Origin: Chloroflexota bacterium
Lineage (GTDB): Bacteria; Chloroflexota; Anaerolineae; UBA1429
Assembly: GCA_019873625.1 (NCBI GenBank)
Contig: JAIOAW010000016.1
Coordinates: 1-59,617 of the forward strand
Length of the DNA: 59,617 nucleotides
Direction of reading: 5' to 3'
The notes below the pieces were generated by a model. The model saw only the letters and a program-made list of their open reading frames with translations. It was not told where the DNA came from and did not search any database. A program made the position numbers and the translations under genes. Shown piece by piece: positions 1 to 59,617 of the stretch. Position 1 is the first letter of the stretch; each line of letters starts with the position of its first letter.

Positions 1-300
1 CCGGCCCTCTCCCGGGTTAGGGGTGAGGGGGGGAGCGCGAGGCTCCCGCCTCGCGGTGCGGGCCAGGAGGCCCACACTCCCTTCCTTTCGCCGAGAGGTA
101 AGACCCTCACCCCGGCCCTCTCCCGCGTTAGGCGAGAGAGAGGGGAGCGCGAGGCTCCCGCCTCGCGGTGCGGGCCGGGAGGCCCGCACTCCCTTCCTTT
201 CGCCGAGAGGTAAGACCCTCACCCTAACCCTCTCCCGCCCCAGCGGGAGAGGGAACCGGAGCGCGAGGCGAGAGCCTCGCGCGCGGGCGGAATTTGGCGG
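1..300. repeat. GC-rich intergenic repeat array (two 112-bp units plus a partial unit)
   Basis: Two near-identical units start at 31 and 143 (period 112). Each contains a short hairpin (GCGAGGC, TCCC, GCCTCGC), a stretch beginning GTGCGGGCC, and the motif CCCTCACCC followed by CCCTCTCCCG. A third, diverged copy ends near 290. A related copy in opposite orientation lies at 2157-2262, so this is a dispersed family. The hairpins and absence of a plausible gene suggest a REP-like non-coding repeat. No gene is visible in this stretch. Confidence 0.75.
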
Positions 301-357
301 CGCGGGATGGAAGGGCTATCATCTCCGCGTTGCAACCCTTGGCAAGGAGGCCCGGCG

Positions 358-1518
358 TTGGATCTCGATCGCTACATCGAACGGCGCGGCACCGATAGCA
401 CAAAGTGGAATCGCTACGGGCCGGATGTGCTCCCCTTGTGGGTGGCCGATATGGATTTTCGGGCGCCCGAACCCGTCATCCAGGCCCTGCGCGAGCGCGT
501 GGAGCATGGCATTTTCGGCTACCCTATGGAACCCCCCGCCTTGCGCGAGGTGGTGATCGAACGCCTCGAACGCCTCTATGGCTGGAAGGTCAGCCCTGAG
601 GCGATTCTCTTTATCCCCGGCGTGGTGCGCGGGTTCAACCTGGCCTGCCACGCCGTGGGGCAAGAGGGCGATGGCGTCTTTATGCAGACGCCCGTCTACT
701 ACCCGATGCTCGCCGCTCCGGCCAATGCCCGCCGCGCCCTGGTTACCATGGAACTCTCGCAGGCGGAAGACGGTTCCTACTATGTGGATTACGACCGTAT
801 GGAGGCCGCCCTCACGCCGCGCACGCGCCTCTTCATCCTATGCAACCCGCACAACCCGGTGGGGCGCGTCTTTCGGCGCGATGAATTGGAGCGGATGGCC
901 GAAATCTGCCTGCGCCGCGAGATCATCATCTGCTCCGATGAAATCCATTGCGAACTCCTCTTTTCCGGCTACAGGCACATCCCCATCGCCTCCCTTTCGC
1001 CCGAGGTGGAGCGCCGCACCATCACCCTTATGGCCCCGAGCAAGACGTTCAACATCGCCGGCCTGCACTGCTCCATCGCCATCATCCCCTATGAACCGCT
1101 GCGCCGGCAGTTTTTGGGCGCCTTCCAAGGGTTGGTGGGGTCGGTGGAGATTATGGGCTATGTGGCGGCCCTGGCGGCCTACCGCTACGGCGACCCCTGG
1201 CTGCGTGAGGTGCTAACCTACCTAGAGAGGAACCGCGACGACTTGGCCGATTACGTGGCGCGCTCTCTGCCCGGCTTGCGCATGGCCAAACCGGAGGGCA
1301 CCTACCTCGCTTGGATAGATTGCCGCGCCGCCGGCCTCCCGCAGGACCCCTTTACCTTCTTTTTGGAAAAGGCCCGCGTGGCCTTGAACGACGGCGCGGC
1401 CTTTGGCCCAGGGGGGCAGGGGTTCGTGCGGCTCAACTTTGCCTGCCCGCGAGGCCTTTTGCACGAGGCCCTCGGGCGTATGCAAGCCGCGCTCGCAGAG
1501 GCCCAAGCCGCCTCATAA
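358..1518 (+). CDS. PatB/MalY-type PLP aminotransferase (putative cystathionine beta-lyase)
   Basis: 386 residues, full length for the MalY/PatB branch of fold-type I PLP enzymes. Seen: DVLPLWVADMDF near the N terminus, CNPHNPVGRV, SDEIHCELLF, and the PLP lysine at about residue 229 in SKTFNIAGLH. The family cleaves C-S bonds in cystathionine or cysteine, or acts as an aminotransferase, in the cytoplasm; the substrate cannot be read here. The TTG start at 358 is chosen because AAGGAGG lies 7 bases upstream; an in-frame ATG at 307 would place this Shine-Dalgarno inside the gene and add residues with no family resemblance. The neighbour is convergent. No promoter was recognised in the repeats upstream. 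Confidence 0.88.
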   Translation: MDLDRYIERRGTDSTKWNRYGPDVLPLWVADMDFRAPEPVIQALRERVEHGIFGYPMEPPALREVVIERLERLYGWKVSPEAILFIPGVVRGFNLACHAVGQEGDGVFMQTPVYYPMLAAPANARRALVTMELSQAEDGSYYVDYDRMEAALTPRTRLFILCNPHNPVGRVFRRDELERMAEICLRREIIICSDEIHCELLFSGYRHIPIASLSPEVERRTITLMAPSKTFNIAGLHCSIAIIPYEPLRRQFLGAFQGLVGSVEIMGYVAALAAYRYGDPWLREVLTYLERNRDDLADYVARSLPGLRMAKPEGTYLAWIDCRAAGLPQDPFTFFLEKARVALNDGAAFGPGGQGFVRLNFACPRGLLHEALGRMQAALAEAQAAS

Positions 1519-1522
1519 AACG

Positions 1523-1559
1523 CGCTCCTCGCGGGGCCTGTTCGCCTCCGCGAGGAGCG
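1523..1559. terminator. Bidirectional hairpin between convergent genes
   Basis: A perfect 12-bp inverted repeat (CGCTCCTCGCGG at 1523-1534 and its complement at 1548-1559, loop 13) lies between the stop codons of the aminotransferase and the convergent PDZ gene. There is no T run, so it may act as a stabilising or weak bidirectional terminator. Confidence 0.55.
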
Positions 1560-1565
1560 AGAGGC

Positions 1566-2060
1566 CTAATCTTGCTCGGAGCCGATGGCAGCGCCCACCA
1601 TACGATACTCGATCCCCAGCCAGGGCGCGGATGGCTTATCGGGGTTCTTGCCCAGCGTAACCGGCACCTCTATTCGGCGGCCGTTGCGCACCACGCGCAG
1701 GGTTACCTCGTCTCCCGGGGCATACTGGCTGATGAGTGCGGCGAGATCGCGCTCGTCGGTGAGGACCTCGTCGTTCACGGCGTAAATCATATCCCCCAAG
1801 CGCAGGCCGGCATCTTCGGCCGGGCTATCGGGCACGATGCGCACCACGAGGGCCGCTCGGCGCGCCGCCAGCCGTGGGGTTGGCACAGGCACCGGCATCA
1901 GGCGCGAGGGGGCTGTGGGCACCACGATGCGTTGTTGGGCGACCCTTTTCGCCACGACGTATCCGCTCACCCCGCCGGCTATCGCGCCCAACGCGCAACT
2001 CAAGAGGAGGCCCACCACGGCCAATAGGATCCACAACCACGTCCTGTTCTTTTTCTCCAT
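1566..2060 (-). CDS. Membrane-anchored PDZ-domain protein
   Basis: 164 residues. The start ATG at 2060 follows GGAGGTG with correct spacing; an upstream GTG at 2075 overlaps that site. Seen: a charged N terminus (MEKKNRT), one hydrophobic segment at about 7-30, a Pro-rich linker, then a PDZ domain at about 70-140 (SPAEDAGLRLGDMIYAVND). There is no protease domain, so this is not a DegP/HtrA enzyme; it is probably a membrane-tethered peptide-binding adaptor facing outward. The function is unknown. It is convergent with the aminotransferase gene. Confidence 0.8.
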   Translation of the reverse strand: MEKKNRTWLWILLAVVGLLLSCALGAIAGGVSGYVVAKRVAQQRIVVPTAPSRLMPVPVPTPRLAARRAALVVRIVPDSPAEDAGLRLGDMIYAVNDEVLTDERDLAALISQYAPGDEVTLRVVRNGRRIEVPVTLGKNPDKPSAPWLGIEYRMVGAAIGSEQD

Positions 2061-2156
2061 AGATAACACCTCCACGGAATAGATGACGACATCCTTGAGG
2101 GGTGCACTTTATTTACGCATCAGGGCGCCTTTCGGTTCCGCCCAGGCCCTCTATTG

Positions 2157-2262
2157 GAGCGCGCTCCGGTGCCCTCTCCCGCTGGGGCGGGAGAGGGCTA
2201 AGGTGAGGGTTTTTAGGCCTCACGGCCCGTGCATACGAGGCGGGAGCCTCGCGCTCCAGCGC
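2157..2262. repeat. Inverted copy of the dispersed GC-rich repeat
   Basis: Contains CCCTCTCCCGC, then GCGGGAGAGGG, GGTGAGGG and the hairpin GAGGC-GGGA-GCCTC, matching the complement of the units at 1-300. It separates the PDZ gene from def. Confidence 0.6.
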
Positions 2263-2278
2263 CTATGCGGCGCGCACT

Positions 2279-2306
2279 TTGACAAGGCCCCTACACCCCC
2301 TATAAT
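2279..2306 (+). promoter_or_regulatory. Sigma-70 promoter of def
   Basis: A perfect -35 TTGACA (2279-2284) and a perfect -10 TATAAT (2301-2306) are 16 bp apart. The transcript would begin near 2313, which rules out an in-frame ATG at 2307 and supports translation of def from 2340. Confidence 0.85.
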
Positions 2307-2339
2307 ATGACTAAATCACTCAAGTATCAAGGTCGCGCT

Positions 2340-2867
2340 ATGGCTGTAAAACCGATTTTGACCGCCGAGAATCCCATCCTGAGGCAAAAGGCCAAAAAGG
2401 TAACCCGCTTTGGCGATGGCCTGGCGGGCTTGGTGGAAGATATGTTCGATACGATGCGCGCCGCGCACGGCCTGGGCCTGGCCGCCCCGCAAATCGGCAT
2501 CCCTTTGCGCGTCTTTGTAGTAGAGATGCCCGCCGAATATGACGAAGAGGGCCGTGAAATCGAGCCGAGCAAATCCTACGTGCTCGTCAACCCGGAAATC
2601 GTCAAATCCTTCGGCGAGGAGGAGATGGAAGAGGGCTGCCTTTCGGTGCCGGGCTATCGGGGGCTGGTCAAGCGGGCCACGAACGTCACCATCAAAGGGC
2701 AGGATGCGCGGGGCCACGCCGTGCGTTACCGCGCCGAGGGCCTGCTGGCCCAGGCCTTCCAGCACGAGTTGGATCACTTGGACGGCATCCTCTATCTCGA
2801 TCGCCTGGTAAGCCCCGATAAACTCTGGCGCATTACCGAGGGCGAGGAGGAAAAGGCGGAAGGCTAG
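2340..2867 (+). CDS. def: Peptide deformylase
   Basis: 175 residues, normal for the family. It removes the formyl group from the initiator Met of nascent proteins in the cytoplasm. All three metal-site motifs are present: GLAAPQIG (46-53), EGCLSVPG (metal Cys) and QHELDHLDG (metal His pair and catalytic Glu). The ATG at 2340 is chosen because the strong promoter places the transcript start downstream of the alternative ATG at 2307. The stop codon shares the palindrome CTAG with the stop of the convergent HAD gene, so the two genes overlap by two bases at their ends. Confidence 0.95.
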   Translation: MAVKPILTAENPILRQKAKKVTRFGDGLAGLVEDMFDTMRAAHGLGLAAPQIGIPLRVFVVEMPAEYDEEGREIEPSKSYVLVNPEIVKSFGEEEMEEGCLSVPGYRGLVKRATNVTIKGQDARGHAVRYRAEGLLAQAFQHELDHLDGILYLDRLVSPDKLWRITEGEEEKAEG

Positions 2868-3553
2868 CGCGGGAGATATTCCACAAGCCCGGCGGCGCGA
2901 TCGAGGATGAGGTGCGCGCCGGCGCGCTCGAGTTCCTTCCTTTCGCCGAACCCCGATAGGACCCCCACGGCATAAGCCCCTGCCCGCCGTGCCGAACGGA
3001 TGTCCATCGTGGTATCTCCCACCATCAGGCAGCGCGAAGGGGGCACCCCCAATAGGCGGGCGGCCTTGTAGACCGGCTCTGGGTGCGGCTTCATCCGCCA
3101 CACGTCTTGGCGCGTTATGATGGCCCCAAAGTGGGCTGCCAACCCCAAGTGCCCTAGGAGCGCCAAGGCCTCAGGGCGCGCCCGCGTAGTGACCACGGCG
3201 AGTTTATAACGCCCCTTGAGGGCCTGGATCAGCGCCTCGCTCCCCTCGACCGGCTCCGAGGCCTCGCGCGTGGCCAGCCCTTTGGAACGGCGGATGCGGT
3301 CGGCCAGGCCCAGAAAGAGATGCCCCAACCCCAGGTGTTCCAAGGAGGAGATGGCATAGTTCGAGGGCGTCTCGATCGCCATCACGATGCGGCGCGCGAG
3401 GGCGTTCACGTCCAAGCAGGGGAAGACCTTGCGGAGCGCGCGCAGTTTGCCGGCCAAGAGGCGCGCCCAGCGGTTATCCGTTTCCACCAGGGTGCCATCC
3501 AAGTCAAAGAGGATGGCCTCGACGCCATCAAAACGGGGAGGGGATTCGTCCAT
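2864..3553 (-). CDS. HAD-family phosphatase at the end of the his operon (candidate histidinol-phosphatase)
   Basis: 229 residues. HAD motif I is FDLDGTLVETD at about 15-25; motif II lies in VVTTRARP; the motif III lysine is in RMKPHPEP; motif IV is VGDTTMDI. With its helical cap it resembles phosphoglycolate phosphatase-like enzymes. ATG at 3553, with GGAGG upstream. It begins 26 bases after hisE in the same direction as the last gene of the operon. The operon has HisB only as the dehydratase and no recognisable histidinol-phosphate phosphatase, so position suggests this protein may fill that step. That is inference; a general phosphoglycolate phosphatase is the alternative. Confidence 0.75.
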   Translation of the reverse strand: MDESPPRFDGVEAILFDLDGTLVETDNRWARLLAGKLRALRKVFPCLDVNALARRIVMAIETPSNYAISSLEHLGLGHLFLGLADRIRRSKGLATREASEPVEGSEALIQALKGRYKLAVVTTRARPEALALLGHLGLAAHFGAIITRQDVWRMKPHPEPVYKAARLLGVPPSRCLMVGDTTMDIRSARRAGAYAVGVLSGFGERKELERAGAHLILDRAAGLVEYLPR

Positions 3554-3579
3554 TGTTTTTGGGGCCTCCGGTTTTTGCC

Positions 3580-3861
3580 CTAGCGAAAGCGGCGGCGCAG
3601 TTCGGCCTCGACCTCTTGCCACCCTAGGCCCCGCGCCGCGAGCGCCACGAGCAGGTGGTACAAGAGATCCGCACACTCGTAGATGAACCGCTCATCGCTT
3701 TCCAACGCGCCGGCCACTACGACCTCGGTGGCCTCCTCGCCCACCTTTTTCAAGATTTCGGGCAGGCCCGCGGCCAAAAGTTGGCACGTGTAGGATCCTT
3801 CGCGGGGGTGCGCCTGGCGGTCTCGGATGGTCGCCATCAGGGCATTCAGCGTCTCGCTCAC
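3580..3861 (-). CDS. hisE: Phosphoribosyl-ATP pyrophosphatase
   Basis: 93 residues. It hydrolyses phosphoribosyl-ATP to phosphoribosyl-AMP, step 2 of histidine synthesis. Seen: the MazG-like helical core with [13 protein letters not shown] and [13 protein letters not shown]. The start is GTG at 3861, overlapping the stop of hisI as GTGA, so translation is coupled. Many bacteria fuse hisI and hisE; here they are separate but overlapping. A longer reading upstream in the same frame is only hisI read out of frame. Confidence 0.93.
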
Positions 3862-4220
3862 GGGTTCTCCTTGAAATGGGTATCGGCCAGGGAGCGGAAG
3901 AAGCAACTCGTCCGCCCCGTGTGGCAGGCCGGGCCGGCTGGTTCCACGCGCAGGAGCAAGGCATCGGCGTCGCAATCCACCCACACCTCGCAGATGCGCT
4001 GGGTATTGCCGGAGGTGGCCCCTTTGTGCCACAGGGCGCGTCGCTTGCGGCTCCACAGCCAGGTCTCCTTTTGTTCCAAACTGAGGCGCAAGGCTTCGCG
4101 GTTCATATAGGCCAGCATCAACACGGCCCCGGTGTGGATATCCTGCACGACCACGGGGATCAGCCCGTGTTCATCCCAGCGAAGCGCCTCCAGCGGGAGA
4201 TCGCCATACTCCTCTTCCAT
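3858..4220 (-). CDS. hisI: Phosphoribosyl-AMP cyclohydrolase
   Basis: 120 residues. It opens the adenine ring of phosphoribosyl-AMP, step 3 of histidine synthesis. Seen: family signatures [15 protein letters not shown], the DCDADALL metal site, and [13 protein letters not shown] with the zinc cysteines. ATG at 4220, preceded by GGGAGGGG; a GTG just upstream is too close to that site. It follows hisF by 11 bases and overlaps hisE by four. Confidence 0.95.
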
Positions 4221-4231
4221 CACCCCTCCCT

Positions 4232-4990
4232 TTAGCGGCGCACGGGCACGCCCCGTTCGGCCAGGTATTCCTTAACCTGCGAGACGGTGAGTTCCCGAAA
4301 GTGAAAGAGCGAGGCAGCGAGCGCCGCACTCGCCTTCCCTTCGGTTAGCGCCTCGTAAAAGTGTTCCAACTTGCCCGCCCCGCCCGAGGCGATCACGGGG
4401 ATGGAAACGGCCTCGGCCACGGCGCGCGTCAAGGCGAGATCGTAGCCGTCTTTGGTGCCATCGCGATCCATACTCGTGAGGAGGATTTCCCCTGCGCCGC
4501 GATCTTCCACCTCTTTGGCCCAGGCGATGGCTTCTTTGCCGGTGGGGATGCGCCCCCCGTTGATGTAGACCTGCCACCAGCCCTCCGGCTCGCGCTTGGC
4601 GTCAATGGCCACCACGATGCACTGCGAACCGAACCGTTTGGCGCCCTCGGAGATCAACTCCGGCGTGCGCACCGCCGCGCTGTTGATGGAGGTCTTGTCG
4701 GCGCCGGCCAAGAGCACAGCGCGCAGATCATCCAAGGTGCGCAGGCCGCCGCCCACCGTAAAGGGGATGGTGATGGCATCGGCCACGCGGCGCACCATCT
4801 CGATGACAATATCGCGCCCCTCGTGCGAGGCCGTGATATCCAAAAACACGAGTTCGTCGGCCCTTTCTTGGCTATAGACCTGGGCGTGTTCGACGGGGTC
4901 GCCGGCATCGCGCAAAGAGACAAAGTGCACCCCCTTGACGACGCGGCCATTCATCACATCCAGGCACGGAATCACCCGTTTGGCCAACAT
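4232..4990 (-). CDS. hisF: Imidazole glycerol phosphate synthase, cyclase subunit
   Basis: 252 residues, the normal length. With HisH it converts PRFAR plus ammonia to imidazole glycerol phosphate and AICAR. Seen: a (beta/alpha)8 barrel, [12 protein letters not shown] with the catalytic Asp, DGTKDGYD with the second catalytic Asp, and the phosphate-binding ends [11 protein letters not shown] and [11 protein letters not shown]. It starts 1 base after hisA and sits in the usual HAF order. Confidence 0.97.
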
Positions 4991-4991
4991 C

Positions 4992-5729
4992 TCAGGCTCC
5001 TTTCTCGGCGATCTCGATGGCTTCGCGCAGGCGGATGGCCCCGCGATAGAGCGCCATCCCGATGATAACCCCTTCGATGCCTTCCGGTTCGCAGGCCTTG
5101 AGCGCGCGGATATCCTCCAAAGAGGCCACCCCGCCCGAGGCGATGACGCGCAATCCGCTGGAATGTGCCAATCTTCGCGCCGCCTCGACGTTCACCCCTT
5201 GGAGCATACCGTCGCGCTGAACATCCGTGTAGATGATGCGCTTCACGCCCAGAGCGGCCATCTGCTGGGCGACTTGCTCCACCCCCAAGGGAGAGACCTC
5301 CACCCAGCCGCGGACGGCCACGCGCCCTTGGCGCGCATCCAGCCCCACGGCGATGCGTTCGGCGCCGTGGAGGGCCAGCGCCTCTTGGACGATTTCGGGG
5401 TTCTGCACGGCCACCGTGCCCAAGATGGCGCGGCGCACGCCCAGTTCGAGGAGGCGCGTCACGTCCTTCACGGAGCGCAGCCCCCCGCCGAACTGGATGG
5501 GCACCGTTACCGCCGCAAGGATGCGCTCTAGGGCGCGCCAGTTGGCCGCTGCCGGCTCGCCCAGGGCGCCATCCAGGTTGACCACGTGCAGCCACGTGGC
5601 CCCCTCGCCCACCCAACGGCGGGCGGCCTCGGCGGGGTCATCGGCGAACACCGTCTCTTGGGCGGCATCTCCTTGCTGAAGGCGCACGCACCGCCCCTGG
5701 CGCAGGTCAATGGCCGGGTAGATGATCAC
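4992..5729 (-). CDS. hisA: ProFAR isomerase
   Basis: 245 residues. It isomerises the aminoaldose ProFAR to PRFAR. Seen: [16 protein letters not shown] with the catalytic Asp, [12 protein letters not shown], and [11 protein letters not shown] with the second Asp. The start is GTG at 5729, with AGGAGG just upstream, overlapping the hisH stop as GTGA. A longer in-frame extension upstream lies entirely inside hisH and is not family-like. Confidence 0.95.
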
Positions 5730-6349
5730 CCTTCCTCCTGGAGGAGGCCAACCGCGATGCAGAAATTGCGTAAAATGCGCTCGCCCACGTCTTGGCTCTT
5801 TTCCGGATGGAATTGGATGGCGTACAGGTTCCCCACCGCTACAGCTGAGCAGTAATCTATGCCATAGTCGGTCCAGGCGGCCACCACGCTTTGATCTTCG
5901 GGCTGCGCGTAATAAGAGTGGACGAAATACGCATAGGTGTGATCGGGCACGCCCCGCCATAGGGCGCATACCTTGGCCTGGTGAATCTGGTTCCAGCCCA
6001 TATGGGGCACCGTCAGGTATGAGGGGAAGCGCTTCACCCGCCCGGCGAGCAGGCCCAACCCGCGATGCTCGCCCATCTCCTCGCTCACCTCAAAGAGGAG
6101 TTGCAAGCCGAGGCAAATGCCCAAAAAGGGCACCCCCTCTCGCACGGCGGCGATGAGAGGCTCATCCAGTTTGAGGGCGCGCAGGCTGGCCATCGCATCG
6201 CCAAAGGCGCCCACCCCCGGCAAGACGAGCACCGTGGCCTGGATGACCTCTTCCGGCCGGTTCACCACACGCGCCTCGAGGCCCAGGCGCCTGAAGGCCA
6301 TATAGACGCTACGCAAATTCCCCACGCCATAATCTACGATGGTGAGCAC
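5726..6349 (-). CDS. hisH: Imidazole glycerol phosphate synthase, glutaminase subunit
   Basis: 207 residues. Class I glutamine amidotransferase that supplies ammonia to HisF. Seen: VDYGVGNLRSV, oxyanion strand PGVGAFGDA, nucleophile Cys in LGICLGLQLLFE, and the His/Glu pair in QFHPEKS. The start GTG at 6349 is one base past the hisB stop. It overlaps hisA by four bases. Confidence 0.95.
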   Translation of the reverse strand: MLTIVDYGVGNLRSVYMAFRRLGLEARVVNRPEEVIQATVLVLPGVGAFGDAMASLRALKLDEPLIAAVREGVPFLGICLGLQLLFEVSEEMGEHRGLGLLAGRVKRFPSYLTVPHMGWNQIHQAKVCALWRGVPDHTYAYFVHSYYAQPEDQSVVAAWTDYGIDYCSAVAVGNLYAIQFHPEKSQDVGERILRNFCIAVGLLQEEG

Positions 6350-6350
6350 T

Positions 6351-6944
6351 TTACAGCACCCCCTTGGTCGAGGGGATTCCCTGGCGGCGCGGATCGCGGC
6401 CGACGGCCTGGCCCAAGGCGCGCCCCAACCCTTTGAACACGGCCTCGATGAGGTGGTGTGTATTCGCGCCGTGGATGCACTTGACGTGTAGGGTAATGCC
6501 CGCCTGGTGCGCCAAGGCGCGCAGGAACTCGGGCACGAGTTCCGTATCGAAACGCCCCACCGTGGGCGCGTTGAGGGGCACATCGTACACCAAAAGCCCC
6601 CTCCCTGAAAAATCCACGGCCACGAGCACGAGCGCCTCGTCCATCGGCATCAGGATGCTCCCATAGCGGGCGAGGCCCGTTTTATCGCCCACGGCCTGGG
6701 CCAAGGCCTGCCCCAGGGCGATGCCGATATCCTCCACCGTGTGGTGATCGTCCACCTCGATATCGCCCTGGCAGGTGAGGTCCAAATCAAAGAGGGCGTG
6801 CACGGCCACGTGGCTGAGCATATGGTCCAAGAAGGGCACGCCGCTCCGGATGTTCCAAAGGCCCGTGCCGTCGAGGTTGATCGTGAGCGAGATATCCGTC
6901 TCGCGCGTGGTGCGGCGCACGGTGGCCGTTCGTTTATAGTCCAT
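6351..6944 (-). CDS. hisB: Imidazoleglycerol-phosphate dehydratase
   Basis: 197 residues, the monofunctional length: the N-terminal HAD phosphatase found in enterobacterial HisB is absent. Seen: metal-binding DHMLSHVAVH, DDHHTVEDIGI, and the repeat of these in NTHHLIEAVFK. It removes water from imidazole glycerol phosphate. ATG at 6944, preceded by GGAGGAGG, overlapping the end of hisC by 11 bases. An earlier in-frame GTG/ATG region lies within the Shine-Dalgarno. Confidence 0.95.
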   Translation of the reverse strand: MDYKRTATVRRTTRETDISLTINLDGTGLWNIRSGVPFLDHMLSHVAVHALFDLDLTCQGDIEVDDHHTVEDIGIALGQALAQAVGDKTGLARYGSILMPMDEALVLVAVDFSGRGLLVYDVPLNAPTVGRFDTELVPEFLRALAHQAGITLHVKCIHGANTHHLIEAVFKGLGRALGQAVGRDPRRQGIPSTKGVL

Positions 6945-8076
6945 CGCCCCCTCCTCCATTCGCTTTTAGGTTGGCAAAGGCCTCGAGCACGGCCTCGGTT
7001 TGGGCCGGGGTGCCCACGGAGATGCGCACCCATTCCTCGCCGTTTGGCCCCTCAAAATAGCGTAGGAGGATGCCGCGCGCCTCCATAGCCCGCCGAACAG
7101 CCGTCAAATGAACCCCTTGCAGGCGCGAAAGGACGAAATTTGCCTGGCTCTCATACACGTGGAGAAAGGCAAACCGCCGCAGGCCCTCGATGAGGCGGGC
7201 GCGCTCGGCCACCAGGCGCGCGATGCGTTCGCGGGCAATATCCAGGTCTTCCAGCGTCGCCAGGGCCGCCTCTTGGGCTAGGCCGTTCACATTATAAGGG
7301 GATTTCAGCCGCCACAAAGCCCCTATCAACTCCTCCGGGAAGACGCCATACCCCACGCGCAGGCCAGCCAGCCCGGCCCACTTGCTGAAGGTGCGCAGGA
7401 CGATGAGGTTCTGCCGTTTGGGCACCCAAGCCGCCCGCGAGCCGCCGGCGAACTCGATGTAGGCCTCATCGAGCACGACGATGAGCGGCAGGGCGAGGAG
7501 GCGTTCCAGCGCCTCTTCGGCCAGGAGGCCGCCATCCGGATTATTGGGAGATGCGACAAAGGCTAGGCGCGGCCGGGGGTCGCGCCGGCACAGGTCTTCC
7601 ACGGCCGCCACAGGGATGCTGAAATCGGCCCCACGGGGGATGCGCACCACGGTCATATCGTTCGCCGTGGCATAGAAGGCATACATCCCAAACGTCGGGG
7701 GGAAATCGAGCACCTGAGCGATGCCCCCGCCCTTTGGCCCTGGGCGGAAGGCCCTCAGGGTGAGGTCAATCAACTCGTCGGAACCGTTCCCCACGAGGAT
7801 ATGCGCCGGGTCCACGCCGATGTAGGCGCCGATGGCCTCTCGCAAGCGCCGCGCGATGGGGTCTGGGTAGCGATGGAGATAAGGGAAGGCACGCACCCGT
7901 TCCACAGCGCGCGGCGTGGGGCCGTAGGGATTCTCGTTCGCATCCAGTTTGATGAGGCGATCTTCGCTCACGCCCAGCCGCCGAGCCACCTCGGGCAGGG
8001 GTTCGGGGGCATATTCCTGCAAGCCCTGAACCCGCTCGCCCACCAGGGCGGCGAGGTTCCACGCTGTGCCGCTCAT
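6934..8076 (-). CDS. hisC: Histidinol-phosphate aminotransferase
   Basis: 380 residues. PLP enzyme that aminates imidazole acetol phosphate. Seen: IKLDANENPYGP substrate loop, GNGSDELIDL, ASPNNPDG, VLDEAYIEF, and the PLP lysine in RTFSKWAGLAGLRVGYG. Its ATG overlaps the hisD stop as ATGA, and its end overlaps hisB. Confidence 0.96.
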   Translation of the reverse strand: MSGTAWNLAALVGERVQGLQEYAPEPLPEVARRLGVSEDRLIKLDANENPYGPTPRAVERVRAFPYLHRYPDPIARRLREAIGAYIGVDPAHILVGNGSDELIDLTLRAFRPGPKGGGIAQVLDFPPTFGMYAFYATANDMTVVRIPRGADFSIPVAAVEDLCRRDPRPRLAFVASPNNPDGGLLAEEALERLLALPLIVVLDEAYIEFAGGSRAAWVPKRQNLIVLRTFSKWAGLAGLRVGYGVFPEELIGALWRLKSPYNVNGLAQEAALATLEDLDIARERIARLVAERARLIEGLRRFAFLHVYESQANFVLSRLQGVHLTAVRRAMEARGILLRYFEGPNGEEWVRISVGTPAQTEAVLEAFANLKANGGGGDGL

Positions 8077-9428
8077 CGTCCCTCCTCCGTGAGGTCGCCC
8101 AGCCGCAGGCGGATGGCCTCGGCATGGGCCGTCAACCCCTCTTCCTCCGCCAAGACGATCGCCGCCGGGCTGATCTGGCGTGCTGTGGGGGCGCTCACGC
8201 TAAAGACGCTCGTGATCTTGAGGAAATCCCACACGTTGACGGGCGAGGAAAACCGCGCCGTGCCCATCGTAGGCATAATATGGCTCGGCCCCACCAGATA
8301 ATCTCCCAGCGCCTCAGAGGAAAGTTCCCCCACAAAGATGCCACCCGCGTTCTGCACGCGCCCCACCAGCCCCCAGGGATCGGCCGTGAGCAAGCAGAGG
8401 TGCTCCGGGGCATAGGCGTTTGCCAAATCCAGGGCCTCATCCAGGTTCGCCACCAGGGCGATGCCCCCGCGCGCCGAAAGGGCCTCCTCGATGATGCGCC
8501 GCCTCGAAAGGCGTTCGATTTGCCGTTCGACCTCCCCCTGGACGGCCCTCGCTAACGCCTCCGAGGGCGTGATGAGGATCGCCGAGGCGAGGGGGTCATG
8601 CTCGGCCTGAGCTAAAAGGTCCGCCGCCACGTAGGCAGGGTTGGCCGTCTCATCGGCGATGAGGAGCGTCTCCGTGGGGCCGGGGAGTTGGTCAATATCC
8701 ACGGCGCCGTACACCTGCCGCTTGGCGAGCACCACAAAGAGGTTCCCTGGCCCCATAATCTTGTCTACGCGGCGCACCGATTCGGTGCCGTAAGCCAGGG
8801 CTGCGATAGCCTGTGCGCCCCCTAAGGCGTACACCTCCTCGACCCCCGCCACGTAGGCTGCTGCCAAAATGGCGTCATTCAGCGCGCCGTCGCGCGGCGG
8901 CGTGGCCACCACCACCTCGGGCACGCCGGCCACGCGCGCCGGGATGGCCGCCATCAAGAGCGAGGAGGGATAGGGCGCCCGGCCGTGGGGCGCATAGATG
9001 CCCACCCGCTGCAAAGGGCGGATAATCTGCCCCAGGGCGCCGCCTTGGCCATCCCACTCGAGCCACGAGGAGGCATACTGCCGCGTGTGAAAGGCGCGGA
9101 TGCGTTCCGCCGCCTGTTGCAGGGCTTCGCGCAATGCGGGGCGGATGCGCTCCCAGGCTTCGGCAATCCGTTCGGGCGGCACGCGGAAGGCCTGCGGCAC
9201 GGCGCCATCGAGCAGGGCGCTGTAACGCCGCAGGGCCTCATCCCCTTGGGCGCGCACCTCGGCAATGATGCGCGCCACCACCTCGGCCGGGGAGAGGGGT
9301 TCCCCGAAGAGGCTGGCGATGCTCGCGCGCAAATCGTCAGAGGCGGCAAAATCCTCCAGTGCCTGGCGCTGAAGCAGGGTGCGCGCGGCGGCCTCTCGGC
9401 CGTGCACGATGCGCAATCGCGGCGTCAT
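8073..9428 (-). CDS. hisD: Histidinol dehydrogenase
   Basis: 451 residues. Zinc enzyme that oxidises histidinol to histidine in two NAD-dependent steps. Seen: IMGPGNLFVVLAKRQVYG, DQLPGPTETLLIADE, LAQAEHDPLASAILIT with zinc ligands, and NAGGIFVGELSSEALGDYLVGPSHIMPT. ATG at 9428 overlaps the hisG stop as ATGA. A longer reading frame upstream is only hisG out of frame. Confidence 0.96.
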   Translation of the reverse strand: MTPRLRIVHGREAAARTLLQRQALEDFAASDDLRASIASLFGEPLSPAEVVARIIAEVRAQGDEALRRYSALLDGAVPQAFRVPPERIAEAWERIRPALREALQQAAERIRAFHTRQYASSWLEWDGQGGALGQIIRPLQRVGIYAPHGRAPYPSSLLMAAIPARVAGVPEVVVATPPRDGALNDAILAAAYVAGVEEVYALGGAQAIAALAYGTESVRRVDKIMGPGNLFVVLAKRQVYGAVDIDQLPGPTETLLIADETANPAYVAADLLAQAEHDPLASAILITPSEALARAVQGEVERQIERLSRRRIIEEALSARGGIALVANLDEALDLANAYAPEHLCLLTADPWGLVGRVQNAGGIFVGELSSEALGDYLVGPSHIMPTMGTARFSSPVNVWDFLKITSVFSVSAPTARQISPAAIVLAEEEGLTAHAEAIRLRLGDLTEEGR

Positions 9429-10081
9429 AGGGCCTTCTCCTTGGGGGCAGTGGCGACCACGGCGGCCAGTTGGCGGATAATCCCCTGAATGGTTTGGAAT
9501 TGGAGTTTGTGCCAGGCGCGGTTGACGATGAGCGTGGCTTGAGATTCCATCAGCGTCTCCAATTCCACCAAGCCGTTTTCGCGGAGGGTGCGGCCCGTCT
9601 GCACCAGGTCCACCAAGAGGTCGGCCAGCCCCAAGGCCGGCGCGAGTTCGATGGACCCGCTCAGGGGGATGATCTCCGCCGTAATGCCTCGCTCTTCGAG
9701 GTATTGGCGCGTCAGCCGGGGATATTTCGAGGCCACGCGCAGGTTCGAGGCCAGGCGCAAATTGCGGTGGCGCGCCTCTGGCGGGCCGGCCAGCACCAGC
9801 CGGCACTTGCCCACGCCCAGGCCGAGCGGCTCGTACACATCTCGCCCGCTCTCGCGGAGCACATCCTGCCCGGAGACGCCCAACGCCGCCGCGCCGTACT
9901 CCACATAGGTGGGCACATCGGCCGGCTTGGCCAAGATGAACCTCAACCTGCCGGTGAGATCGTCCACGATGAGGGCGCGGCTATCCTCTTCGGGCGCGGT
10001 GGGGAAGCCCGCCGCGGCAAAGAGGGCCAGCACCTCATCCTGCATACGCCCCTTGGGGAGCGCCACCATCAACGGGTCCAT
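9425..10081 (-). CDS. hisG: ATP phosphoribosyltransferase, short form
   Basis: 218 residues. It catalyses the first committed step, ATP plus PRPP. It is the short form that lacks the C-terminal His-binding regulatory domain and therefore depends on HisZ, encoded next door. Seen: VALPKGRM at the N terminus, ADVPTYVEYGAAALGVSG, and the PRPP loop with DLVQTGRTLRENGL. ATG at 10081 overlaps the hisZ end by 13 bases. Feedback inhibition by histidine would act through HisZ. Confidence 0.95.
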   Translation of the reverse strand: MDPLMVALPKGRMQDEVLALFAAAGFPTAPEEDSRALIVDDLTGRLRFILAKPADVPTYVEYGAAALGVSGQDVLRESGRDVYEPLGLGVGKCRLVLAGPPEARHRNLRLASNLRVASKYPRLTRQYLEERGITAEIIPLSGSIELAPALGLADLLVDLVQTGRTLRENGLVELETLMESQATLIVNRAWHKLQFQTIQGIIRQLAAVVATAPKEKAL

Positions 10082-11322
10082 TGCCTCATCTCCTCTTCTA
10101 GTAAAGCGCGAGATAGGCGCCGCTCGGCCTCCCCCTCCAGGAGGAGGTACCCCTCCGGCGTGCACACCAGCACCCGCCGCGCGCCCCGCGCCCGCGCGTA
10201 GGCCCATAGGGCCTCCTCATCGCGCCTCAAGACGTCCACCTCCACCCGCAAGCCCTGGGCGCGGGCCTGGGCAACGAGCGCTTTGCAGGCGGGGTGCTCG
10301 CAGTGGGCCATCAGAAGGTCAGGCGAGACGTCCTCTTCGATGGGCGCCACGAGCATCGCCCGTTCGATGCCCAAGGCAAACCCCACCGCGGCCATATCGG
10401 GGCCAAAGTTGGCGATCAGCCCGTCGTAGCGACCGCCGCTGCACACGTGGAACCCCAGCCCCGCCACATAGCCGTGGAAGGTGATGCCTGTGTAATATTC
10501 CATACTGCGCACTTCGCCCAGGTCCAAGATGACGTGCTCGGCTACGCCTTCCGCCTCGAGGAGGCGGTAAACGCGCCCCAAGCGGTCAATGGCCTCTTGG
10601 GCGGCCTCGTTCGTGGCCAAGCGCCGCGCCTCATCCAGCACCTCCGCGTCGCCGCAGAGGTAGGGCAGGGCGCGGATGGCCTCTGCCGCGCCGCCGCCGA
10701 TGCCCAAACGCGCCAGGGTGTGGGCGATCTCCACGTCGTTCCTGCGGCTGATGCTCGCCTCTAGGGCGTGGATATCGCCGTTGGCCAGGCCGATGGGGCG
10801 CGTGATGGCGCGCAGATAGGCCACCTGGCCCAGGTTGATCTGAAAGTGCGCGATGCGCAAGGCCTTGAGCGCGGCGATGGCCAGGGCCACCACCTCGGCA
10901 TCGGCCTCGGGCGTATCGGCCCCTACGAGTTCGATGCCCGCCTGGGTGAATTCGCGCAGTTGCCCGGCCTGCGGCTCTTTACAGCGGAAAACGCTCCCCA
11001 CATAGTAAAAGCGGAGGGGCAGGGGCTGGTCGAACAGGCGCGTGCCCACCACGCGCGCCGTGGGCACGGTCATATCGGTGCGCAGGGCCAGTTCGTGGCC
11101 CTCGCGGTCGAAAAAGCGGTACATATCCTCGATGAGTTGGGGGCTGGCGCCGGTGGCGAGCGTCTCGTAATACTCGAAGGTGGGCACGATGATGCGTTGG
11201 TAGCCCCACCGCTCGAATACCTCTTGCAGGAGGCGCTCACAACGCGCCTTGGCGGCGGCTTGGGCGCCCAGCAGGTCGGCCACGCCGTGCGGCCGCTGGC
11301 GGCGCAAGGTACGTCCGTTCAT
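10069..11322 (-). CDS. hisZ: ATP phosphoribosyltransferase regulatory subunit
   Basis: 417 residues. A histidyl-tRNA synthetase paralogue that binds short HisG and confers histidine sensitivity. Seen: RPHGVADLLGAQAAAK, TFEYYETL, LRTDMTVPTARVV, VRSMEYYTGITFHGYV and CSGGRYDGLIANFG. The GEVRSMEYYTG form and the adjacency to short hisG favour HisZ over HisS. It keeps a C-terminal anticodon-binding-like domain at about 320-417. ATG at 11322 follows AAGGAG. It is the first structural gene after the attenuator. Confidence 0.9.
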   Translation of the reverse strand: MNGRTLRRQRPHGVADLLGAQAAAKARCERLLQEVFERWGYQRIIVPTFEYYETLATGASPQLIEDMYRFFDREGHELALRTDMTVPTARVVGTRLFDQPLPLRFYYVGSVFRCKEPQAGQLREFTQAGIELVGADTPEADAEVVALAIAALKALRIAHFQINLGQVAYLRAITRPIGLANGDIHALEASISRRNDVEIAHTLARLGIGGGAAEAIRALPYLCGDAEVLDEARRLATNEAAQEAIDRLGRVYRLLEAEGVAEHVILDLGEVRSMEYYTGITFHGYVAGLGFHVCSGGRYDGLIANFGPDMAAVGFALGIERAMLVAPIEEDVSPDLLMAHCEHPACKALVAQARAQGLRVEVDVLRRDEEALWAYARARGARRVLVCTPEGYLLLEGEAERRLSRALLEEEMRQWTR

Positions 11323-11356
11323 AGCCTGATACTCCTTCTTGCGAAGCGCCGATAAC

Positions 11357-11388
11357 AAAAAAAAGACCAGTTCGCGAGAACTAGTCTT
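11357..11388 (-). terminator. his attenuator terminator
   Basis: On the minus strand a 10-11 bp stem (AGACTAGTTC pairing with GAACTGGTCT, one G-U) with loop TCGC is followed by eight T residues. It sits between the leader peptide and hisZ, as expected for a transcription attenuator. Confidence 0.9.
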
Positions 11389-11435
11389 CCTCGGCAGGTT
11401 GCCCCACACTGCGGCGCTGCAGCAGCGCAACCCAC

Positions 11436-11537
11436 CTAGGGCGCGTGATGGTGATGATGCCGAGCCGGGCGCACCAACGCGAGGGGCATCCGCCCCCTAT
11501 TGCTCATCGGTTGGGTTGCACCTTGCTGCGCCGCCAC
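11436..11537 (-). CDS. hisL: his operon leader peptide (five consecutive His codons)
   Basis: 33-codon frame starting GTG at 11537, five bases after a perfect AAGGAGG, ending TAG. Residues 27-31 are His-His-His-His-His (codons at 11445-11459), followed by Ala-Pro and stop. It lies between a strong promoter and an intrinsic terminator upstream of hisZ. By the established his/trp attenuation logic, scarcity of charged tRNA-His would stall the ribosome in the His run and change folding of the leader RNA. The octamer GCAACCCA (11519-11512) can pair with TGGGTTGC (11434-11427), whose GGTTGC can instead pair with GCAACC (11402-11397) just before the terminator. Confidence 0.85.
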   Translation of the reverse strand: MAAQQGATQPMSNRGRMPLALVRPARHHHHHAP

Positions 11538-11557
11538 CTCGGCCTCCTTACAGCGTT

Positions 11558-11586
11558 ATGATACTATGGCTTGGGAGGGATGTCAA
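11558..11586 (-). promoter_or_regulatory. Sigma-70 promoter of the his operon
   Basis: On the minus strand, TTGACA (11581-11586), a 17-bp spacer and TATCAT (11558-11563). Transcription would begin near 11551, just upstream of the leader peptide's Shine-Dalgarno. Confidence 0.85.
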
Positions 11587-11745
11587 TTTTGGAAGAATGT
11601 CAAAAAAGTGGGCAAAAGGGGTTGACGAGGGTACGGATTTTCAGGTCCTGACGCGGTTGAGGGGATAATGTTCTTGATGTGATTTGAATTTTGTAACATT
11701 ATGCCACATAATAAATTTGACATAGCAATAGAAAAGGAGTGAGCG

Positions 11746-12609
11746 GTGACGCGGAGAATTATCGCTTTCGGCTGGTATGGGGGAAAGTACAATCATCTAG
11801 ATTGGTTACTTCCTCTGTTACCAAAAACAAAGCATTACTGTGAACCTTTTGGTGGTTCTGCTGCTGTTTTGTTGAACCGGGAACCATCTCCAATAGAAAC
11901 GTATAATGATCTTGATGGCGAACTAGTAAATTTTTTCAGAGTCCTTCGTGACCAAAAAGACAGATTGATTGAAGCAATCGGTCTTACCCCTTTTTCTAGA
12001 GAAGAATTTGAACTCGCTTTGCGAGTTGAAGAAGGAATTTCTGATCTTGAAAGAGCCAGAAGATTCTATGTTCGGGCAAGACAGGTAAGAACGGGGTTGG
12101 CACAAACCGCGACCGTAGGGCGATGGGCTCATTGTCGGTTAACAAGCAGAGCTGGAATGGCTGGCGCGGTCTCAAGATGGCTGGGTGCTGTTGAAGATTT
12201 GCCATATATTGCTCAAAGACTGTTAAGAGTACAAATCGAGCATTCCCCTGCGATCGAAGTTATAAAACGTTATGATAGCAAAGAGACCCTTTTCTATTGT
12301 GATCCTCCTTACCCTCATGAATCCCGTGGAGATAGCAATGCATATGCTTACGAAATGTCAAATGAAGATCATTACGAGTTGGCCAATGTTTTACACTCAG
12401 TTGCGGGTAAGGTTGCTCTATCATCTTATGACTGCGATCTCATGAATAGTTTATACAAAGATTGGAGGAAAATTGCAGCCCCCTTTAAAAATTGCCACTC
12501 AGTAAAGACACCAAGGCGTGAAGTTTTATGGATAAACTATGATCTTGAGGAGATAAACGAGTGCGAGATCCAGCAGAAATCCTTGATCTTGCTTATAAAA
12601 GAGCAGTAG
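11746..12609 (+). CDS. D12-class DNA adenine-N6 methyltransferase (type II modification)
   Basis: 287 residues, like Dam/DpnM-type enzymes. Seen: FGWYGGKYNHL at 8-18, the SAM-binding motif EPFGGSAAVLLN at about 33-44, NDLDGELVNFFR, and the catalytic DPPY in YCDPPYPHESR near residue 183. It transfers methyl to adenine N6 in its target sequence, which cannot be read here. The start is GTG at 11746 after AAGGAG. The gene is strikingly AT-rich compared with all its neighbours and overlaps the following endonuclease gene, marking a horizontally acquired restriction-modification pair. Confidence 0.88.
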   Translation: MTRRIIAFGWYGGKYNHLDWLLPLLPKTKHYCEPFGGSAAVLLNREPSPIETYNDLDGELVNFFRVLRDQKDRLIEAIGLTPFSREEFELALRVEEGISDLERARRFYVRARQVRTGLAQTATVGRWAHCRLTSRAGMAGAVSRWLGAVEDLPYIAQRLLRVQIEHSPAIEVIKRYDSKETLFYCDPPYPHESRGDSNAYAYEMSNEDHYELANVLHSVAGKVALSSYDCDLMNSLYKDWRKIAAPFKNCHSVKTPRREVLWINYDLEEINECEIQQKSLILLIKEQ

Positions 12610-13673
12610 AAAACACTGAAAAACCTATTGTAGAGCAAAAAGAAATTCTAGATCGAATTCAATATATTAGCAGACTTCGCAATAATCGATCAGGGGTGAG
12701 ATTCATTCTTGCTTGTTCCCTTGCCAAATCCCATCGCCCCGAAATTGATATTAGAAAACCATATACAGAGATAGGGACCGCAGATTCATATTCAGGCCGT
12801 CACTATGATGAAGGATTCGTGACGGCTTTCGTCAATACCCATAATCTGCCATGTAACTCGACAACTGCCTTTTTGACCCCTGCTTTCAGGAATATCGATT
12901 ACACACTAACTACCAATGTGAATATTGTCGGACGGCCCAAAAGAATGTATCAAGAGATTCTACTGCTTCTTGATGATGTTCACTCGCAGCGCATATCGGC
13001 CGACGATTTGCTTGCAGAAGTAATCCGCCAACTTCTGATTCTCAGAGATGAACAAACACAACAGATAGCTCAGTTGCTTGAAGGGTTGCAAAAAGAAGAG
13101 GGTGACGTTACTCTTTCCGCGGAAGATATCGTTACATTGATTGAAGGCCATCTTAGATTCCCAAACTCAAGCCGTTTACCAGTACTTATAGTTGCAGCGG
13201 CCTATAATGCCGCAGAATTGTACCTTCGGGAAAGAGTTCTACCTCTTGAGTCGCATAATGCTGCAGATGTGCAAACCGGCTCAATAGGAGATTTGCAGAT
13301 TACTTTGATCGATGATAATAATATAATAACGAGTTATGAAATGAAAAATAGAAACGTTACAATTAATGATATAGATCGTGCGTTACAGAAGATTGCAGAC
13401 AAAAACATTGAGAATTACATTTTCATTACGACTGAAGAAACAGAAAAAGTAGTTCGCGATTATGCTTTAGGGGTTTACAGCCAAACAGGGATAGAGATAG
13501 TAATTCTTGATTGTGTTAGTTTTCTACGTCATTATTTACATCTTTTTTACCGTCTGCGAATGAAATTTTTAGAAGAATATCAGAAATTACTTTTAAAAGA
13601 GCCAGAAAGCAGTGTAAGTCACTCCTTAAAGCAAGCGTTTTTAGCGATGCGGCGAGCTGCAGAAAGCCGCTAA
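12561..13673 (+). CDS. Putative type II restriction endonuclease (possibly SacI-like family)
   Basis: 370 residues. The start is GTG at 12561 with GAGGAG eight bases upstream, overlapping the methyltransferase by 49 bases in another frame. Seen: TADSYSGRHYDEGFVTAF, CNSTTAFLTPAFRN, and near the C terminus a D/E-x-K-like strand (SYEMKNRNVTINDID) fitting a PD-(D/E)XK nuclease core. From memory the SGR and LPCNSTTAFLTPA motifs recall SacI-family restriction enzymes; this is not verified. The pairing with a D12 methylase makes a cleaving partner the natural reading. It is AT-rich like its partner. Confidence 0.72.
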   Translation: MRDPAEILDLAYKRAVENTEKPIVEQKEILDRIQYISRLRNNRSGVRFILACSLAKSHRPEIDIRKPYTEIGTADSYSGRHYDEGFVTAFVNTHNLPCNSTTAFLTPAFRNIDYTLTTNVNIVGRPKRMYQEILLLLDDVHSQRISADDLLAEVIRQLLILRDEQTQQIAQLLEGLQKEEGDVTLSAEDIVTLIEGHLRFPNSSRLPVLIVAAAYNAAELYLRERVLPLESHNAADVQTGSIGDLQITLIDDNNIITSYEMKNRNVTINDIDRALQKIADKNIENYIFITTEETEKVVRDYALGVYSQTGIEIVILDCVSFLRHYLHLFYRLRMKFLEEYQKLLLKEPESSVSHSLKQAFLAMRRAAESR

Positions 13674-13695
13674 TAAAGCCTATGATAGCTAATTT

Positions 13696-15708
13696 TTATG
13701 ATTTTGTTATTGCCAAATGGTACATCGCCGGCTCCGCCGCCAAGGGCGTGGCGGCGGAAAGGATGAGGTACACGCTCTCCTGCCGAAGGGCGGAACCGGC
13801 TAGGAGCCACTCGGCGCGCGCCTCATCGCCGATCTCCAGCCGCTGAACCTGCAATCCGCCCCCTTCGCCGCGCCGGGCCATTTGCGCCAGGTAGCGCTGG
13901 GGTAGGCGATTCTCGATGCGCAGGAACCCCTCGGCGCGCCAGCCCTCCTCGCCCGCCTCCACGTCATCCGCCCAGCCGATGGCCTCTACGCGAACGTCAT
14001 CCAGGCACAGGCCGGCCCCGTGCACGGCGTCGTCCGTGATATAGTCGAACCGCAGGCGGATCACCTGCCCCGCAAAGCGGTCAAGCGGAACCTCCTCGGC
14101 GACCCACCCGCCGGAGGCACCCGTGTAACCCGGCCCCAGGGCATAGCCAGCCGCGCCGGGCGCGCGCATCGCGGGGGTGCGCAGGAGCGTCCACGTCTTC
14201 CCATCATCGGCGGAGGCGCGCAGGTAGGCGTAATCCCACCCCTCTTCGATATCGAACCAAACTTTGTACGAGAGCGTCGCTTCGCGCGCGGCGCGCAAAT
14301 CCAACGTCCTTTCGAGCGTGCTGTGGCCTTGATCTCCCTGGTTAGACCACCACATCCAGCGGCCGGAGGCGGCATCCGTGGGCACCAGGCGCGCCTCTGG
14401 CCGGCCTTGGAACGAAATGGTCAGGCCACCTTCCGGCAGGGGGAGTTCCCAACAGGCCGCGCCGTAAGGCTCGAGCGCCCCTTCCAAGGTAAAGGGATAC
14501 TCCTCCACCCTAGAGCAGGCCATCGGGGCCAGGCCCAGGCCGGGGTAGCCGTAGCGCCCGCCCTCTAGGAGGGGGATGTTCAACGCATTGGCGATGAGCC
14601 AATCGCCGAAAAAGGCGTCGAACGAGGTGGGCGGCTGAAAGCGTTCGAGGATGGCCTCAAACCCCGCCAGGCCATCGGCCGGTTCACGGGCGAGGTCGGC
14701 CAAGGCGCCTTCGCCGTAGCGCTGGGCCAGATAGCGCATCAGGAGATAGGCCGCGCCATAGTGCGCCTCGAGGTCGGCCGGCTCCACAGACCAATTCAGG
14801 GGCGCGATGTTCGGGTGGACCAAGTAGGCGCGCGCCGACTGGCTCTCCGCATAGCCGCTCCGCTCCTCGGCCAGTTCGCTCAACCCCTCGGTAACCCAGG
14901 CTTGCTCGTTGGCATCCAGGAGGCTCAAAAGCGCGTGCTGGAGTTCGTGCGCCAAGGTGGCCTCATAGGCGGCCGTGCCCGGCGCCAGGGTAGGGCAATT
15001 GATGACGATGGTCGGGCGCTCGTTGCTGAAGGGGTTGATGTTCCGGGGCAGGGCATTGAGGCTCAGATAATAGCCCAAGGCGCCCCGCACGCGCGCGTTC
15101 AAGATGGCCAAAGGGCAGCCGGCGAACGGATCTCGCCCCGCCAGGCCCAAAAGGGCGGTTACGGTGGGGTAGATGCGCTCTTCGAAAGCCTGGGCCGACC
15201 GCGCCAGGGCCTCCGCATCGGCCTCCAGGCCCTCTTCCAGCCAGAAGTGGGCGTGTGCCGTGGTCAAGATGAGCGTGGCCGTGATAGGCTCCCAGGTGGG
15301 GAAGGTATCTTCCACGTGCCCCACCCAGAAGGCATCCCGAGTTCCCAAGGGAGCGCCTCGGTTGCGGCAGAGCGCGCCCGCCGGGGGCGCCTCGCGCCCG
15401 AGGAATTCGCGCGCCAGGCGGGCCTCATCGCGCGGAGGCATAGGATGGGCCAAAAGATAGGCGATGGGGTCGCCGCCGCCCCGTGGCGTGGGCGTGGGGG
15501 CCAAAGAGGGCACCCAGGCCGTGGGCGAGGGGGATGGCAGGCCCCTAGCAGGGGTAGCGGGGGGCGCCGGCGTAGCCACCGCGGCCGTCGGCGGCGGGGC
15601 CGTGGCCCATAGCGCCTCGGCCGGCGGGGTGGCTCGCGCGCAGGCCACCCCCACAAGGATGCTCGCCAAAGTGCACAGGCCCCAAAGGGCGCGGCCTAGG
15701 CGCCTCAA
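13696..15708 (-). CDS. Secreted lipoprotein zinc metalloprotease, M6/immune-inhibitor-A-like
   Basis: About 670 residues. Signal: LRRLGRALWGLCTLASILVGVAC, shown here as Arg-rich start, hydrophobic core and a Cys near residue 23, a possible lipobox. A Pro/Thr/Ala-rich linker follows at about 25-80. The zinc motif HELQH is at about 252-256, with a downstream Glu in WVTEGLSELAEE (gluzincin pattern). The C terminus has jelly-roll domains (DDGKTWTLL, RLRFDYITDDAVHGAGLCLDDVRV) typical of M6 peptidases. TTG at 15708 is chosen because it overlaps the preceding stop as TTGA and opens directly on the signal peptide; ATG at 15747 is the alternative. It is the last gene of the radical SAM cassette operon. 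The final codons are AT-rich where the gene meets the foreign R-M island. Confidence 0.8.
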   Translation of the reverse strand: MRRLGRALWGLCTLASILVGVACARATPPAEALWATAPPPTAAVATPAPPATPARGLPSPSPTAWVPSLAPTPTPRGGGDPIAYLLAHPMPPRDEARLAREFLGREAPPAGALCRNRGAPLGTRDAFWVGHVEDTFPTWEPITATLILTTAHAHFWLEEGLEADAEALARSAQAFEERIYPTVTALLGLAGRDPFAGCPLAILNARVRGALGYYLSLNALPRNINPFSNERPTIVINCPTLAPGTAAYEATLAHELQHALLSLLDANEQAWVTEGLSELAEERSGYAESQSARAYLVHPNIAPLNWSVEPADLEAHYGAAYLLMRYLAQRYGEGALADLAREPADGLAGFEAILERFQPPTSFDAFFGDWLIANALNIPLLEGGRYGYPGLGLAPMACSRVEEYPFTLEGALEPYGAACWELPLPEGGLTISFQGRPEARLVPTDAASGRWMWWSNQGDQGHSTLERTLDLRAAREATLSYKVWFDIEEGWDYAYLRASADDGKTWTLLRTPAMRAPGAAGYALGPGYTGASGGWVAEEVPLDRFAGQVIRLRFDYITDDAVHGAGLCLDDVRVEAIGWADDVEAGEEGWRAEGFLRIENRLPQRYLAQMARRGEGGGLQVQRLEIGDEARAEWLLAGSALRQESVYLILSAATPLAAEPAMYHLAITKS

Positions 15709-16196
15709 GTCTTGGTGATTTCGAGTTGGGCGCCGCAGTTTGGGCATTTGCGCACGGCCTGGCGAAGGGGAAGTTCGGTGCCGCAGTAAGGGCACACCTT
15801 GCGCGCCAGCGAAGGCTGCAACCCTTTGAAGACGTAGACGATGCGCTCAGCGCGCTGTTCGCGCTGGCAGGTGCCCTCCGCCGCCAGCCCCTCGAGCGTC
15901 TTGAGCGCCAAGTTCTGGGGGATGCGGAATTCGGCGCGCAGTTGGGCCACGGTGAGTTCCCCGCCCAGGCGTTGGGCGAGTTCCACCGCGCCGGTGCGCA
16001 GGGCCTCATCGCTCAGGGCGGCCAACCGGCGCAATCTCCCCAGCCCCCACAGGAGAAGGGCCAGGCCCACGGCCCCAAAGGCCAGGGCCACCCAAAAGCG
16101 GCTGGGCACCGAAGAGGCCGCGATGAGGAAGAGCAGCCCCAGGGTGAGGAATGGGACGGAAGCGAGGGTGATAAGGATGGCACCGAATTTTCTCAT
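15705..16196 (-). CDS. Membrane protein with winged-helix-like segment and C-terminal zinc ribbon
   Basis: 163 residues. Two hydrophobic segments at about 5-27 and 34-53, then a cytoplasmic helical/winged-helix-like part (ELTVAQLRAEFRIPQNLALKTLEGLAAEG), then a zinc ribbon with CPYC and CPNC pairs at the end. The family is not recognised. ATG at 16196 after AAGGGAG. It lies 33 bases after the coiled-coil gene and overlaps the protease start as TTGA, so it belongs to the radical SAM cassette. It may be a small membrane sensor or a metal-binding partner of the Cys/His-tailed protein; that is inference. Confidence 0.75.
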   Translation of the reverse strand: MRKFGAILITLASVPFLTLGLLFLIAASSVPSRFWVALAFGAVGLALLLWGLGRLRRLAALSDEALRTGAVELAQRLGGELTVAQLRAEFRIPQNLALKTLEGLAAEGTCQREQRAERIVYVFKGLQPSLARKVCPYCGTELPLRQAVRKCPNCGAQLEITKT

Positions 16197-16229
16197 CGTT
16201 GGCTCCCTTAGGATTCGTGGTGGGCCGGT

Positions 16230-17417
16230 CTATCCCCAGGCCTTGGTGGCCTCGTTGAGGGCGTTCCCCATACCCTCAAAGAAGGCCTGAATGGTCTCGT
16301 TCGGAAGGCGCCCTATGACCTCCTCGCGGGCCAAGCGGATGAATTCCAGGGGATTGGCCCCCAAATAACGCTCGTCTTTGACCTTCTGGCGCAAGTCGGC
16401 CCACAGAGCATTGACGTTGACCGCCTGCTCGGGCACCGGCACCTGGACGGGCTTGAGGTTGTAACGCCGCTGTTCGGCGAGGACCTTGCCCACGCTTTGC
16501 GTAAAGCGATCCAGGCCGTTCGAAAGGCCCTTGAGAAGGCCCAGCGCCTCAGCGATGGCTTGCAAGCCCTCTTCAAAGGAGCGGCGCACGGCGTTATGCC
16601 ACGCCAACTCGGCGAGTTTTTCGCCCAATTCGCCGGGCACAGTGTACATCTCCGTCATCTCCTGCAAGGCGCGTTGGAGGCCAGCCTCTTCGGCGAGTTC
16701 CTTCAAGTGCCCGGATAGGTAATCTCGTTGGCCCTGTGCTTCGGCCAGGCGCACGCTCGTCTTTTGCCACTCCTCGCGCCAGGTGGATTGCTTTTCGGCG
16801 GTGGCCTGAACCGTGTCGGTCCACTCTTTGCGCACCGCGCGCAGGGCTTTGAGGGCCTCGGCCTGCTGTTGTTTGATCGTCTTTTGCAGGGCGCGCAGAC
16901 GGCGGATGCGCCCAATATGGCGCAAGGCCCCCAGCGCCCCCTGCCGCAGGGCCTCTTCCTCCTCAAAGGCACGGGTAAACTCCTCCTGGAGTTGGGCCAC
17001 GCGCGCCTTGAGTTCCTCCTCGCGGGCATTCAGGGAGGGGTTCGCGGCGCGCATCGCCTGGGCAGCCTTTTGGGCGCGTTGGGTCAGGCCATCGGCGATT
17101 TGGCGCTTTTCGGCAATCTCCCGATAGAGCGCCTCGATTTCCCCACGGATGCGCGCCTCTTCCTCGGCCTCGAGGCGATCCAAGTAGGCTTGCAGGTCGG
17201 CCGGGAGATTGCGCCGCTCGGCCTTGACGCGCGGGTAGCAGAAGGTGAACAGGTCTTGCCAGATGACCAATTCCTCTTGAAAGGCCTTGCGAAAGCGCGC
17301 CTCGATTTCAGAAATCTCTTGGATGCAGGCCTCCAACTCGGCGCGCTTATCCGTGAGGTATTTGTGGAACTGGGCCAACGTCATCCGGTACACTCGCGGG
17401 CGGGATACCTTGGTCAT
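16230..17417 (-). CDS. Uncharacterised long coiled-coil protein
   Basis: 395 residues, no signal peptide or membrane segment. Heptad-rich, charged helices run from about 10 to 260 (Glu, Lys, Arg, Ala and Gln rich), followed by a less regular C-terminal 130 residues. No catalytic motif was seen. The ATG at 17417 overlaps the radical SAM stop as ATGA, so it is translated with that enzyme; a scaffolding or TerA/PspA-like structural role is possible but unsupported. I do not recognise the family. Confidence 0.75.
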   Translation of the reverse strand: MTKVSRPRVYRMTLAQFHKYLTDKRAELEACIQEISEIEARFRKAFQEELVIWQDLFTFCYPRVKAERRNLPADLQAYLDRLEAEEEARIRGEIEALYREIAEKRQIADGLTQRAQKAAQAMRAANPSLNAREEELKARVAQLQEEFTRAFEEEEALRQGALGALRHIGRIRRLRALQKTIKQQQAEALKALRAVRKEWTDTVQATAEKQSTWREEWQKTSVRLAEAQGQRDYLSGHLKELAEEAGLQRALQEMTEMYTVPGELGEKLAELAWHNAVRRSFEEGLQAIAEALGLLKGLSNGLDRFTQSVGKVLAEQRRYNLKPVQVPVPEQAVNVNALWADLRQKVKDERYLGANPLEFIRLAREEVIGRLPNETIQAFFEGMGNALNEATKAWG

Positions 17418-18871
17418 GCGGTCTTTTCTCCCTCTTCGGGCGCGGCGCTAAAACGCCCGCGCAGGCCAACCCCCCAAGTGTGAGACCAAAGGGCCTTTTT
17501 GGCGCGCCAGACCATCGCCCCCCAGGGCGTGCCCCCCGGCGCAAAGGGGCGCAACTCGTCAAAGGAGCGGCGCTCATCCCAGTAGAGGGGGCAGGCGCCG
17601 CAACAGATATCGCGGATCTCGCAATGCTGGCACACGGGCGGGATGAATTCTTTGCCGCGCCAATAGCGCGCCGTGCGCGAGAACCAGACATCCGCAAACG
17701 GCCTGTGCAACAGGTCGCCGATGCCCCGCTCGAAACTGGAGCAGGGCAAGAGTTCCCCCGCTGGGTTCACGGAGATGAGGCCATCTACACAGGCGCATGA
17801 TTTCGACCCCAACCCCGCCTGGACGGGGTTGAACATACAGTAGGGCACGGGCGAATACCACACCAGGCGCACGCCCTTGGCCTGGGCGCGCTCCTGCACC
17901 TGGGTGATGAGGGAGCCGATCTCGCGGTAGGCGATATCGTCTTTAGGGGAGGTGAGCGCCGTGCCCGTGCGGATGACCATATTCATCGAAAAGTATTGGG
18001 AATGGAGTTCGTCGGCGATGAAATCCACCAGTTCGAGCAGATGGTCGCGGTTGCCACCGCAGATGGTCGTGTTCGTGTGGGTGTGGATGCCCGCCTCTCT
18101 CAGGCGGTACACGGCCCGCACGGTGAGTTCCCAGGAGCCGGGGTGCTGAGTGATGGCATCGTGCACGGCGGCGGAGCCGCCCTCCAGGCTCACCTGGGCC
18201 GATTCCAGCCCCGCCTCGGCGAGGCGCGCGACGTATTCCGCATCGGCGCAGCGCAGGCCGTTCGTAATCAGGTTGACGCGCAAGCCCTTCTCGCGCCCGT
18301 AGGCGATGAGTTCGGGGAGGTCCTCCCGCAATGTCGGCTCGCCGCCCGTGAACGAGAGTGTGGGGCAGTGGGCCTCATCGGCGATGCGATCTATGATGAT
18401 TTTGACCTCTTCGGTGGTCATCTCGCGCACGGCGCGTCCCCGGCGGGGGGCATCGGCATAGCAAAAGGTGCAGCGGTTTTGGCAGCGGTAGGTCAGGGCA
18501 ATTTCCGAAAGGACGGGCAATTCGCGTTTGTGGCTGCCGAATGGCGTGATGCGCACGGCCGTTACCTCGCGCCAATCATCCTGCAAGAGGCCGTTCAAAC
18601 TGCGCAGGAGGGCGATTATGTCCTCGCGGACGCGTTCCGGCTCCACGTGGTAGCGCTCGGCCGTTTCGGCCAAGATGGCCGGCACATCCACCTGCGGGCG
18701 ATTGTAGAGGCGGTCTAGGATAAAGAGCGCCGTCTCGTTCAGGTGATGCAGACGGTTGGGCCGCAGGATAATCAGCCGATCCTCCGGGCGGATGTAGATG
18801 ATATTCCGCGTGGAGGCGACAAAGGTCGCGGCGAACTGTTGCAAATCAAGCGGTTGGGCGCGTTCTTCCAT
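17414..18871 (-). CDS. PqqD-radical SAM-SPASM peptide-modifying enzyme
   Basis: 485 residues. Residues about 25-100 are PqqD-like (RPNRLHHLNETALFILDRL), the fold that binds the leader or target segment of ribosomal peptides. The radical SAM 4Fe-4S motif is Cys130, Cys134, Cys137 (CX3CX2C in YRCQNRCTFCYA); FTGGEP binds SAM; the C terminus is a Cys-rich SPASM domain (CACVDGLISVNPAGELLPC, later CQHC, CCGAC). Enzymes of this type form thioether or carbon-carbon links in peptides. It starts nine bases after the stop of the gene whose product ends in a 12-Cys ACHS-repeat tail, which is the obvious candidate substrate. It overlaps the coiled-coil gene by four bases. Confidence 0.92.
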   Translation of the reverse strand: MEERAQPLDLQQFAATFVASTRNIIYIRPEDRLIILRPNRLHHLNETALFILDRLYNRPQVDVPAILAETAERYHVEPERVREDIIALLRSLNGLLQDDWREVTAVRITPFGSHKRELPVLSEIALTYRCQNRCTFCYADAPRRGRAVREMTTEEVKIIIDRIADEAHCPTLSFTGGEPTLREDLPELIAYGREKGLRVNLITNGLRCADAEYVARLAEAGLESAQVSLEGGSAAVHDAITQHPGSWELTVRAVYRLREAGIHTHTNTTICGGNRDHLLELVDFIADELHSQYFSMNMVIRTGTALTSPKDDIAYREIGSLITQVQERAQAKGVRLVWYSPVPYCMFNPVQAGLGSKSCACVDGLISVNPAGELLPCSSFERGIGDLLHRPFADVWFSRTARYWRGKEFIPPVCQHCEIRDICCGACPLYWDERRSFDELRPFAPGGTPWGAMVWRAKKALWSHTWGVGLRGRFSAAPEEGEKTA

Positions 18872-18880
18872 CGGTGGCCC

Positions 18881-20617
18881 CTAAAAGCGGCTCACGCAGG
18901 CCGAGTGGCAGGCGCTGTGGCACGCGCTGTGCACGCAGGCCGAATGGCACGCCGAATGACACGCGTCATGCACGCAGGCCGAGTGGCAGGCATCGTGCAC
19001 GCAGGCCGAATGGCAAGCCGAGTGGCAGGCGCTGTGGCAGGCATCTCGCCCGCCTTCGCCGCCCAAGGCGCGCTGCACGCCCTGCTCGATGCGCTCCACC
19101 GTGCCCGTCATCACCTCTTCGATGGAGCGCGTCAAGTCGCCGGCCATCCGTTCTAGGGGCGCCACGGCCTCTTCGGCGGCCCGTGCCAAAGGCCCTGGGC
19201 CGGCAGGCCCGCCCACGGTGGCCGTGCTGCCGCCCTCGCGCGCCCAACGATCGGAAAGGATGATCCAAGGGATGTAGTTGGGCATACGCGCAGGCTGGGG
19301 GCGGTTGCGGTATTCGCGTTCGTATTCATCCCAGGCCGATTCGATGCGGCGCTGATAGGTTTCTCGCGTGGCCTGGGGGTCGGCGTTCCACATCTTGGGC
19401 TGGACGGCGCTGGACACGGCCTCCAAAATGGCCGGAATCTTGCTGCGGTCTATCGTGCCATCCTCTTGGATGGCCCCGAGGAGGGCCTTCTCATAAGGCG
19501 CGGTGGCGCCGGCCTCGTTGAGGACCTCCATCTGCAGGGGGTGACGGTTCACGATGTTCACCACGCCCTTTTGCTCTAAACCGAGCACGATGAGCGCGAT
19601 GGTCTTGGTGGAGTTGCCCATCACAAAGGCCGTCTCGATGGCGTTCAGGTCGGGCACCACGCCAGGCGTCTGGAAGGTCTCCACCTCGATTTCGGGCGGC
19701 TCGTAGATGGGCTTGGGCTTGCGTTTGCGCATAGCCAAGATCATCAAAAAGAGTACGCCAAGCGTGATAAAGATGCCTGTGCAAAGGGTCAGGGGGCTGG
19801 TAAAGATGGCGCGCACCGTGCCGATGAAATCCACGGGCCGCGGCGTGGCCTGTGGCGTGGGCGTGTAAAGGGGGATGGGCGTCTCTTGGGTGGTGGTGAT
19901 GGCCGAGGCGGGCAAAAAGAACTGCGGCACCATGCTCGTCTCGGGTGGGAGATTGTTCTTGGCCACAAAGATGGAGAGCCATACCTTGCCCGTCTTTTCA
20001 TCGGGCGTGGGGAAATAGACCCAACGGTCAAAGGCATCGGCATTGTTCACGATGAGGCCCGTTTTTTGGACGATATCGTCCGTCACTTGCTCGGGCTGGG
20101 TGATGTTCGCGGGGAGTTCGATGGGCAAAATGTAGCGAATCTCTTGGCGCACGATGGGCAAGGCCCACTCAAAGGGCGCCCAGCCGATGGCGCGGTAGGG
20201 CTGGCCGTTGTAGGTGGTTGGGTCGAACACGGAGCGATCCACCGTGTAGCGCACTTGGATGGTGTACTGTTCGTTGCGGCGGGTGTTCGTGCCAAAGCGC
20301 ACCTCGTAAAACTCGGGGCCGCCGCTCAGGGTGACCTTGAACTCCCCCTGCGGCCCCTGGCCGCTGGCCGAGATGATGGTATGTGGCCTTGGGAAAGGCC
20401 CCATCTGGCGGATGCGGTCGCGCCCCGCCTCCAGTTCGGTGAAGGTGAGGGTGTAGCGCACGTCTAAACGGCCATCGTTCAGGATGACGACGTAGGCATC
20501 CACCTTGTCGAGGCGGACGGGATCCCCTTGCGCCTGGGCTGGGCCAAGGCCCCACCCGGCCGCCCAAAGGGCGAGCGCTACGAGTAGAATGCCCAGCACA
20601 CAGTAAAAGCGTCTCAT
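18881..20617 (-). CDS. DUF2207-type membrane protein with C-terminal 12-Cys ACHS repeat tail
   Basis: 578 residues. Signal peptide about 1-29 (ends AQA), an extracytoplasmic beta-rich DUF2207-like domain about 32-245, a Thr/Pro linker, a membrane segment about 275-296, then RKRKPKP, implying that the rest is cytoplasmic. Residues 320-440 form a helical, winged-helix-like region; an amphipathic helix at 477-518 precedes the tail. The last 54 residues (525-578) are eight ACHS units mixed with ACVHD/ACVHS units: 12 Cys and 11 His, Cys spacing 4 or 5, each Cys preceded by Ala. ATG at 20617 after AAGGAG overlaps the glycosyltransferase stop as ATGA. The next gene is a PqqD-radical SAM enzyme. Cys-rich low-complexity tails are known on some DUF2207/TIGR04222-type proteins; this CHSA form is unfamiliar to me. 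Confidence 0.85.
   Translation of the reverse strand: MRRFYCVLGILLVALALWAAGWGLGPAQAQGDPVRLDKVDAYVVILNDGRLDVRYTLTFTELEAGRDRIRQMGPFPRPHTIISASGQGPQGEFKVTLSGGPEFYEVRFGTNTRRNEQYTIQVRYTVDRSVFDPTTYNGQPYRAIGWAPFEWALPIVRQEIRYILPIELPANITQPEQVTDDIVQKTGLIVNNADAFDRWVYFPTPDEKTGKVWLSIFVAKNNLPPETSMVPQFFLPASAITTTQETPIPLYTPTPQATPRPVDFIGTVRAIFTSPLTLCTGIFITLGVLFLMILAMRKRKPKPIYEPPEIEVETFQTPGVVPDLNAIETAFVMGNSTKTIALIVLGLEQKGVVNIVNRHPLQMEVLNEAGATAPYEKALLGAIQEDGTIDRSKIPAILEAVSSAVQPKMWNADPQATRETYQRRIESAWDEYEREYRNRPQPARMPNYIPWIILSDRWAREGGSTATVGGPAGPGPLARAAEEAVAPLERMAGDLTRSIEEVMTGTVERIEQGVQRALGGEGGRDACHSACHSACHSACVHDACHSACVHDACHSACHSACVHSACHSACHSACVSRF
18884..19045 (-). repeat. In-frame 12/15-bp tandem repeat encoding the ACHS tail
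   Basis: About twelve units of 12 bp (Ala-Cys-His-Ser) or 15 bp (Ala-Cys-Val-His-Asp/Ser). The codons for Ser (AGC/TCG), His (CAC/CAT), Cys (TGC/TGT) and Ala vary between units while the amino acids stay fixed, so the repeat appears to be maintained at protein level. Confidence 0.9.
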
Positions 20618-21369
20618 CGCGATCTCCTTCGGAGGGCGCGACATTCCCTCCCTACGGCCAACGCAAAGCGGGGCAGGGCTAGCATCCGCCGCCAGCGCCA
20701 GGGCTGGCGGATGAGGCGATAGAGCCATTCTAGGCCGTGTTCGCGCATCCACAAGGGCGCGCGCGGGGCCACCCCCGCGATAAAATCGAGCGTGCCGCCC
20801 ACCCCCATACAGAGGGGCACGCCCAGCCTCCGCAAGTTGCGGTGAATCCAGAAATCTTGGGCCGGCGCGCCGTAGGCGACGAAGAGCATATCCGGCTGCG
20901 CCGCCACGATGCGCGCCACGATGGCCTCCTCTTCCTCTCTCGCGGGCGACCCGGCATAGGTGCCCGCAATCTGCAACCCCGGGTTTTGGCGCACGAGCAC
21001 TTTGGCGGCCTTTTCAGCTACGCCCGGCCCCGCCCCCAAAAGGAAGGGCCGGTACCCCCGTTGGGCGGCTAGCGCCGCCAGCCGTGGGACGATATCGGAC
21101 CCCGCCACCCGTTCCCGCAAAGGGCGCCCCAACCGCCGCGCCGCCCACAGGAGGCCATACCCATCGGGCAAGGCGAGGTGGGCCTCTTCTAACACTACGC
21201 GAAAGGCCTCGTCGCGTTGCGCGCGCATCACGAACTCGGCATTGACCGTAACGACCTGGTGCGGCTGCCCGGAAGCGACCATCCCCTCCATCAAGGCCAG
21301 CGCCTCGGCCATCGTTACGTCATCCACCCGTACGCCAAGGATGCGCACCGATTGGCACGGTCGGTTCAT
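20614..21369 (-). CDS. WecG/TagA/CpsF-family glycosyltransferase
   Basis: 251 residues. Family signatures: ILGVRVDDVTMAEAL, VVTVNAEFVMRAQRD (active-site Thr/Asn region), LPDGYGLLWAARRLG, RVAGSDIVPRL, FLLGAGPGVAEKAA, and PAQDFWIHRNL with GVGGTLDFIAG. These enzymes move N-acetylmannosaminuronate or a similar sugar onto lipid-linked intermediates at the inner face of the membrane. ATG at 21369 overlaps the previous glycosyltransferase stop as ATGA; its own stop overlaps the DUF2207 start. It is tightly coupled to both, which ties the radical SAM cassette to cell-surface glycan genes. Confidence 0.92.
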   Translation of the reverse strand: MNRPCQSVRILGVRVDDVTMAEALALMEGMVASGQPHQVVTVNAEFVMRAQRDEAFRVVLEEAHLALPDGYGLLWAARRLGRPLRERVAGSDIVPRLAALAAQRGYRPFLLGAGPGVAEKAAKVLVRQNPGLQIAGTYAGSPAREEEEAIVARIVAAQPDMLFVAYGAPAQDFWIHRNLRRLGVPLCMGVGGTLDFIAGVAPRAPLWMREHGLEWLYRLIRQPWRWRRMLALPRFALAVGRECRALRRRSR

Positions 21370-22484
21370 CCTTCTCCTACGGCCTCCAACACCTCGAGGA
21401 CGCGCGTCGCGCAGGCCTCCCACGTAAAGGCGCGGGCGCGTTCGCGGCCCCGCTCGGAGAGGGCCTTTCGCAGGGCCTCATCATCATACAGGCGAACCAT
21501 CGCCTGCGCCAAATCGTCCACCTCCGCCGGGTTGATGAGGAGCGCGGCCTCCCCCGCCACCTCGGGGAGCGACGAGGCGTTCGAGGCGATGACGGGCGCG
21601 CCGCAAGCCATCGCCTCCAGCACGGGCAGGCCAAACCCCTCATACCAACTGGGGAAGACGAACCCCAAGGCCCCGCTCAGGAGCGCGGCCAAATCCTCGG
21701 CGGCCACGTAGCCGGGGAGGATCACCTGCCCGGCGAGGTCGGCCCGGCGTGCCCGCGCTAGGATATTCTCACACAGCCAACCCGGCCTCCCGGCGAGCAC
21801 CAGCCGCACCTCTTTGGGCAACTGCCCCCTCGCCAAGAGGCGTGCATAGGCCTCGAGGAGAACCCCCAAGTTCTTGCGCGGCTGGAGCGTGCCCACGTAT
21901 AGAAAATAGGCCTCGCCCGTGCCGTAGCGGGCGCGCACCTCGGCCAGCCGCGCCTCGTCCTCCACCGGCGCGAGGCCGGGCGTGCCGGCCGGGTAGGCCA
22001 CGGTGATCTTGGCGGGGTCCGCGCGGTAAAAGTGGACCAAGTCCTCGCGTGTGGCCTCGGAATCGGCCACGATGTGCGCCGCCGTGCGAACGTTCCACCG
22101 CGTAGACCAATCCAAATAGCGCCTGGAGGCCCGTGGGTGCATCTGTGGGTAACGCAAGTAGCCCACATCGTGCACCGTAACGACGGAACGCCTGGGGTGC
22201 ACCACAGGGAGCACGTGGGCGGGCACAAAGAGCACATCGGGCGGGCGCTGAATCATCTCATACGAGAGGCGCGCGTGCGTCCACAACCGGCGGAAGGGCA
22301 TCACGCGCCATTCGACGCGCTCATCCCGTGGGAAGAGGCCCTCCGCCGGGGGCGCGTTGAAATACAAGCGAAACAAGTGCCGCCCCCCTTGCGCGATGAG
22401 GGCGCGGATGAGGTACAGCGAGTAATTTTCCGTGCCGGTGCGCCAGGCGCGCGCGGCGCGGCTGGCATCCACACCGATCCACAT
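21366..22484 (-). CDS. GT4-family glycosyltransferase
   Basis: 372 residues with two Rossmann-like halves. Seen: N-terminal MWIGVDASRAARAWRTGTENY, FLYVGTLQPRKNLGVLLEAY at the linker, and the nucleotide-sugar site PSWYEGFGLPVLEAMACGAPVIAS (E-x7-E). GT-B retaining enzyme, probably transferring a hexose or mannose in surface polysaccharide or glycolipid synthesis; the sugar is unknown. It lies 3 bases after the upstream membrane-protein gene and overlaps the WecG-type gene as ATGA. Confidence 0.92.
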   Translation of the reverse strand: MWIGVDASRAARAWRTGTENYSLYLIRALIAQGGRHLFRLYFNAPPAEGLFPRDERVEWRVMPFRRLWTHARLSYEMIQRPPDVLFVPAHVLPVVHPRRSVVTVHDVGYLRYPQMHPRASRRYLDWSTRWNVRTAAHIVADSEATREDLVHFYRADPAKITVAYPAGTPGLAPVEDEARLAEVRARYGTGEAYFLYVGTLQPRKNLGVLLEAYARLLARGQLPKEVRLVLAGRPGWLCENILARARRADLAGQVILPGYVAAEDLAALLSGALGFVFPSWYEGFGLPVLEAMACGAPVIASNASSLPEVAGEAALLINPAEVDDLAQAMVRLYDDEALRKALSERGRERARAFTWEACATRVLEVLEAVGEG

Positions 22485-22487
22485 CGT

Positions 22488-23000
22488 CTAGCGGCGCTGA
22501 ACCAGGAATTGGACCACAAGCCCCAACCCGATAAGGATCAAGATGAGCGGCCACCATTGGGAAATCTCCCAGGCGCGTTCCGCACCGAGTTGCCCCATTG
22601 TATAGGCGAACCCCAAGGCACCGATGCCCAGCCCGATCAGCCCCATGACCATATTCGACACCTCGCGCACGTTCGCCCCCCAAGCGGCGAGCCAGGCGAG
22701 GCCCATCACGGCTGGGAAGATAGGCCAGAGGCGGTTGAGGTCTCGCCATTCGTACGGCCCGGCGGTGATGGCGAGAAAGAACCCGCCGCAAAAGACGGCC
22801 GCCGTGCCGAACCAAACGCCGCCCGCATCTCTAGGCCGGCGCGCCAGCGCGCCGTAGAGAGACATCCCCCCAAGGAGGATGAGGATGACGGGCCATAACT
22901 GGTCTAGCCTGGCCCAGGGCACGTTCAAGGCGGAAAGGAGCGCCCATGCGCCCAGGGCGATGAGGAGAACGCCGAGGCCGATCGTCTGTTTGCGCTGCAT
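22488..23000 (-). CDS. LiaI/LiaF-like multi-pass membrane protein (DUF5668-type)
   Basis: 170 residues with about six hydrophobic segments in three pairs. The repeated LWPVILILLGG / LWPIFPAVMGL / WWPLILILIGLG pattern is typical of the LiaI-LiaF transmembrane region. The C-terminal soluble LiaF domain is absent. GAAAGGGG precedes the ATG. It lies between mevalonate kinase (30 bases upstream) and a glycosyltransferase (3 bases downstream). The function is unknown. Confidence 0.8.
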   Translation of the reverse strand: MQRKQTIGLGVLLIALGAWALLSALNVPWARLDQLWPVILILLGGMSLYGALARRPRDAGGVWFGTAAVFCGGFFLAITAGPYEWRDLNRLWPIFPAVMGLAWLAAWGANVREVSNMVMGLIGLGIGALGFAYTMGQLGAERAWEISQWWPLILILIGLGLVVQFLVQRR

Positions 23001-23030
23001 CGCAGCCCCTTTCTAGAGCGCCGGGAACGC

Positions 23031-23966
23031 TCACATCACCACGGTATAATAGACGCTCTGTGCGCCGGCGGCCGCCAGAGCCTCTGAGATGGCCGGCACA
23101 TCTTCCTCAAAGGCGAGCGCCACCATGCACCCGCCCCCTCCACCGCCCGTCAACTTGGCGCCCAAGGCGCCGGCGCGGCGCGCGGCCATCACGAGGGCAT
23201 CCAACGCCTCAGATGAAACGCCGAGCCGCTGGAGAAGGGCATGATTTTCGGAGAGCAACCCCCCCAAGGTGATGGGGTTGCCCTGTTCGAGGGCCTCGCG
23301 GCCGGCCTCGGCGCAGCGAGCGATCTCGTCAAAGAGGGCCTCTACCGCCGCGGGGTCCGCCCGGTGCTTTTCGCGCACCTGGGCTACCGTGTCTCGCGTG
23401 CGCGAAGGGGTGCCGCTATCTCCGATGACGAGGTGCAGCGGCTCGCCGGGCCGCAGGAAGACGACCTCGCCCTGGCGATACCATATGGGCTTTTCGTAGG
23501 CGATGACCGTGTTATCTATGCCGCTCGGCGTGCCGTGAAAGATCCTCTCCACCTGAAAGACGAGCGCTGAGGCCTGCGCCGCATCTATGGAGTGGCAGAG
23601 GTGCTTGCCAATGGCCCGCACCAGCGCCGTGGCCACCGAAGCGCCGCTCCCCATGCCGCGCGCCATAGGCACGCGCGAGCGCAGGCGAATCTCGAGGGAG
23701 AGCGCCTCTATGGGGAAGCGCAGATTGCGCAGCGTGTTGCGCACGGCCTCCTGCAAGGGGAGGATCGTCTCATCGGGGGGATCATCCAAGCGAAAAGAGC
23801 GCCCAAGATCCTCGGCATAAATGCAAATGCCCTCTTCGGAAAGGATCGTGTTCACTTCGGCCCAGGCGCGCACCTCGCTCACGGGCACGGCCACGGCCGG
23901 CCGCCCATAAACGACGGCATGCTCCCCCAAAAGGATGACCTTACTCGCGGCAGACGCGATCGTCAC
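23031..23966 (-). CDS. mvk: Mevalonate kinase
   Basis: 311 residues, GHMP kinase family. Seen: ASKVILLGEHAVVYGRPAVAVP, the ATP-binding PMARGMGSGASVATA near residue 107, and the C-terminal KLTGGGGGGCMVAL. It phosphorylates mevalonate at O5 in the isoprenoid pathway. GTG at 23966 after AGGGAG. It is the first gene of the long minus-strand operon, with a promoter 33-60 bases upstream. An isopentenyl phosphate kinase at about 30.5 kb suggests the alternative route in which phosphomevalonate is decarboxylated before the last phosphorylation. Confidence 0.93.
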   Translation of the reverse strand: MTIASAASKVILLGEHAVVYGRPAVAVPVSEVRAWAEVNTILSEEGICIYAEDLGRSFRLDDPPDETILPLQEAVRNTLRNLRFPIEALSLEIRLRSRVPMARGMGSGASVATALVRAIGKHLCHSIDAAQASALVFQVERIFHGTPSGIDNTVIAYEKPIWYRQGEVVFLRPGEPLHLVIGDSGTPSRTRDTVAQVREKHRADPAAVEALFDEIARCAEAGREALEQGNPITLGGLLSENHALLQRLGVSSEALDALVMAARRAGALGAKLTGGGGGGCMVALAFEEDVPAISEALAAAGAQSVYYTVVM

Positions 23967-23998
23967 GCGATATTCTCCCTAGGTCGGATGATAAACCC

Positions 23999-24027
23999 AT
24001 CATAGCGGCCGAGGGCAGAAATGTCAA
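23999..24027 (-). promoter_or_regulatory. Sigma-70 promoter of the mvk operon
   Basis: Minus strand: TTGACA (24022-24027), 17-bp spacer, TATGAT (23999-24004). The transcript would start near 23992, about 25 bases before the mvk start. Confidence 0.85.
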
Positions 24028-24079
24028 AGGGTGCGGCGTCCTGGGTTCCACGGCGTTTGCCGGCGCCTCGCACGCTTCC

Positions 24080-24108
24080 TTGAAGTGCAAACGCGCCCCG
24101 ATTATAAT
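24080..24108 (+). promoter_or_regulatory. Promoter of the response regulator
   Basis: TTGAAG (24080-24085), 17-bp spacer, TATAAT (24103-24108). Divergent from the mvk promoter, with about 50 bp between them. Confidence 0.75.
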
Positions 24109-24157
24109 GGCGCTCACACGGGCTACATACGCTCTGCCCGGTGGGGAGGGGGATAAG

Positions 24158-24871
24158 ATGGCCCACCTAATCCTCATTGTCGAAGATGATCGGGACGTTG
24201 CCGAGACGGTGCAACGCGCCTTGAGGCTCGCCGGCTATGAGACCCTCGTGGCCTATCGAGGCGCTGACGCTTTGACGATGATCCGCCAGCGCAAGCCAGA
24301 TTTGGCCGTGCTGGATATCGTGATGCCCGGTATGAGCGGGATTGACGTCTGCCGGCATATGCGAGGGATGCCGGGGTTTGCCAATATCCCGGTGCTCTTT
24401 CTTACTGGGCGGGGGAGCATCGTGGATAAAATCGAGGGGTTTGAGGCGGGCGCGGACGATTACATAACCAAGCCCTTTGATCTGCGTGAACTGGAATTGC
24501 GCGTCCGCGCGCTTTTACGGCGTGCGCACCCGACGGAGGCGAGCCTGACGGCCGATATCCTCCGCGTGGGAGACCTCGAGTTGGATTGCCGCTCGTTTCA
24601 AATCAAAACGCCCTATACCGTGGTGCTCCTGACGCCCGTGGAATTCGAACTGATGAACTTTTTGATGCGCCACCCCGATCGCGTCTTTTCGGCGGAGCAG
24701 TTGCTGCAAGAGGTGTGGGGCTACCCACCGGGCACCGGGATGCCCGACTTGGTGCGCGTGCACGTCAAGAACATCCGAGATAAGATCGAGCCGAACCCCC
24801 GACAGCCGGTTTACCTGCGCAACGTCCTGCGAAGGGGCTATATGATCTCCTCGAACTCGGCGGCCACCTAG
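24158..24871 (+). CDS. OmpR/PhoB-family response regulator
   Basis: 237 residues. Receiver domain 1-120: acidic pocket Glu9-Asp10-Asp11, phospho-acceptor Asp53 in LAVLDIVMPG, Thr83, Lys105 in DYITKPF. DNA-binding winged helix about 140-235, ending in VRVHVKNIRDKIEPNP and LRNVLRRGYMI. There is no histidine kinase gene beside it, so it is an orphan in this window. ATG at 24158 after GGGGAGGGGG, 50 bases downstream of its promoter; followed by a terminator, so it is monocistronic. Confidence 0.94.
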   Translation: MAHLILIVEDDRDVAETVQRALRLAGYETLVAYRGADALTMIRQRKPDLAVLDIVMPGMSGIDVCRHMRGMPGFANIPVLFLTGRGSIVDKIEGFEAGADDYITKPFDLRELELRVRALLRRAHPTEASLTADILRVGDLELDCRSFQIKTPYTVVLLTPVEFELMNFLMRHPDRVFSAEQLLQEVWGYPPGTGMPDLVRVHVKNIRDKIEPNPRQPVYLRNVLRRGYMISSNSAAT

Positions 24872-24886
24872 GCCGGAGTCTCTTCA

Positions 24887-24921
24887 AAGGCAAAACCCCC
24901 TCTGGGAGGGGGTTTCGCCTT
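24887..24921 (+). terminator. Intrinsic-type hairpin after the response regulator
   Basis: Long stem: AAGGC, bulge, AAACCCCCT pairing with AGGGGGTTT, bulge, GCCTT. It lies 16 bases past the stop; the T run is weak. Confidence 0.75.
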
Positions 24922-25104
24922 GCTTGGTGCCCTAGCCATTACCCGGAGGTGATGCTAGGACACCGTGTGAAAAGGATTGGTCCATTGCACATCACCTCCT
25001 CCTCTATGGGGTAGCGAGGTTGAGAAGGGGCGCGCCCCTTCACGCGGAGTATAACCTCGTTTGGAAAGTCGTCAAGCGCGATATGGTAGAAGGGTTTTAG
25101 GCCA
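24922..25104. other. Intergenic region with mirrored RBS-ATG inverted repeat
   Basis: GGAGGTGATG (24945-24954) and its exact complement CATCACCTCC (24990-24999) face each other. Each arm is a near-ideal Shine-Dalgarno plus ATG, opening a 20-codon frame on the plus strand and a 17-codon frame on the minus strand. CCTAGC/GCTAGG forms a smaller hairpin, and a perfect palindrome AAGGGGCGCGCCCCTT lies near 25024-25039. No convincing promoter for radC was seen. Confidence 0.5.
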
Positions 25105-25812
25105 ATGGATGAGAACGGCTACCGCGTTTTGATCAAAGAGATGCCGGCTGACGAGCGCCCCCGCGAACGCTTGCAGTATTACGGCGCCTCGGCCTTGACC
25201 GATACGGAACTCGTCGCCATCATCCTGCGCACCGGCTCTAACCACGAAAATGCCCTGAGCCTGGCCCAAAGGCTGCTCAATGCCTTCGGGGGGTTGGCGG
25301 GGTTGGGCCGCGCGGGCATTGGCGAATTGTGCCAGGTGCCCGGCGTCGGGTTGGCCAAGGCGGCGCAACTCCAGGCCGCCGCGGAGTTGGGCCGGCGGCT
25401 AAGCCTGGCCGAGGGCGGTTTTCGCCCCCAAATCGGCGGGCCGGTGGATGCCGCGCGCGTCTTTCAATCTCGGCTTGTGAACGAGGTGCAGGAGCAACTT
25501 ATGGCGATGCTCCTCGATACGAAACACCACGTCTTGCGGGTGGTAACCGTCTATACGGGGAATGTGAACACCACGGTGGTGCGCGCGGGCGAGGTGTTCC
25601 GCGAGGCCGTGCGCGAGAACGCACCGGCCATCATCCTAGGCCATAACCACCCCAGCGGCGACCTCACGCCCTCGCCCGAAGACCTGCACGTGACGGAAGA
25701 ACTCTGCAAGGCGGGGCGCCTGCTCAACATCCGCGTGCTCGACCATCTTATTTTTAGCCGCCAGGCCCACGTGAGCCTGAAGGAGCAGTGGAGGGAATTC
25801 CCGGCCTATTGA
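25105..25812 (+). CDS. radC: RadC-family JAB/MPN domain protein
   Basis: 235 residues. N-terminal helix-hairpin-helix-like part (LGRAGIGELCQVPGVGLAKAAQLQAAAELG at 70-100, read in pieces), then the JAB1/MPN domain with metal motif EVFREAV, and HNHPSGDLTPSPED. The name is historical; the biochemical role of RadC-family proteins is not settled. ATG at 25105, weak AAGGG upstream. The DUF4416 gene follows 16 bases on. Confidence 0.93.
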   Translation: MDENGYRVLIKEMPADERPRERLQYYGASALTDTELVAIILRTGSNHENALSLAQRLLNAFGGLAGLGRAGIGELCQVPGVGLAKAAQLQAAAELGRRLSLAEGGFRPQIGGPVDAARVFQSRLVNEVQEQLMAMLLDTKHHVLRVVTVYTGNVNTTVVRAGEVFREAVRENAPAIILGHNHPSGDLTPSPEDLHVTEELCKAGRLLNIRVLDHLIFSRQAHVSLKEQWREFPAY

Positions 25813-25828
25813 GGTAGGGGCGAAGGCG

Positions 25829-26362
25829 ATGGGCACCATCAAGATGCCGCAACCTGTGAAATTGGTCATCCCGATGCTCGCCCGAGAGGAGGCGCTTTTC
25901 GACGAGGCGGTGCAGGCCCTCGAAGGGCACTTTGGCCCAGCCGATTACCGCAGCGCCACGCTCCCCTTTACGCACACCACCTATTACGAGCGCGAATTCG
26001 GGCCGGGGTTGCTTCGCCAGTTCGCGGCCTTTGAACGGCTGATAGACCCCGGCGAACTGGCCCACATCAAGCGGCTGACGAACGATGTGGAAATGGCCTG
26101 GGCCGACGCGGCGGGGCGGCGGCGCATCAATCTCGACCCGGGCTATATGACGCAGGCCAAGTTCGTCTTGGCGACCACCAAGAATCAGGCGCACCGCATC
26201 TACATCGGCGAGGGCATTTATGCCGAGGTGACGCTGATCTATCGCCACGGCGCCTTCGAGCCGCTCCCCTGGACCTACCCCGACTACCGCACCCCCGAAT
26301 ACTTGGCCATCTTGGCGGCCATCCGCGCGCTGTACGATCGGCAGATCAAAGGCCTGCGCTGA
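25829..26362 (+). CDS. DUF4416-family protein
   Basis: 177 residues, full length for the family. Seen: PVKLVIPMLAREEALFDEAV, THTTYYEREFGPGLLRQF, INLDPGYMTQAKFVLATTKNQAHRIYIGEGIYAEVTL. A conserved bacterial/archaeal cytoplasmic protein of unknown function. It sits 16 bases after radC and is probably co-transcribed. Convergent with the FecR gene. Confidence 0.88.
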   Translation: MGTIKMPQPVKLVIPMLAREEALFDEAVQALEGHFGPADYRSATLPFTHTTYYEREFGPGLLRQFAAFERLIDPGELAHIKRLTNDVEMAWADAAGRRRINLDPGYMTQAKFVLATTKNQAHRIYIGEGIYAEVTLIYRHGAFEPLPWTYPDYRTPEYLAILAAIRALYDRQIKGLR

Positions 26363-26379
26363 AGCGCGGCTTTAGCGGG

Positions 26380-27579
26380 TCATTCGGCGATCAGGCCGAT
26401 ATCCGCGATGAGGCTTTCGTAATCCCACCCGGAGGCATAGACGCGCACTTTGACGATCTTGTAGGGGCTGATGGGCAGCACCTCTAGGAGGTTGTCGGAT
26501 TCATAAAAGAACCATCGGTCTTGTGGAATCTGCAAGCCGTGCACGGTCGGGTTGCCCATCAGGTTTTGGTAATAGAACCCCTGCACCCACTCGGCCTCGC
26601 TGTCATACGCATCGCGATAGGTAATGCGGATCATCAGGGGATATTCGGAGCCGAGGTACCCGCCCCCCGAAAGGGCCTGGTAGCGCACCTTGACCGTGGC
26701 CCGCACCACCAGGGAGGTGATGGGGTCGGGCAGTTGCTTGTTGAGCGCCTGTTCGAGGATCGTCTCGCAGTGGTTGCCCTGGGCGCCCGTGCGCACGAAC
26801 CGCACGGCGCTGTGGCCCTCGTCGGTTACGAACTCGATGCGCCCATCCACATCCCCGCCATCGGCGCCCTGGTCGTTAAACAGGCGCCACTCCGCAAGGG
26901 GGGCATTGAGTTCGCCATTGGCCAAGAGGTTGCGCGCCACGCCCGTGGGCGGCTTGGGGGGCTGCCCGCTCACGATTTCGGTGCGTTGGCGTTCTTGCAG
27001 GGCTATCTCGGCGCCTTCGGCGACGACGCGCGCCGTGCTCCGGTACGCGGCCACGTCGGCGCGCCCCCCGCTCACCTCGATGGCATAACTCCCGTCGTCA
27101 TCCAGAAAGGCCTGGCCGTAGGGCGTCGTAACCCGAAAGGCGAGGGGCGCCTTGAGCGACATCGCTGTGCCGATGCGCACGCGCCCCGCGAGGAGGTTGA
27201 GGTGTATCGTATTCGGCTTGCGCCCGGCGCGGAATTTGGGCGCGCTCAATTGCTCCAAGCGCACCGTGCCCCCTGAAAAGAGGCGCAAAAAACTGTGATC
27301 GAAAAAGGTGATCACCGCCTCCGAGGTCTCATCCACGTGGATGACGGTGCCCGGCGGCACCTGGCGGCTCGCCCCTTTCACCAAGGGAATCGGCCCACTG
27401 CCGACGGGCGGTTCGATGATGACCGTCCCCACCAGAGATTCGACGAGGGCGGTCTCTTCGCGTTCCGAATAGAGGAGATACCACCGCACGCCCAGGGGCA
27501 CGCAGGTCACGATGGCGCAAAAAGCGGCAAAGGCCAACAGCAAGACCGCCCAGGCCACGCGTTCGGGGTTTTTCCTCAT
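26380..27579 (-). CDS. FecR-domain membrane protein
   Basis: 399 residues. One N-terminal membrane segment at about 9-30, then a FecR-like beta domain at about 45-200 (SLVGTVIIEPP, PPGTVIHVDETSEAVITFFDHSFLRL, LLAGRVRIGT, VTTPYGQAFLDDDGSYAIEV), then a beta-rich C-terminal region, about 215-399, resembling a carbohydrate-binding fold. There is no partner sigma factor nearby, so it is unlikely to be a classic FecR anti-sigma protein. The ATG directly abuts the acylphosphatase stop. Confidence 0.8.
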   Translation of the reverse strand: MRKNPERVAWAVLLLAFAAFCAIVTCVPLGVRWYLLYSEREETALVESLVGTVIIEPPVGSGPIPLVKGASRQVPPGTVIHVDETSEAVITFFDHSFLRLFSGGTVRLEQLSAPKFRAGRKPNTIHLNLLAGRVRIGTAMSLKAPLAFRVTTPYGQAFLDDDGSYAIEVSGGRADVAAYRSTARVVAEGAEIALQERQRTEIVSGQPPKPPTGVARNLLANGELNAPLAEWRLFNDQGADGGDVDGRIEFVTDEGHSAVRFVRTGAQGNHCETILEQALNKQLPDPITSLVVRATVKVRYQALSGGGYLGSEYPLMIRITYRDAYDSEAEWVQGFYYQNLMGNPTVHGLQIPQDRWFFYESDNLLEVLPISPYKIVKVRVYASGWDYESLIADIGLIAE

Positions 27580-27879
27580 TTAGTAGCGCACCTCGAAGGA
27601 ACGAAATTCGCGGTTCGGCGTGAGCCACGTGACCTCGACGCGCGTCACGTGGGCAAGGGGAGGCCCTTGATGCAGCCAAGCAAGGAGGGCTTGGGTGGCT
27701 TGAGGGGGGCCTTCGGCCACGACCTCCACCGTGCCATCTCCTCGGTTGCGCACATAGCCCACCACCCCTAGGCGTTCGGCCTGGAGGCACGTGTAGTATC
27801 GAAAGTTGACGCCTTGCACCCGCCCGTGCACGATGGCCCGAAAGCGGGTCCACTCTGGCGAAGCGGTTTCGCTAGGCAT
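27580..27879 (-). CDS. acyP: Acylphosphatase
   Basis: 99 residues. Seen: HGRVQGVNFRYYT with the phosphate-binding loop and catalytic Arg27, and GYVRNRGDGTVEVVAEG with catalytic Asn45. It hydrolyses carboxyl-phosphate bonds in small molecules. ATG at 27879, nine bases after the HEAT-repeat gene stop; a GTG at 27888 is an alternative. Its stop abuts the FecR start. Confidence 0.93.
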   Translation of the reverse strand: MPSETASPEWTRFRAIVHGRVQGVNFRYYTCLQAERLGVVGYVRNRGDGTVEVVAEGPPQATQALLAWLHQGPPLAHVTRVEVTWLTPNREFRSFEVRY

Positions 27880-27888
27880 CGTCCTCAC

Positions 27889-28962
27889 TCACAAGATGTC
27901 GAGAAATTCGTCCGGCCATTCCTCGTCATCGCCCTCGTCGGGGGCGGCATCCTCATCGAACTCGTCTTCGTCCTCTTCGTCCTCATCCTTTTCGGAGGGG
28001 TTCAAAGAGACCTCGACCATATGGGCGTCTTGAGGGTCAAAGAGGAACATATCGAACGAAAAGTCGCTGAATTCGAGTTCTTCCAGGGCGGCATTGGCCG
28101 CCTCGGCCTTGACCTCGTCGCTCCCATCGGCCCAGGCCTCCAGGGCCTGGCGGGCGCGCTTGCCGCCGATTTGCCCCAAGGCCCAGATGGCCATCTCTTG
28201 CACCTCGCGGTCGGCATCGTCGGCGAGTTCGATGAGCCGCGAGACGGCGCGGCGCAGATGGAGTTCCCCCGTGGCGCGCGCCGCCTCATAGCGGATGGCC
28301 GGCGAGGGATCATGCAAATCCCCCAAGACGACCTCACTCCAGAAGCGGTCGGCGCTCCGCCCCATAGCAAACAGGGCGCTCTCGCGCATCCGAGGGTCGC
28401 CGTGGGTATAGGCGCGGTCTATCAAGCGGCGAATTTCGTCCGTATTGATGTAGGCCAGCGATTCGACGGCCCGCCGCGCCACCTCGATATCCTCGTGAGG
28501 GTCATTGGCGATTTTGAGAAGGAGGTCTCGGATGGGCTGGACGCGGCGCTCGTCGAGTTCGTCGCATTCGCCGAGATAGATATAGCGCCCTAGCGAGGTG
28601 GCCGCTGCGGCGCGCACCAGAGGATCGGGGTCGGAGGCAAGGATGCGCAAAAGAGGCGCGATGAGGTCGTGATGGAGGCACTCCCACAGGCCTTCGATGG
28701 CTTGGCGGCGCACGACGGCATCGGCATCTTGCAGGCAGCCTTTCAACAGGTCCACATAATCGAGCAGGGCGTTCTCTTCGGCCATCTCGACCAGGCGCGT
28801 GATGATCTCGCGGCGGCGCGCGGCAGAAAGGCCGGGGAACCGCTCCTGAAAGAGGCGAATCTCCTCGCGGCTAGGGCCGGAGAGGTGCCGCAGGGCTACC
28901 TCTGTAACCGGCCTGGATTCATCCATAAGGCAGTTCAGGGCCATCATAAAAAGGGAAGGCAT
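27889..28962 (-). CDS. HEAT-repeat protein with acidic tail
   Basis: 357 residues. Seven or more HEAT/PBS-lyase-type helical repeats (for example DPDPLVRAAAATSLGRY, DPRMRESALFAMGR, SPAIRYEAARATGEL, DREVQEMAIWALGQIGG) and a strongly acidic Asp/Glu tail of about 35 residues. Probably a protein-protein scaffold; function unknown. ATG at 28962 after GGAG; a TTG at 28977 is the alternative. It lies 33 bases after the site-2 protease gene. Confidence 0.85.
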   Translation of the reverse strand: MPSLFMMALNCLMDESRPVTEVALRHLSGPSREEIRLFQERFPGLSAARRREIITRLVEMAEENALLDYVDLLKGCLQDADAVVRRQAIEGLWECLHHDLIAPLLRILASDPDPLVRAAAATSLGRYIYLGECDELDERRVQPIRDLLLKIANDPHEDIEVARRAVESLAYINTDEIRRLIDRAYTHGDPRMRESALFAMGRSADRFWSEVVLGDLHDPSPAIRYEAARATGELHLRRAVSRLIELADDADREVQEMAIWALGQIGGKRARQALEAWADGSDEVKAEAANAALEELEFSDFSFDMFLFDPQDAHMVEVSLNPSEKDEDEEDEDEFDEDAAPDEGDDEEWPDEFLDIL

Positions 28963-28995
28963 AGGTCTAATCTCCAAGGCTTTGCGAGCCGTTCT

Positions 28996-30030
28996 TTATC
29001 CGAAATACCGTTGAAAGTCTACCACGGCCACGACGAGCATCAAGGCGATGAGCACGATCATCCCGATGGCGTGCACAAGCCCCTCCCGTTCGGGGGGAAT
29101 GCGGCGCCCACCGCGCACCCACTCGAGGAGGACAAAGACCAAACGCCCGCCATCGAGCGCGGGGAGGGGCAAAAGGTTGATCAAAAAGAGGTTCAGGCTC
29201 AAAAAGGCCGTGAACTCGATGAGGCGCTCCAGGCCCGTCTTGGCCACCTCCACCGTCTTTTGGTAAATCCCGATGGGGCCGGTGATTTGGAACGAGGCCT
29301 CTTTGCGCAGGGCGCTCTGAAGGCCATACCACATACCGCGCATCGTATTCCAGGCCGCCTCCGCGCCGAGCGGCACCGCCTGCCAAATGGGATACTTGAC
29401 GCGTTCCAAAGGCAAGTCGAGCGCCACGCCCAGGGCGCCCTCGTTTTCGGGTGGGTTCACGCGCGGCGTCACGTAAATGGGCGGGAGCACCTGCCCCTCG
29501 CGGCGCACGATGAGTTCGATGATCTCTCCACGGCGCGCCTTGATAAGCGCGGCCGCCTCAGAGGCGGAATCTATCGCCTCGCCGTTCACCGCGAGGATCG
29601 TATCTCCCGGCAAGAGACCGACCTCCTCCGCGGGCGAACCCGGCGAAATGGCATAAATGCCCGCGCCGGGGCCTTGTACAGGGGTCGGCGCGCCGATCAT
29701 AAAAATGGTGCTGTAAAGGGTCACGGCCAGCAGGGCGTTCATCAGGGCGCCGGAGGTATAGACGAGGCTGCGCGTCAGGCGCCCCTTGCTGGCCAGGCTA
29801 TTGGGAACCGTCGGATCGTCTTCTGCCATCTTGACGAAACCGCCCAAAGGCAGGGCGTTCAGCGTCACCTCGGTGCCGCGCCAAGTGAAAAGGCGCACCA
29901 GCCGCGGCGGGTAGCCGAAACCGAACTCATCCACCCGCACGCCCGAAAGTTTGGCCGCAATAAAGTGCCCAAACTCGTGCACAAAGATCATCAAGCCAAA
30001 GATGACGACAAAAGCGATAAACCCGCTCAC
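28996..30030 (-). CDS. rseP: RseP-like M50 site-2 membrane protease
   Basis: 344 residues. Zinc motif HEFGHF at about 18-23 in the first membrane segment, a PDZ domain at about 115-190 (SPAEEVGLLPGDTILAVNG), and the second active-site segment NLLPLPALDGGRL near residue 290. It cleaves membrane-embedded substrates such as anti-sigma factors or leftover signal peptides. GTG at 30030 after GGGGAGATAGG. It lies 54 bases after ipk. Confidence 0.93.
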   Translation of the reverse strand: MSGFIAFVVIFGLMIFVHEFGHFIAAKLSGVRVDEFGFGYPPRLVRLFTWRGTEVTLNALPLGGFVKMAEDDPTVPNSLASKGRLTRSLVYTSGALMNALLAVTLYSTIFMIGAPTPVQGPGAGIYAISPGSPAEEVGLLPGDTILAVNGEAIDSASEAAALIKARRGEIIELIVRREGQVLPPIYVTPRVNPPENEGALGVALDLPLERVKYPIWQAVPLGAEAAWNTMRGMWYGLQSALRKEASFQITGPIGIYQKTVEVAKTGLERLIEFTAFLSLNLFLINLLPLPALDGGRLVFVLLEWVRGGRRIPPEREGLVHAIGMIVLIALMLVVAVVDFQRYFG

Positions 30031-30084
30031 CCTATCTCCCCATACCCCTTGGAGGCCTTGGCCTCGGCAAGGGTCATATCATTA

Positions 30085-30921
30085 TTAAGATGCTTCATAG
30101 CGAATTACAGTTCCTTCGGCAAAGGCCGGGTCCACCAGGGCGCGATAGACGAGGCCCTCCTTTCGCCCGGTGATAAGGCGCACGTGCAAGTCGGGCTGTT
30201 CCAACACCAGGCGATAGAGGCCTTGCACCTTGCTCAGCATCCCGCCGGTCACATCCACGCCGAAGGAGGTGCTCAGGGCGCGCTCCACCTCCGCATAGTT
30301 GCGCGGTGTGATTTCGGGAATCAGGCGAGCGCCCGGCTCTCGCAAGGGATCCGCCGTAAAGACGCCCTCCACCTCGCCCGCCAAGAGGATGCGGCTCGGC
30401 CGGAGCGCCCTGGCAAGGTAGGTAAAGATTTGCTCCGTCGAGAGGATGGTGCAGCCGCGCGCCGCATCGAGCGCCACATCGCCATACACGAGAGGCACGA
30501 TGCCCCGCTCCAGCAGGCGCTCCACGGGCTCGATGGCCATCTCCAGGAGTTCGCCCTCCCAGCAGCGCGCCGAAGCGGAGGGCTGAAGCGATACGGCCCA
30601 TACGCCCGCCTCCAAGAGGGCCTCCGTCACCAAGCGGTTCAGGCGTTGGGCGGCGGCAGCCGTCTCGGCATAGCCCCGCCAATCGGCCAAATGCCCTTTA
30701 TGCACATTATACCGCTTGGCGCGAAAATGCCCATATGAGCCGCTCCCGTGCCCCAGCACCAACTGCAAGCCGGGCCGATCCGCCAGGGCAGAGCGAATTT
30801 CCCGCGCCAGGCGCTGGATGACCTCCAGGCGGGGCGTCTCTTCGCGGCGCTTGTCGGTGATGAGCGACCCGCCCAGTTTGAGAAAGACGCGCTCTCGCCC
30901 GATTGTTTGCTCAGGGCACAT
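30085..30921 (-). CDS. ipk: Isopentenyl phosphate kinase
   Basis: 278 residues, amino-acid kinase fold. Seen: VFLKLGGSLITDK, GHGSGSYGH with the family His, VYGDVALDAARGCTILSTEQIF, and FGVDVTGGMLSKVQG. It phosphorylates isopentenyl phosphate to IPP, the last step of the alternative mevalonate pathway known from archaea and some Chloroflexi. The ATG at 30921 overlaps the rnz end by 11 bases. With mvk at 23.5 kb it supports a mevalonate-type route. No phosphomevalonate decarboxylase is in the window. Confidence 0.9.
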   Translation of the reverse strand: MCPEQTIGRERVFLKLGGSLITDKRREETPRLEVIQRLAREIRSALADRPGLQLVLGHGSGSYGHFRAKRYNVHKGHLADWRGYAETAAAAQRLNRLVTEALLEAGVWAVSLQPSASARCWEGELLEMAIEPVERLLERGIVPLVYGDVALDAARGCTILSTEQIFTYLARALRPSRILLAGEVEGVFTADPLREPGARLIPEITPRNYAEVERALSTSFGVDVTGGMLSKVQGLYRLVLEQPDLHVRLITGRKEGLVYRALVDPAFAEGTVIRYEAS

Positions 30922-31870
30922 AGGCCTCTGCCTCGCGCACCTCGACGCGCTCGACCTGCCCTTTGGTGATGCGGTACTGCTCCAGGTCGCGCGGGACGAT
31001 GGTGTTTTCAAAGATGGCGCGTGCCTCGCGGAGGATTTCCCATTCGGAATAGCGCCGCGAGATGTGCACCAAAAAGAGATGCTTGACGTTCGCGGCGGCG
31101 GCCAATTCCGCGGCCTGCGCGGCCGTCAGGTGGCCGAAGCGCGCCGCCATATCTGCCTCGCGCGAGGAGTAGGTCGCCTCGATGATGAGCGCATCGGCAT
31201 CGCGGCAGATCTCCACAAGGTTATCGGTGCGGCCCGCATCGCCCACGTGTACCAGTTTCACGCCGGCCGTCTCTTCGCCCAACACCTGGTCCGGCGTGAT
31301 GACGCGCCCATCGGCCAGGGTGATGGCCTGCCCCTGCACGAGCAAGCGGCGCTCCGGGCCGCGCGGCACGCCCAACCGTTCCGCTTCTTCGGCCAAGAAG
31401 GGGCGGCGGCTCTCTTCTTGGAAGAGAAAGCCGTAACACCCCGGCCCACGGTGCGAGACGGGGAAGGCCGAGATGGTCATCCCCTCGCCGCGCCAGATGA
31501 CCCCCGCGTTGATGGCGATGAACCGAATCTCGATATCCACTTCGCCCCCGCGGAGGACGACCTTCATCAAATCTTCCACGCGCTGCAAGGCCCACTGGCC
31601 GCCGTAAATGCTGATGGAGGGGATGGATTCCCACCGCGAAAAGGTGGAAACCAGCCCCCCCAACCCCAGGATGTGATCCAAATGGCCGTGGGTGAGGAGG
31701 ATTTTATCCAGTTTGCGAAAGCCCAACCCGCTGCGCAAGAGTTGGCGCTGGGTGCCCTCGCCGCAATCTATGAGAAAGCGCTGGTCGCGGTACATCACCA
31801 CGGTCGCCGAAAGTCCCCGCTCGATGGAAGGCGCCGAAGCGGATGTGCCCAAAAAGCAGATTTCGAACAT
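30911..31870 (-). CDS. rnz: Ribonuclease Z
   Basis: 319 residues, metallo-beta-lactamase fold. Seen: FLGTSASAPSIERGLSA, the zinc motif THGHLDH, GDAGRTDNL, and HISRRYSEWEIL at the C-terminal ligand. It processes the 3' end of tRNA precursors, apt here because at least three of the four tRNA genes in the window lack an encoded CCA. ATG at 31870 with a weak upstream site. Confidence 0.93.
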   Translation of the reverse strand: MFEICFLGTSASAPSIERGLSATVVMYRDQRFLIDCGEGTQRQLLRSGLGFRKLDKILLTHGHLDHILGLGGLVSTFSRWESIPSISIYGGQWALQRVEDLMKVVLRGGEVDIEIRFIAINAGVIWRGEGMTISAFPVSHRGPGCYGFLFQEESRRPFLAEEAERLGVPRGPERRLLVQGQAITLADGRVITPDQVLGEETAGVKLVHVGDAGRTDNLVEICRDADALIIEATYSSREADMAARFGHLTAAQAAELAAAANVKHLFLVHISRRYSEWEILREARAIFENTIVPRDLEQYRITKGQVERVEVREAEAYVP

Positions 31871-31957
31871 TCCCCAACCTTTTGCCGATGATGACGCCAG
31901 GGGGCAAGGTGCACCCCTGCCCCCTGTGCATTGCGCCAATGCACCCCCTCGGGGGCC
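31871..31957 (-). terminator. Hairpin-rich gap between the GNAT gene and rnz
   Basis: A perfect hairpin GTGCATTG-CGC-CAATGCAC occupies 31926-31944, flanked by GGGGGC/GCCCCC and CCCCCTCGGGGG. It may attenuate or process the long transcript before rnz. There is no T run. Confidence 0.45.
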
Positions 31958-32398
31958 TTATTCTTGAGCGCCGGCTAGTTCCTTGCCCATCGCGATGATG
32001 CCGGGCATCTCCTCGTAGCCCAGGCGCTCATACAGGCGGCGCGCGGCGGTATTTTCCGCGCGGACGAGGAGGTTGACCTTCAGGCAGCCCTTGGCGCGCA
32101 GGCGTTCCTCGACCTCTCGCACCAAGGCAGCGCCGATGCCCTGGCCTCGGTAGGCCGCCTCCACCGCGAGGTGGTGCAGCCAACCGCGCCGCCCATCCCA
32201 AGCCCCCATAATCACGCCCACCACGCGCCCCTCCACCTCGGCCACGAGAAAGCGGTCCGGGTCGCGCTCCAACTTTTTGGCCACCTCAGGGGCCGCATCG
32301 GAGGGACGCAGGCGCACCCCAGGCCCGGCCTCCTGCCACAGGGCATAGACGGCCGGATAATCGTCCATCGTAAAAGGGCGAATGCGCCACAACGCCAC
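31958..32398 (-). CDS. GNAT-family N-acetyltransferase
   Basis: 146 residues. Seen: RIRPFTMDDYPAVYALW, FLVAEVEGRVVGVIMG, the acetyl-CoA loop RGQGIGAALVREVEERL, NLLVRAENTAARRLYERLGYEE. Substrate unknown; RimI-like small-molecule or protein N-acetylation is possible. GTG at 32398, two bases after the previous stop. A longer upstream frame lies inside the PHP gene. Confidence 0.85.
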   Translation of the reverse strand: MALWRIRPFTMDDYPAVYALWQEAGPGVRLRPSDAAPEVAKKLERDPDRFLVAEVEGRVVGVIMGAWDGRRGWLHHLAVEAAYRGQGIGAALVREVEERLRAKGCLKVNLLVRAENTAARRLYERLGYEEMPGIIAMGKELAGAQE

Positions 32399-32400
32399 GC

Positions 32401-34164
32401 CTAATCCTTTAGGTTGACGACGTCTTTCCACGGCCCGTGGATGCCATCTTCGCTCACGCCGTAATAGATGCGGATGGCCCCATCGGGCATACGCTGGACG
32501 AGATCGTAATGCGGCCGGCCTGAGCGCAGATATTTGTGCCAAAGGCCGAGGTCGCCCGTCCACTTGACCTTGTCTTCCTGAAAGGCGCCCTTTTCTTTGA
32601 GGGCGATGGCATAGCGCCACAGGCGGCGCGCCGAGGCGCGGGTTACGTTGTGCACCTTGGTGCCATCGCGCAGGTCTCGCACGGTGTGATACTTTACCCC
32701 TTTGCGCACCACGGTCTCGTCTATCTCCACGCCGGTGCGGGGGGCCTCCACCACGCCGGGCGTGGGTTCTTCCGCCGGGGCCGGGACGGGTTGTTCCTCG
32801 GCGGGGGGCGCTGCCTCCTCAGGGGCGGGGGCCTCTGCCGCCGCGGCGGCCTTTTGGCGCGCCCGGGTTACCAGGGCCACGATCTCATCGCGCAGGGCCA
32901 GGCTCGTCTCCGATTCGCGCCGCACATAGACGTGGCTCCCATCCAGGACGTAAGGGACGTCTTCCCCCTTGGGCACGGCGATGCGGATGACGTTCTTGCC
33001 TTGGCTCTTGAGGACGCTCAATTCGACCGGGATGGGCGGCGTTACGGCGCGCTCGATTTCCGTGCGTAACGTGGCGATGGCCTCCTCCGGGTTATCAATC
33101 CCCTTGGGGGGGACGCGCGCCTGCGACGAAACCCCCACGTAAATGGTGCCGCCGTTCGTATTGGCAAAGGCCACCACGTCGCACAGGATGCGATTCAGGC
33201 AGCCGCCTCGGCGCGTCATATTCTCATGAAAACTCTGCACGATGGTCGGCCCCTGCTGGCGCGCCGCCTCGACGTGGTCAAACGGCTCCTCAGAACGGCG
33301 GTAGGGGCGCGTGCGGGTAAAATCGTCCCCCAAAAAGACCTCTTTGAGCGCCTTGAAACTCACCTCCGAAAGGAGCACCTCCGTGGCCCGCTCGCCCACG
33401 CCCAGGTCTTTGCCCTTGCCCTTGACGCGATGCGCATCGGAACCTTGGATGCAGTGCATACGCCGTGGGTACTGGGGCTTGGACCCGTTGAAAAACGAGG
33501 CCGTGGTGCGGCGCCCTTTGGATTCGAGGTCTGTAACCTCCAAGGCGTGAAGGTGCGGATCCTGCGTGTAGGCGATGCGCGTTTGCCCGCCAAAGTCGAA
33601 ACCGAACATCGCCACGCCATGCGTCGAATTGGCGTGCGCGGCGATGACCAAGGCGCCGGCCTCATCCATAATCTCATAGGCGCGGAGGACGTCCACCGTG
33701 GGGCCAACTTCCGTCTCGCCCGCATCCAAGAGCGCCGCCGGAATGTGCAGGTCAAGCAAGACGTGCTCCAGCGTGCGGATGGGCGTGGACGGGTCGAAAA
33801 TGGCCAAGATGTGAAAGCCGAACATAGCCGTCAATTCCATCCCCGGTAGGACGAGGATTTTGTCGAACAGCCGGCGATATTCGTCCAGCCGTGCCTTTTC
33901 TTCGGGGCGTAGGCGCCCGCTCTGCTCCCAACGGGTGAGGTCTTCGACCTCCTCCATCATAGCCGCGTAGCCGGCCACCGTGTTATGATCGGTAAAGGCG
34001 ATGATGTCGAGGCCTTCCGCCTCGGCCTTGCGCAAAATATCGAGATAGGTGACGCCGCTTTCCTGATAATCCTTGGAGGCGGGCGTGTGGATATGCAGAT
34101 CAATCCGGCGCCACGTCGGTTTCTCCTGGGGTTTGGTTACCCCCTTGTTCTTCTTGTATCTGGA
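32401..34164 (-). CDS. PHP-domain / AlbA_2 (Schlafen-like) fusion protein
   Basis: 587 residues from GTG 34164 (AGAGGA seven bases upstream) or 594 from ATG 34185. N-terminal PHP phosphoesterase domain, about 15-290: [50 protein letters not shown]. Then an AlbA_2/Schlafen-like domain, about 305-430: [53 protein letters not shown]. An Ala/Pro/Glu-rich linker leads to a C-terminal domain of about 110 residues I do not recognise. PHP enzymes are metal phosphoesterases or nucleases; AlbA_2 domains bind or act on nucleic acid. The start lies inside the 3' end of lon. Confidence 0.82.
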
Positions 34165-36637
34165 CACGTTGAGTTCCTCTTCCATTGGCGAAAGCCGCCT
34201 CGAAAACTTGTTCTACGCGATCTACCAAGATGAAGCGAATATCGCGTTTCACCTCTTCGGGCAGTTCTTCTAAATCGGGTTCGTTACGCCTCGGCAGGCA
34301 CACGATCTTTAGCCCCGCGCGGTGCGCTGCCAAGACCTTTTCTTTGATGCCTCCTACCGGCAAAACCTGGCCACGCAGGGTGATCTCACCCGTCATACCG
34401 AGTTCGCTGTTGACGGGCACGCCCTTCAAAAGCGAGGCAATGGCCGTGGCCATCGTTACGCCGGCCGAAGGGCCATCTTTCGGGATGGCGCCGGCGGGGA
34501 TGTGGAGATGAATATCCGACTGCGCAAAGATATCCTCATCAATGCCGAGTTCGCGCGCTTTGGAACGCACGTAACTGAGGGCTGCCTGGGCCGATTCCTG
34601 CATCACACTGCCCAACTGGCCCGTTACCAAGAAGCCCTTGTTGCCCTTCATCCGGGTGGCCTCGACAAAGAGGATATCTCCGCCCGATTGCGTCCAGGCC
34701 AGGCCCGTGGCCACGCCGGGCACTTGGGTGCGTTCGGCCACCTCATAGTAATAGAGGGGTTTGCCCAAGAATTCGCGCACCATATCGGGCGTAATGTGGA
34801 CGTGTTCCGCCTTCCCTTCGGCGATGCGCGTGGCCACCTTGCGGCAGAGGGTGCCGATCTGCCGCTCCAGCGAACGCACCCCCGCCTCGCGGGTGTAATC
34901 GCGGATGATGCGCACGAGCGCCTCGTCCTCAAAGGAAATCTCTTGCGGGCGCAGGCCGTTCTCGCGGATTTGCCGGGGGATCAAATACCCCTTGGCGATG
35001 GCCACTTTTTCCTGCTCGGTATAGCCCGAAAGTTGCAAGATCTCCATCCGATCTCGCAAGGGTTCGGGGATGGTATCGAGCACGTTGGCCGTGGCGATAA
35101 AGATCACCTGCGAGAGGTCAAAGGGCACGTCCAGATAATGGTCGCGGAATTCGCGGTTCTGCTCAGGGTCCAGCACCTCCAAAAGGGCGGAGGCTGGGTC
35201 GCCGCGAAAATCGTGGCCGAGTTTATCCACCTCGTCCAGCATAAAGACGGGGTTGCGCGAGCCAGCCCGGCGGATGGCCTGGATAATGCGCCCCGGCATC
35301 GCGCCGATGTAGGTGCGGCGGTGCCCCCGAATTTCGGCCTCGTCATGCACGCCGCCCAGCGACTGGCGGATGAATTTGCGCCCCAGGGCGCGGGCGATGG
35401 AGCGCCCCAGAGACGTCTTACCGACGCCTGGAGGCCCCACGAAGCACAAGAGCACCCCTTCGCGTTCGCGCCGAATCTCGTCTATGGGCTGATCCTCGGC
35501 CCCCAACCCTTGCGCCCTTTCTTTGCGCAGTTTGCGCACCGCGAGGAACTCGAGGATGCGCTCTTTGATGCGGGCCAGGTCATAATGGTCCTCGTCTAGC
35601 ACCTGCCGCGCGTAGGCGATATCCAGGTTATCCTCCGTCACGACGTTCCAAGGCAGTTCGACGAGCCAATCGAGGTAGGTGCGGATGACGCTGTATTCCG
35701 CCGCCGCGGGAGACATCTTGGCCAGGCGATCCAACTCGCGGAGCGCCTCGCGCTGGGCCTCCTCGGGCATATGGGCCGCCTCGATCTTTTCGCGCAGGGC
35801 GCGCACCTCGGCCGCATGCTCGTCTTCCTCACCCAGTTCGCGCTGGATGGCCTTGAGTTGCTCGCGGAGGAAATATTCCCGCTGGACCTCTTGGATGCCC
35901 GATTGGGCGTCGCTCTGGATCTTTTTGCCCAGTTCGAGCACATCCACCTCGCGGGTGAGCACCTGGATGAGGCGCCGCAGTTTATCGGCCACATTATCGA
36001 GTTCCAGGATCTCTTGCCGGGTGGGCAGGTCCATCCGCGTGCTGGTGGCCACCATATAGGCCATTTGCTTGGGGTCCTCCGTGTTCAGCACGGCGGATAG
36101 GATCTCTTCCGAGAGGTACGGCGCCAGCCCCACCAGGCGCTGAAAGAGTTCGCCCGTGCTGCGTACGAGCGCCTCGAGTTCGATGGCGCTCCGTTCATCC
36201 CCCGCCTCCGGCAAGGCCTCCGGCGCCTCCTCAAAGCGGGCGCGCAGATAAGGCTCGGTCTGGATGAATTCGGTGAGGCGGATGCGTTCCATCCCCTGGA
36301 TGATGAGATGGAGCGTCGTGCCATCGGGCGTGCGGGCCAAACGATGGATGACCCCTAGCGTGCCCACGCGGTAGAGATCATCGGGGGTGGGGTCCTCCAC
36401 CTCGGGGTTGCGCAGCGCCACCAAGGCGATCAGCCGGTCGGAGACGACGGCGTCATCTACGAGCCGCACGCTGCGGGGGCGCTGGACGATGATCGGGACC
36501 ACTGTCTGCGGAAAGACGACCGTATTGCGCAGTGGGAGGACGGGGAGTTCCTCGCGTGCAATACCCCTTTGCCTTTCTCCTCTCTGCCCCTCGGCCTCGG
36601 GGCTTGGTTGCGTATGGATGATATCGAACCGTTCCAT
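34100..36637 (-). CDS. lon: ATP-dependent Lon protease
   Basis: 845 residues. LAN substrate-binding domain 30-230 ([21 protein letters not shown]), coiled linker, AAA+ module with Walker [12 protein letters not shown] near residue 400, and the Ser-Lys protease domain with PKDGPSAGV (Ser near 721) and [14 protein letters not shown] (Lys near 765). It degrades misfolded and regulatory proteins in the cytoplasm. A polar C-terminal extension of about 35 residues overlaps the next gene by 65-86 bases. The gene lies 40 bases after hsp20. Confidence 0.97.
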
Positions 36638-36677
36638 AGGTTATTTCACCTGAAGGATTCCCAAAGGGTGTGTACCA

Positions 36678-37139
36678 TTAGGGTTGCGGCTTTTCGTCGT
36701 GCGGCACGCGCACGGGGATGCGCCGCTCCCCCGCTTTGCGAATGCGCACCGAAAGGAACCCCTGATGGTAGGTGGCCTCGATGGCCTCGCGATCCACATA
36801 CCAGTTCAGGAGGATTTCGGTGCAGAAATCGCCGTAATGGATTTCCATATTCTGGTAACTCAGCCTTTCCTCCGAGCCGCCCGGCTCGACGAGGGGGGGC
36901 TCGGCGCGGTGGCCGGCGATGATCAGCCGGCGGTCAACGAGCGAGATGTTGAAATCCTCCTCGCGCATACCGGCCACCTCCACGCGGATGACGATGTATT
37001 CCGGCGTTTCATAGACGTCCGTAGGGGGGCGCCAAACGCGCGCCTGCCGAGACCAGTACACACCATAGCCCCCTACCGAGCGCCACATCCCCCCTTGGAA
37101 AGGCGTATCTGCCGAAGAAGCGCCCTCATAAGCAGTCAT
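36678..37139 (-). CDS. Hsp20/alpha-crystallin small heat-shock protein
   Basis: 153 residues. Alpha-crystallin domain about 38-140: PPTDVYETPEYIVIRVEVAGMREEDFNISLVDRRLIIAGHR, read in pieces, and ATYHQGFLSVRIRK. ATP-independent holdase for unfolding proteins. ATG at 37139; an in-frame ATG/GTG nine bases earlier is possible. It precedes lon, making a small stress-response pair. Confidence 0.9.
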   Translation of the reverse strand: MTAYEGASSADTPFQGGMWRSVGGYGVYWSRQARVWRPPTDVYETPEYIVIRVEVAGMREEDFNISLVDRRLIIAGHRAEPPLVEPGGSEERLSYQNMEIHYGDFCTEILLNWYVDREAIEATYHQGFLSVRIRKAGERRIPVRVPHDEKPQP

Positions 37140-37184
37140 TGGCCCCAATCCCCATCTATCGAACGATTTCTTGCATTCTTTATT

Positions 37185-37214
37185 ATTTTACCATAGGTAC
37201 CCCCCCTTGCCCAA
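37185..37214 (-). promoter_or_regulatory. Probable promoter of hsp20-lon
   Basis: Minus strand: TTGGGC (37209-37214), 18-bp spacer, TAAAAT (37185-37190). No CIRCE or HrcA box was seen. Confidence 0.55.
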
Positions 37215-37271
37215 ATGACATAAGCCGTCAAGAATTGGGCGCATTGCTCCGCATAGGGCCTGGGCGAATTC

Positions 37272-37300
37272 TTGGCGGCTCGCGCCCGCGATGATATAAT
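37272..37300 (+). promoter_or_regulatory. Promoter of prfA
   Basis: TTGGCG (37272-37277), 17-bp spacer, TATAAT (37295-37300). Divergent from the hsp20 promoter. Confidence 0.75.
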
Positions 37301-37334
37301 AATATGTTGATGTAGGAGCCGTTAGGAGACCGCG

Positions 37335-38405
37335 ATGTTGGATAAACTCAAGACCGTGATAGACCGCTACGAGGCGCTGACGAACCTCCTCGCCTCGCCG
37401 GAGGTAACTCAGGACCCCGCCAAACTCCGCCAATATGCCCAAGAACAGGCGGAGTTGGCCGAGTTGTACCAGGCGGCCAGCGCCTATATGCGCCTGGAAC
37501 AGGAGATGGCCGACGCGCGCGCCCTGCTGGAGGAGACCGAGGACCCCGATATGGTCCAGATGATCCGCGAGGAGATCGAATCCCTCGAGGCGCGCCGCGA
37601 GGAGTTGGCCCAACGGTTGAGAGTGCTCCTTTTGCCCACGGACCCGCGCGATCGGCGGGATGTCATCGTCGAGATTCGCGCGGGCGCCGGCGGCGAAGAG
37701 GCCGCGCTCTTTGCCGCGGACCTCTTTCGTATGTACAGCCTCTATGCCGCGAAAAAGGGTTGGAAGTGTGAGGTGCTCGATGCCAATGAGACCGGCATCG
37801 GCGGATACAAAGAGATCATCTTTGAGGTGCGCGGCCAGGGGGCCTATTCGCGCCTCAAGTATGAAAGCGGCGTGCATCGCGTCCAGCGGGTGCCGGTAAC
37901 GGAGGCAAGTGGCCGCATCCACACCTCTACGGCGACCGTCGCCGTCTTGCCCGAGGCGGATGAGGTTGAGGTGCATATTGACGAAAAAGACCTCAAGGTG
38001 GATGTCTATCGCTCGAGCGGGCACGGGGGGCAGAGCGTCAACACCACCGATTCGGCGGTGCGCATTACCCATCTCCCCACGGGCATCGTCGTCCAATGCC
38101 AAGACGAACGCTCGCAACTCCAGAACCGCGCGCGGGCTATGTCCATCTTGCGAGCGCGGCTGTATGATTTGGAATACCGCCGGCAGTTTGAAGAGATGGA
38201 CGAGGCGCGCCGTATGCAGGTGGGGACCGGCGAACGGAGCGAAAAGATCCGCACCTACAACTTTCCCCAAAACCGCGTGACGGATCACCGCATCGGCCTT
38301 TCGATTTACCGTTTGGAAGACGTCCTCGCGGGCGATTTGGACGAATTCATTGATGCGCTCATCGCCAAAGAGCAGGTGGAGCGCCTGCAGGCGCAACCCG
38401 CCTGA
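37335..38405 (+). CDS. prfA: Peptide chain release factor 1
   Basis: 356 residues. Terminates translation at UAA and UAG. The catalytic GGQ is at about 230-232 ([14 protein letters not shown]). [20 protein letters not shown] carries the PxT stop-codon motif of RF1. Preceded by TTAGGAGA. It is followed by prmC, whose product methylates the GGQ glutamine. Confidence 0.97.
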
Positions 38406-38419
38406 ACGGGGCACCCGCA

Positions 38420-39304
38420 ATGAGCCAGGAGGCCCTTCAAGCGAGCGCCCCCTCGGTGCGCGAGGCCCTGCGCTGGGCTATGCGCCTGCTTGCCGTGAGC
38501 GGGAGCGACTCGCCGCGGCTGGATGCGGAGGTCCTTTTAGCCTATGTGTTGGGTGTGACGCGCTCGCAACTGCCCCTCCATTGGGAAAGGCCCCTTTCCG
38601 CCGAGGCGGCGGAGGCGTTCACGGCCCTGGTGCGCCGGCGCGCCGCCCACGAGCCGGTGGCCTATTTGGTGGGGCGGCGCGCGTTCTATGACCTCGACTT
38701 GGCCGTGGATGCGCGCGTCCTCATCCCCCGGCCTGAGACGGAACTCCTTGTCGAAGAGGCGCTCAGTTGGGCGCGCACCCGGAAGGGGCTTGTGCGCCGC
38801 ATTGCAGATGTGGGCACGGGGAGCGGGGCACTGGCCATCGCCCTGGCCCGCCATATCCCCTCGGCCCGGGTGTGGGGCACCGATCTCTCGCGCGAAGCCC
38901 TGGGCGTGGCGCGCGAAAACGCCCGCCGTTACGGCCTCGAGGGGCGCATCGGTTGGGTGTGCTGCGACCTCTTGAGCGCCCTCGCAGGGCCGTTCGAAAT
39001 CATCGTGGCCAACTTGCCCTACATCCCCCGCGAGGAGTTCGCCGCCCTGCCGCCCGACGTTGCGATGTATGAGCCGCGCCTCGCTTTGGATGGGGGGCCG
39101 GAGGGGCTGGCGGTCATCGAGCGTTTATTGCGGCAAGCGCCGGAGCGCCTTTCCAGGCCGGGGTTGCTCCTCATGGAAATTGACCCACGCCAGGCGGAGC
39201 GCGCCGTGGTGCTAGCCAAGGCCTCTCTGCCCGAGGCGCACGTAACGATTTTGCCCGATTTGGCCGGCCTTGACCGGGTAGTGCGAGCCGTTCGAGAGGG
39301 ATAA
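38420..39304 (+). CDS. prmC: Release factor glutamine methyltransferase
   Basis: 294 residues. Seen: N-terminal helical domain (RLDAEVLLAYVLG), YDLDLAVDARVLIPRPETELLVEEAL, SAM motif DVGTGSGALAIALA, and the active site NLPYIP. It methylates the GGQ Gln of RF1/RF2, which fits its place 14 bases after prfA. ATG at 38420. Confidence 0.94.
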   Translation: MSQEALQASAPSVREALRWAMRLLAVSGSDSPRLDAEVLLAYVLGVTRSQLPLHWERPLSAEAAEAFTALVRRRAAHEPVAYLVGRRAFYDLDLAVDARVLIPRPETELLVEEALSWARTRKGLVRRIADVGTGSGALAIALARHIPSARVWGTDLSREALGVARENARRYGLEGRIGWVCCDLLSALAGPFEIIVANLPYIPREEFAALPPDVAMYEPRLALDGGPEGLAVIERLLRQAPERLSRPGLLLMEIDPRQAERAVVLAKASLPEAHVTILPDLAGLDRVVRAVREG

Positions 39305-39314
39305 GGAGGAGGAA

Positions 39315-39977
39315 ATGACCCAAGAGCCGATAATCGCCACGCGCTTTTTCACGGTGAACGACACACGCGCCCTGCCAGCGGCTTTGCAGGCCCTACGCCG
39401 TGGGGAGGTCATCGTCTTCCCGACGGACACGGTCTATGGCGTGGGGTGCACCGTGTGGGACCCTCGGGCCATCGAGCGACTCTATTGGGCCAAACGGCGC
39501 CCGGAGGAATTGGCCATCCCCGTGCTCGTGGCGGAAGTGGGGGATGCGCGCCAGGTGGCGCGAGACCTCCCGCCAACCTTTGAAGCGCTCGCGGGGCGTT
39601 TTTGGCCCGGGGGGTTGACTCTCGTCTTGCCGCGCCAGCCGCGCGTGCCCGCCATCCTTTCAGCCGGGCGAGATACGGTGGCCGTGCGTTTGCCCGATCA
39701 TCCCTTTGCGCGCGAACTCATCCGCGCCGCCGGCGGGGCGCTGGCCGTAACGAGCGCCAACATCTCCGGCCAGAGCGCGCCGCGCACCGCCGAGGAGGCC
39801 AAGGCCGCCCTTTGGGGGCGCGTGGCGGTGATTTTGGATGGTGGCCCCTGCCCCGTGGGCACGGCCTCGACCATTGTGGATTTGACGGTCTCTCCCCCGC
39901 GCGTCCTGCGGCAAGGGGCTATCCCCTACGAGGCCCTGAGGGAAGCCTTGCCGGCACTCCTCCCGCGCGAAGGATAA
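39315..39977 (+). CDS. tsaC: L-threonylcarbamoyladenylate synthase (Sua5/YwlC/TsaC)
   Basis: 220 residues. Seen: RRGEVIVFPTDTVYGVG, YWAKRRPEELAIPVLV, RFWPGGLTLVL, TVAVRLPDHPFARELI, ALAVTSANISGQ. It makes threonylcarbamoyl-AMP for the t6A modification of tRNA. ATG after AAGGAGGA, 10 bases after prmC. It ends two bases before the left attachment repeat of the tRNA-Arg element. Confidence 0.94.
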   Translation: MTQEPIIATRFFTVNDTRALPAALQALRRGEVIVFPTDTVYGVGCTVWDPRAIERLYWAKRRPEELAIPVLVAEVGDARQVARDLPPTFEALAGRFWPGGLTLVLPRQPRVPAILSAGRDTVAVRLPDHPFARELIRAAGGALAVTSANISGQSAPRTAEEAKAALWGRVAVILDGGPCPVGTASTIVDLTVSPPRVLRQGAIPYEALREALPALLPREG

Positions 39978-39978
39978 A

Positions 39979-40042
39979 AAAGGCGCCCCCTAGGCGACTC
40001 GAACGCCTGCGCCCGGCTCCGGAGGCCGGTGCTCTATCCACT
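39979..40042. repeat. Left attachment repeat (displaced 3' part of tRNA-Arg)
   Basis: 64 bp identical to 46032-46095, covering the 3' half of tRNA-Arg(CCG) back to the D arm plus five bases past its end. Sequence on the inner side diverges at once. It marks the left end of the integrated element; the tRNA fragment lacks its 5' end and is not functional. Confidence 0.92.
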
Positions 40043-40051
40043 CGACCGCCT

Positions 40052-40144
40052 CACCACAACCCCTAGTAGCCTCACGGGGATATATACCCCTACCTCTTGT
40101 GGTAAGCCCTCTCGCCGATGGCTTGACAGCATCAATACAGCATC
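40052..40144. promoter_or_regulatory. Left-arm integrase-binding-like sites
   Basis: CACCACAA (40052-40059) and TTGACAGCATC-(AA)-TACAGCATC (40123-40144) recur at the right end of the element as CACCACAA (45990-45997) and TTGACAGCATC-(CG)-TACAGCATC (45932-45953). Paired short repeats inside each att end resemble arm-type sites of tyrosine integrases. Confidence 0.6.
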
Positions 40145-40168
40145 GCCGGGGCATAGAAAGGAGAAACT

Positions 40169-41305
40169 ATGCCCCACAAGACGTCTCGCCACAGCCCCGG
40201 CGAAGGTTCCATCGCCCAGCGCCAAGATGGACGCTGGCAAGCCTCGCTCCAAGTGGACGGCCACCGGCGCACCGTTTACGGCAAGACCCGCCAAGAGGTG
40301 GTGGCTAAACTGGAGGCCCTCAAGCGTCAAGCCTTGCAAGCCGGCGCCTTGCCCGACCCCGGCAAGCGCACCCTCAATGACCTTCTGGACGCCTGGCTGG
40401 AGGTCAAAGCCGCCACAGTCAAGCCCCGCACCTTGGCCGATTATGAGGATATTTGCGAGCGTTACCTTCGAGGCACCCTGGGGACTTTGCGCCTCGATAA
40501 AGTAACCCCCGACCGCATTCAGCGCCTTTACGCTCGCTACCAGGCCAAGGGACAGAGCCGCACCGCCCTCAAGTGCCACCGGGTGCTCTCGCAGGCCCTG
40601 GCCCTGGCCGTGCGCTGGGGCTGGCTGGCCCACAGTCCTTGCGAACGAGTCGAAGCCCCCCGCCATCGCTACGCTCGCAAGGAACTCTGGACGTATGAGC
40701 AACTCCAAGCCTTCTTGGAAGGCACCAAAGAGCACTGGGCCTATCCCCTTTGGCTCACGCTCATTGCCAGCGGGTGCCGGCTCGGTGAGGCCATGGCCCT
40801 CACCTGGCAAGACGTGGACTTTGAAGCCGGCACCCTCCACGTGTGCAAGACGCTCCAACGGGTGAACGGCACCCTTATCATCGGCGAACCCAAGACCAGA
40901 GCCGGCGAACGGGTGATTGCCTTGCCTCAAGAGGTGGTGCAGGTGCTCAAACAGCAAAAGGGCCGGCAAATCCTAGCCCAGGCCCAGGGGTGGCGAAACG
41001 TTTATAACCTGGTCTTCCCTTCGCCGGCTGGCCTGCCCCTCCAGCGCTCGGTGGTGAGCCACTGCTTGCGCCGAGAGTGCCAGCGCTTGGGATTGCCCTT
41101 GCTATCGGCCCACGGCTTGCGCCACCTCCACGCCTCGCTGCTCTTGGCGGCCGGCCTGCCCGTGCCCCTGGTGAGCAAGCGCCTGGGCCACGCCAACCCC
41201 GGCATTACGATGGCCATTTACGCCCACGCCTTGGGGAAAGACGACCGGGCCGCTACCGAGGCGATTGCTAGGGCCTTGGGCCCAGAAGGAGGTGGCACGA
41301 TGTAA
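40169..41305 (+). CDS. int: Tyrosine-recombinase integrase of the tRNA-Arg element
   Basis: 378 residues. N-terminal AP2-like arm-binding part (GEGSIAQRQDGRWQASLQVDG), SAM-like core-binding domain about 65-165, catalytic domain with Arg in SGCRLGEAMALTW, HGLRHLHASLLL, and LGHANPGITMAIYAH with the nucleophile Tyr. It catalyses site-specific integration/excision between tRNA-Arg att sites. ATG at 40169 after AAGGAG, 127 bases inside the left repeat. Confidence 0.94.
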   Translation: MPHKTSRHSPGEGSIAQRQDGRWQASLQVDGHRRTVYGKTRQEVVAKLEALKRQALQAGALPDPGKRTLNDLLDAWLEVKAATVKPRTLADYEDICERYLRGTLGTLRLDKVTPDRIQRLYARYQAKGQSRTALKCHRVLSQALALAVRWGWLAHSPCERVEAPRHRYARKELWTYEQLQAFLEGTKEHWAYPLWLTLIASGCRLGEAMALTWQDVDFEAGTLHVCKTLQRVNGTLIIGEPKTRAGERVIALPQEVVQVLKQQKGRQILAQAQGWRNVYNLVFPSPAGLPLQRSVVSHCLRRECQRLGLPLLSAHGLRHLHASLLLAAGLPVPLVSKRLGHANPGITMAIYAHALGKDDRAATEAIARALGPEGGGTM

Positions 41306-41368
41306 GGCGAACACCCCAGCAGGCTTTGAGGACTTTGCCCCATCATACACGAAAGAGGAGAGCGAACG

Positions 41369-41824
41369 ATGGAAACAGGATGGACGGTGGAAGATGTTCA
41401 AGCCCTTTTGAATGCCGACCCTAAAGACCCGGCCACGTGGCCCAGGAAGAAAGAGTGCAAGTATCATGACCCAACCCAACCCAAATGGCTCGAAGTGGCT
41501 TACACAAGGCGCAACGGCGATTGGGGGGATGCCGACTTGCGCAATGCAATAATCGCCGAGGCCCTTTTGCGCTATGCCGATACGCCAATTGCCTGGGTGT
41601 TCTCACTGCTTGAGCCTCTGAAAGACTTTATGCCGCCGGGCCCTTTGCGTCGGCTCGTGGGGGTTCTGGATGATGCTATAAGCGACCTGATTACGGAACT
41701 TGTTTGGGCTGCCGGCGATGTAACGGCGGCAGTTACCAAACGGCTGCCCGACCATTGGCTGCAAGATACCGTTGAGGCGGCCATTCGAGAGGCTGCCCAT
41801 GAGGAAGCGGGTGAGCCGGCCTGA
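41369..41824 (+). CDS. Hypothetical element protein
   Basis: 151 residues, acidic, no signal peptide or clear membrane span. The middle contains FSLLEPLKDFMPPGPLRRLV and a following amphipathic helix, the only notable features. Preceded by GAGGAGAG. It lies 63 bases after int. I do not recognise it. Confidence 0.6.
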   Translation: METGWTVEDVQALLNADPKDPATWPRKKECKYHDPTQPKWLEVAYTRRNGDWGDADLRNAIIAEALLRYADTPIAWVFSLLEPLKDFMPPGPLRRLVGVLDDAISDLITELVWAAGDVTAAVTKRLPDHWLQDTVEAAIREAAHEEAGEPA

Positions 41825-41847
41825 CGACAGAATTGGTCGCACATCTG

Positions 41848-41856
41848 TGCTATAAT
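41848..41856 (+). promoter_or_regulatory. Extended -10 promoter within the element
   Basis: TGC-TATAAT ends at 41856. The same TGTGCTATAAT string occurs before the putative small RNA at 45786. A GC-rich, foldable leader of about 95 bases separates it from the next gene at 41959. Confidence 0.6.
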
Positions 41857-41958
41857 GTTCTGTGATGCGGCCGGGTGGCTTTGGCCAGGCCCGTAAGCGA
41901 ACCGCTGCCGCACCAGCGGTGAGGCCCGGCACATCGAACGCCGGTGCGGAGGTGAAAT

Positions 41959-42402
41959 GTGCCCCGAATAGAGCCAACCCCAGATGGCCCCAAGTGTGTT
42001 CTGTGTGGCCAACCCGCCGATTTGCTTATGAACCAAGGCTTCCCCTTATGTATGACCTGCCGGCTAACTCGGCAAGACGAAGTCCGGGCCTACGCCGCCG
42101 GCCTGAAAAAGCGTCGTTTGAGGCAAATCGAAGAACAGGCCCTTTGGGGCGAGGCAAACCCAGAGCCGCCCAAGCGAGAGCGTGGCCCAAGTGCCGAGAC
42201 GAGACGCCGGGCCGAGATGTTCAAGGCCATCAAAGACAAACATCCCGATTGGAGTTATGCACGGGTAGCCCGGGAGGCAACTCGCTCTGCCAAGGCCCAG
42301 GCAGGGCTTGATGAGAAGCCACCAACCTATAAACCTGATGATGTTCGGAACGCCTATCGGGCTATGGGTTGGGTATGGAGGCCGGCCAGGCGAGTCCAAT
42401 GA
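41959..42402 (+). CDS. Small zinc-finger protein of the element
   Basis: 147 residues. N-terminal zinc ribbon with two Cys pairs (CVLCGQ at about 13-16 and CMTC at about 31-34), then a basic helical region rich in Lys/Arg, consistent with nucleic-acid binding. GTG at 41959 after GGAGGTGAAAT. Function unknown; a regulator is possible. Confidence 0.65.
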   Translation: MPRIEPTPDGPKCVLCGQPADLLMNQGFPLCMTCRLTRQDEVRAYAAGLKKRRLRQIEEQALWGEANPEPPKRERGPSAETRRRAEMFKAIKDKHPDWSYARVAREATRSAKAQAGLDEKPPTYKPDDVRNAYRAMGWVWRPARRVQ

Positions 42403-42427
42403 ATCCCGTTCACGTAATTTGGTAAAA

Positions 42428-42448
42428 AAGGTAACTTACCAGTTACCA
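42428..42448. promoter_or_regulatory. Palindrome GGTAACT-tacc-AGTTACC
   Basis: A perfect 7-bp inverted repeat with a 4-base loop lies between the zinc-finger gene and the terminator; a possible operator. No bound protein is known. Confidence 0.35.
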
Positions 42449-42465
42449 CCATCCAGGCTGCATAG

Positions 42466-42504
42466 AATATGGGGTGACCATATGGGGGTCACCCTATATT
42501 TTTT
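42466..42504 (+). terminator. Intrinsic terminator in the element
   Basis: AATAT-GGGGTGACC pairs with GGTCACCC-TATATT, followed by TTTT. It sits between the zinc-finger gene and the 71-residue gene. Confidence 0.8.
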
Positions 42505-42519
42505 ACTCTGGGAGGTGGA

Positions 42520-42735
42520 ATGGATTTGGGGCATGTAGTTTTCAGCGTGGTTATGACCCCTCGGCATCGTGCCGCTCTGCGGCGAATGGCCAAAGCCAGA
42601 GGGGAAACGATGGCTGCCACTTTGCGCACGCTCATTAGGGAAACCGCCGAGCAACAAGGTTTGTGGCCGGCGCACTTGGGGGAAAAAGAGGAAGAGTTTA
42701 TGGCCAACCGAACGAAGGAGGTAGAAGATGCGTGA
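42520..42735 (+). CDS. Small ribbon-helix-helix-like protein
   Basis: 71 residues: a beta strand (VVFSVVMTPRHRAALRRMA) followed by helices (ATLRTLIRETAEQQG), like a CopG/Arc regulator or antitoxin. No toxin partner was recognised. ATG at 42520 after GGGAGGTGG. It overlaps the next gene by eight bases. Confidence 0.6.
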   Translation: MDLGHVVFSVVMTPRHRAALRRMAKARGETMAATLRTLIRETAEQQGLWPAHLGEKEEEFMANRTKEVEDA

Positions 42736-43282
42736 TAAAAGAGAGGCCGCCCGGGCTCTTGGCGGGGCAGCGGGCGGCTATGCGGCGCAGCGGGAGCGAG
42801 AAAGGTTGCTTTGCGACGCTACGCTGTGCCATCCAAAGGATACCACGGTTTCGCCTGTTGAACAAAAGCCTGTTGCTCTCCGAATCTTTAAGCGGGGGCG
42901 GCCCTGCATCGTCGCAAAACTCGTGCCCCTCGACGGGCAGCCCGTCTTGGCCGTCTGCTGGCGGCATCAAAGGGGCACACGGCAGGCCGTGAGCGTCCCC
43001 CTCTCGGCTCTCGCTTATGCCGAGGCCCACGGCGCCCGGCGTTTCGTGCTCCGGGATGACCGCACCCATACGATGCGCTGTATTGATTTGGCGGGCATGC
43101 GCCGGATCGGTTGGGTGGGCGTCGATGGTGAACTTTACATAAGACTGGCCGATATGACGCCCATGCCTTGGCGCTCGTGGCCATTCGCCGAGCAGGTTAT
43201 CTCGCTTGATGAGGGGTCAGAAGGCCAGGGCGAATCGGAAGCGACCCAACTCGCCCTCGCCTTGGAGGGGGGGGTATCATGA
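42728..43282 (+). CDS. Hypothetical element protein
   Basis: 184 residues, basic N terminus, then a mixed alpha/beta region with KRGRPCIVAKLVPLDGQ and GVDGELYIRLADM. No motif recognised. GGAGG upstream of ATG. Its stop overlaps the next start as ATGA, so it is coupled to the genes leading to the ATPase. Confidence 0.55.
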   Translation: MRDKREAARALGGAAGGYAAQRERERLLCDATLCHPKDTTVSPVEQKPVALRIFKRGRPCIVAKLVPLDGQPVLAVCWRHQRGTRQAVSVPLSALAYAEAHGARRFVLRDDRTHTMRCIDLAGMRRIGWVGVDGELYIRLADMTPMPWRSWPFAEQVISLDEGSEGQGESEATQLALALEGGVS

Positions 43283-43587
43283 GCGAGTTGCCTCTCTCGG
43301 CCTTTGACCCGCCGGCCCTCGACTTGCTCGGTGGCCACGCCATACCCCTGCGCCTTGAGTATCGCTTGCCGCCCAACAGCCCTCTTTCTGACGGAGACGC
43401 CCGCCGGCTGGCCCACGAAGACCTGCTAGGGCTGGATGTTGCTGGTCTCGAAGCCGAGGCCTGGCGATGCCGGCTCACTTTGGCCTTTGGCGAGTTTTCA
43501 GGTGCCCCGCCTTGGGCTAGGGGGTGGCTCCAAGAGCGCCTCGAGCGCTGTAAACGACTTATCCATATCCATAGAGGGAAATTATGA
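43279..43587 (+). CDS. Hypothetical element protein
   Basis: 102 residues, no recognised motif. It overlaps both neighbours by four bases (ATGA at each side), which places it in one translational unit with the preceding gene and the RepA-like ATPase. Confidence 0.55.
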   Translation: MSELPLSAFDPPALDLLGGHAIPLRLEYRLPPNSPLSDGDARRLAHEDLLGLDVAGLEAEAWRCRLTLAFGEFSGAPPWARGWLQERLERCKRLIHIHRGKL

Positions 43588-44711
43588 CTTGGCCACTTGA
43601 CTCTTTATTGAATGTGCCGATGTCTGAACCCGTGGAGGTAACGCTGGAGCGGCTCAAGAAGGAGGCCCAGGCCCCCCGGCAAGGGGGCCTGGAGCCCCTC
43701 ACCGAGGGACGCAACGAAGTGCCGGCCATCCCCGTGGGTAAGGCCAAGGCCGTGGGGTTGGGGGCCGTGCGTTCCTTCTACGGCTCGGCGAGGTGGGCTT
43801 GGCCCTCTTGGGTGCCCATCGGCCATCTTACGCTTTTCGTTGGGCCCCAAGGGGCTGGCAAGTCCTTCTTTATGTGCCATCTCATTGCCTCATTCTGGCG
43901 AGGCGACCCCTGGCCCGATGGACAGCCCTTTGAGGGCCAGCGGGGGCCAGTCTTGCTGCTCGATACGGAAGAAATGAGAGGCGCCTACGCCGAGCGGCTG
44001 GCCGCCCTCGGCATTGGGGACGGCGAGGCCGTCCTTCTGCCCTCGCCCGATGGCTCACCAACCTATATCCCCCGCCTGCCCAGGGATTTGGGGATGGTGG
44101 AAGCCCTGGCCGCCTCGCAGGGGTGCGCCGCCATCATCGTGGACTCGCTGGGCGGGGCCCACGCCCTGGATGAGAACTCGGCGGCCATGCGCTCGTTGCT
44201 GCAGGGGCTTTCGGCAACGGCGGCCAAGTTGCAAATCCCCGTGCTGCTCGTGCACCACCTGCGCAAGCGTTCCGTATTGGAAGACCTCGCCCCAACGCTC
44301 GACCGTATCCGGGGGTCTTCGACCATCTCGCAATACTGCCGTTCCGTGGTGGCCCTCTATCGCCTTGAGGAGCGAGACCAAACGGCCCCCGTTCGGGTGG
44401 AAAGCCTCAAATCGAGTTTCTGCGCCCCGCCGGAACCGTTTGGCTTTACCATCGGCGAGAGGGGCCTCACGTTCCACGACGCCCCCGAAGAGGAAGGCCC
44501 CCAAACGGCGGTGGACAGGGCAGCGGAATTCTTGGAGGCCGCCCTCGAACATCACCCCGAAAAGTTTGCGGTGCTTCTGGAAAAGGCCGAGGAACAGGGA
44601 ATCTCACGGGCTACGCTCTACCGAGCCAAGGAGCGCCTCAACATCGTGGCCCGGGATGGCTTCTGGGGGCTGCCGACCAAAGGAAACTTTACAACCCATT
44701 ATAGCCCCTAA
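43584..44711 (+). CDS. RecA-fold ATPase (RepA/AAA_25-like)
   Basis: 375 residues. Walker A in LFVGPQGAGKSFFMCHL near residue 95, Walker B in AAIIVDSLGG, LLVHHLRK and a later arginine-finger-like RIRGSSTISQYCR. A C-terminal winged-helix-like part (GISRATLYRAKERL) follows. Plasmid RepA helicases and phage primase/helicase ATPases share this layout. With the iteron-like repeats just downstream it is the best candidate for the element's replication protein. Confidence 0.8.
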   Translation: MTWPLDSLLNVPMSEPVEVTLERLKKEAQAPRQGGLEPLTEGRNEVPAIPVGKAKAVGLGAVRSFYGSARWAWPSWVPIGHLTLFVGPQGAGKSFFMCHLIASFWRGDPWPDGQPFEGQRGPVLLLDTEEMRGAYAERLAALGIGDGEAVLLPSPDGSPTYIPRLPRDLGMVEALAASQGCAAIIVDSLGGAHALDENSAAMRSLLQGLSATAAKLQIPVLLVHHLRKRSVLEDLAPTLDRIRGSSTISQYCRSVVALYRLEERDQTAPVRVESLKSSFCAPPEPFGFTIGERGLTFHDAPEEEGPQTAVDRAAEFLEAALEHHPEKFAVLLEKAEEQGISRATLYRAKERLNIVARDGFWGLPTKGNFTTHYSP

Positions 44712-44718
44712 AAAAGGC

Positions 44719-44833
44719 GAGATTTGAGATTCCAAATCTCAAACAGTTATAAGCCTTTACGGAAGGCGGAAATTATGGGAATCGTGAGATTGTTGAGATT
44801 CTTGAGATTTTGAGATTTTGAGATTCTTGAGAT
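44719..44833. repeat. Iteron-like TTGAGATT repeats with inverted repeats (putative origin)
   Basis: Six GAGAT units begin at 44786, 44795, 44804, 44812, 44820 and 44829 (period 8-9), most as TTGAGATT. Just upstream is a perfect hairpin TTTGAGATT-CC-(A)AATCTCAAA built from the same word, and downstream GGGAATTGG-type dyads. AT-rich against GC-rich surroundings and directly after the RepA-like gene; likely a replication origin or its control region. Confidence 0.65.
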
Positions 44834-44895
44834 GTGGGATTCCAATTCCCACGTTCCCAAGGGCCTATAATCAAAGCGTCAAGTTGGAGGCAAGG

Positions 44896-45219
44896 ATGAC
44901 CTGGGAAGAACTGATTGCCCTAGAGCCTCGCTTACGGCAATTGGAGGCCGAGGCCAAGGCCTACGCAGCGCTCGACCGGGCCAAGCGGCGGATGCTCAAG
45001 CGCTTTGGGCCGCTCTTGCCGGAAGATGTAGCCCGCTGGTGCAATCGCTTTTGCGCCAATGAGGTGTGGTATGCCTGGGGCGGCCTCAAGGATAGGCTTT
45101 GCCGGCTCGTGGGCTGGGACGCCTCACGGCCCGAACTGCAGAATTCAGAGGCTTATGATGTGGCTTACGAGCACCTCTATGACCTATTGCCCAATTGCCG
45201 CAATTGCCATTGCTTATAG
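44896..45219 (+). CDS. Hypothetical element protein
   Basis: 107 residues with a charged helical N terminus (TWEELIALEPRLRQLEAEAKAY) and five Cys residues, including NCRNCHCL at the C-terminal end, possibly a metal site. ATG at 44896 after GGAGG; a longer in-frame extension runs into the iteron region. Function unknown. Confidence 0.6.
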   Translation: MTWEELIALEPRLRQLEAEAKAYAALDRAKRRMLKRFGPLLPEDVARWCNRFCANEVWYAWGGLKDRLCRLVGWDASRPELQNSEAYDVAYEHLYDLLPNCRNCHCL

Positions 45220-45257
45220 GCGCCTTATGCAGTTTACACAATGATACTGGGGGACTT

Positions 45258-45596
45258 ATGGCGAACACGGCATGGAAGCGCTGCGAGCGGGCGGTAGCCA
45301 GTCGGCTGGGTGGCCAGCGGGTGCCCATCACCGGCCGGGCCAGGGGCGATGTGCCCGATGTGGCCCACCCCTGGCTGGCCGTGGAGGTGAAGCACCGCCG
45401 GGCCTTGCCGGCCTGGTTGAAGGGCGCCTTGGCCCAAGCGGAAGCGGCAGCCCAAGAGGGCCAATTGCCCCTGGCGGTCTTGCACGAGGCGGGCGCTCAC
45501 CACGACAGCGACCTGGTGGTGCTGCGCCTGGGCGACTTTGCCGCATGGTTTGGCGAGGTGGAAGCGAACCACACCCATGAGGGCGAGCCATCATGA
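45258..45596 (+). CDS. PD-(D/E)XK-type nuclease / Holliday-junction-resolvase-like protein
   Basis: 112 residues. Seen: KRCERAVASRLGG, RGDVPDV with the Asp, LAVEVKHR (E-x-K catalytic pair), AEAAAQEGQLPLAVL. The fold resembles small phage nucleases such as VRR-NUC/resolvase types. GGGGGA precedes ATG. It may resolve replication intermediates of the element. Confidence 0.72.
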   Translation: MANTAWKRCERAVASRLGGQRVPITGRARGDVPDVAHPWLAVEVKHRRALPAWLKGALAQAEAAAQEGQLPLAVLHEAGAHHDSDLVVLRLGDFAAWFGEVEANHTHEGEPS

Positions 45597-45636
45597 TTAA
45601 CCGGCTATGGGTTAACGGGTTAACCGGCTATGGGTT
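45597..45636. repeat. Direct repeat TTAACCGGCTATGGGTT, twice
   Basis: 17-bp copies at 45597-45613 and 45620-45636, period 23, just past the nuclease gene; GTTAACGGGTTAAC in between is palindromic. Possibly a protein-binding site of the element. Confidence 0.6.
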
Positions 45637-45777
45637 CACGAAGGCCAGTTAATGCCAAAGTTGAGCCGACTTTTGCAACTCCAAGGCCCGGCCCTTGCGG
45701 TGTGCGGCGTTTGGCAGCAGAGGCCCTCATGAGTTTTGGAAAAGTGGGAAAAATTTACGTTCAGCCGGCGCAAAATG

Positions 45778-45926
45778 TGCTATAATAGAAGATGTAACAA
45801 CAGAATAAGCCCCGGCGGTGTTGCAAGCACCCCGAGGCGTGGCCCAGGTGGTGAGAGCACCTAGGCAAGGGGAAGTGTAACACAAACCCCGCCGAGTGCC
45901 AAAGCCACCGGCGGGGTTTACGTTTT
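45778..45926 (+). ncRNA. Putative small RNA of the element
   Basis: An extended -10 (TGC-TATAAT, ending 45786) predicts a start near 45793. The transcript would contain two similar hairpins (GGTG-TTGCAA-GCACC and GGTG-GTGAGA-GCACC) and end at a strong terminator hairpin, AAACCCCGCCG (45884-45894) with CGGCGGGGTTT (45909-45919), followed by a short T run. There is no clear protein frame with a ribosome-binding site. Length would be about 134 nt. It may control copy number or integration. Confidence 0.5.
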
Positions 45927-45931
45927 CGGGG

Positions 45932-45997
45932 TTGACAGCATCCGTACAGCATCAGCATTTGAGGGCTGATGGCCCCTTATCGGGGGTTACACCACAA
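45932..45997. promoter_or_regulatory. Right-arm integrase-binding-like sites
   Basis: TTGACAGCATC-(CG)-TACAGCATC at 45932-45953 and CACCACAA at 45990-45997, matching the left-arm copies. Confidence 0.6.
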
Positions 45998-46031
45998 GGG
46001 GTAGTGGCCGAAGGCGCCGGCAACACAATAT

Positions 46032-46095
46032 AAAGGCGCCCCCTAGGCGACTCGAACGCCTGCGCCCGGCTCCGGAGGCCGGTGCTCTATCCACT
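46032..46095. repeat. Right attachment repeat (within intact tRNA-Arg)
   Basis: 64 bp identical to 39979-40042. Here the tRNA continues past 46095 to its 5' end, so the element supplied a replacement 3' part that keeps the tRNA functional. Confidence 0.92.
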
Positions 46096-46108
46096 GAGCT
46101 AAGGGGGC
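46037..46108 (-). tRNA. tRNA-Arg (anticodon CCG)
   Basis: 72-nt cloverleaf: acceptor GCCCCCT/AGGGGGC, D arm GCTC/GAGC, anticodon stem CCGGC/GCCGG with loop CTCCGGA, T arm AGGCG-TTCGAGT-CGCCT, discriminator G, no encoded CCA. It reads CGG. It is the integration site of the 6 kb element. Confidence 0.95.
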
Positions 46109-46119
46109 GCGGTGTGATG

Positions 46120-46148
46120 AGTATAACACGCCCCAAAGGGCGCGCCAA
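46120..46148 (-). promoter_or_regulatory. Promoter of tRNA-Arg(CCG)
   Basis: Minus strand TTGGCG (46143-46148), 17-bp spacer, TATACT (46120-46125), placing the start about six bases before the tRNA. The -35 overlaps the terminator hairpin of the upstream membrane-protein gene. Confidence 0.65.
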
Positions 46149-46168
46149 ATTGCGCCCTCTTTGGGGCG
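46129..46168 (-). terminator. Hairpin after the membrane-protein gene
   Basis: CGCCCCAAAG-GGCGC pairs with GCGCC-CTCTTTGGGGCG (slightly imperfect) just past the stop of the gene at 46176. Confidence 0.65.
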
Positions 46169-46175
46169 CTTGCTT

Positions 46176-46580
46176 TTAGCGGTCTGGCCAATAGTGGCGC
46201 CGGGGCAGGCCTAATATCCCCCCGTTCAAGGCGCCGGCCACGGCGACGATGGCCACGAGGATGAGCATAATGTTGAAACTCAACACGCCGATGGCGAAAA
46301 AGGGGATGAACGCCCCCATACTGGAAAGAAAGGCGTGTTTGAGGGGCACGTCATCCGAAAGGCGGCTGATGAGGAACCCCGCTAACCCGCAGAGGATAAA
46401 GACGGCAAGCATCATCAAAGCCTGGCCATAGCGCATATAGAAATCCGCCGTCTTTTCGTTGACGGAGAGATACGTGCCCACCAGGGCCGACATCAGCGAA
46501 ATAAAGAGGTTGAGGCCCACGCCCCCTAGGAGCATCCACCAGTTGATGCCCCGCAAATTGAACATATCTCGGAATGACAT
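46176..46580 (-). CDS. Four-span membrane protein of unknown function
   Basis: 134 residues with four hydrophobic segments at about 14-36, 50-70, 80-100 and 103-125. Seen: WWMLLGGVGLNLFISLMSALVGTYL and GGILGLPRRHYWPDR; no family recognised. ATG at 46580 with AGGAGG upstream. It lies between two tRNA-Arg genes, separated from the upstream tRNAs by a terminator. Confidence 0.75.
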   Translation of the reverse strand: MSFRDMFNLRGINWWMLLGGVGLNLFISLMSALVGTYLSVNEKTADFYMRYGQALMMLAVFILCGLAGFLISRLSDDVPLKHAFLSSMGAFIPFFAIGVLSFNIMLILVAIVAVAGALNGGILGLPRRHYWPDR

Positions 46581-46608
46581 AGGCAGCCTCCTTTGGCGTG
46601 GGGGCTTA

Positions 46609-46640
46609 TAAAAAAGGCACCACGGCGATCCGCGGTGCCT
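46609..46640 (-). terminator. Terminator of the tRNA cluster
   Basis: Minus strand AGGCACC (46634-46640) pairs with GGTGCCT (46615-46621) and is followed by a run of T residues, directly after tRNA-Arg(ACG). Confidence 0.85.
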
Positions 46641-46643
46641 CAG

Positions 46644-46717
46644 CGCGCCCGGCGCGGCTCGAACGCGCAGCAGACGGCTTCGTAGGCCGGCCCTCTATCC
46701 AATTGAGGTACGGGCGC
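46644..46717 (-). tRNA. tRNA-Arg (anticodon ACG)
   Basis: 74 nt: acceptor GCGCCCG/CGGGCGC, D arm CCTC/GAGG, anticodon loop CTACGAA, T loop TTCGAGC, discriminator G, no encoded CCA. A34 would be deaminated to inosine and read CGU, CGC and CGA. Confidence 0.93.
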
Positions 46718-46792
46718 TGAACATCCCAACGCGATGATATTGTAGCACACACGGCGTTCCGTGCCAAACCCGCGTTGGCGCTTGACGATCTT

Positions 46793-46886
46793 TGGCGGGG
46801 AGGCAGGGATTCGAACCCTGGGTAGAGTTTAAAAGCCCTACAACCACTTAGCAGGCGGCCCCGATCGTCCACTCCGGCACCTCCCC
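46793..46886 (-). tRNA. tRNA-Ser (anticodon GCU)
   Basis: Class II tRNA with a long variable arm: acceptor GGGGAGG/CCTCCCC, anticodon loop CTGCTAA, T loop TTCGAAT, discriminator G, followed by CCA (46793-46795). Reads AGC and AGU. Confidence 0.94.
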
Positions 46887-46909
46887 GAGAAGTCGTTTGG
46901 TTATTAAGG

Positions 46910-46992
46910 CGGAGGGAGAGGGATTCGAACCCCCGGATCTTACGATCAACGGTTTTCAAGACCGCCGCAATCAACCACTCTGCCATCCCTCC
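46910..46992 (-). tRNA. tRNA-Ser (anticodon UGA)
   Basis: Class II: acceptor GGAGGGA/TCCCTCC, anticodon loop CTTGAAA, variable arm GATCGTAAGATC-like, T loop TTCGAAT, discriminator G, no encoded CCA. Reads UCA. First tRNA of the cluster. Confidence 0.93.
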
Positions 46993-47030
46993 ATCGGTCA
47001 GCAGGTGGCGCCTCTCCACCCAACAGCCAG

Positions 47031-47059
47031 AGTATACCAGACGGGGGAGGGTTTGTCAA
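47031..47059 (-). promoter_or_regulatory. Promoter of the tRNA-Ser/Ser/Arg cluster
   Basis: Minus strand TTGACA (47054-47059), 17-bp spacer, TATACT (47031-47036), about 30 bases before tRNA-Ser(UGA). Confidence 0.88.
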
Positions 47060-47087
47060 TCTCAACGGGCCAGGCCTCGAAGGGCTT

Positions 47088-47948
47088 CTACCGGAGGTCT
47101 GGGCACTGGCTGAAGGAGGCCTCTACCTCGCCAAAGTGGGCGTAGCGCAGGCGGTAGGCTGGGGCGGCTTGGGCCAGGCGCGCCGCCTCCGCAAGGCCCC
47201 TCGAGGGCAGGCTCGGCCCGTTCACTAGGCTCTGGAGGAGGTGCAGGGCGCTTGCCGCCGAGGAAAGGCGCTCGAATTGGGCCGGGCCTTGGGGGGTGTA
47301 GCAGGGGAAGAGGATGGCCCCGATCGGCGGGGCCTCCCAAAGGCCCTGGGGGTTGAGCGCTTCCGGGGCGATCAGAAGGCCCCCCGCAGAGGGGAGGGTA
47401 TGCGGCTGAAAGGCCTCTCCCTTCAACTGGGGCAGGACCTCAAGCGAGGGTGCCTTGAGGTTTATGGGGCGAATGAAGGGTTGAATATGCAAGGAGCCGC
47501 TGGGCAGGAAGATAAGTTCGTCCGTCAGGTAGGCAAAACCCCGCAGGGCGAGCCACGCCGCCAAGGTGCTCTTACCCGCGCCGGTGGCCCCCACGAGGAG
47601 GACGGCCCTTCCTCCACGGCTCAGGGCGGCCGCATGGAAAACGGCTCCCCCTTGGCTATGTTCGGCCAGGTGGCGGCATACCTCACCCATAAGGAGTTCG
47701 GCCAGGTACCCCTCCGCTACCCCTCGGTAGATGAGGCGATCCTCGCGGTAAAGGCCCAAGCCGCGCCCCGCGCCGAGGAAGCGGAGCCGAAAGGTCAAGG
47801 CAGGCGACCCCGCGGCGTAGGCTGGGGTGCGCCCAAAGAGGAACTCGACGAGGCGCGCGCCGCATGGCTCGTGGTATTCGATGGCCACGGCATCCCCCGC
47901 GTAGGCGACGAGGCGCCTGCGCCATTCAGGCGAAGGTGAGCGCATCGG
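47088..47948 (-). CDS. HprK-like P-loop kinase (PqqD-associated)
   Basis: 286 residues. Walker A VGATGAGKSTLAAWLALRG near residue 124, with FAYLTDELIFL and the later PIGAILFPCY. It resembles the kinase core of HPr serine kinase without its N-terminal domain. Such proteins occur beside PqqD and nucleotidyltransferase genes and in some lasso-peptide clusters, where relatives phosphorylate the peptide. ATG at 47948 (MRSPSPEWRR), overlapping the PqqD gene by 23 bases; an ATG at 47981 is the alternative. Confidence 0.82.
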   Translation of the reverse strand, partial: PMRSPSPEWRRRLVAYAGDAVAIEYHEPCGARLVEFLFGRTPAYAAGSPALTFRLRFLGAGRGLGLYREDRLIYRGVAEGYLAELLMGEVCRHLAEHSQGGAVFHAAALSRGGRAVLLVGATGAGKSTLAAWLALRGFAYLTDELIFLPSGSLHIQPFIRPINLKAPSLEVLPQLKGEAFQPHTLPSAGGLLIAPEALNPQGLWEAPPIGAILFPCYTPQGPAQFERLSSAASALHLLQSLVNGPSLPSRGLAEAARLAQAAPAYRLRYAHFGEVEASFSQCPDLR

Positions 47949-48204
47949 CGGCACAAAAGGCCTCGAGGGCGGCGGCAACATCGCGCATCACCTCGCTGGC
48001 GCTTTCCGGGTAGGCCTCTTCCAAGAGAGCGGCGATCTCTTGGATGGTCCGCTGCCCATCGCATAATTGCCAGATGAGCGTGGCCGTTTGGTTGCAGTGG
48101 AGCACGCGCCCCTGCGCCGGGTGCAGGAGGAGCATCTCCCCATCCAAAAGTTCGAGGTGAAACCCCGGCTTGCGTTGCGGTTTAAGGTCGCTTGTCAAGG
48201 CCAC
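47926..48204 (-). CDS. PqqD-family peptide-binding protein
   Basis: 92 residues, the usual stand-alone PqqD size. Seen: LTSDLKPQRKPGFHLELLDGEMLLLHPAQGRVLHCNQTATLIWQLCDG (in pieces) and IAALLEEAYPES. The PqqD fold binds the leader region of ribosomally made peptides. GTG at 48204 follows GGAGGAG eight bases upstream and overlaps the nucleotidyltransferase end by 23 bases; a GTG at 48258 would bury that signal. Confidence 0.85.
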   Translation of the reverse strand: MALTSDLKPQRKPGFHLELLDGEMLLLHPAQGRVLHCNQTATLIWQLCDGQRTIQEIAALLEEAYPESASEVMRDVAAALEAFCAADALTFA

Positions 48205-49357
48205 GGCGTATTCTCCTCCATCGTGCCGTGCAATGCGCACCCACCCGGCGCGTCGCACGGTGTATTCCTTCGCCCGCCCATTGAAGCGCCCAGCGGGCTA
48301 TCTCGAACCCGTGCCCCAGGCGCGCCCCCACCAGGGGCCTCGCGGGGGGCACACCGCGGTGCATCCGCAGCCACCACTCGGGGGGCCACAGGGTATCTCG
48401 CAGAATCCCGCGCCACCCCTTGGTGCGCTGCTCGGCGAGCGCGGCGCGCGGCCAGCCGCCAAAGTCCTCGCCCACGCCCGCGATTTTTTTTGGCGCCTGG
48501 CCCAGGCGCGCGGCAACGCCCGCCGGGAGGGGCACCAGGGCGTTCAATAGGGCGAGGCTATCGAACACGGTGCGGCGCCTTTGGGCAAGGTAATCCCAAT
48601 CCAGCCGATCGGCAAAGCGTTCCACCATCCCGATAATATCCGCCACCCAGATGAGCCGCCACGGCAAAAAGACCGTCGTATGAAAGCGCAGGTGCTCGCA
48701 GAGGTGCCACAGGGTATCTTCGTAAGAGAGCGTTTGGGCCATCTGCCCGTTTGCCCCGAGGGGGAATCTCATAGGCGGGCGCAGGCCTTCGAATGGGCAC
48801 GGCGCGCCATAGCCCCGTTCAAAGAGGTTATCGTGCAGTTCGATGCCCACCCAGACGCCCTCGATGTATCCCCCGATGGTAGGCAGGCTCTTATCGAACT
48901 GGCCTTGCGGGGGCGCCCCTTGGAACCCCAGGTCGCTGAGGAGCGCTCGCGCACGGGGCACATCGGCGCGGCGCACCAGAAGGTCGAGGTCGCTCATTGG
49001 CCTCAAGGCGGGGTCCGGGTAGAGGAAATGCATCAACGCGCCCCCTTTGAGCACCAGGGCCTCGATATCTTCTTGGGCAAAGGCCGAGAGGACGCGGGCC
49101 AGCGCCTGAGTGCGCACCCGGTTGGCCAGCCGGTTGCGCGCATAAAGGCCGCTCAAGGAGCGCATCGCGGCCTCGGGCACGGCCTCGCGGATGGAACGCA
49201 GGTGCCCATAAAGGAGCGGCGCCATGCCGTGGGCCTTGGCTTCCGCCAAGAGGCGTTCCCAAGGGACTTCCCCTTGGGCGAGGCGTGCCAACTGGGCGTA
49301 AAAAGCCTCATCGCCCTCAAGGCGCGTGCAATGGATCAAAAGGGGGTGAACGCTCAT
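48182..49357 (-). CDS. Nucleotidyltransferase-family protein (NTP_transf_5-like)
   Basis: 391 residues. Seen: EALVLKGGALMHFLYPDPALRPMSDLDLLVRRAD, the signature of the predicted nucleotidyltransferases that sit beside PqqD and HprK-like genes; two Asp residues of the DLD motif would bind metal. LSYEDTLWHLCEHLRFH follows. Target unknown. ATG at 49357; an in-frame alternative lies 18 bases upstream. First gene of a coupled trio. Confidence 0.82.
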   Translation of the reverse strand: MSVHPLLIHCTRLEGDEAFYAQLARLAQGEVPWERLLAEAKAHGMAPLLYGHLRSIREAVPEAAMRSLSGLYARNRLANRVRTQALARVLSAFAQEDIEALVLKGGALMHFLYPDPALRPMSDLDLLVRRADVPRARALLSDLGFQGAPPQGQFDKSLPTIGGYIEGVWVGIELHDNLFERGYGAPCPFEGLRPPMRFPLGANGQMAQTLSYEDTLWHLCEHLRFHTTVFLPWRLIWVADIIGMVERFADRLDWDYLAQRRRTVFDSLALLNALVPLPAGVAARLGQAPKKIAGVGEDFGGWPRAALAEQRTKGWRGILRDTLWPPEWWLRMHRGVPPARPLVGARLGHGFEIARWALQWAGEGIHRATRRVGAHCTARWRRIRRGLDKRP

Positions 49358-49363
49358 AACGCT

Positions 49364-49393
49364 ATTGTAGGCCAAGGGGGGCGGGGCGTCTAA
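49364..49393 (-). promoter_or_regulatory. Possible promoter giving a leaderless nucleotidyltransferase mRNA
   Basis: Minus strand TTAGAC (49388-49393), 18-bp spacer, TACAAT (49364-49369). The start would fall at or next to the ATG at 49357, so the mRNA may be leaderless; no Shine-Dalgarno is visible. Confidence 0.45.
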
Positions 49394-49444
49394 CGGGTGC
49401 CCTATGAGTTTGGTTCCTTTTTACGGCCTCCCACGCCCTTGGGT

Positions 49445-49450
49445 TATAAT
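49445..49450 (+). promoter_or_regulatory. Probable -10 of uvrC
   Basis: TATAAT at 49445-49450. A weak -35 (TTTACG at 49420-49425, spacer 19) is the best available. Confidence 0.45.
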
Positions 49451-49486
49451 ATGTTGCGTCAACCATCGCGAGGGTGTTGTGAGGAG

Positions 49487-51331
49487 ATGAGCACCGAGGC
49501 GCACTTGGCGGCGCGTTTGGCCGGCTTGCCCGATAAGCCCGGCGTCTACATTATGCGGGATGCGAACCGCCGCGTGATTTACGTGGGCAAGGCGGTGGTG
49601 CTCAAAAACCGCGTGCGTTCCTATTTTCATGATTCGGCGAACCTTTCGCCCAAGACGGAACGCCTTGTGGCCGAAGTGGCGGATTTGGAGTGGATCGTAA
49701 CCGAATCCGAACTGGAGGCCTTGATCCTCGAATGCGAACTGATCAAGCGCTACCGCCCGCGCTATAACGTGCGCCTCAAAGATGACAAGCGCTACCCCTA
49801 CATCAAGGTGACCCTGAACGAGGAGTTTCCGCGCATCTTTTTGGTGCGTACGATGGCCCGCGATGGGGCGCGCTATTTCGGGCCGTTTACCTCCTCGCAA
49901 GCCGTGTATCAGAGCCTGGAACTCTTGCGGCGCTTGTTCCCCTACCGCACCTGCGACCGCGAAATCACCGGCCAAGATCGCCGACCTTGCCTGTATTACC
50001 ACATCAAGCGCTGCCTTGGCCCCTGCATCGGCGCGGCGGACCGCGAAACCTACCGGCGGGTCATCGAGCAGGCCTGCCTCTTTTTGGAGGGGAAGCAGGA
50101 GCAGATCATCGCCGATCTCCAGAAGCAGATGCAGGAGGCCGCCGAGGCCTTGCGCTTCGAAGAGGCGGCCCTCCTACGCGACCAAATCGCCGCCATCACG
50201 CAGGTCATCGAACGGCAGCGCATCGTCTCCGGCCACCTGGAGGATCATGATTTCATCGCCTTTGCCCGAGAAGACGGCCAGGCCTGCGTGCAGGTGTTCT
50301 TTGTGCGGGGCGGCAAACTTATCGGGCGGGAGTATTTCGTCCTAACGGGCACGCAGGGCGAGGAAAACTCGGAGGTGATGAGTTCGTTCATCAAGCAATT
50401 CTACGATGAGGCGGCGCAGATTCCCCCAGAGATCTTGGTGCAGACCGACCTGGACGAACTGGCCGTCATCGAGCAGTGGCTCCGCCAAAAGCGCGGCACG
50501 CGGGTAACCATCAAGGTGCCCAAGCGCGGCGAAAAGCGCGACATAATGAACTTGGCCGTGGAAAACGCCGTTGTAACGCTCAACCGCCTGCGCGCCGAGT
50601 GGGAGGCCGATACGAACAAGCACACCGAGGCCCTCACGGAACTCCAACAGGCGCTGGGCTTGAGCGCCCCGCCCACGCGCATCGAATGCTACGATATTTC
50701 GACCATCCAAGGCACGTACACCACGGGGAGTATGGTCGTCTTTACCAAGGGGGTGCCCACGAAGCAAGACTATCGGCGCTTTCGTATCCGCACGGTGACG
50801 GGCACCGACGACTTTGCCTCGATGCAGGAGGTGCTGCGGCGGCGTTTTGAGCGCGCCCTCCAAAAGGATGAGATCGCGCCCCAAGAGCGTGAGAACCGCT
50901 GGGCGCTCTTGCCCGATCTCCTCATCGTGGATGGGGGCAAAGGGCAACTTTCGGCCGCCCGTGAGGTGATGGAGGCCCTCGGCGTGGGGCACATCCCCAC
51001 CATTGGCCTGGCCAAACGCGAAGAAGAGGTCTTTGTGCCCGATCGGCCGGCGCCCATCCTCCTCCCGCGCGATTCGCAGGCCCTCTATCTCCTTCAGCGC
51101 ATCCGCGATGAGGCCCACCGCTTTGCCGTGAGTTACCATCGCCAAGTGCGCGAAAAGGCGAGCACCCGCTCACTGTTGGATGAAATCCCCGGCATCGGCC
51201 CCAAGCGCCGCCGCGCCCTGCTCCAGCGGTTTGGCTCCATCGAGGGCATCCGCCAGGCCACGGTGGAGGAACTGGCCTCTGTGGAGGGGATGACGCGCAA
51301 GGCCGCTGAGACGTTGAGGGAATACCTCTAA
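49487..51331 (+). CDS. uvrC: Excinuclease ABC subunit C
   Basis: 614 residues. N-terminal GIY-YIG nuclease (KPGVYIMRDANRRVIYVGKA), Cys-containing RPCLYYHIKRCLGPC, UVR helix pair (EAAEALRFEEAALLRDQIAA) that binds UvrB, the RNase-H-like C-terminal nuclease (ECYDISTIQGTYTTGSMVVF, DLLIVDGGKGQLSAAREV), and a helix-hairpin-helix end (IPGIGPKRRRALLQRFGSIEGI). It makes both incisions in nucleotide excision repair. ATG after GTGAGGAG. Confidence 0.97.
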   Translation: MSTEAHLAARLAGLPDKPGVYIMRDANRRVIYVGKAVVLKNRVRSYFHDSANLSPKTERLVAEVADLEWIVTESELEALILECELIKRYRPRYNVRLKDDKRYPYIKVTLNEEFPRIFLVRTMARDGARYFGPFTSSQAVYQSLELLRRLFPYRTCDREITGQDRRPCLYYHIKRCLGPCIGAADRETYRRVIEQACLFLEGKQEQIIADLQKQMQEAAEALRFEEAALLRDQIAAITQVIERQRIVSGHLEDHDFIAFAREDGQACVQVFFVRGGKLIGREYFVLTGTQGEENSEVMSSFIKQFYDEAAQIPPEILVQTDLDELAVIEQWLRQKRGTRVTIKVPKRGEKRDIMNLAVENAVVTLNRLRAEWEADTNKHTEALTELQQALGLSAPPTRIECYDISTIQGTYTTGSMVVFTKGVPTKQDYRRFRIRTVTGTDDFASMQEVLRRRFERALQKDEIAPQERENRWALLPDLLIVDGGKGQLSAAREVMEALGVGHIPTIGLAKREEEVFVPDRPAPILLPRDSQALYLLQRIRDEAHRFAVSYHRQVREKASTRSLLDEIPGIGPKRRRALLQRFGSIEGIRQATVEELASVEGMTRKAAETLREYL

Positions 51332-51349
51332 GCGCCTTGAGGGGCGGCG

Positions 51350-53734
51350 CTATTCCTCGGCCCGATGCAGATGAACGACCGTGATGCCATCGCCCCCTTC
51401 GGCGAGTTCCCCCGGCCGAAAAGAGGCCACGAGCGGATGATGGGGCAAAATCTGCCGCACCACCTGTTTGAGGACCCCGTTCCCCTTGCCATGGATGATG
51501 TGCACCCAAGGTAGGGCGGCGAGATAGGCCTCATCCAGGTATTTTTCGAGGATGGGGGCCACCTCTTCGGCGCGCCGGCCGCGCAGGTCGAGTTCCATAC
51601 CCGGCGAGGCCGCGCGGGCGCGCTTGGGAAGGGTCTCGGCGACCTCCGGCTTGGCGCGAGCGCGGAATTCCAGTTTGGAGGGATGCACCCGCAGGCGAAA
51701 CCCCCCGATGGCCACCTCCGCCTCGTCTTCGGCCAGGCTGAGCAGTTGCCCCTTTTGGTCAAGCGTCTTGACGTATACCGTGTCGCCCACGCGCAGGGGT
51801 TCTTGGCTGGGCGATGGCGGCTCCTCGACGGGTTCGAGGGGCGCGGTTTGCTCCGCCAATTGCTCCACGGCCTTGGCCATCTCTTTGAGGGCCTCGGCGG
51901 GGGAGGGCTGGGTGAGCAGGCGCGCTTGCAGGCGGCGGATCTCCTGGCGGAAGCGATCCAGTTCGCGGCGCGCCTCTTCGCGGGCCTGCTCGAGCACTTG
52001 GCGGCGCTCGTCTTCGATGTGTGCCAGTTTGCGCCGCAAGGTTTCTTCCTGTTCCCTTAGGCGTTCGCGGCGGCGTTCCAGGTCTTGGCGGGCCTCCTCA
52101 GCCGCGTCGCGGGCCATCTTGACCTCGTGGAGGAGGACGTCCGCCCGCGCCGCCTCGGGCGAGATCAACTTTCGAGCGCGTTCGATGATCTCGGGCGCCA
52201 GGCCCAGGCGTTCGGCGATGGCCAGGGCGTTGCTGCGCCCCGGCAGGCCGATGGTTAGGTGATAGGTGGGAGAAAGCGTCTCGATATCGAACTCGACGCT
52301 CGCATTGCGCACCCCCGGCGTGCTGAAGGCGTACACTTTGAGTTGCGAATAGTGCGAAGAGCAGAGGGCCAAGCAGCGCCGCTCCAGGAGTTCATCCATC
52401 AGGGCCTGCGCAAGGGCTGCTCCTTCGAGGGGATCGGTGCCCGCGCCCACCTCATCCAAAAGGACGAGGGCGCCCGAATCGGCCCGTTGGAGGATCTCCA
52501 CGATGTGGCTGAGGTGCGAGGAGAAGGTGGAAAGGCTCTGCTGGATGCTCTGCTCATCGCCGATATCGGCATAGATGCCGCTGAAGACGGGCAAGCGCGA
52601 GCCTTCGGCAACCGGGATGTGCAGGCCTGCCTGGGCCATCGCCGCGAGGAGGCCCACCGTTTTCAGGGTAACCGTCTTGCCGCCTGTGTTGGGGCCGGTG
52701 ACGAGGAGCACGGTGAAATCTCCGCCCAAATGCACGTCAATGGGCACGACGGTGGCCGGGTCCAGCAAGGGGTGCCTGGCCTTGATGAGACATAAGGGAT
52801 GCGCCGTGGGCGGCAGGGGCGCTCCCTCTTCGGCCAGGGGCCAGCGTCGGGGGCTGATTTCCGGCGCAAGGCCGCAGAGGGCAAAACTGTAATGGGCCTT
52901 GGCAAAGGCCAGGTCCAGCCGCGCCACCATCTCCACATTGTGAGAGATGGCCTCCGCCGCTTGGCCCACCAGGCGGCTCAGTTCGCCAAGGATGCGCTCG
53001 ATTTCGCGCCGTTCGGCGATTTGCAGTTCATGCCAGCGGTTGTTGAGTTCCACCGTGGCCAGGGGTTCGATAAAGAGCGTGGCGCCGCTCGCCGATTGGT
53101 CATGGACGATGCCCGGGATGCGCCCTCGGAACTCCACCTTGAGCGGGATGACAAAGCGCCCATTGCGCTCGGTGATGATGGGTTCCTGCAAAAAGCGCGC
53201 GTTCTCGCTGGAGGTGATGAGGCTGTGCAAGCGCTCCAAAAGGCGCTGCCGGGCCACAAAAATCTGCTGGCGGATGTGCGCCAAGGCTGGGCTGGCGCTA
53301 TCGAGCACCTGGCCGTCTTCGCCCAAACAGCGACCGATGGCCTCGATGATCTCGCTCAAGGGGTCAATCTCCTCCGCATAGCCCGCGAGGAGGGGGTAAT
53401 CCTCATCCACAGCCAAGATGGCGTAGCGCAGTTTGCGGGCGCTCACGAGCGTGTTGTGGATGCTGAGGAGTTCGTGCGGCTGGAGCGTGGCCCCCAGGGC
53501 GGCATGGCGAGCCAGGCCGCGCACATCGTGCACGGCGCCCACGGTGATCTCGCCCCGCTCTGAAAGGAGGGATTTCGCCTCATCCGTCTCGCGCAGACGC
53601 AGGCGCACCTCGTCCTCATCGGCCGAAGGGCGCAGGGCAAGCGCCAATTCGCGGCTTGCCGAAAAGGCCGTGTGCTCGGCGAGCCGCTCGACGATCTTGG
53701 GGTATTCCAGGCGGCGCAAGTGGTGCTCGTCCAT
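51350..53734 (-). CDS. mutS2: MutS2 with C-terminal Smr domain
   Basis: 794 residues. Core and clamp domains, Walker A GPNTGGKTVTLKTVG near residue 351, Walker B LVLLDEVGAGTDP, a long coiled region at about 510-640, a KOW-like segment, and a Smr nuclease domain at about 705-790 (LDLRGRRAEEVAPIL, HIIHGKGNGVLKQVV). MutS2 acts on recombination intermediates or collided ribosomes rather than mismatch repair. ATG at 53734, about 30 bases after the predicted transcript start. Convergent with uvrC. Confidence 0.95.
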   Translation of the reverse strand: MDEHHLRRLEYPKIVERLAEHTAFSASRELALALRPSADEDEVRLRLRETDEAKSLLSERGEITVGAVHDVRGLARHAALGATLQPHELLSIHNTLVSARKLRYAILAVDEDYPLLAGYAEEIDPLSEIIEAIGRCLGEDGQVLDSASPALAHIRQQIFVARQRLLERLHSLITSSENARFLQEPIITERNGRFVIPLKVEFRGRIPGIVHDQSASGATLFIEPLATVELNNRWHELQIAERREIERILGELSRLVGQAAEAISHNVEMVARLDLAFAKAHYSFALCGLAPEISPRRWPLAEEGAPLPPTAHPLCLIKARHPLLDPATVVPIDVHLGGDFTVLLVTGPNTGGKTVTLKTVGLLAAMAQAGLHIPVAEGSRLPVFSGIYADIGDEQSIQQSLSTFSSHLSHIVEILQRADSGALVLLDEVGAGTDPLEGAALAQALMDELLERRCLALCSSHYSQLKVYAFSTPGVRNASVEFDIETLSPTYHLTIGLPGRSNALAIAERLGLAPEIIERARKLISPEAARADVLLHEVKMARDAAEEARQDLERRRERLREQEETLRRKLAHIEDERRQVLEQAREEARRELDRFRQEIRRLQARLLTQPSPAEALKEMAKAVEQLAEQTAPLEPVEEPPSPSQEPLRVGDTVYVKTLDQKGQLLSLAEDEAEVAIGGFRLRVHPSKLEFRARAKPEVAETLPKRARAASPGMELDLRGRRAEEVAPILEKYLDEAYLAALPWVHIIHGKGNGVLKQVVRQILPHHPLVASFRPGELAEGGDGITVVHLHRAEE

Positions 53735-53768
53735 CGAATTGCAAAACCGTATAGGGTGCCAAACAATG

Positions 53769-53796
53769 AGTATAGGGCGGGGGCGTACGCTGTCAA
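53769..53796 (-). promoter_or_regulatory. Promoter of mutS2
   Basis: Minus strand TTGACA (53791-53796), 16-bp spacer, TATACT (53769-53774). Confidence 0.85.
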
Positions 53797-53819
53797 AAAC
53801 CGAAGGGCGGGGATAACGC

Positions 53820-53906
53820 GCGCCCCCGCGCCAAAAAGAGACCTCGAGCGAGTTCCCGGAGAGCCTGCGCCTTTTGCGTCGCGCCCCCGCGCCAAAAAGG
53901 GACCTC
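53820..53906. repeat. 26-bp direct repeat, two copies
   Basis: Copies at 53820-53845 and 53881-53906, one mismatch, each beginning GCGCCCCCGCGCC and then AAAAAG. Between the beta-helix gene's terminator and the mutS2 promoter. Confidence 0.7.
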
Positions 53907-53928
53907 AAAGGGCGCACGGCCCTTTGAG
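53904..53928 (-). terminator. Terminator of the beta-helix protein gene
   Basis: A 10-bp stem (CTCAAAGGGC with GCCCTTTGAG, loop five) followed on the minus strand by GGTCCCTTTTT, 36 bases past the stop codon. Confidence 0.7.
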
Positions 53929-53963
53929 GCCCCCTAGTTCGCTGGGCGTGGCGTTATGCAGAG

Positions 53964-56900
53964 TTATGGCTCGTCGCTCCGCAAGAGCGGCAGCCTCAGC
54001 CCCCAAGGCAGGTCCACCTCGATGGGGTCTGTATTAGGCGAGATGTTGCCCAGGTGGTCTCGGGCGAAGGCGCGCAGCCAATAGTGCCCGCCCGGCAGGT
54101 TCCCAAAGTGGAAGGTGCCGGTGATCGTCTCCGTGGGCGTGATGACCGTGATGTACGGCCCTTGCACCCAATTCTCGTTATCGGTGCTGTATTCCAGGCC
54201 CGCCTGGGCAGCGCCCGAACCACCGAGGTTATCGGTGGCGGTTATCACGGTGCGCACCCACGGCCCCGCCACCTCCTGGAAATCGAGTTCGATGGAGGGC
54301 GGCGTAAGGTCAATGGTGTAGGTGATGACGTTCGTCCACAAGGGCGGGTTGACGTCGAAGACGATCATCGCCGTCTCGGTGATCTGCTGGCCCGTGGTGA
54401 GGGTCGCGCTTGGGTAGACGCTCAGCCTGACCCATCCTTCGCCCTCGGGCGGGTCGGCATTGGGCGGCAGGTTGATGTTGCTAAAGTGCCAGGTGAGGGT
54501 CCGCTTAGCGGCGTCCGCATGGATTGAAAAATCGTGGCTCGCGCCTTCCAGGCGGATCGAGTCCCAATCCACATTCGGGTGGATGGGCAGGGTCACGGTG
54601 ATATCTTGGGCGGGGAGGGTGGCCGTGATGAGGTTTTCAAAGTGGATCATCAGGCCGATCTCCTGGGTGGGGAAGATGTGGCTAGTGCGCGGCGTCCCCT
54701 CGATGGCATTTGGGTCCATAGAAAATCCTAGCCTCTGCGCCCCTTGGTTGCACAGCGAGTCATCTTGCGGGGGCGCGGCCGGCGGGAAGAGATGATCGCC
54801 GATATCCACTGCCCCAAGTTTGATGTCCGCAAAGAAGGACTCTTTAACGACGTTGGCATACTGCCTCAAGGCCTTATCTTCGACGACGTGGAGGAAGGGA
54901 ACACCCGGCATAAAGGCATCGGGCACGTAGACGTGGTGCTCATAGAAGTGGATACCGGCGCCGTACAGATCTTCGCCTATGCTGCCCGTTAGGTTGCCAG
55001 GCACCCGTTTGCCTTCCCAACCGAAGGCCCAATGGAATCCGCCGCGTGGGGGGTTGTTGCCCCAATGGACGAGCGGCAGGTCTCTGTTCTTGCTGATCAC
55101 GCTGAGGCCCCAACGTTCCGTCTCTGTGCCGGCTCCTGTGATGGTGAATTTGAGTTTGTTCCAGGCAGAGTAGATATCTTGCGTGGGTTTGACGGCCTGA
55201 TGCGCTTTAAATAGAAGGGTGCCGACGCCCTTGCCGCACCACTGGCCGAAAAGAGACCCAATGGGAATGCTTATCAGATTCCCAACGAAGCGGCCGATGC
55301 CGATAGCGCTTGGATCCATTCCTGAGACGTGCGCCATCGTCTTGGCGCCGAAACTGGGCCGGAACAGGCCGAAAAGCATCCCTTCAGCCAGCCCTTCTAG
55401 CTCGGCGACGAGGAAGGCGCCCGCTTGGCCGGAAGAGATGACGTCATCGAACCCCGTGAAGAAGGCCTTGGCGAACTCCCAGGGGTCGCCGACGGTGCGT
55501 TCCAACCAGCTCTTAAAGAAGCCGTTTTGGGTCAAGGCCTGTGCCCCTATGCTAGATGGCCCCGGCAGGGGATAATCCATCGAGTCGTACAAAACGAGCG
55601 TAAAGTCGTTATACTGGCGCAAGACGAGGGCGTCTGCGATAAAGGGATACACGGCGCCCAACCGCTCGATATAGTCGTGCGCAAGCGGGCGATTTGCCGT
55701 GTCGAGGTAGGCATCCGCCGCCAGCCCCTCGGCCAAGGCGCCGCCCCAGGTAGCCAGGTACACCTGCTGTTCTATATCGCCCGGCGCTTCCGCCTTGAGT
55801 GCATTCCAGGCTTGGGTGCTCAACTGCCCGATGACGGCGAATTTGTAGCGCAAGGGCGCTCCGTCGTTATAAAACTCGGGGTCGGGCTCTTGCCCCGGCC
55901 AGTTGATCACCTCTCCTGAAATCTTCCAAAGCAGAGAAACTTGGCGTTTTGCACCGGCATTCACCTGCACGGCCAGAAGGTACATCCGCGAGAACGGATT
56001 GCCTAGGTACTCGACGCCGGCCTGCGAGGGCACCTCGAGCACGGCATATTTTGGCCCATAGAGGCCCACAATGGCCACGCCGTCCGCTGAGCCAAAGTTG
56101 GTGAGCGCTAAAACGTGTTCTTGGAATCTACCGACTGGCAAAATCTCCGAGTTCGCATAGGCGTAGGCAAACATCGGCATATAGGGGTAGATGAAGAGCG
56201 GGGTGCGCGCCTCGCTCTCCCCTTGGGTGACGATGACCTCCCAGGGGCCGCTCGTGCCGGTGAGGTTTAGGCCAAAGGTGATCTGGTTCGGCGAGGCAAC
56301 CTGTACATTGATGGGCGTTAGGGTCTGGAGCGTGTCGTTCCATAGGCGCCGCTCCACACGCACTTGAGCCAGGCCGCCCACGAACCCCACGCCATACACG
56401 GTGAACGTACCCGTGATGGGTGCGCCGAGCACCTCCTCCGGCGAGAGGCCCGTTACAGCGAAATCTACCCCTAGGGTCACGGTGAAGGGCCTCTCTTCGG
56501 ACCAGGTCTGGATAAAGCCATCAAAGACGGCGGCGCGCCAGGTGTACGCGCCGTTGGGCAGAACGTCCCGCAACGTGAGGGTAGCCGTCACCCCCGGCAA
56601 ATAGGAGGCGCGATCCCAGCCATCCGTCGAGGTGCGTTGATCGAAGAGATATTGCTGCACCCCCCCTTGCAGGATTTCCACCGCATAGTAGAGGCTCTGC
56701 CCTTCGGTATACTCGGCCTTTGGGGTTACGCGGAAGCGGATGGGGAGGGTGGTCAAAACCTCATCTTGCGCCGGAGAGACGAGTTCCGGCGGCACGGCGA
56801 GGGACGTTTCACCAGTAGCCCATGGGTAGAAGTTGACACCATCGCTCACGCGATCTCCTAAGCCCGTGGGGTTCGCCGTGGGATGATATGGGCCGCTCGG

Positions 56901-59327
56901 ATGCCCCCAATACTGGTAACGCGCCTCCAATGAGGTACCGCCGTCGTAGTAAATTCCATAGTTCCCGTTACGCTCGAAACTATTGGCTTGGAGGTAAATC
57001 CCAAAAGGCGAGGAGTTTAGCACTTCGAGGCCGTTCGTCGCGTTATCCGTTATCCTATTCTGGGTAAAGTAGAGGTCCGAGGTGGTAACGTCTGCAATGC
57101 GAATGCCGGCCTCCGAACTGTGGTGAATGTGGCAACGGCTTATCTCAACATAGGAGTTCTTTTCGATCTCCAGGGCGGCCGCGGAATCTTCACCCGCATA
57201 GCCGATGTCGCAGTATTCCAGATGCACGGAGGGAGACAAATCCCAATCAGCACGTGTCAGGATGCCTCCCCATTGACCGGGCTGTTTATCGGCATAGGCA
57301 GAGGTGAAGGTGATAGGTTGGGTTGCGGTGCCCCGCGCCTCGAGGATGCCCCCATCCTCCACCCAAAGCATACTCTGGTGGGTGAATTCCAAGGTCAGGC
57401 CCGGCGGGATTTCTAGAGAGCCATCTGGCCCGAGGACTGAGAGGAGGCCGGATACACGCACGATAGGCTTTCCGAGGAAGCCGCTCACGTCCAAGGTCTT
57501 GTGCGAAGTCAGAGGCATTCCTATATCCCAAATCTCGAGGCCGTCGAAGCCGTTATCGTGTGCCCAAATGCCTTCATAGATGGGGGACTGCTTGAAATTT
57601 TGCACGACGGCCGAGCCAGTTACGTGATCAATCTCCAGGTACTGCAAAGTCGGCGTGATGCTGTTCTCGGTGTAAATGAGGATCCCTGAGCCTAGGCCGT
57701 GGTGGATGCGGCTGTGGCGCACCTGGACGTTCGACGAGACCACAAAGAGGGAGCGGTTATCCGTTTGACCGGCGTAGGCCAGGTCGAGGTAATCGGCCTC
57801 GAAGCGCGCCCCGGCCTGCCACACCTCGATGCCCCGCCAACTGCCGGGCGTGGGAGAGGCGGCCTGGCTGGTGAAGGAGGCGGGGTTCCCCTCGGCGCCC
57901 GTGACGTAGAGCGCCGCCCCGTTGCGGATTTGTACCTTCTTGCCCGAGGCGAAGCGCACCGTGGTGCCGGCCGTCACGGTGAGCGCACCGCCCGAGTCAA
58001 TGATAAGGTCATAGTTAAGCACATCCACCGGGGCGCCGCCGAGCGAGGCGCTATCCCAGGTAACGGCCTGGGTGAGGTACGACGCGCAGAGGATGGCGAG
58101 GGCGTCCGTGCCGTTATCGTGGAGGTTCATCGCGGCGTAGGAGGGGCGCATATTCGGCGTGGTTTGAAAGATGGCTGCGCTCGAGCAGTGGTCAATCTCC
58201 ACGTCCTCGAAAGAGGGGGCGAGGCCGGTGCCCTCGATGTACATCCCATACCCTTGGCCGTGGTGGATGCGGCTGTGGCGCACCCGAGTATCCGACGAGC
58301 GTACGACGAGCGAGACGTTCGTTTGGCCGGCGTAAGCCAGGTCAAGGTAATCGGCCTCGAGGCGCGCCCCGACCACCATCTCGATGCCCCACCAACTGCC
58401 GGGCGTGGGAGAGGCGGCTTGGCTGGTGAAGGAGGCGGGGTTCCCCTCGGCGCCCGTGACGTAGAGCGCCGCCCCGTTGCGGATTTGTACCTTCTTGCCT
58501 GAGGCAAAGCGCGCCGTGGTGCCGGCCGTCACGGTGAGCGCACCGCCCGAGTCAATGATAAGGTCATAGTTAAGCACATCCACCGGCGCGCCGCCGAGCG
58601 AGGCGCTATCCCAGGTAAGGGCCTGGGTGAGGGACGACCCGACGATAGCGAGGGCGTCCGTGCCGTTATCGTGGAGGTTCATCGCGGTGTAGGAGGGGCG
58701 CATATTCACCGTGGTTTGATAGATGGCCGTGCTCGAGCAGTGGTCAATCTCCACGTCCTCGAACGAGGGAGTGAGGCCGGCGCCCTCGATGTATATCCCA
58801 TACCCTTGGCCGTGGTGGATGCGGCTGTGGCGCACCTGGACGTTCGACGAGTACACGACGAGCGAGACGTTGTTCGTTTGGCCGGCGTAGGCCAGGTCAA
58901 GGTAATCCGCCTGAAGATGGCCTCCATTCTGGATGCACAGCTCTTTCCAGTTGCCAGGCGCGGGCGAAGCGGCGGTGGATGTGAACGACACCCACTGGCC
59001 CGAAGTGCCCTGAATGATGAGCGTGCCCCCACTTTTCACCTCGAGGCTAGTGCCCGAACTGAACTGGACGATGACCCCGGCCTCGATGGTGAGGGTGACG
59101 CCGCTAGGGACGGTCACCGAACCGCTCACGAGGTGAGGGTTGTGGATGGTGCACCATTCCTGGCTCGCAGGCAGAGTGCCAGAGTGAGGGCCGGCCACAC
59201 ATCCGGGGTCTGCCGAAACGGAGCCTGCGAAAAGCGCACCCAGAAAGAGGAAAAAGGAGAGACAGACGATCTTGATGCCCAGCGACGAAACGATACGGGA
59301 GACGGGGGGGATTGGTCTCTCACACAT
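53964..59327 (-). CDS. Giant secreted right-handed beta-helix repeat protein
   Basis: 1,787 residues. Signal peptide about 1-40 (SLGIKIVCLSFFLFLGALFAGSVSA). Residues about 45-800 are parallel beta-helix repeats (VRHSRIHHGQGYGIYIEG, LEIDHCSSTAIYQT, GIRIADVTTSDLYFTQNRITDN), including three nearly identical modules of about 185 residues. Then Ig/fibronectin-like domains (PPELVSPAQDEVLTTLPIRF, ITGTFTVYGVGFVGG), a long unclassified region, and further beta domains with SLEYSTDNENW-like repeats. It ends WGLRLPLLRSDEP, recalling the short LPL-type tails seen on secreted Chloroflexi proteins (from memory). Probably a surface polysaccharide-binding or adhesive protein. ATG at 59327 after GCAGGAGG. Confidence 0.88.
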   Translation of the reverse strand: MCERPIPPVSRIVSSLGIKIVCLSFFLFLGALFAGSVSADPGCVAGPHSGTLPASQEWCTIHNPHLVSGSVTVPSGVTLTIEAGVIVQFSSGTSLEVKSGGTLIIQGTSGQWVSFTSTAASPAPGNWKELCIQNGGHLQADYLDLAYAGQTNNVSLVVYSSNVQVRHSRIHHGQGYGIYIEGAGLTPSFEDVEIDHCSSTAIYQTTVNMRPSYTAMNLHDNGTDALAIVGSSLTQALTWDSASLGGAPVDVLNYDLIIDSGGALTVTAGTTARFASGKKVQIRNGAALYVTGAEGNPASFTSQAASPTPGSWWGIEMVVGARLEADYLDLAYAGQTNVSLVVRSSDTRVRHSRIHHGQGYGMYIEGTGLAPSFEDVEIDHCSSAAIFQTTPNMRPSYAAMNLHDNGTDALAILCASYLTQAVTWDSASLGGAPVDVLNYDLIIDSGGALTVTAGTTVRFASGKKVQIRNGAALYVTGAEGNPASFTSQAASPTPGSWRGIEVWQAGARFEADYLDLAYAGQTDNRSLFVVSSNVQVRHSRIHHGLGSGILIYTENSITPTLQYLEIDHVTGSAVVQNFKQSPIYEGIWAHDNGFDGLEIWDIGMPLTSHKTLDVSGFLGKPIVRVSGLLSVLGPDGSLEIPPGLTLEFTHQSMLWVEDGGILEARGTATQPITFTSAYADKQPGQWGGILTRADWDLSPSVHLEYCDIGYAGEDSAAALEIEKNSYVEISRCHIHHSSEAGIRIADVTTSDLYFTQNRITDNATNGLEVLNSSPFGIYLQANSFERNGNYGIYYDGGTSLEARYQYWGHPSGPYHPTANPTGLGDRVSDGVNFYPWATGETSLAVPPELVSPAQDEVLTTLPIRFRVTPKAEYTEGQSLYYAVEILQGGVQQYLFDQRTSTDGWDRASYLPGVTATLTLRDVLPNGAYTWRAAVFDGFIQTWSEERPFTVTLGVDFAVTGLSPEEVLGAPITGTFTVYGVGFVGGLAQVRVERRLWNDTLQTLTPINVQVASPNQITFGLNLTGTSGPWEVIVTQGESEARTPLFIYPYMPMFAYAYANSEILPVGRFQEHVLALTNFGSADGVAIVGLYGPKYAVLEVPSQAGVEYLGNPFSRMYLLAVQVNAGAKRQVSLLWKISGEVINWPGQEPDPEFYNDGAPLRYKFAVIGQLSTQAWNALKAEAPGDIEQQVYLATWGGALAEGLAADAYLDTANRPLAHDYIERLGAVYPFIADALVLRQYNDFTLVLYDSMDYPLPGPSSIGAQALTQNGFFKSWLERTVGDPWEFAKAFFTGFDDVISSGQAGAFLVAELEGLAEGMLFGLFRPSFGAKTMAHVSGMDPSAIGIGRFVGNLISIPIGSLFGQWCGKGVGTLLFKAHQAVKPTQDIYSAWNKLKFTITGAGTETERWGLSVISKNRDLPLVHWGNNPPRGGFHWAFGWEGKRVPGNLTGSIGEDLYGAGIHFYEHHVYVPDAFMPGVPFLHVVEDKALRQYANVVKESFFADIKLGAVDIGDHLFPPAAPPQDDSLCNQGAQRLGFSMDPNAIEGTPRTSHIFPTQEIGLMIHFENLITATLPAQDITVTLPIHPNVDWDSIRLEGASHDFSIHADAAKRTLTWHFSNINLPPNADPPEGEGWVRLSVYPSATLTTGQQITETAMIVFDVNPPLWTNVITYTIDLTPPSIELDFQEVAGPWVRTVITATDNLGGSGAAQAGLEYSTDNENWVQGPYITVITPTETITGTFHFGNLPGGHYWLRAFARDHLGNISPNTDPIEVDLPWGLRLPLLRSDEP
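57771..58893 (-). repeat. Tandem 555-558 bp modules inside the beta-helix gene
   Basis: The same landmark (GGCGTAGGCC, encoding part of LDLAYAG) recurs at 58884, 58329 and 57771, and the intervening DNA is nearly identical, including silent positions. This indicates recent duplication or gene conversion of a 185-residue unit. Confidence 0.85.
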
Positions 59328-59473
59328 AGGAACCTCCTGCACATGCGGTGAGATCACCGGGCCGACCGCAACACATGGCCCAATCGTCTTTGGCGCAGGA
59401 GGCAAGGGGGTAAGGGCGCGGAGAGGCAGTGAGGCAGCGCTGCCTGATGCGTCAAATCCAATTGGCAAAATAG

Positions 59474-59501
59474 AGTATAAACATAATGTAAAACCTGTCA
59501 A
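59474..59501 (-). promoter_or_regulatory. Promoter of the beta-helix gene
   Basis: Minus strand TTGACA (59496-59501), 16-bp spacer, TATACT (59474-59479). The 5' UTR would be about 140 bases. Confidence 0.85.
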
Positions 59502-59549
59502 ATTCGAACAGGGGGTGAACGGCCAGGCAGCGCCCGAGGCTAGCGCGGA

Positions 59550-59617
59550 CTACCGCAGGGCAAGGGTAACCAAGCCCATCCCCTCGCGGGCGGCCCAGGG
59601 CGATGGGGCTGATCGTC
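59550..59617 (-). CDS. Possible 3' end of a gene running in from beyond the window
   Basis: On the minus strand a frame open from the window edge ends in ...AAREGMGLVTLALR and TAG at 59550-59552, upstream of the beta-helix promoter. Too short to identify or to be sure it is coding. Confidence 0.25.
   Translation of the reverse strand, partial: RSAPSPWAAREGMGLVTLALR

Follow-up and report, generated by a model that had tools for sequence, protein, structure and literature searches.

Genes and features of the locus

The window, the whole 59,617-nucleotide stretch that was analysed, comes from a Chloroflexota genome of 2.76 Mb, assigned to Anaerolineae through its relatives. It holds a membrane protein gene with a Cys/His-rich 3' end, followed by a radical SAM enzyme gene and by further genes in the same direction:

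18881..20617, minus strand: membrane protein, 578 aa (reading frame, profile matches, structure model, charge pattern)
Membrane protein aa 1-27 (N-terminus): hydrophobic signal/anchor
Membrane protein, about aa 34-236: extracellular beta domain
19730..19786, minus strand: transmembrane segment, aa 278-296, then RKRKPKP; by the positive-inside pattern the tail is predicted cytoplasmic
Membrane protein, about aa 325-438: TIGR04222-like cytoplasmic domain
Membrane protein, aa 476-517: long amphipathic helix ahead of the Cys/His tail
18884..19045, minus strand: 54-residue tail of ACHS and ACVH repeats with 12 Cys and 11 His (sequence)
17414..18871, minus strand: radical SAM enzyme, 485 aa, with PqqD, radical SAM and SPASM domains
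18596..18772, minus strand: PqqD-like peptide-recognition domain (PF05402), aa 34-92, 41 bits against a cut-off of 23.4
18461..18484, minus strand: CQNRCTFC, the CX3CX2C radical SAM cluster motif, aa 130-137 (C130, C134, C137)
17591..17797, minus strand: SPASM cysteines C359, C377, C414, C417, C423 and C427, with C345 upstream
16230..17417, minus strand: coiled-coil protein, 395 aa, third gene of the operon, overlapping the enzyme gene by 4 nt
15705..16196, minus strand: small membrane protein whose C-terminus carries a zinc ribbon; CACA clusters and Thorarchaeota have counterparts
13696..15795, minus strand: secreted InhA-like/MAM metalloprotease-like protein, an accessory gene missing from other loci

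Translation confirms the tail reported in a preliminary description of this DNA. The last 54 residues of the membrane protein read DACHSACHSACHSACVHDACHSACVHDACHSACHSACVHSACHSACHSACVSRF. Only 2 cysteines occur in the other 524 residues, and the probability of 12 or more in 54 residues at 1% Cys is about 2e-13. The tail had been placed in the cytoplasm behind a single membrane segment. The predicted location agrees with positive-inside charges across the family: a lysine/arginine-rich stretch follows the membrane segment in nearly all members, and the tail is predicted to be cytoplasmic with the N-terminal segment either removed or kept. The segment at aa 278-296 with its RKRKPKP also stands, but the N-terminal hydrophobic stretch makes ‘single’ true only if that stretch is removed.

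The same description called the protein DUF2207/TIGR04222-like. There is weak similarity to both families, under both cut-offs: 30.8 bits (E 2e-7) to TIGR04222 (NCBIfam; curated cut-off 43 bits) and 16 bits to DUF2207 (PF09972; gathering cut-off 24.4). We keep the label as a weak one. DUF2207 matches at E 0.1 occur in 6 of 20 family members (best E 1.8e-5), and a second kind of tailed protein described below, as encoded at locus L050, has no TIGR04222 match at E 0.01. A sequence search of solved structures with the window protein gave no match. Its structure model has a mean pLDDT of 65 and a pTM of 0.42, with the tail below pLDDT 50. The folds that match the model, aminopeptidase and OST beta domains, span little of it and were not used for function.

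The enzyme's start codon lies 9 nt after the membrane protein gene (gap 18872-18880). The PqqD, CX3CX2C and SPASM assignments made earlier hold, through the motif and through profile matches above cut-off; SPASM scores 27.1 bits (cut-off 21.5) and Radical_SAM 106 bits. Across 20 aligned family members, the CX3CX2C cysteines are invariant, as are 7 cysteines of the SPASM region, including CX2CX5CX3C. Among solved structures, those nearest to the predicted one (pTM 0.75) are SkfB and SuiB, both peptide maturases, and CteB ranks only a little lower. Its best family scores are to AhbD and NirJ2, though far below cut-off: the AhbD/NirJ heme families (TIGR04545, TIGR04055) give 134 and 127 bits under cut-offs of 500. 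TIGR04340, the enzyme of the ACGX system, gives 106 bits under a cut-off of 400. The genome has 22 Radical_SAM matches, one of which is this enzyme. An anti-phage role was considered and rejected, the PADLOC matches being to the generic radical SAM core of viperins.

Tail and enzyme across genomes

We scanned 400 Chloroflexota genomes for the codon pattern of the tail, and those 400 plus 148 Asgard genomes with a profile of the enzyme. The tails are of two types, ACHS repeats and CACACACAGCACACAGGGR (CACA type), and each type is found in both Chloroflexota and Asgard archaea. CACA tails lack His.

The profile search found 31 family members in 30 of the 400 Chloroflexota genomes; it also matched a single degenerate paralogue. 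Every one of the 31 adjoins a Cys-tailed TIGR04222-like membrane protein, with an ACHS tail in 4 cases and CACACACAGCACACAGGGR or a close form in 27. The ACHS codon pattern occurs in 4 of the 400 genomes, exactly those with a clade-A enzyme; a reversed control pattern matched 1 unrelated genome. The preliminary description had said that its proposal would fail if many genomes had such tails with no radical SAM gene beside them; a search of the 400 for this found no such pattern.

The enzyme occurs in 58 of the 148 Asgard genomes. An ACHS-tailed protein is present in 19 of 20 Thorarchaeota genomes examined, and the gene is interrupted in the other (G402). At that locus (L012:2300-3400), about 90 residues of the membrane protein are encoded before the gene breaks off, and the next reading frame is recombinase-like. 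Linked clade-B loci carry a CACA tail in 20 of 20 cases. Five Asgard genomes have an enzyme that does not adjoin a tail gene. Unlinked pairs still share a genome, 7.5 kb apart in G459 and on different contigs in G436 and G457; in three of the five, the draft genomes G444, G463 and G469, the tail protein was not found.

Several other matches were set aside. Sixteen stretches of viral contigs matched the ACHS codon pattern, none being an in-frame tail on a relative of either protein, and the CACA pattern had no match in viral contigs. A Clostridia enzyme (L018, 26% identity) and those of L019 and L168/L169 (28%) are more distant radical SAM enzymes outside the family; L168/L169 have no tail protein nearby. 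A match in G115 was attributed to chance. Genome G255 has a short TIGR04222-like paralogue without a Cys tail (L043:5794-6504), which adjoins another zinc-ribbon membrane protein and has no radical SAM neighbour.

The ACHS tail is near-invariant in Chloroflexota and in the 19 Thorarchaeota genomes. Over the last 48 residues of 12 Thorarchaeota loci, 1.0% of amino-acid comparisons differ, against 59.1% synonymous codon differences. The corresponding values are 1.2% and 43.3% for five Chloroflexota ACHS loci, and 4.2% and 44.1% for a form of the tail with extra Cys at four further Chloroflexota loci. Chloroflexota CACA tails show 0.00% and 54.7%. Amino acids that barely differ alongside so many synonymous changes mark the tail as being under extreme purifying selection. 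Overall identity between the window membrane protein and its Thorarchaeota counterparts falls to about 26-29% while the tail holds, so selection acts on the tail itself.

On a maximum-likelihood tree of 83 enzymes, made by a quick search and with some long branches and weak outgroup placement, the enzymes separate by the tail they are paired with: one clade, from Chloroflexota and Thorarchaeota, has ACHS partners, and another, from Chloroflexota and other Asgard archaea, has CACA partners. Tail type requires 1 change on this tree and domain of life requires 2. One genome, G011, carries both systems, and each tail there adjoins an enzyme of its own clade. Nothing else argues as strongly for recognition of the tail by the enzyme as this co-variation of tail type with enzyme clade.

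The other genes of the clusters vary by type. The coiled-coil and zinc-ribbon genes follow the enzyme in the window, in the same direction, and then comes the metalloprotease-like gene; the coiled-coil gene is kept in Chloroflexota ACHS loci, and the metalloprotease-like gene is downstream in 7 of them. Of the CACA stretches read, 6 of 8 from Chloroflexota and 24 of 25 from Asgard archaea encode a SAM-dependent methyltransferase (examples adjoining the enzyme are L050:9948-10709 and L153:4252-4977). A second PqqD-containing radical SAM homologue without CX3CX2C is present in 7 of 8 Chloroflexota CACA stretches (L050:8789-9943, L042:9646-10797 and others); it is probably a non-catalytic partner and perhaps presents the substrate. 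Close to the radical SAM gene, Thorarchaeota clusters encode an alanine-racemase/D-serine-dehydratase-like PLP enzyme (L010:7981-9102). A small zinc-ribbon membrane protein is encoded in all three cluster types (window 15705-16196; L042:6103-6480; L010:9154-9864), and profile comparison (94% and 97%) suggests that these proteins have parts in common. The gene contents of the clusters showed no peptidase or exporter conserved across the ACHS type, the CACA type or the archaeal clusters.

Proposed mechanism and alternatives

The earlier proposal that the enzyme acts on the tail now has strong comparative-genomic support in linkage, co-variation, unlinked co-occurrence and purifying selection. 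We think it probable, judging from sequence comparison, that the two proteins are a substrate–maturase pair in which the enzyme modifies tail cysteines, most likely by cross-linking, and the tail stays attached to the membrane. From these patterns we infer the modification, its chemistry, the membrane retention and the function.

In the proposed mechanism, a single transmembrane segment would anchor the membrane protein so that its Cys-rich tail lies on the cytoplasmic side. The enzyme would bind the stretch preceding the tail through its PqqD domain and would repeatedly install a bond or oxidation on the tail cysteines. Maturases of sactipeptides and ranthipeptides make cysteine thioether cross-links, and by analogy these would be the most likely bonds. 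Once finished, the tail would probably stay on the protein and form a rigid, modified Cys/His module that may bind metal or serve in redox reactions. Release as a free peptide is improbable because the pair lacks a conserved leader protease or exporter alongside it. A broader statement has about an even chance of being right: a membrane-anchored protein would have its cytoplasmic C-terminal repeat stitched covalently into a Cys(-His) module that is never released, in ACHS and CACA variants each common to Chloroflexota and Asgard archaea, with radical SAM chemistry serving in-place protein architecture and not a released peptide.

Parts of the evidence also fit other explanations. Close linkage also fits an enzyme that acts elsewhere on the membrane protein, and Cys and His could likewise be kept this strictly in a tail that binds metal without being modified. 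The tail could then be a metal- or cluster-binding module while the enzyme targets another residue or substrate. The regular spacing of Cys and His suits metal binding and zinc-ribbon membrane proteins are encoded in every cluster type, but tail type and enzyme clade change together, within G011 too, the PqqD domain indicates that the substrate is a peptide, and with His absent from CACA tails a common metal site is not obvious. We regard this explanation as unlikely. Marginally less probable still is a membrane-carried RiPP whose modified tail is later cut off and exported, the membrane protein being an unusually long leader and carrier. An invariant C-terminal block behind a helix and a variable linker does resemble a leader plus core, and the secreted metalloprotease-like gene is next in the 7 Chloroflexota ACHS loci. 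However, that gene is missing elsewhere and the membrane would separate its secreted product from a cytoplasmic tail, and no conserved peptidase or exporter was found across the two tail types or the archaeal clusters.

The AhbD and NirJ2 scores raise a third alternative, in which the enzyme builds a heme- or tetrapyrrole-like cofactor, or attaches one, and the tail is its attachment or delivery site. Those scores are the top ones, but at 127-134 bits they fall far short of the cut-offs of 500; the PqqD fusion speaks for a peptide as substrate, and peptide maturases come closest to the predicted fold. We give this explanation very little weight. A tail this repetitive might also be a functionless low-complexity product of chance or slippage. 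That idea has practically no probability and is refuted by amino acids that stay near-invariant in two domains of life while their synonymous codons have turned over.

Relation to described systems

The individual parts of the proposed substrate–maturase pair resemble known kinds, namely SPASM RiPP maturases, TIGR04222 proteins and CXXX-repeat targets. The enzyme shares domain order and predicted fold with the SPASM maturases SkfB, CteB, PapB and SuiB (sactipeptide, ranthipeptide and related). The known substrates of those enzymes are short precursor peptides, whereas here the candidate substrate is the C-terminus of a full membrane protein. CXXX- and ACGX-repeat systems (TIGR04117, TIGR04340) likewise combine four-residue Cys repeats with a radical SAM/SPASM enzyme, and their targets are small peptides. 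Neither the present tail nor the enzyme reaches the cut-off of these families; the tail scores 7.1 bits against TIGR04117, the CXXX-repeat target (E 5.7, cut-off 50), which is chance level. Successive repeated tetrapeptides of a precursor are modified by the radical SAM enzyme TvgB (PMC9062424), a precedent for the repeated action proposed here. The TvgA/TvgB system is alike in its successive four-residue repeats, but the repeat is TVGG, on a precursor peptide, and the product is cyclopropylglycine, with no cysteine involved (PMC9062424).

Our literature search for ACGX repeats, CXXX repeats or DUF2207 with radical SAM enzymes found none; TIGR04222 appears in 2 papers. We found no account of the pairing in open papers or family libraries, the range of the search. 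The locus suggests that a protein tail may be chemically stitched where it stands, by a route not yet described. The pairing joins three loose ends: TIGR04222-like Cys-tailed proteins so far without an assigned purpose, repeat-type radical SAM targets that are known mainly as family models, and unexplored Asgard post-translational chemistry. Two tails that are nearly letter-identical across domains, each with its own enzyme clade, make an unusually clean enzyme–substrate prediction. If the tail does stay on the membrane, radical SAM peptide chemistry would have a wider purpose.

A further closely related arrangement involves MNIO enzymes, for which TIGR04222 proteins with Cys-rich tails are described as candidate substrates (PMC12452194). 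As portrayed there, those systems also have a TIGR04222-like membrane protein, a Cys-rich low-complexity C-terminus and an adjoining modifying enzyme. There, the enzyme is an MNIO and the tails are Ser/Gly-rich with Cys and predicted to be periplasmic; here the enzyme is a radical SAM/SPASM protein and the tail is predicted to be cytoplasmic. The passages of PMC12452194 consulted do not mention a radical SAM pairing. The MNIO family (PF05114) has no member in the window genome (G000) or in its ACHS relatives G136 and G382, and we reject MNIO as the modifier for the ACHS type on that ground. PF05114 does occur in 3 of 15 system-bearing genomes, on other contigs.
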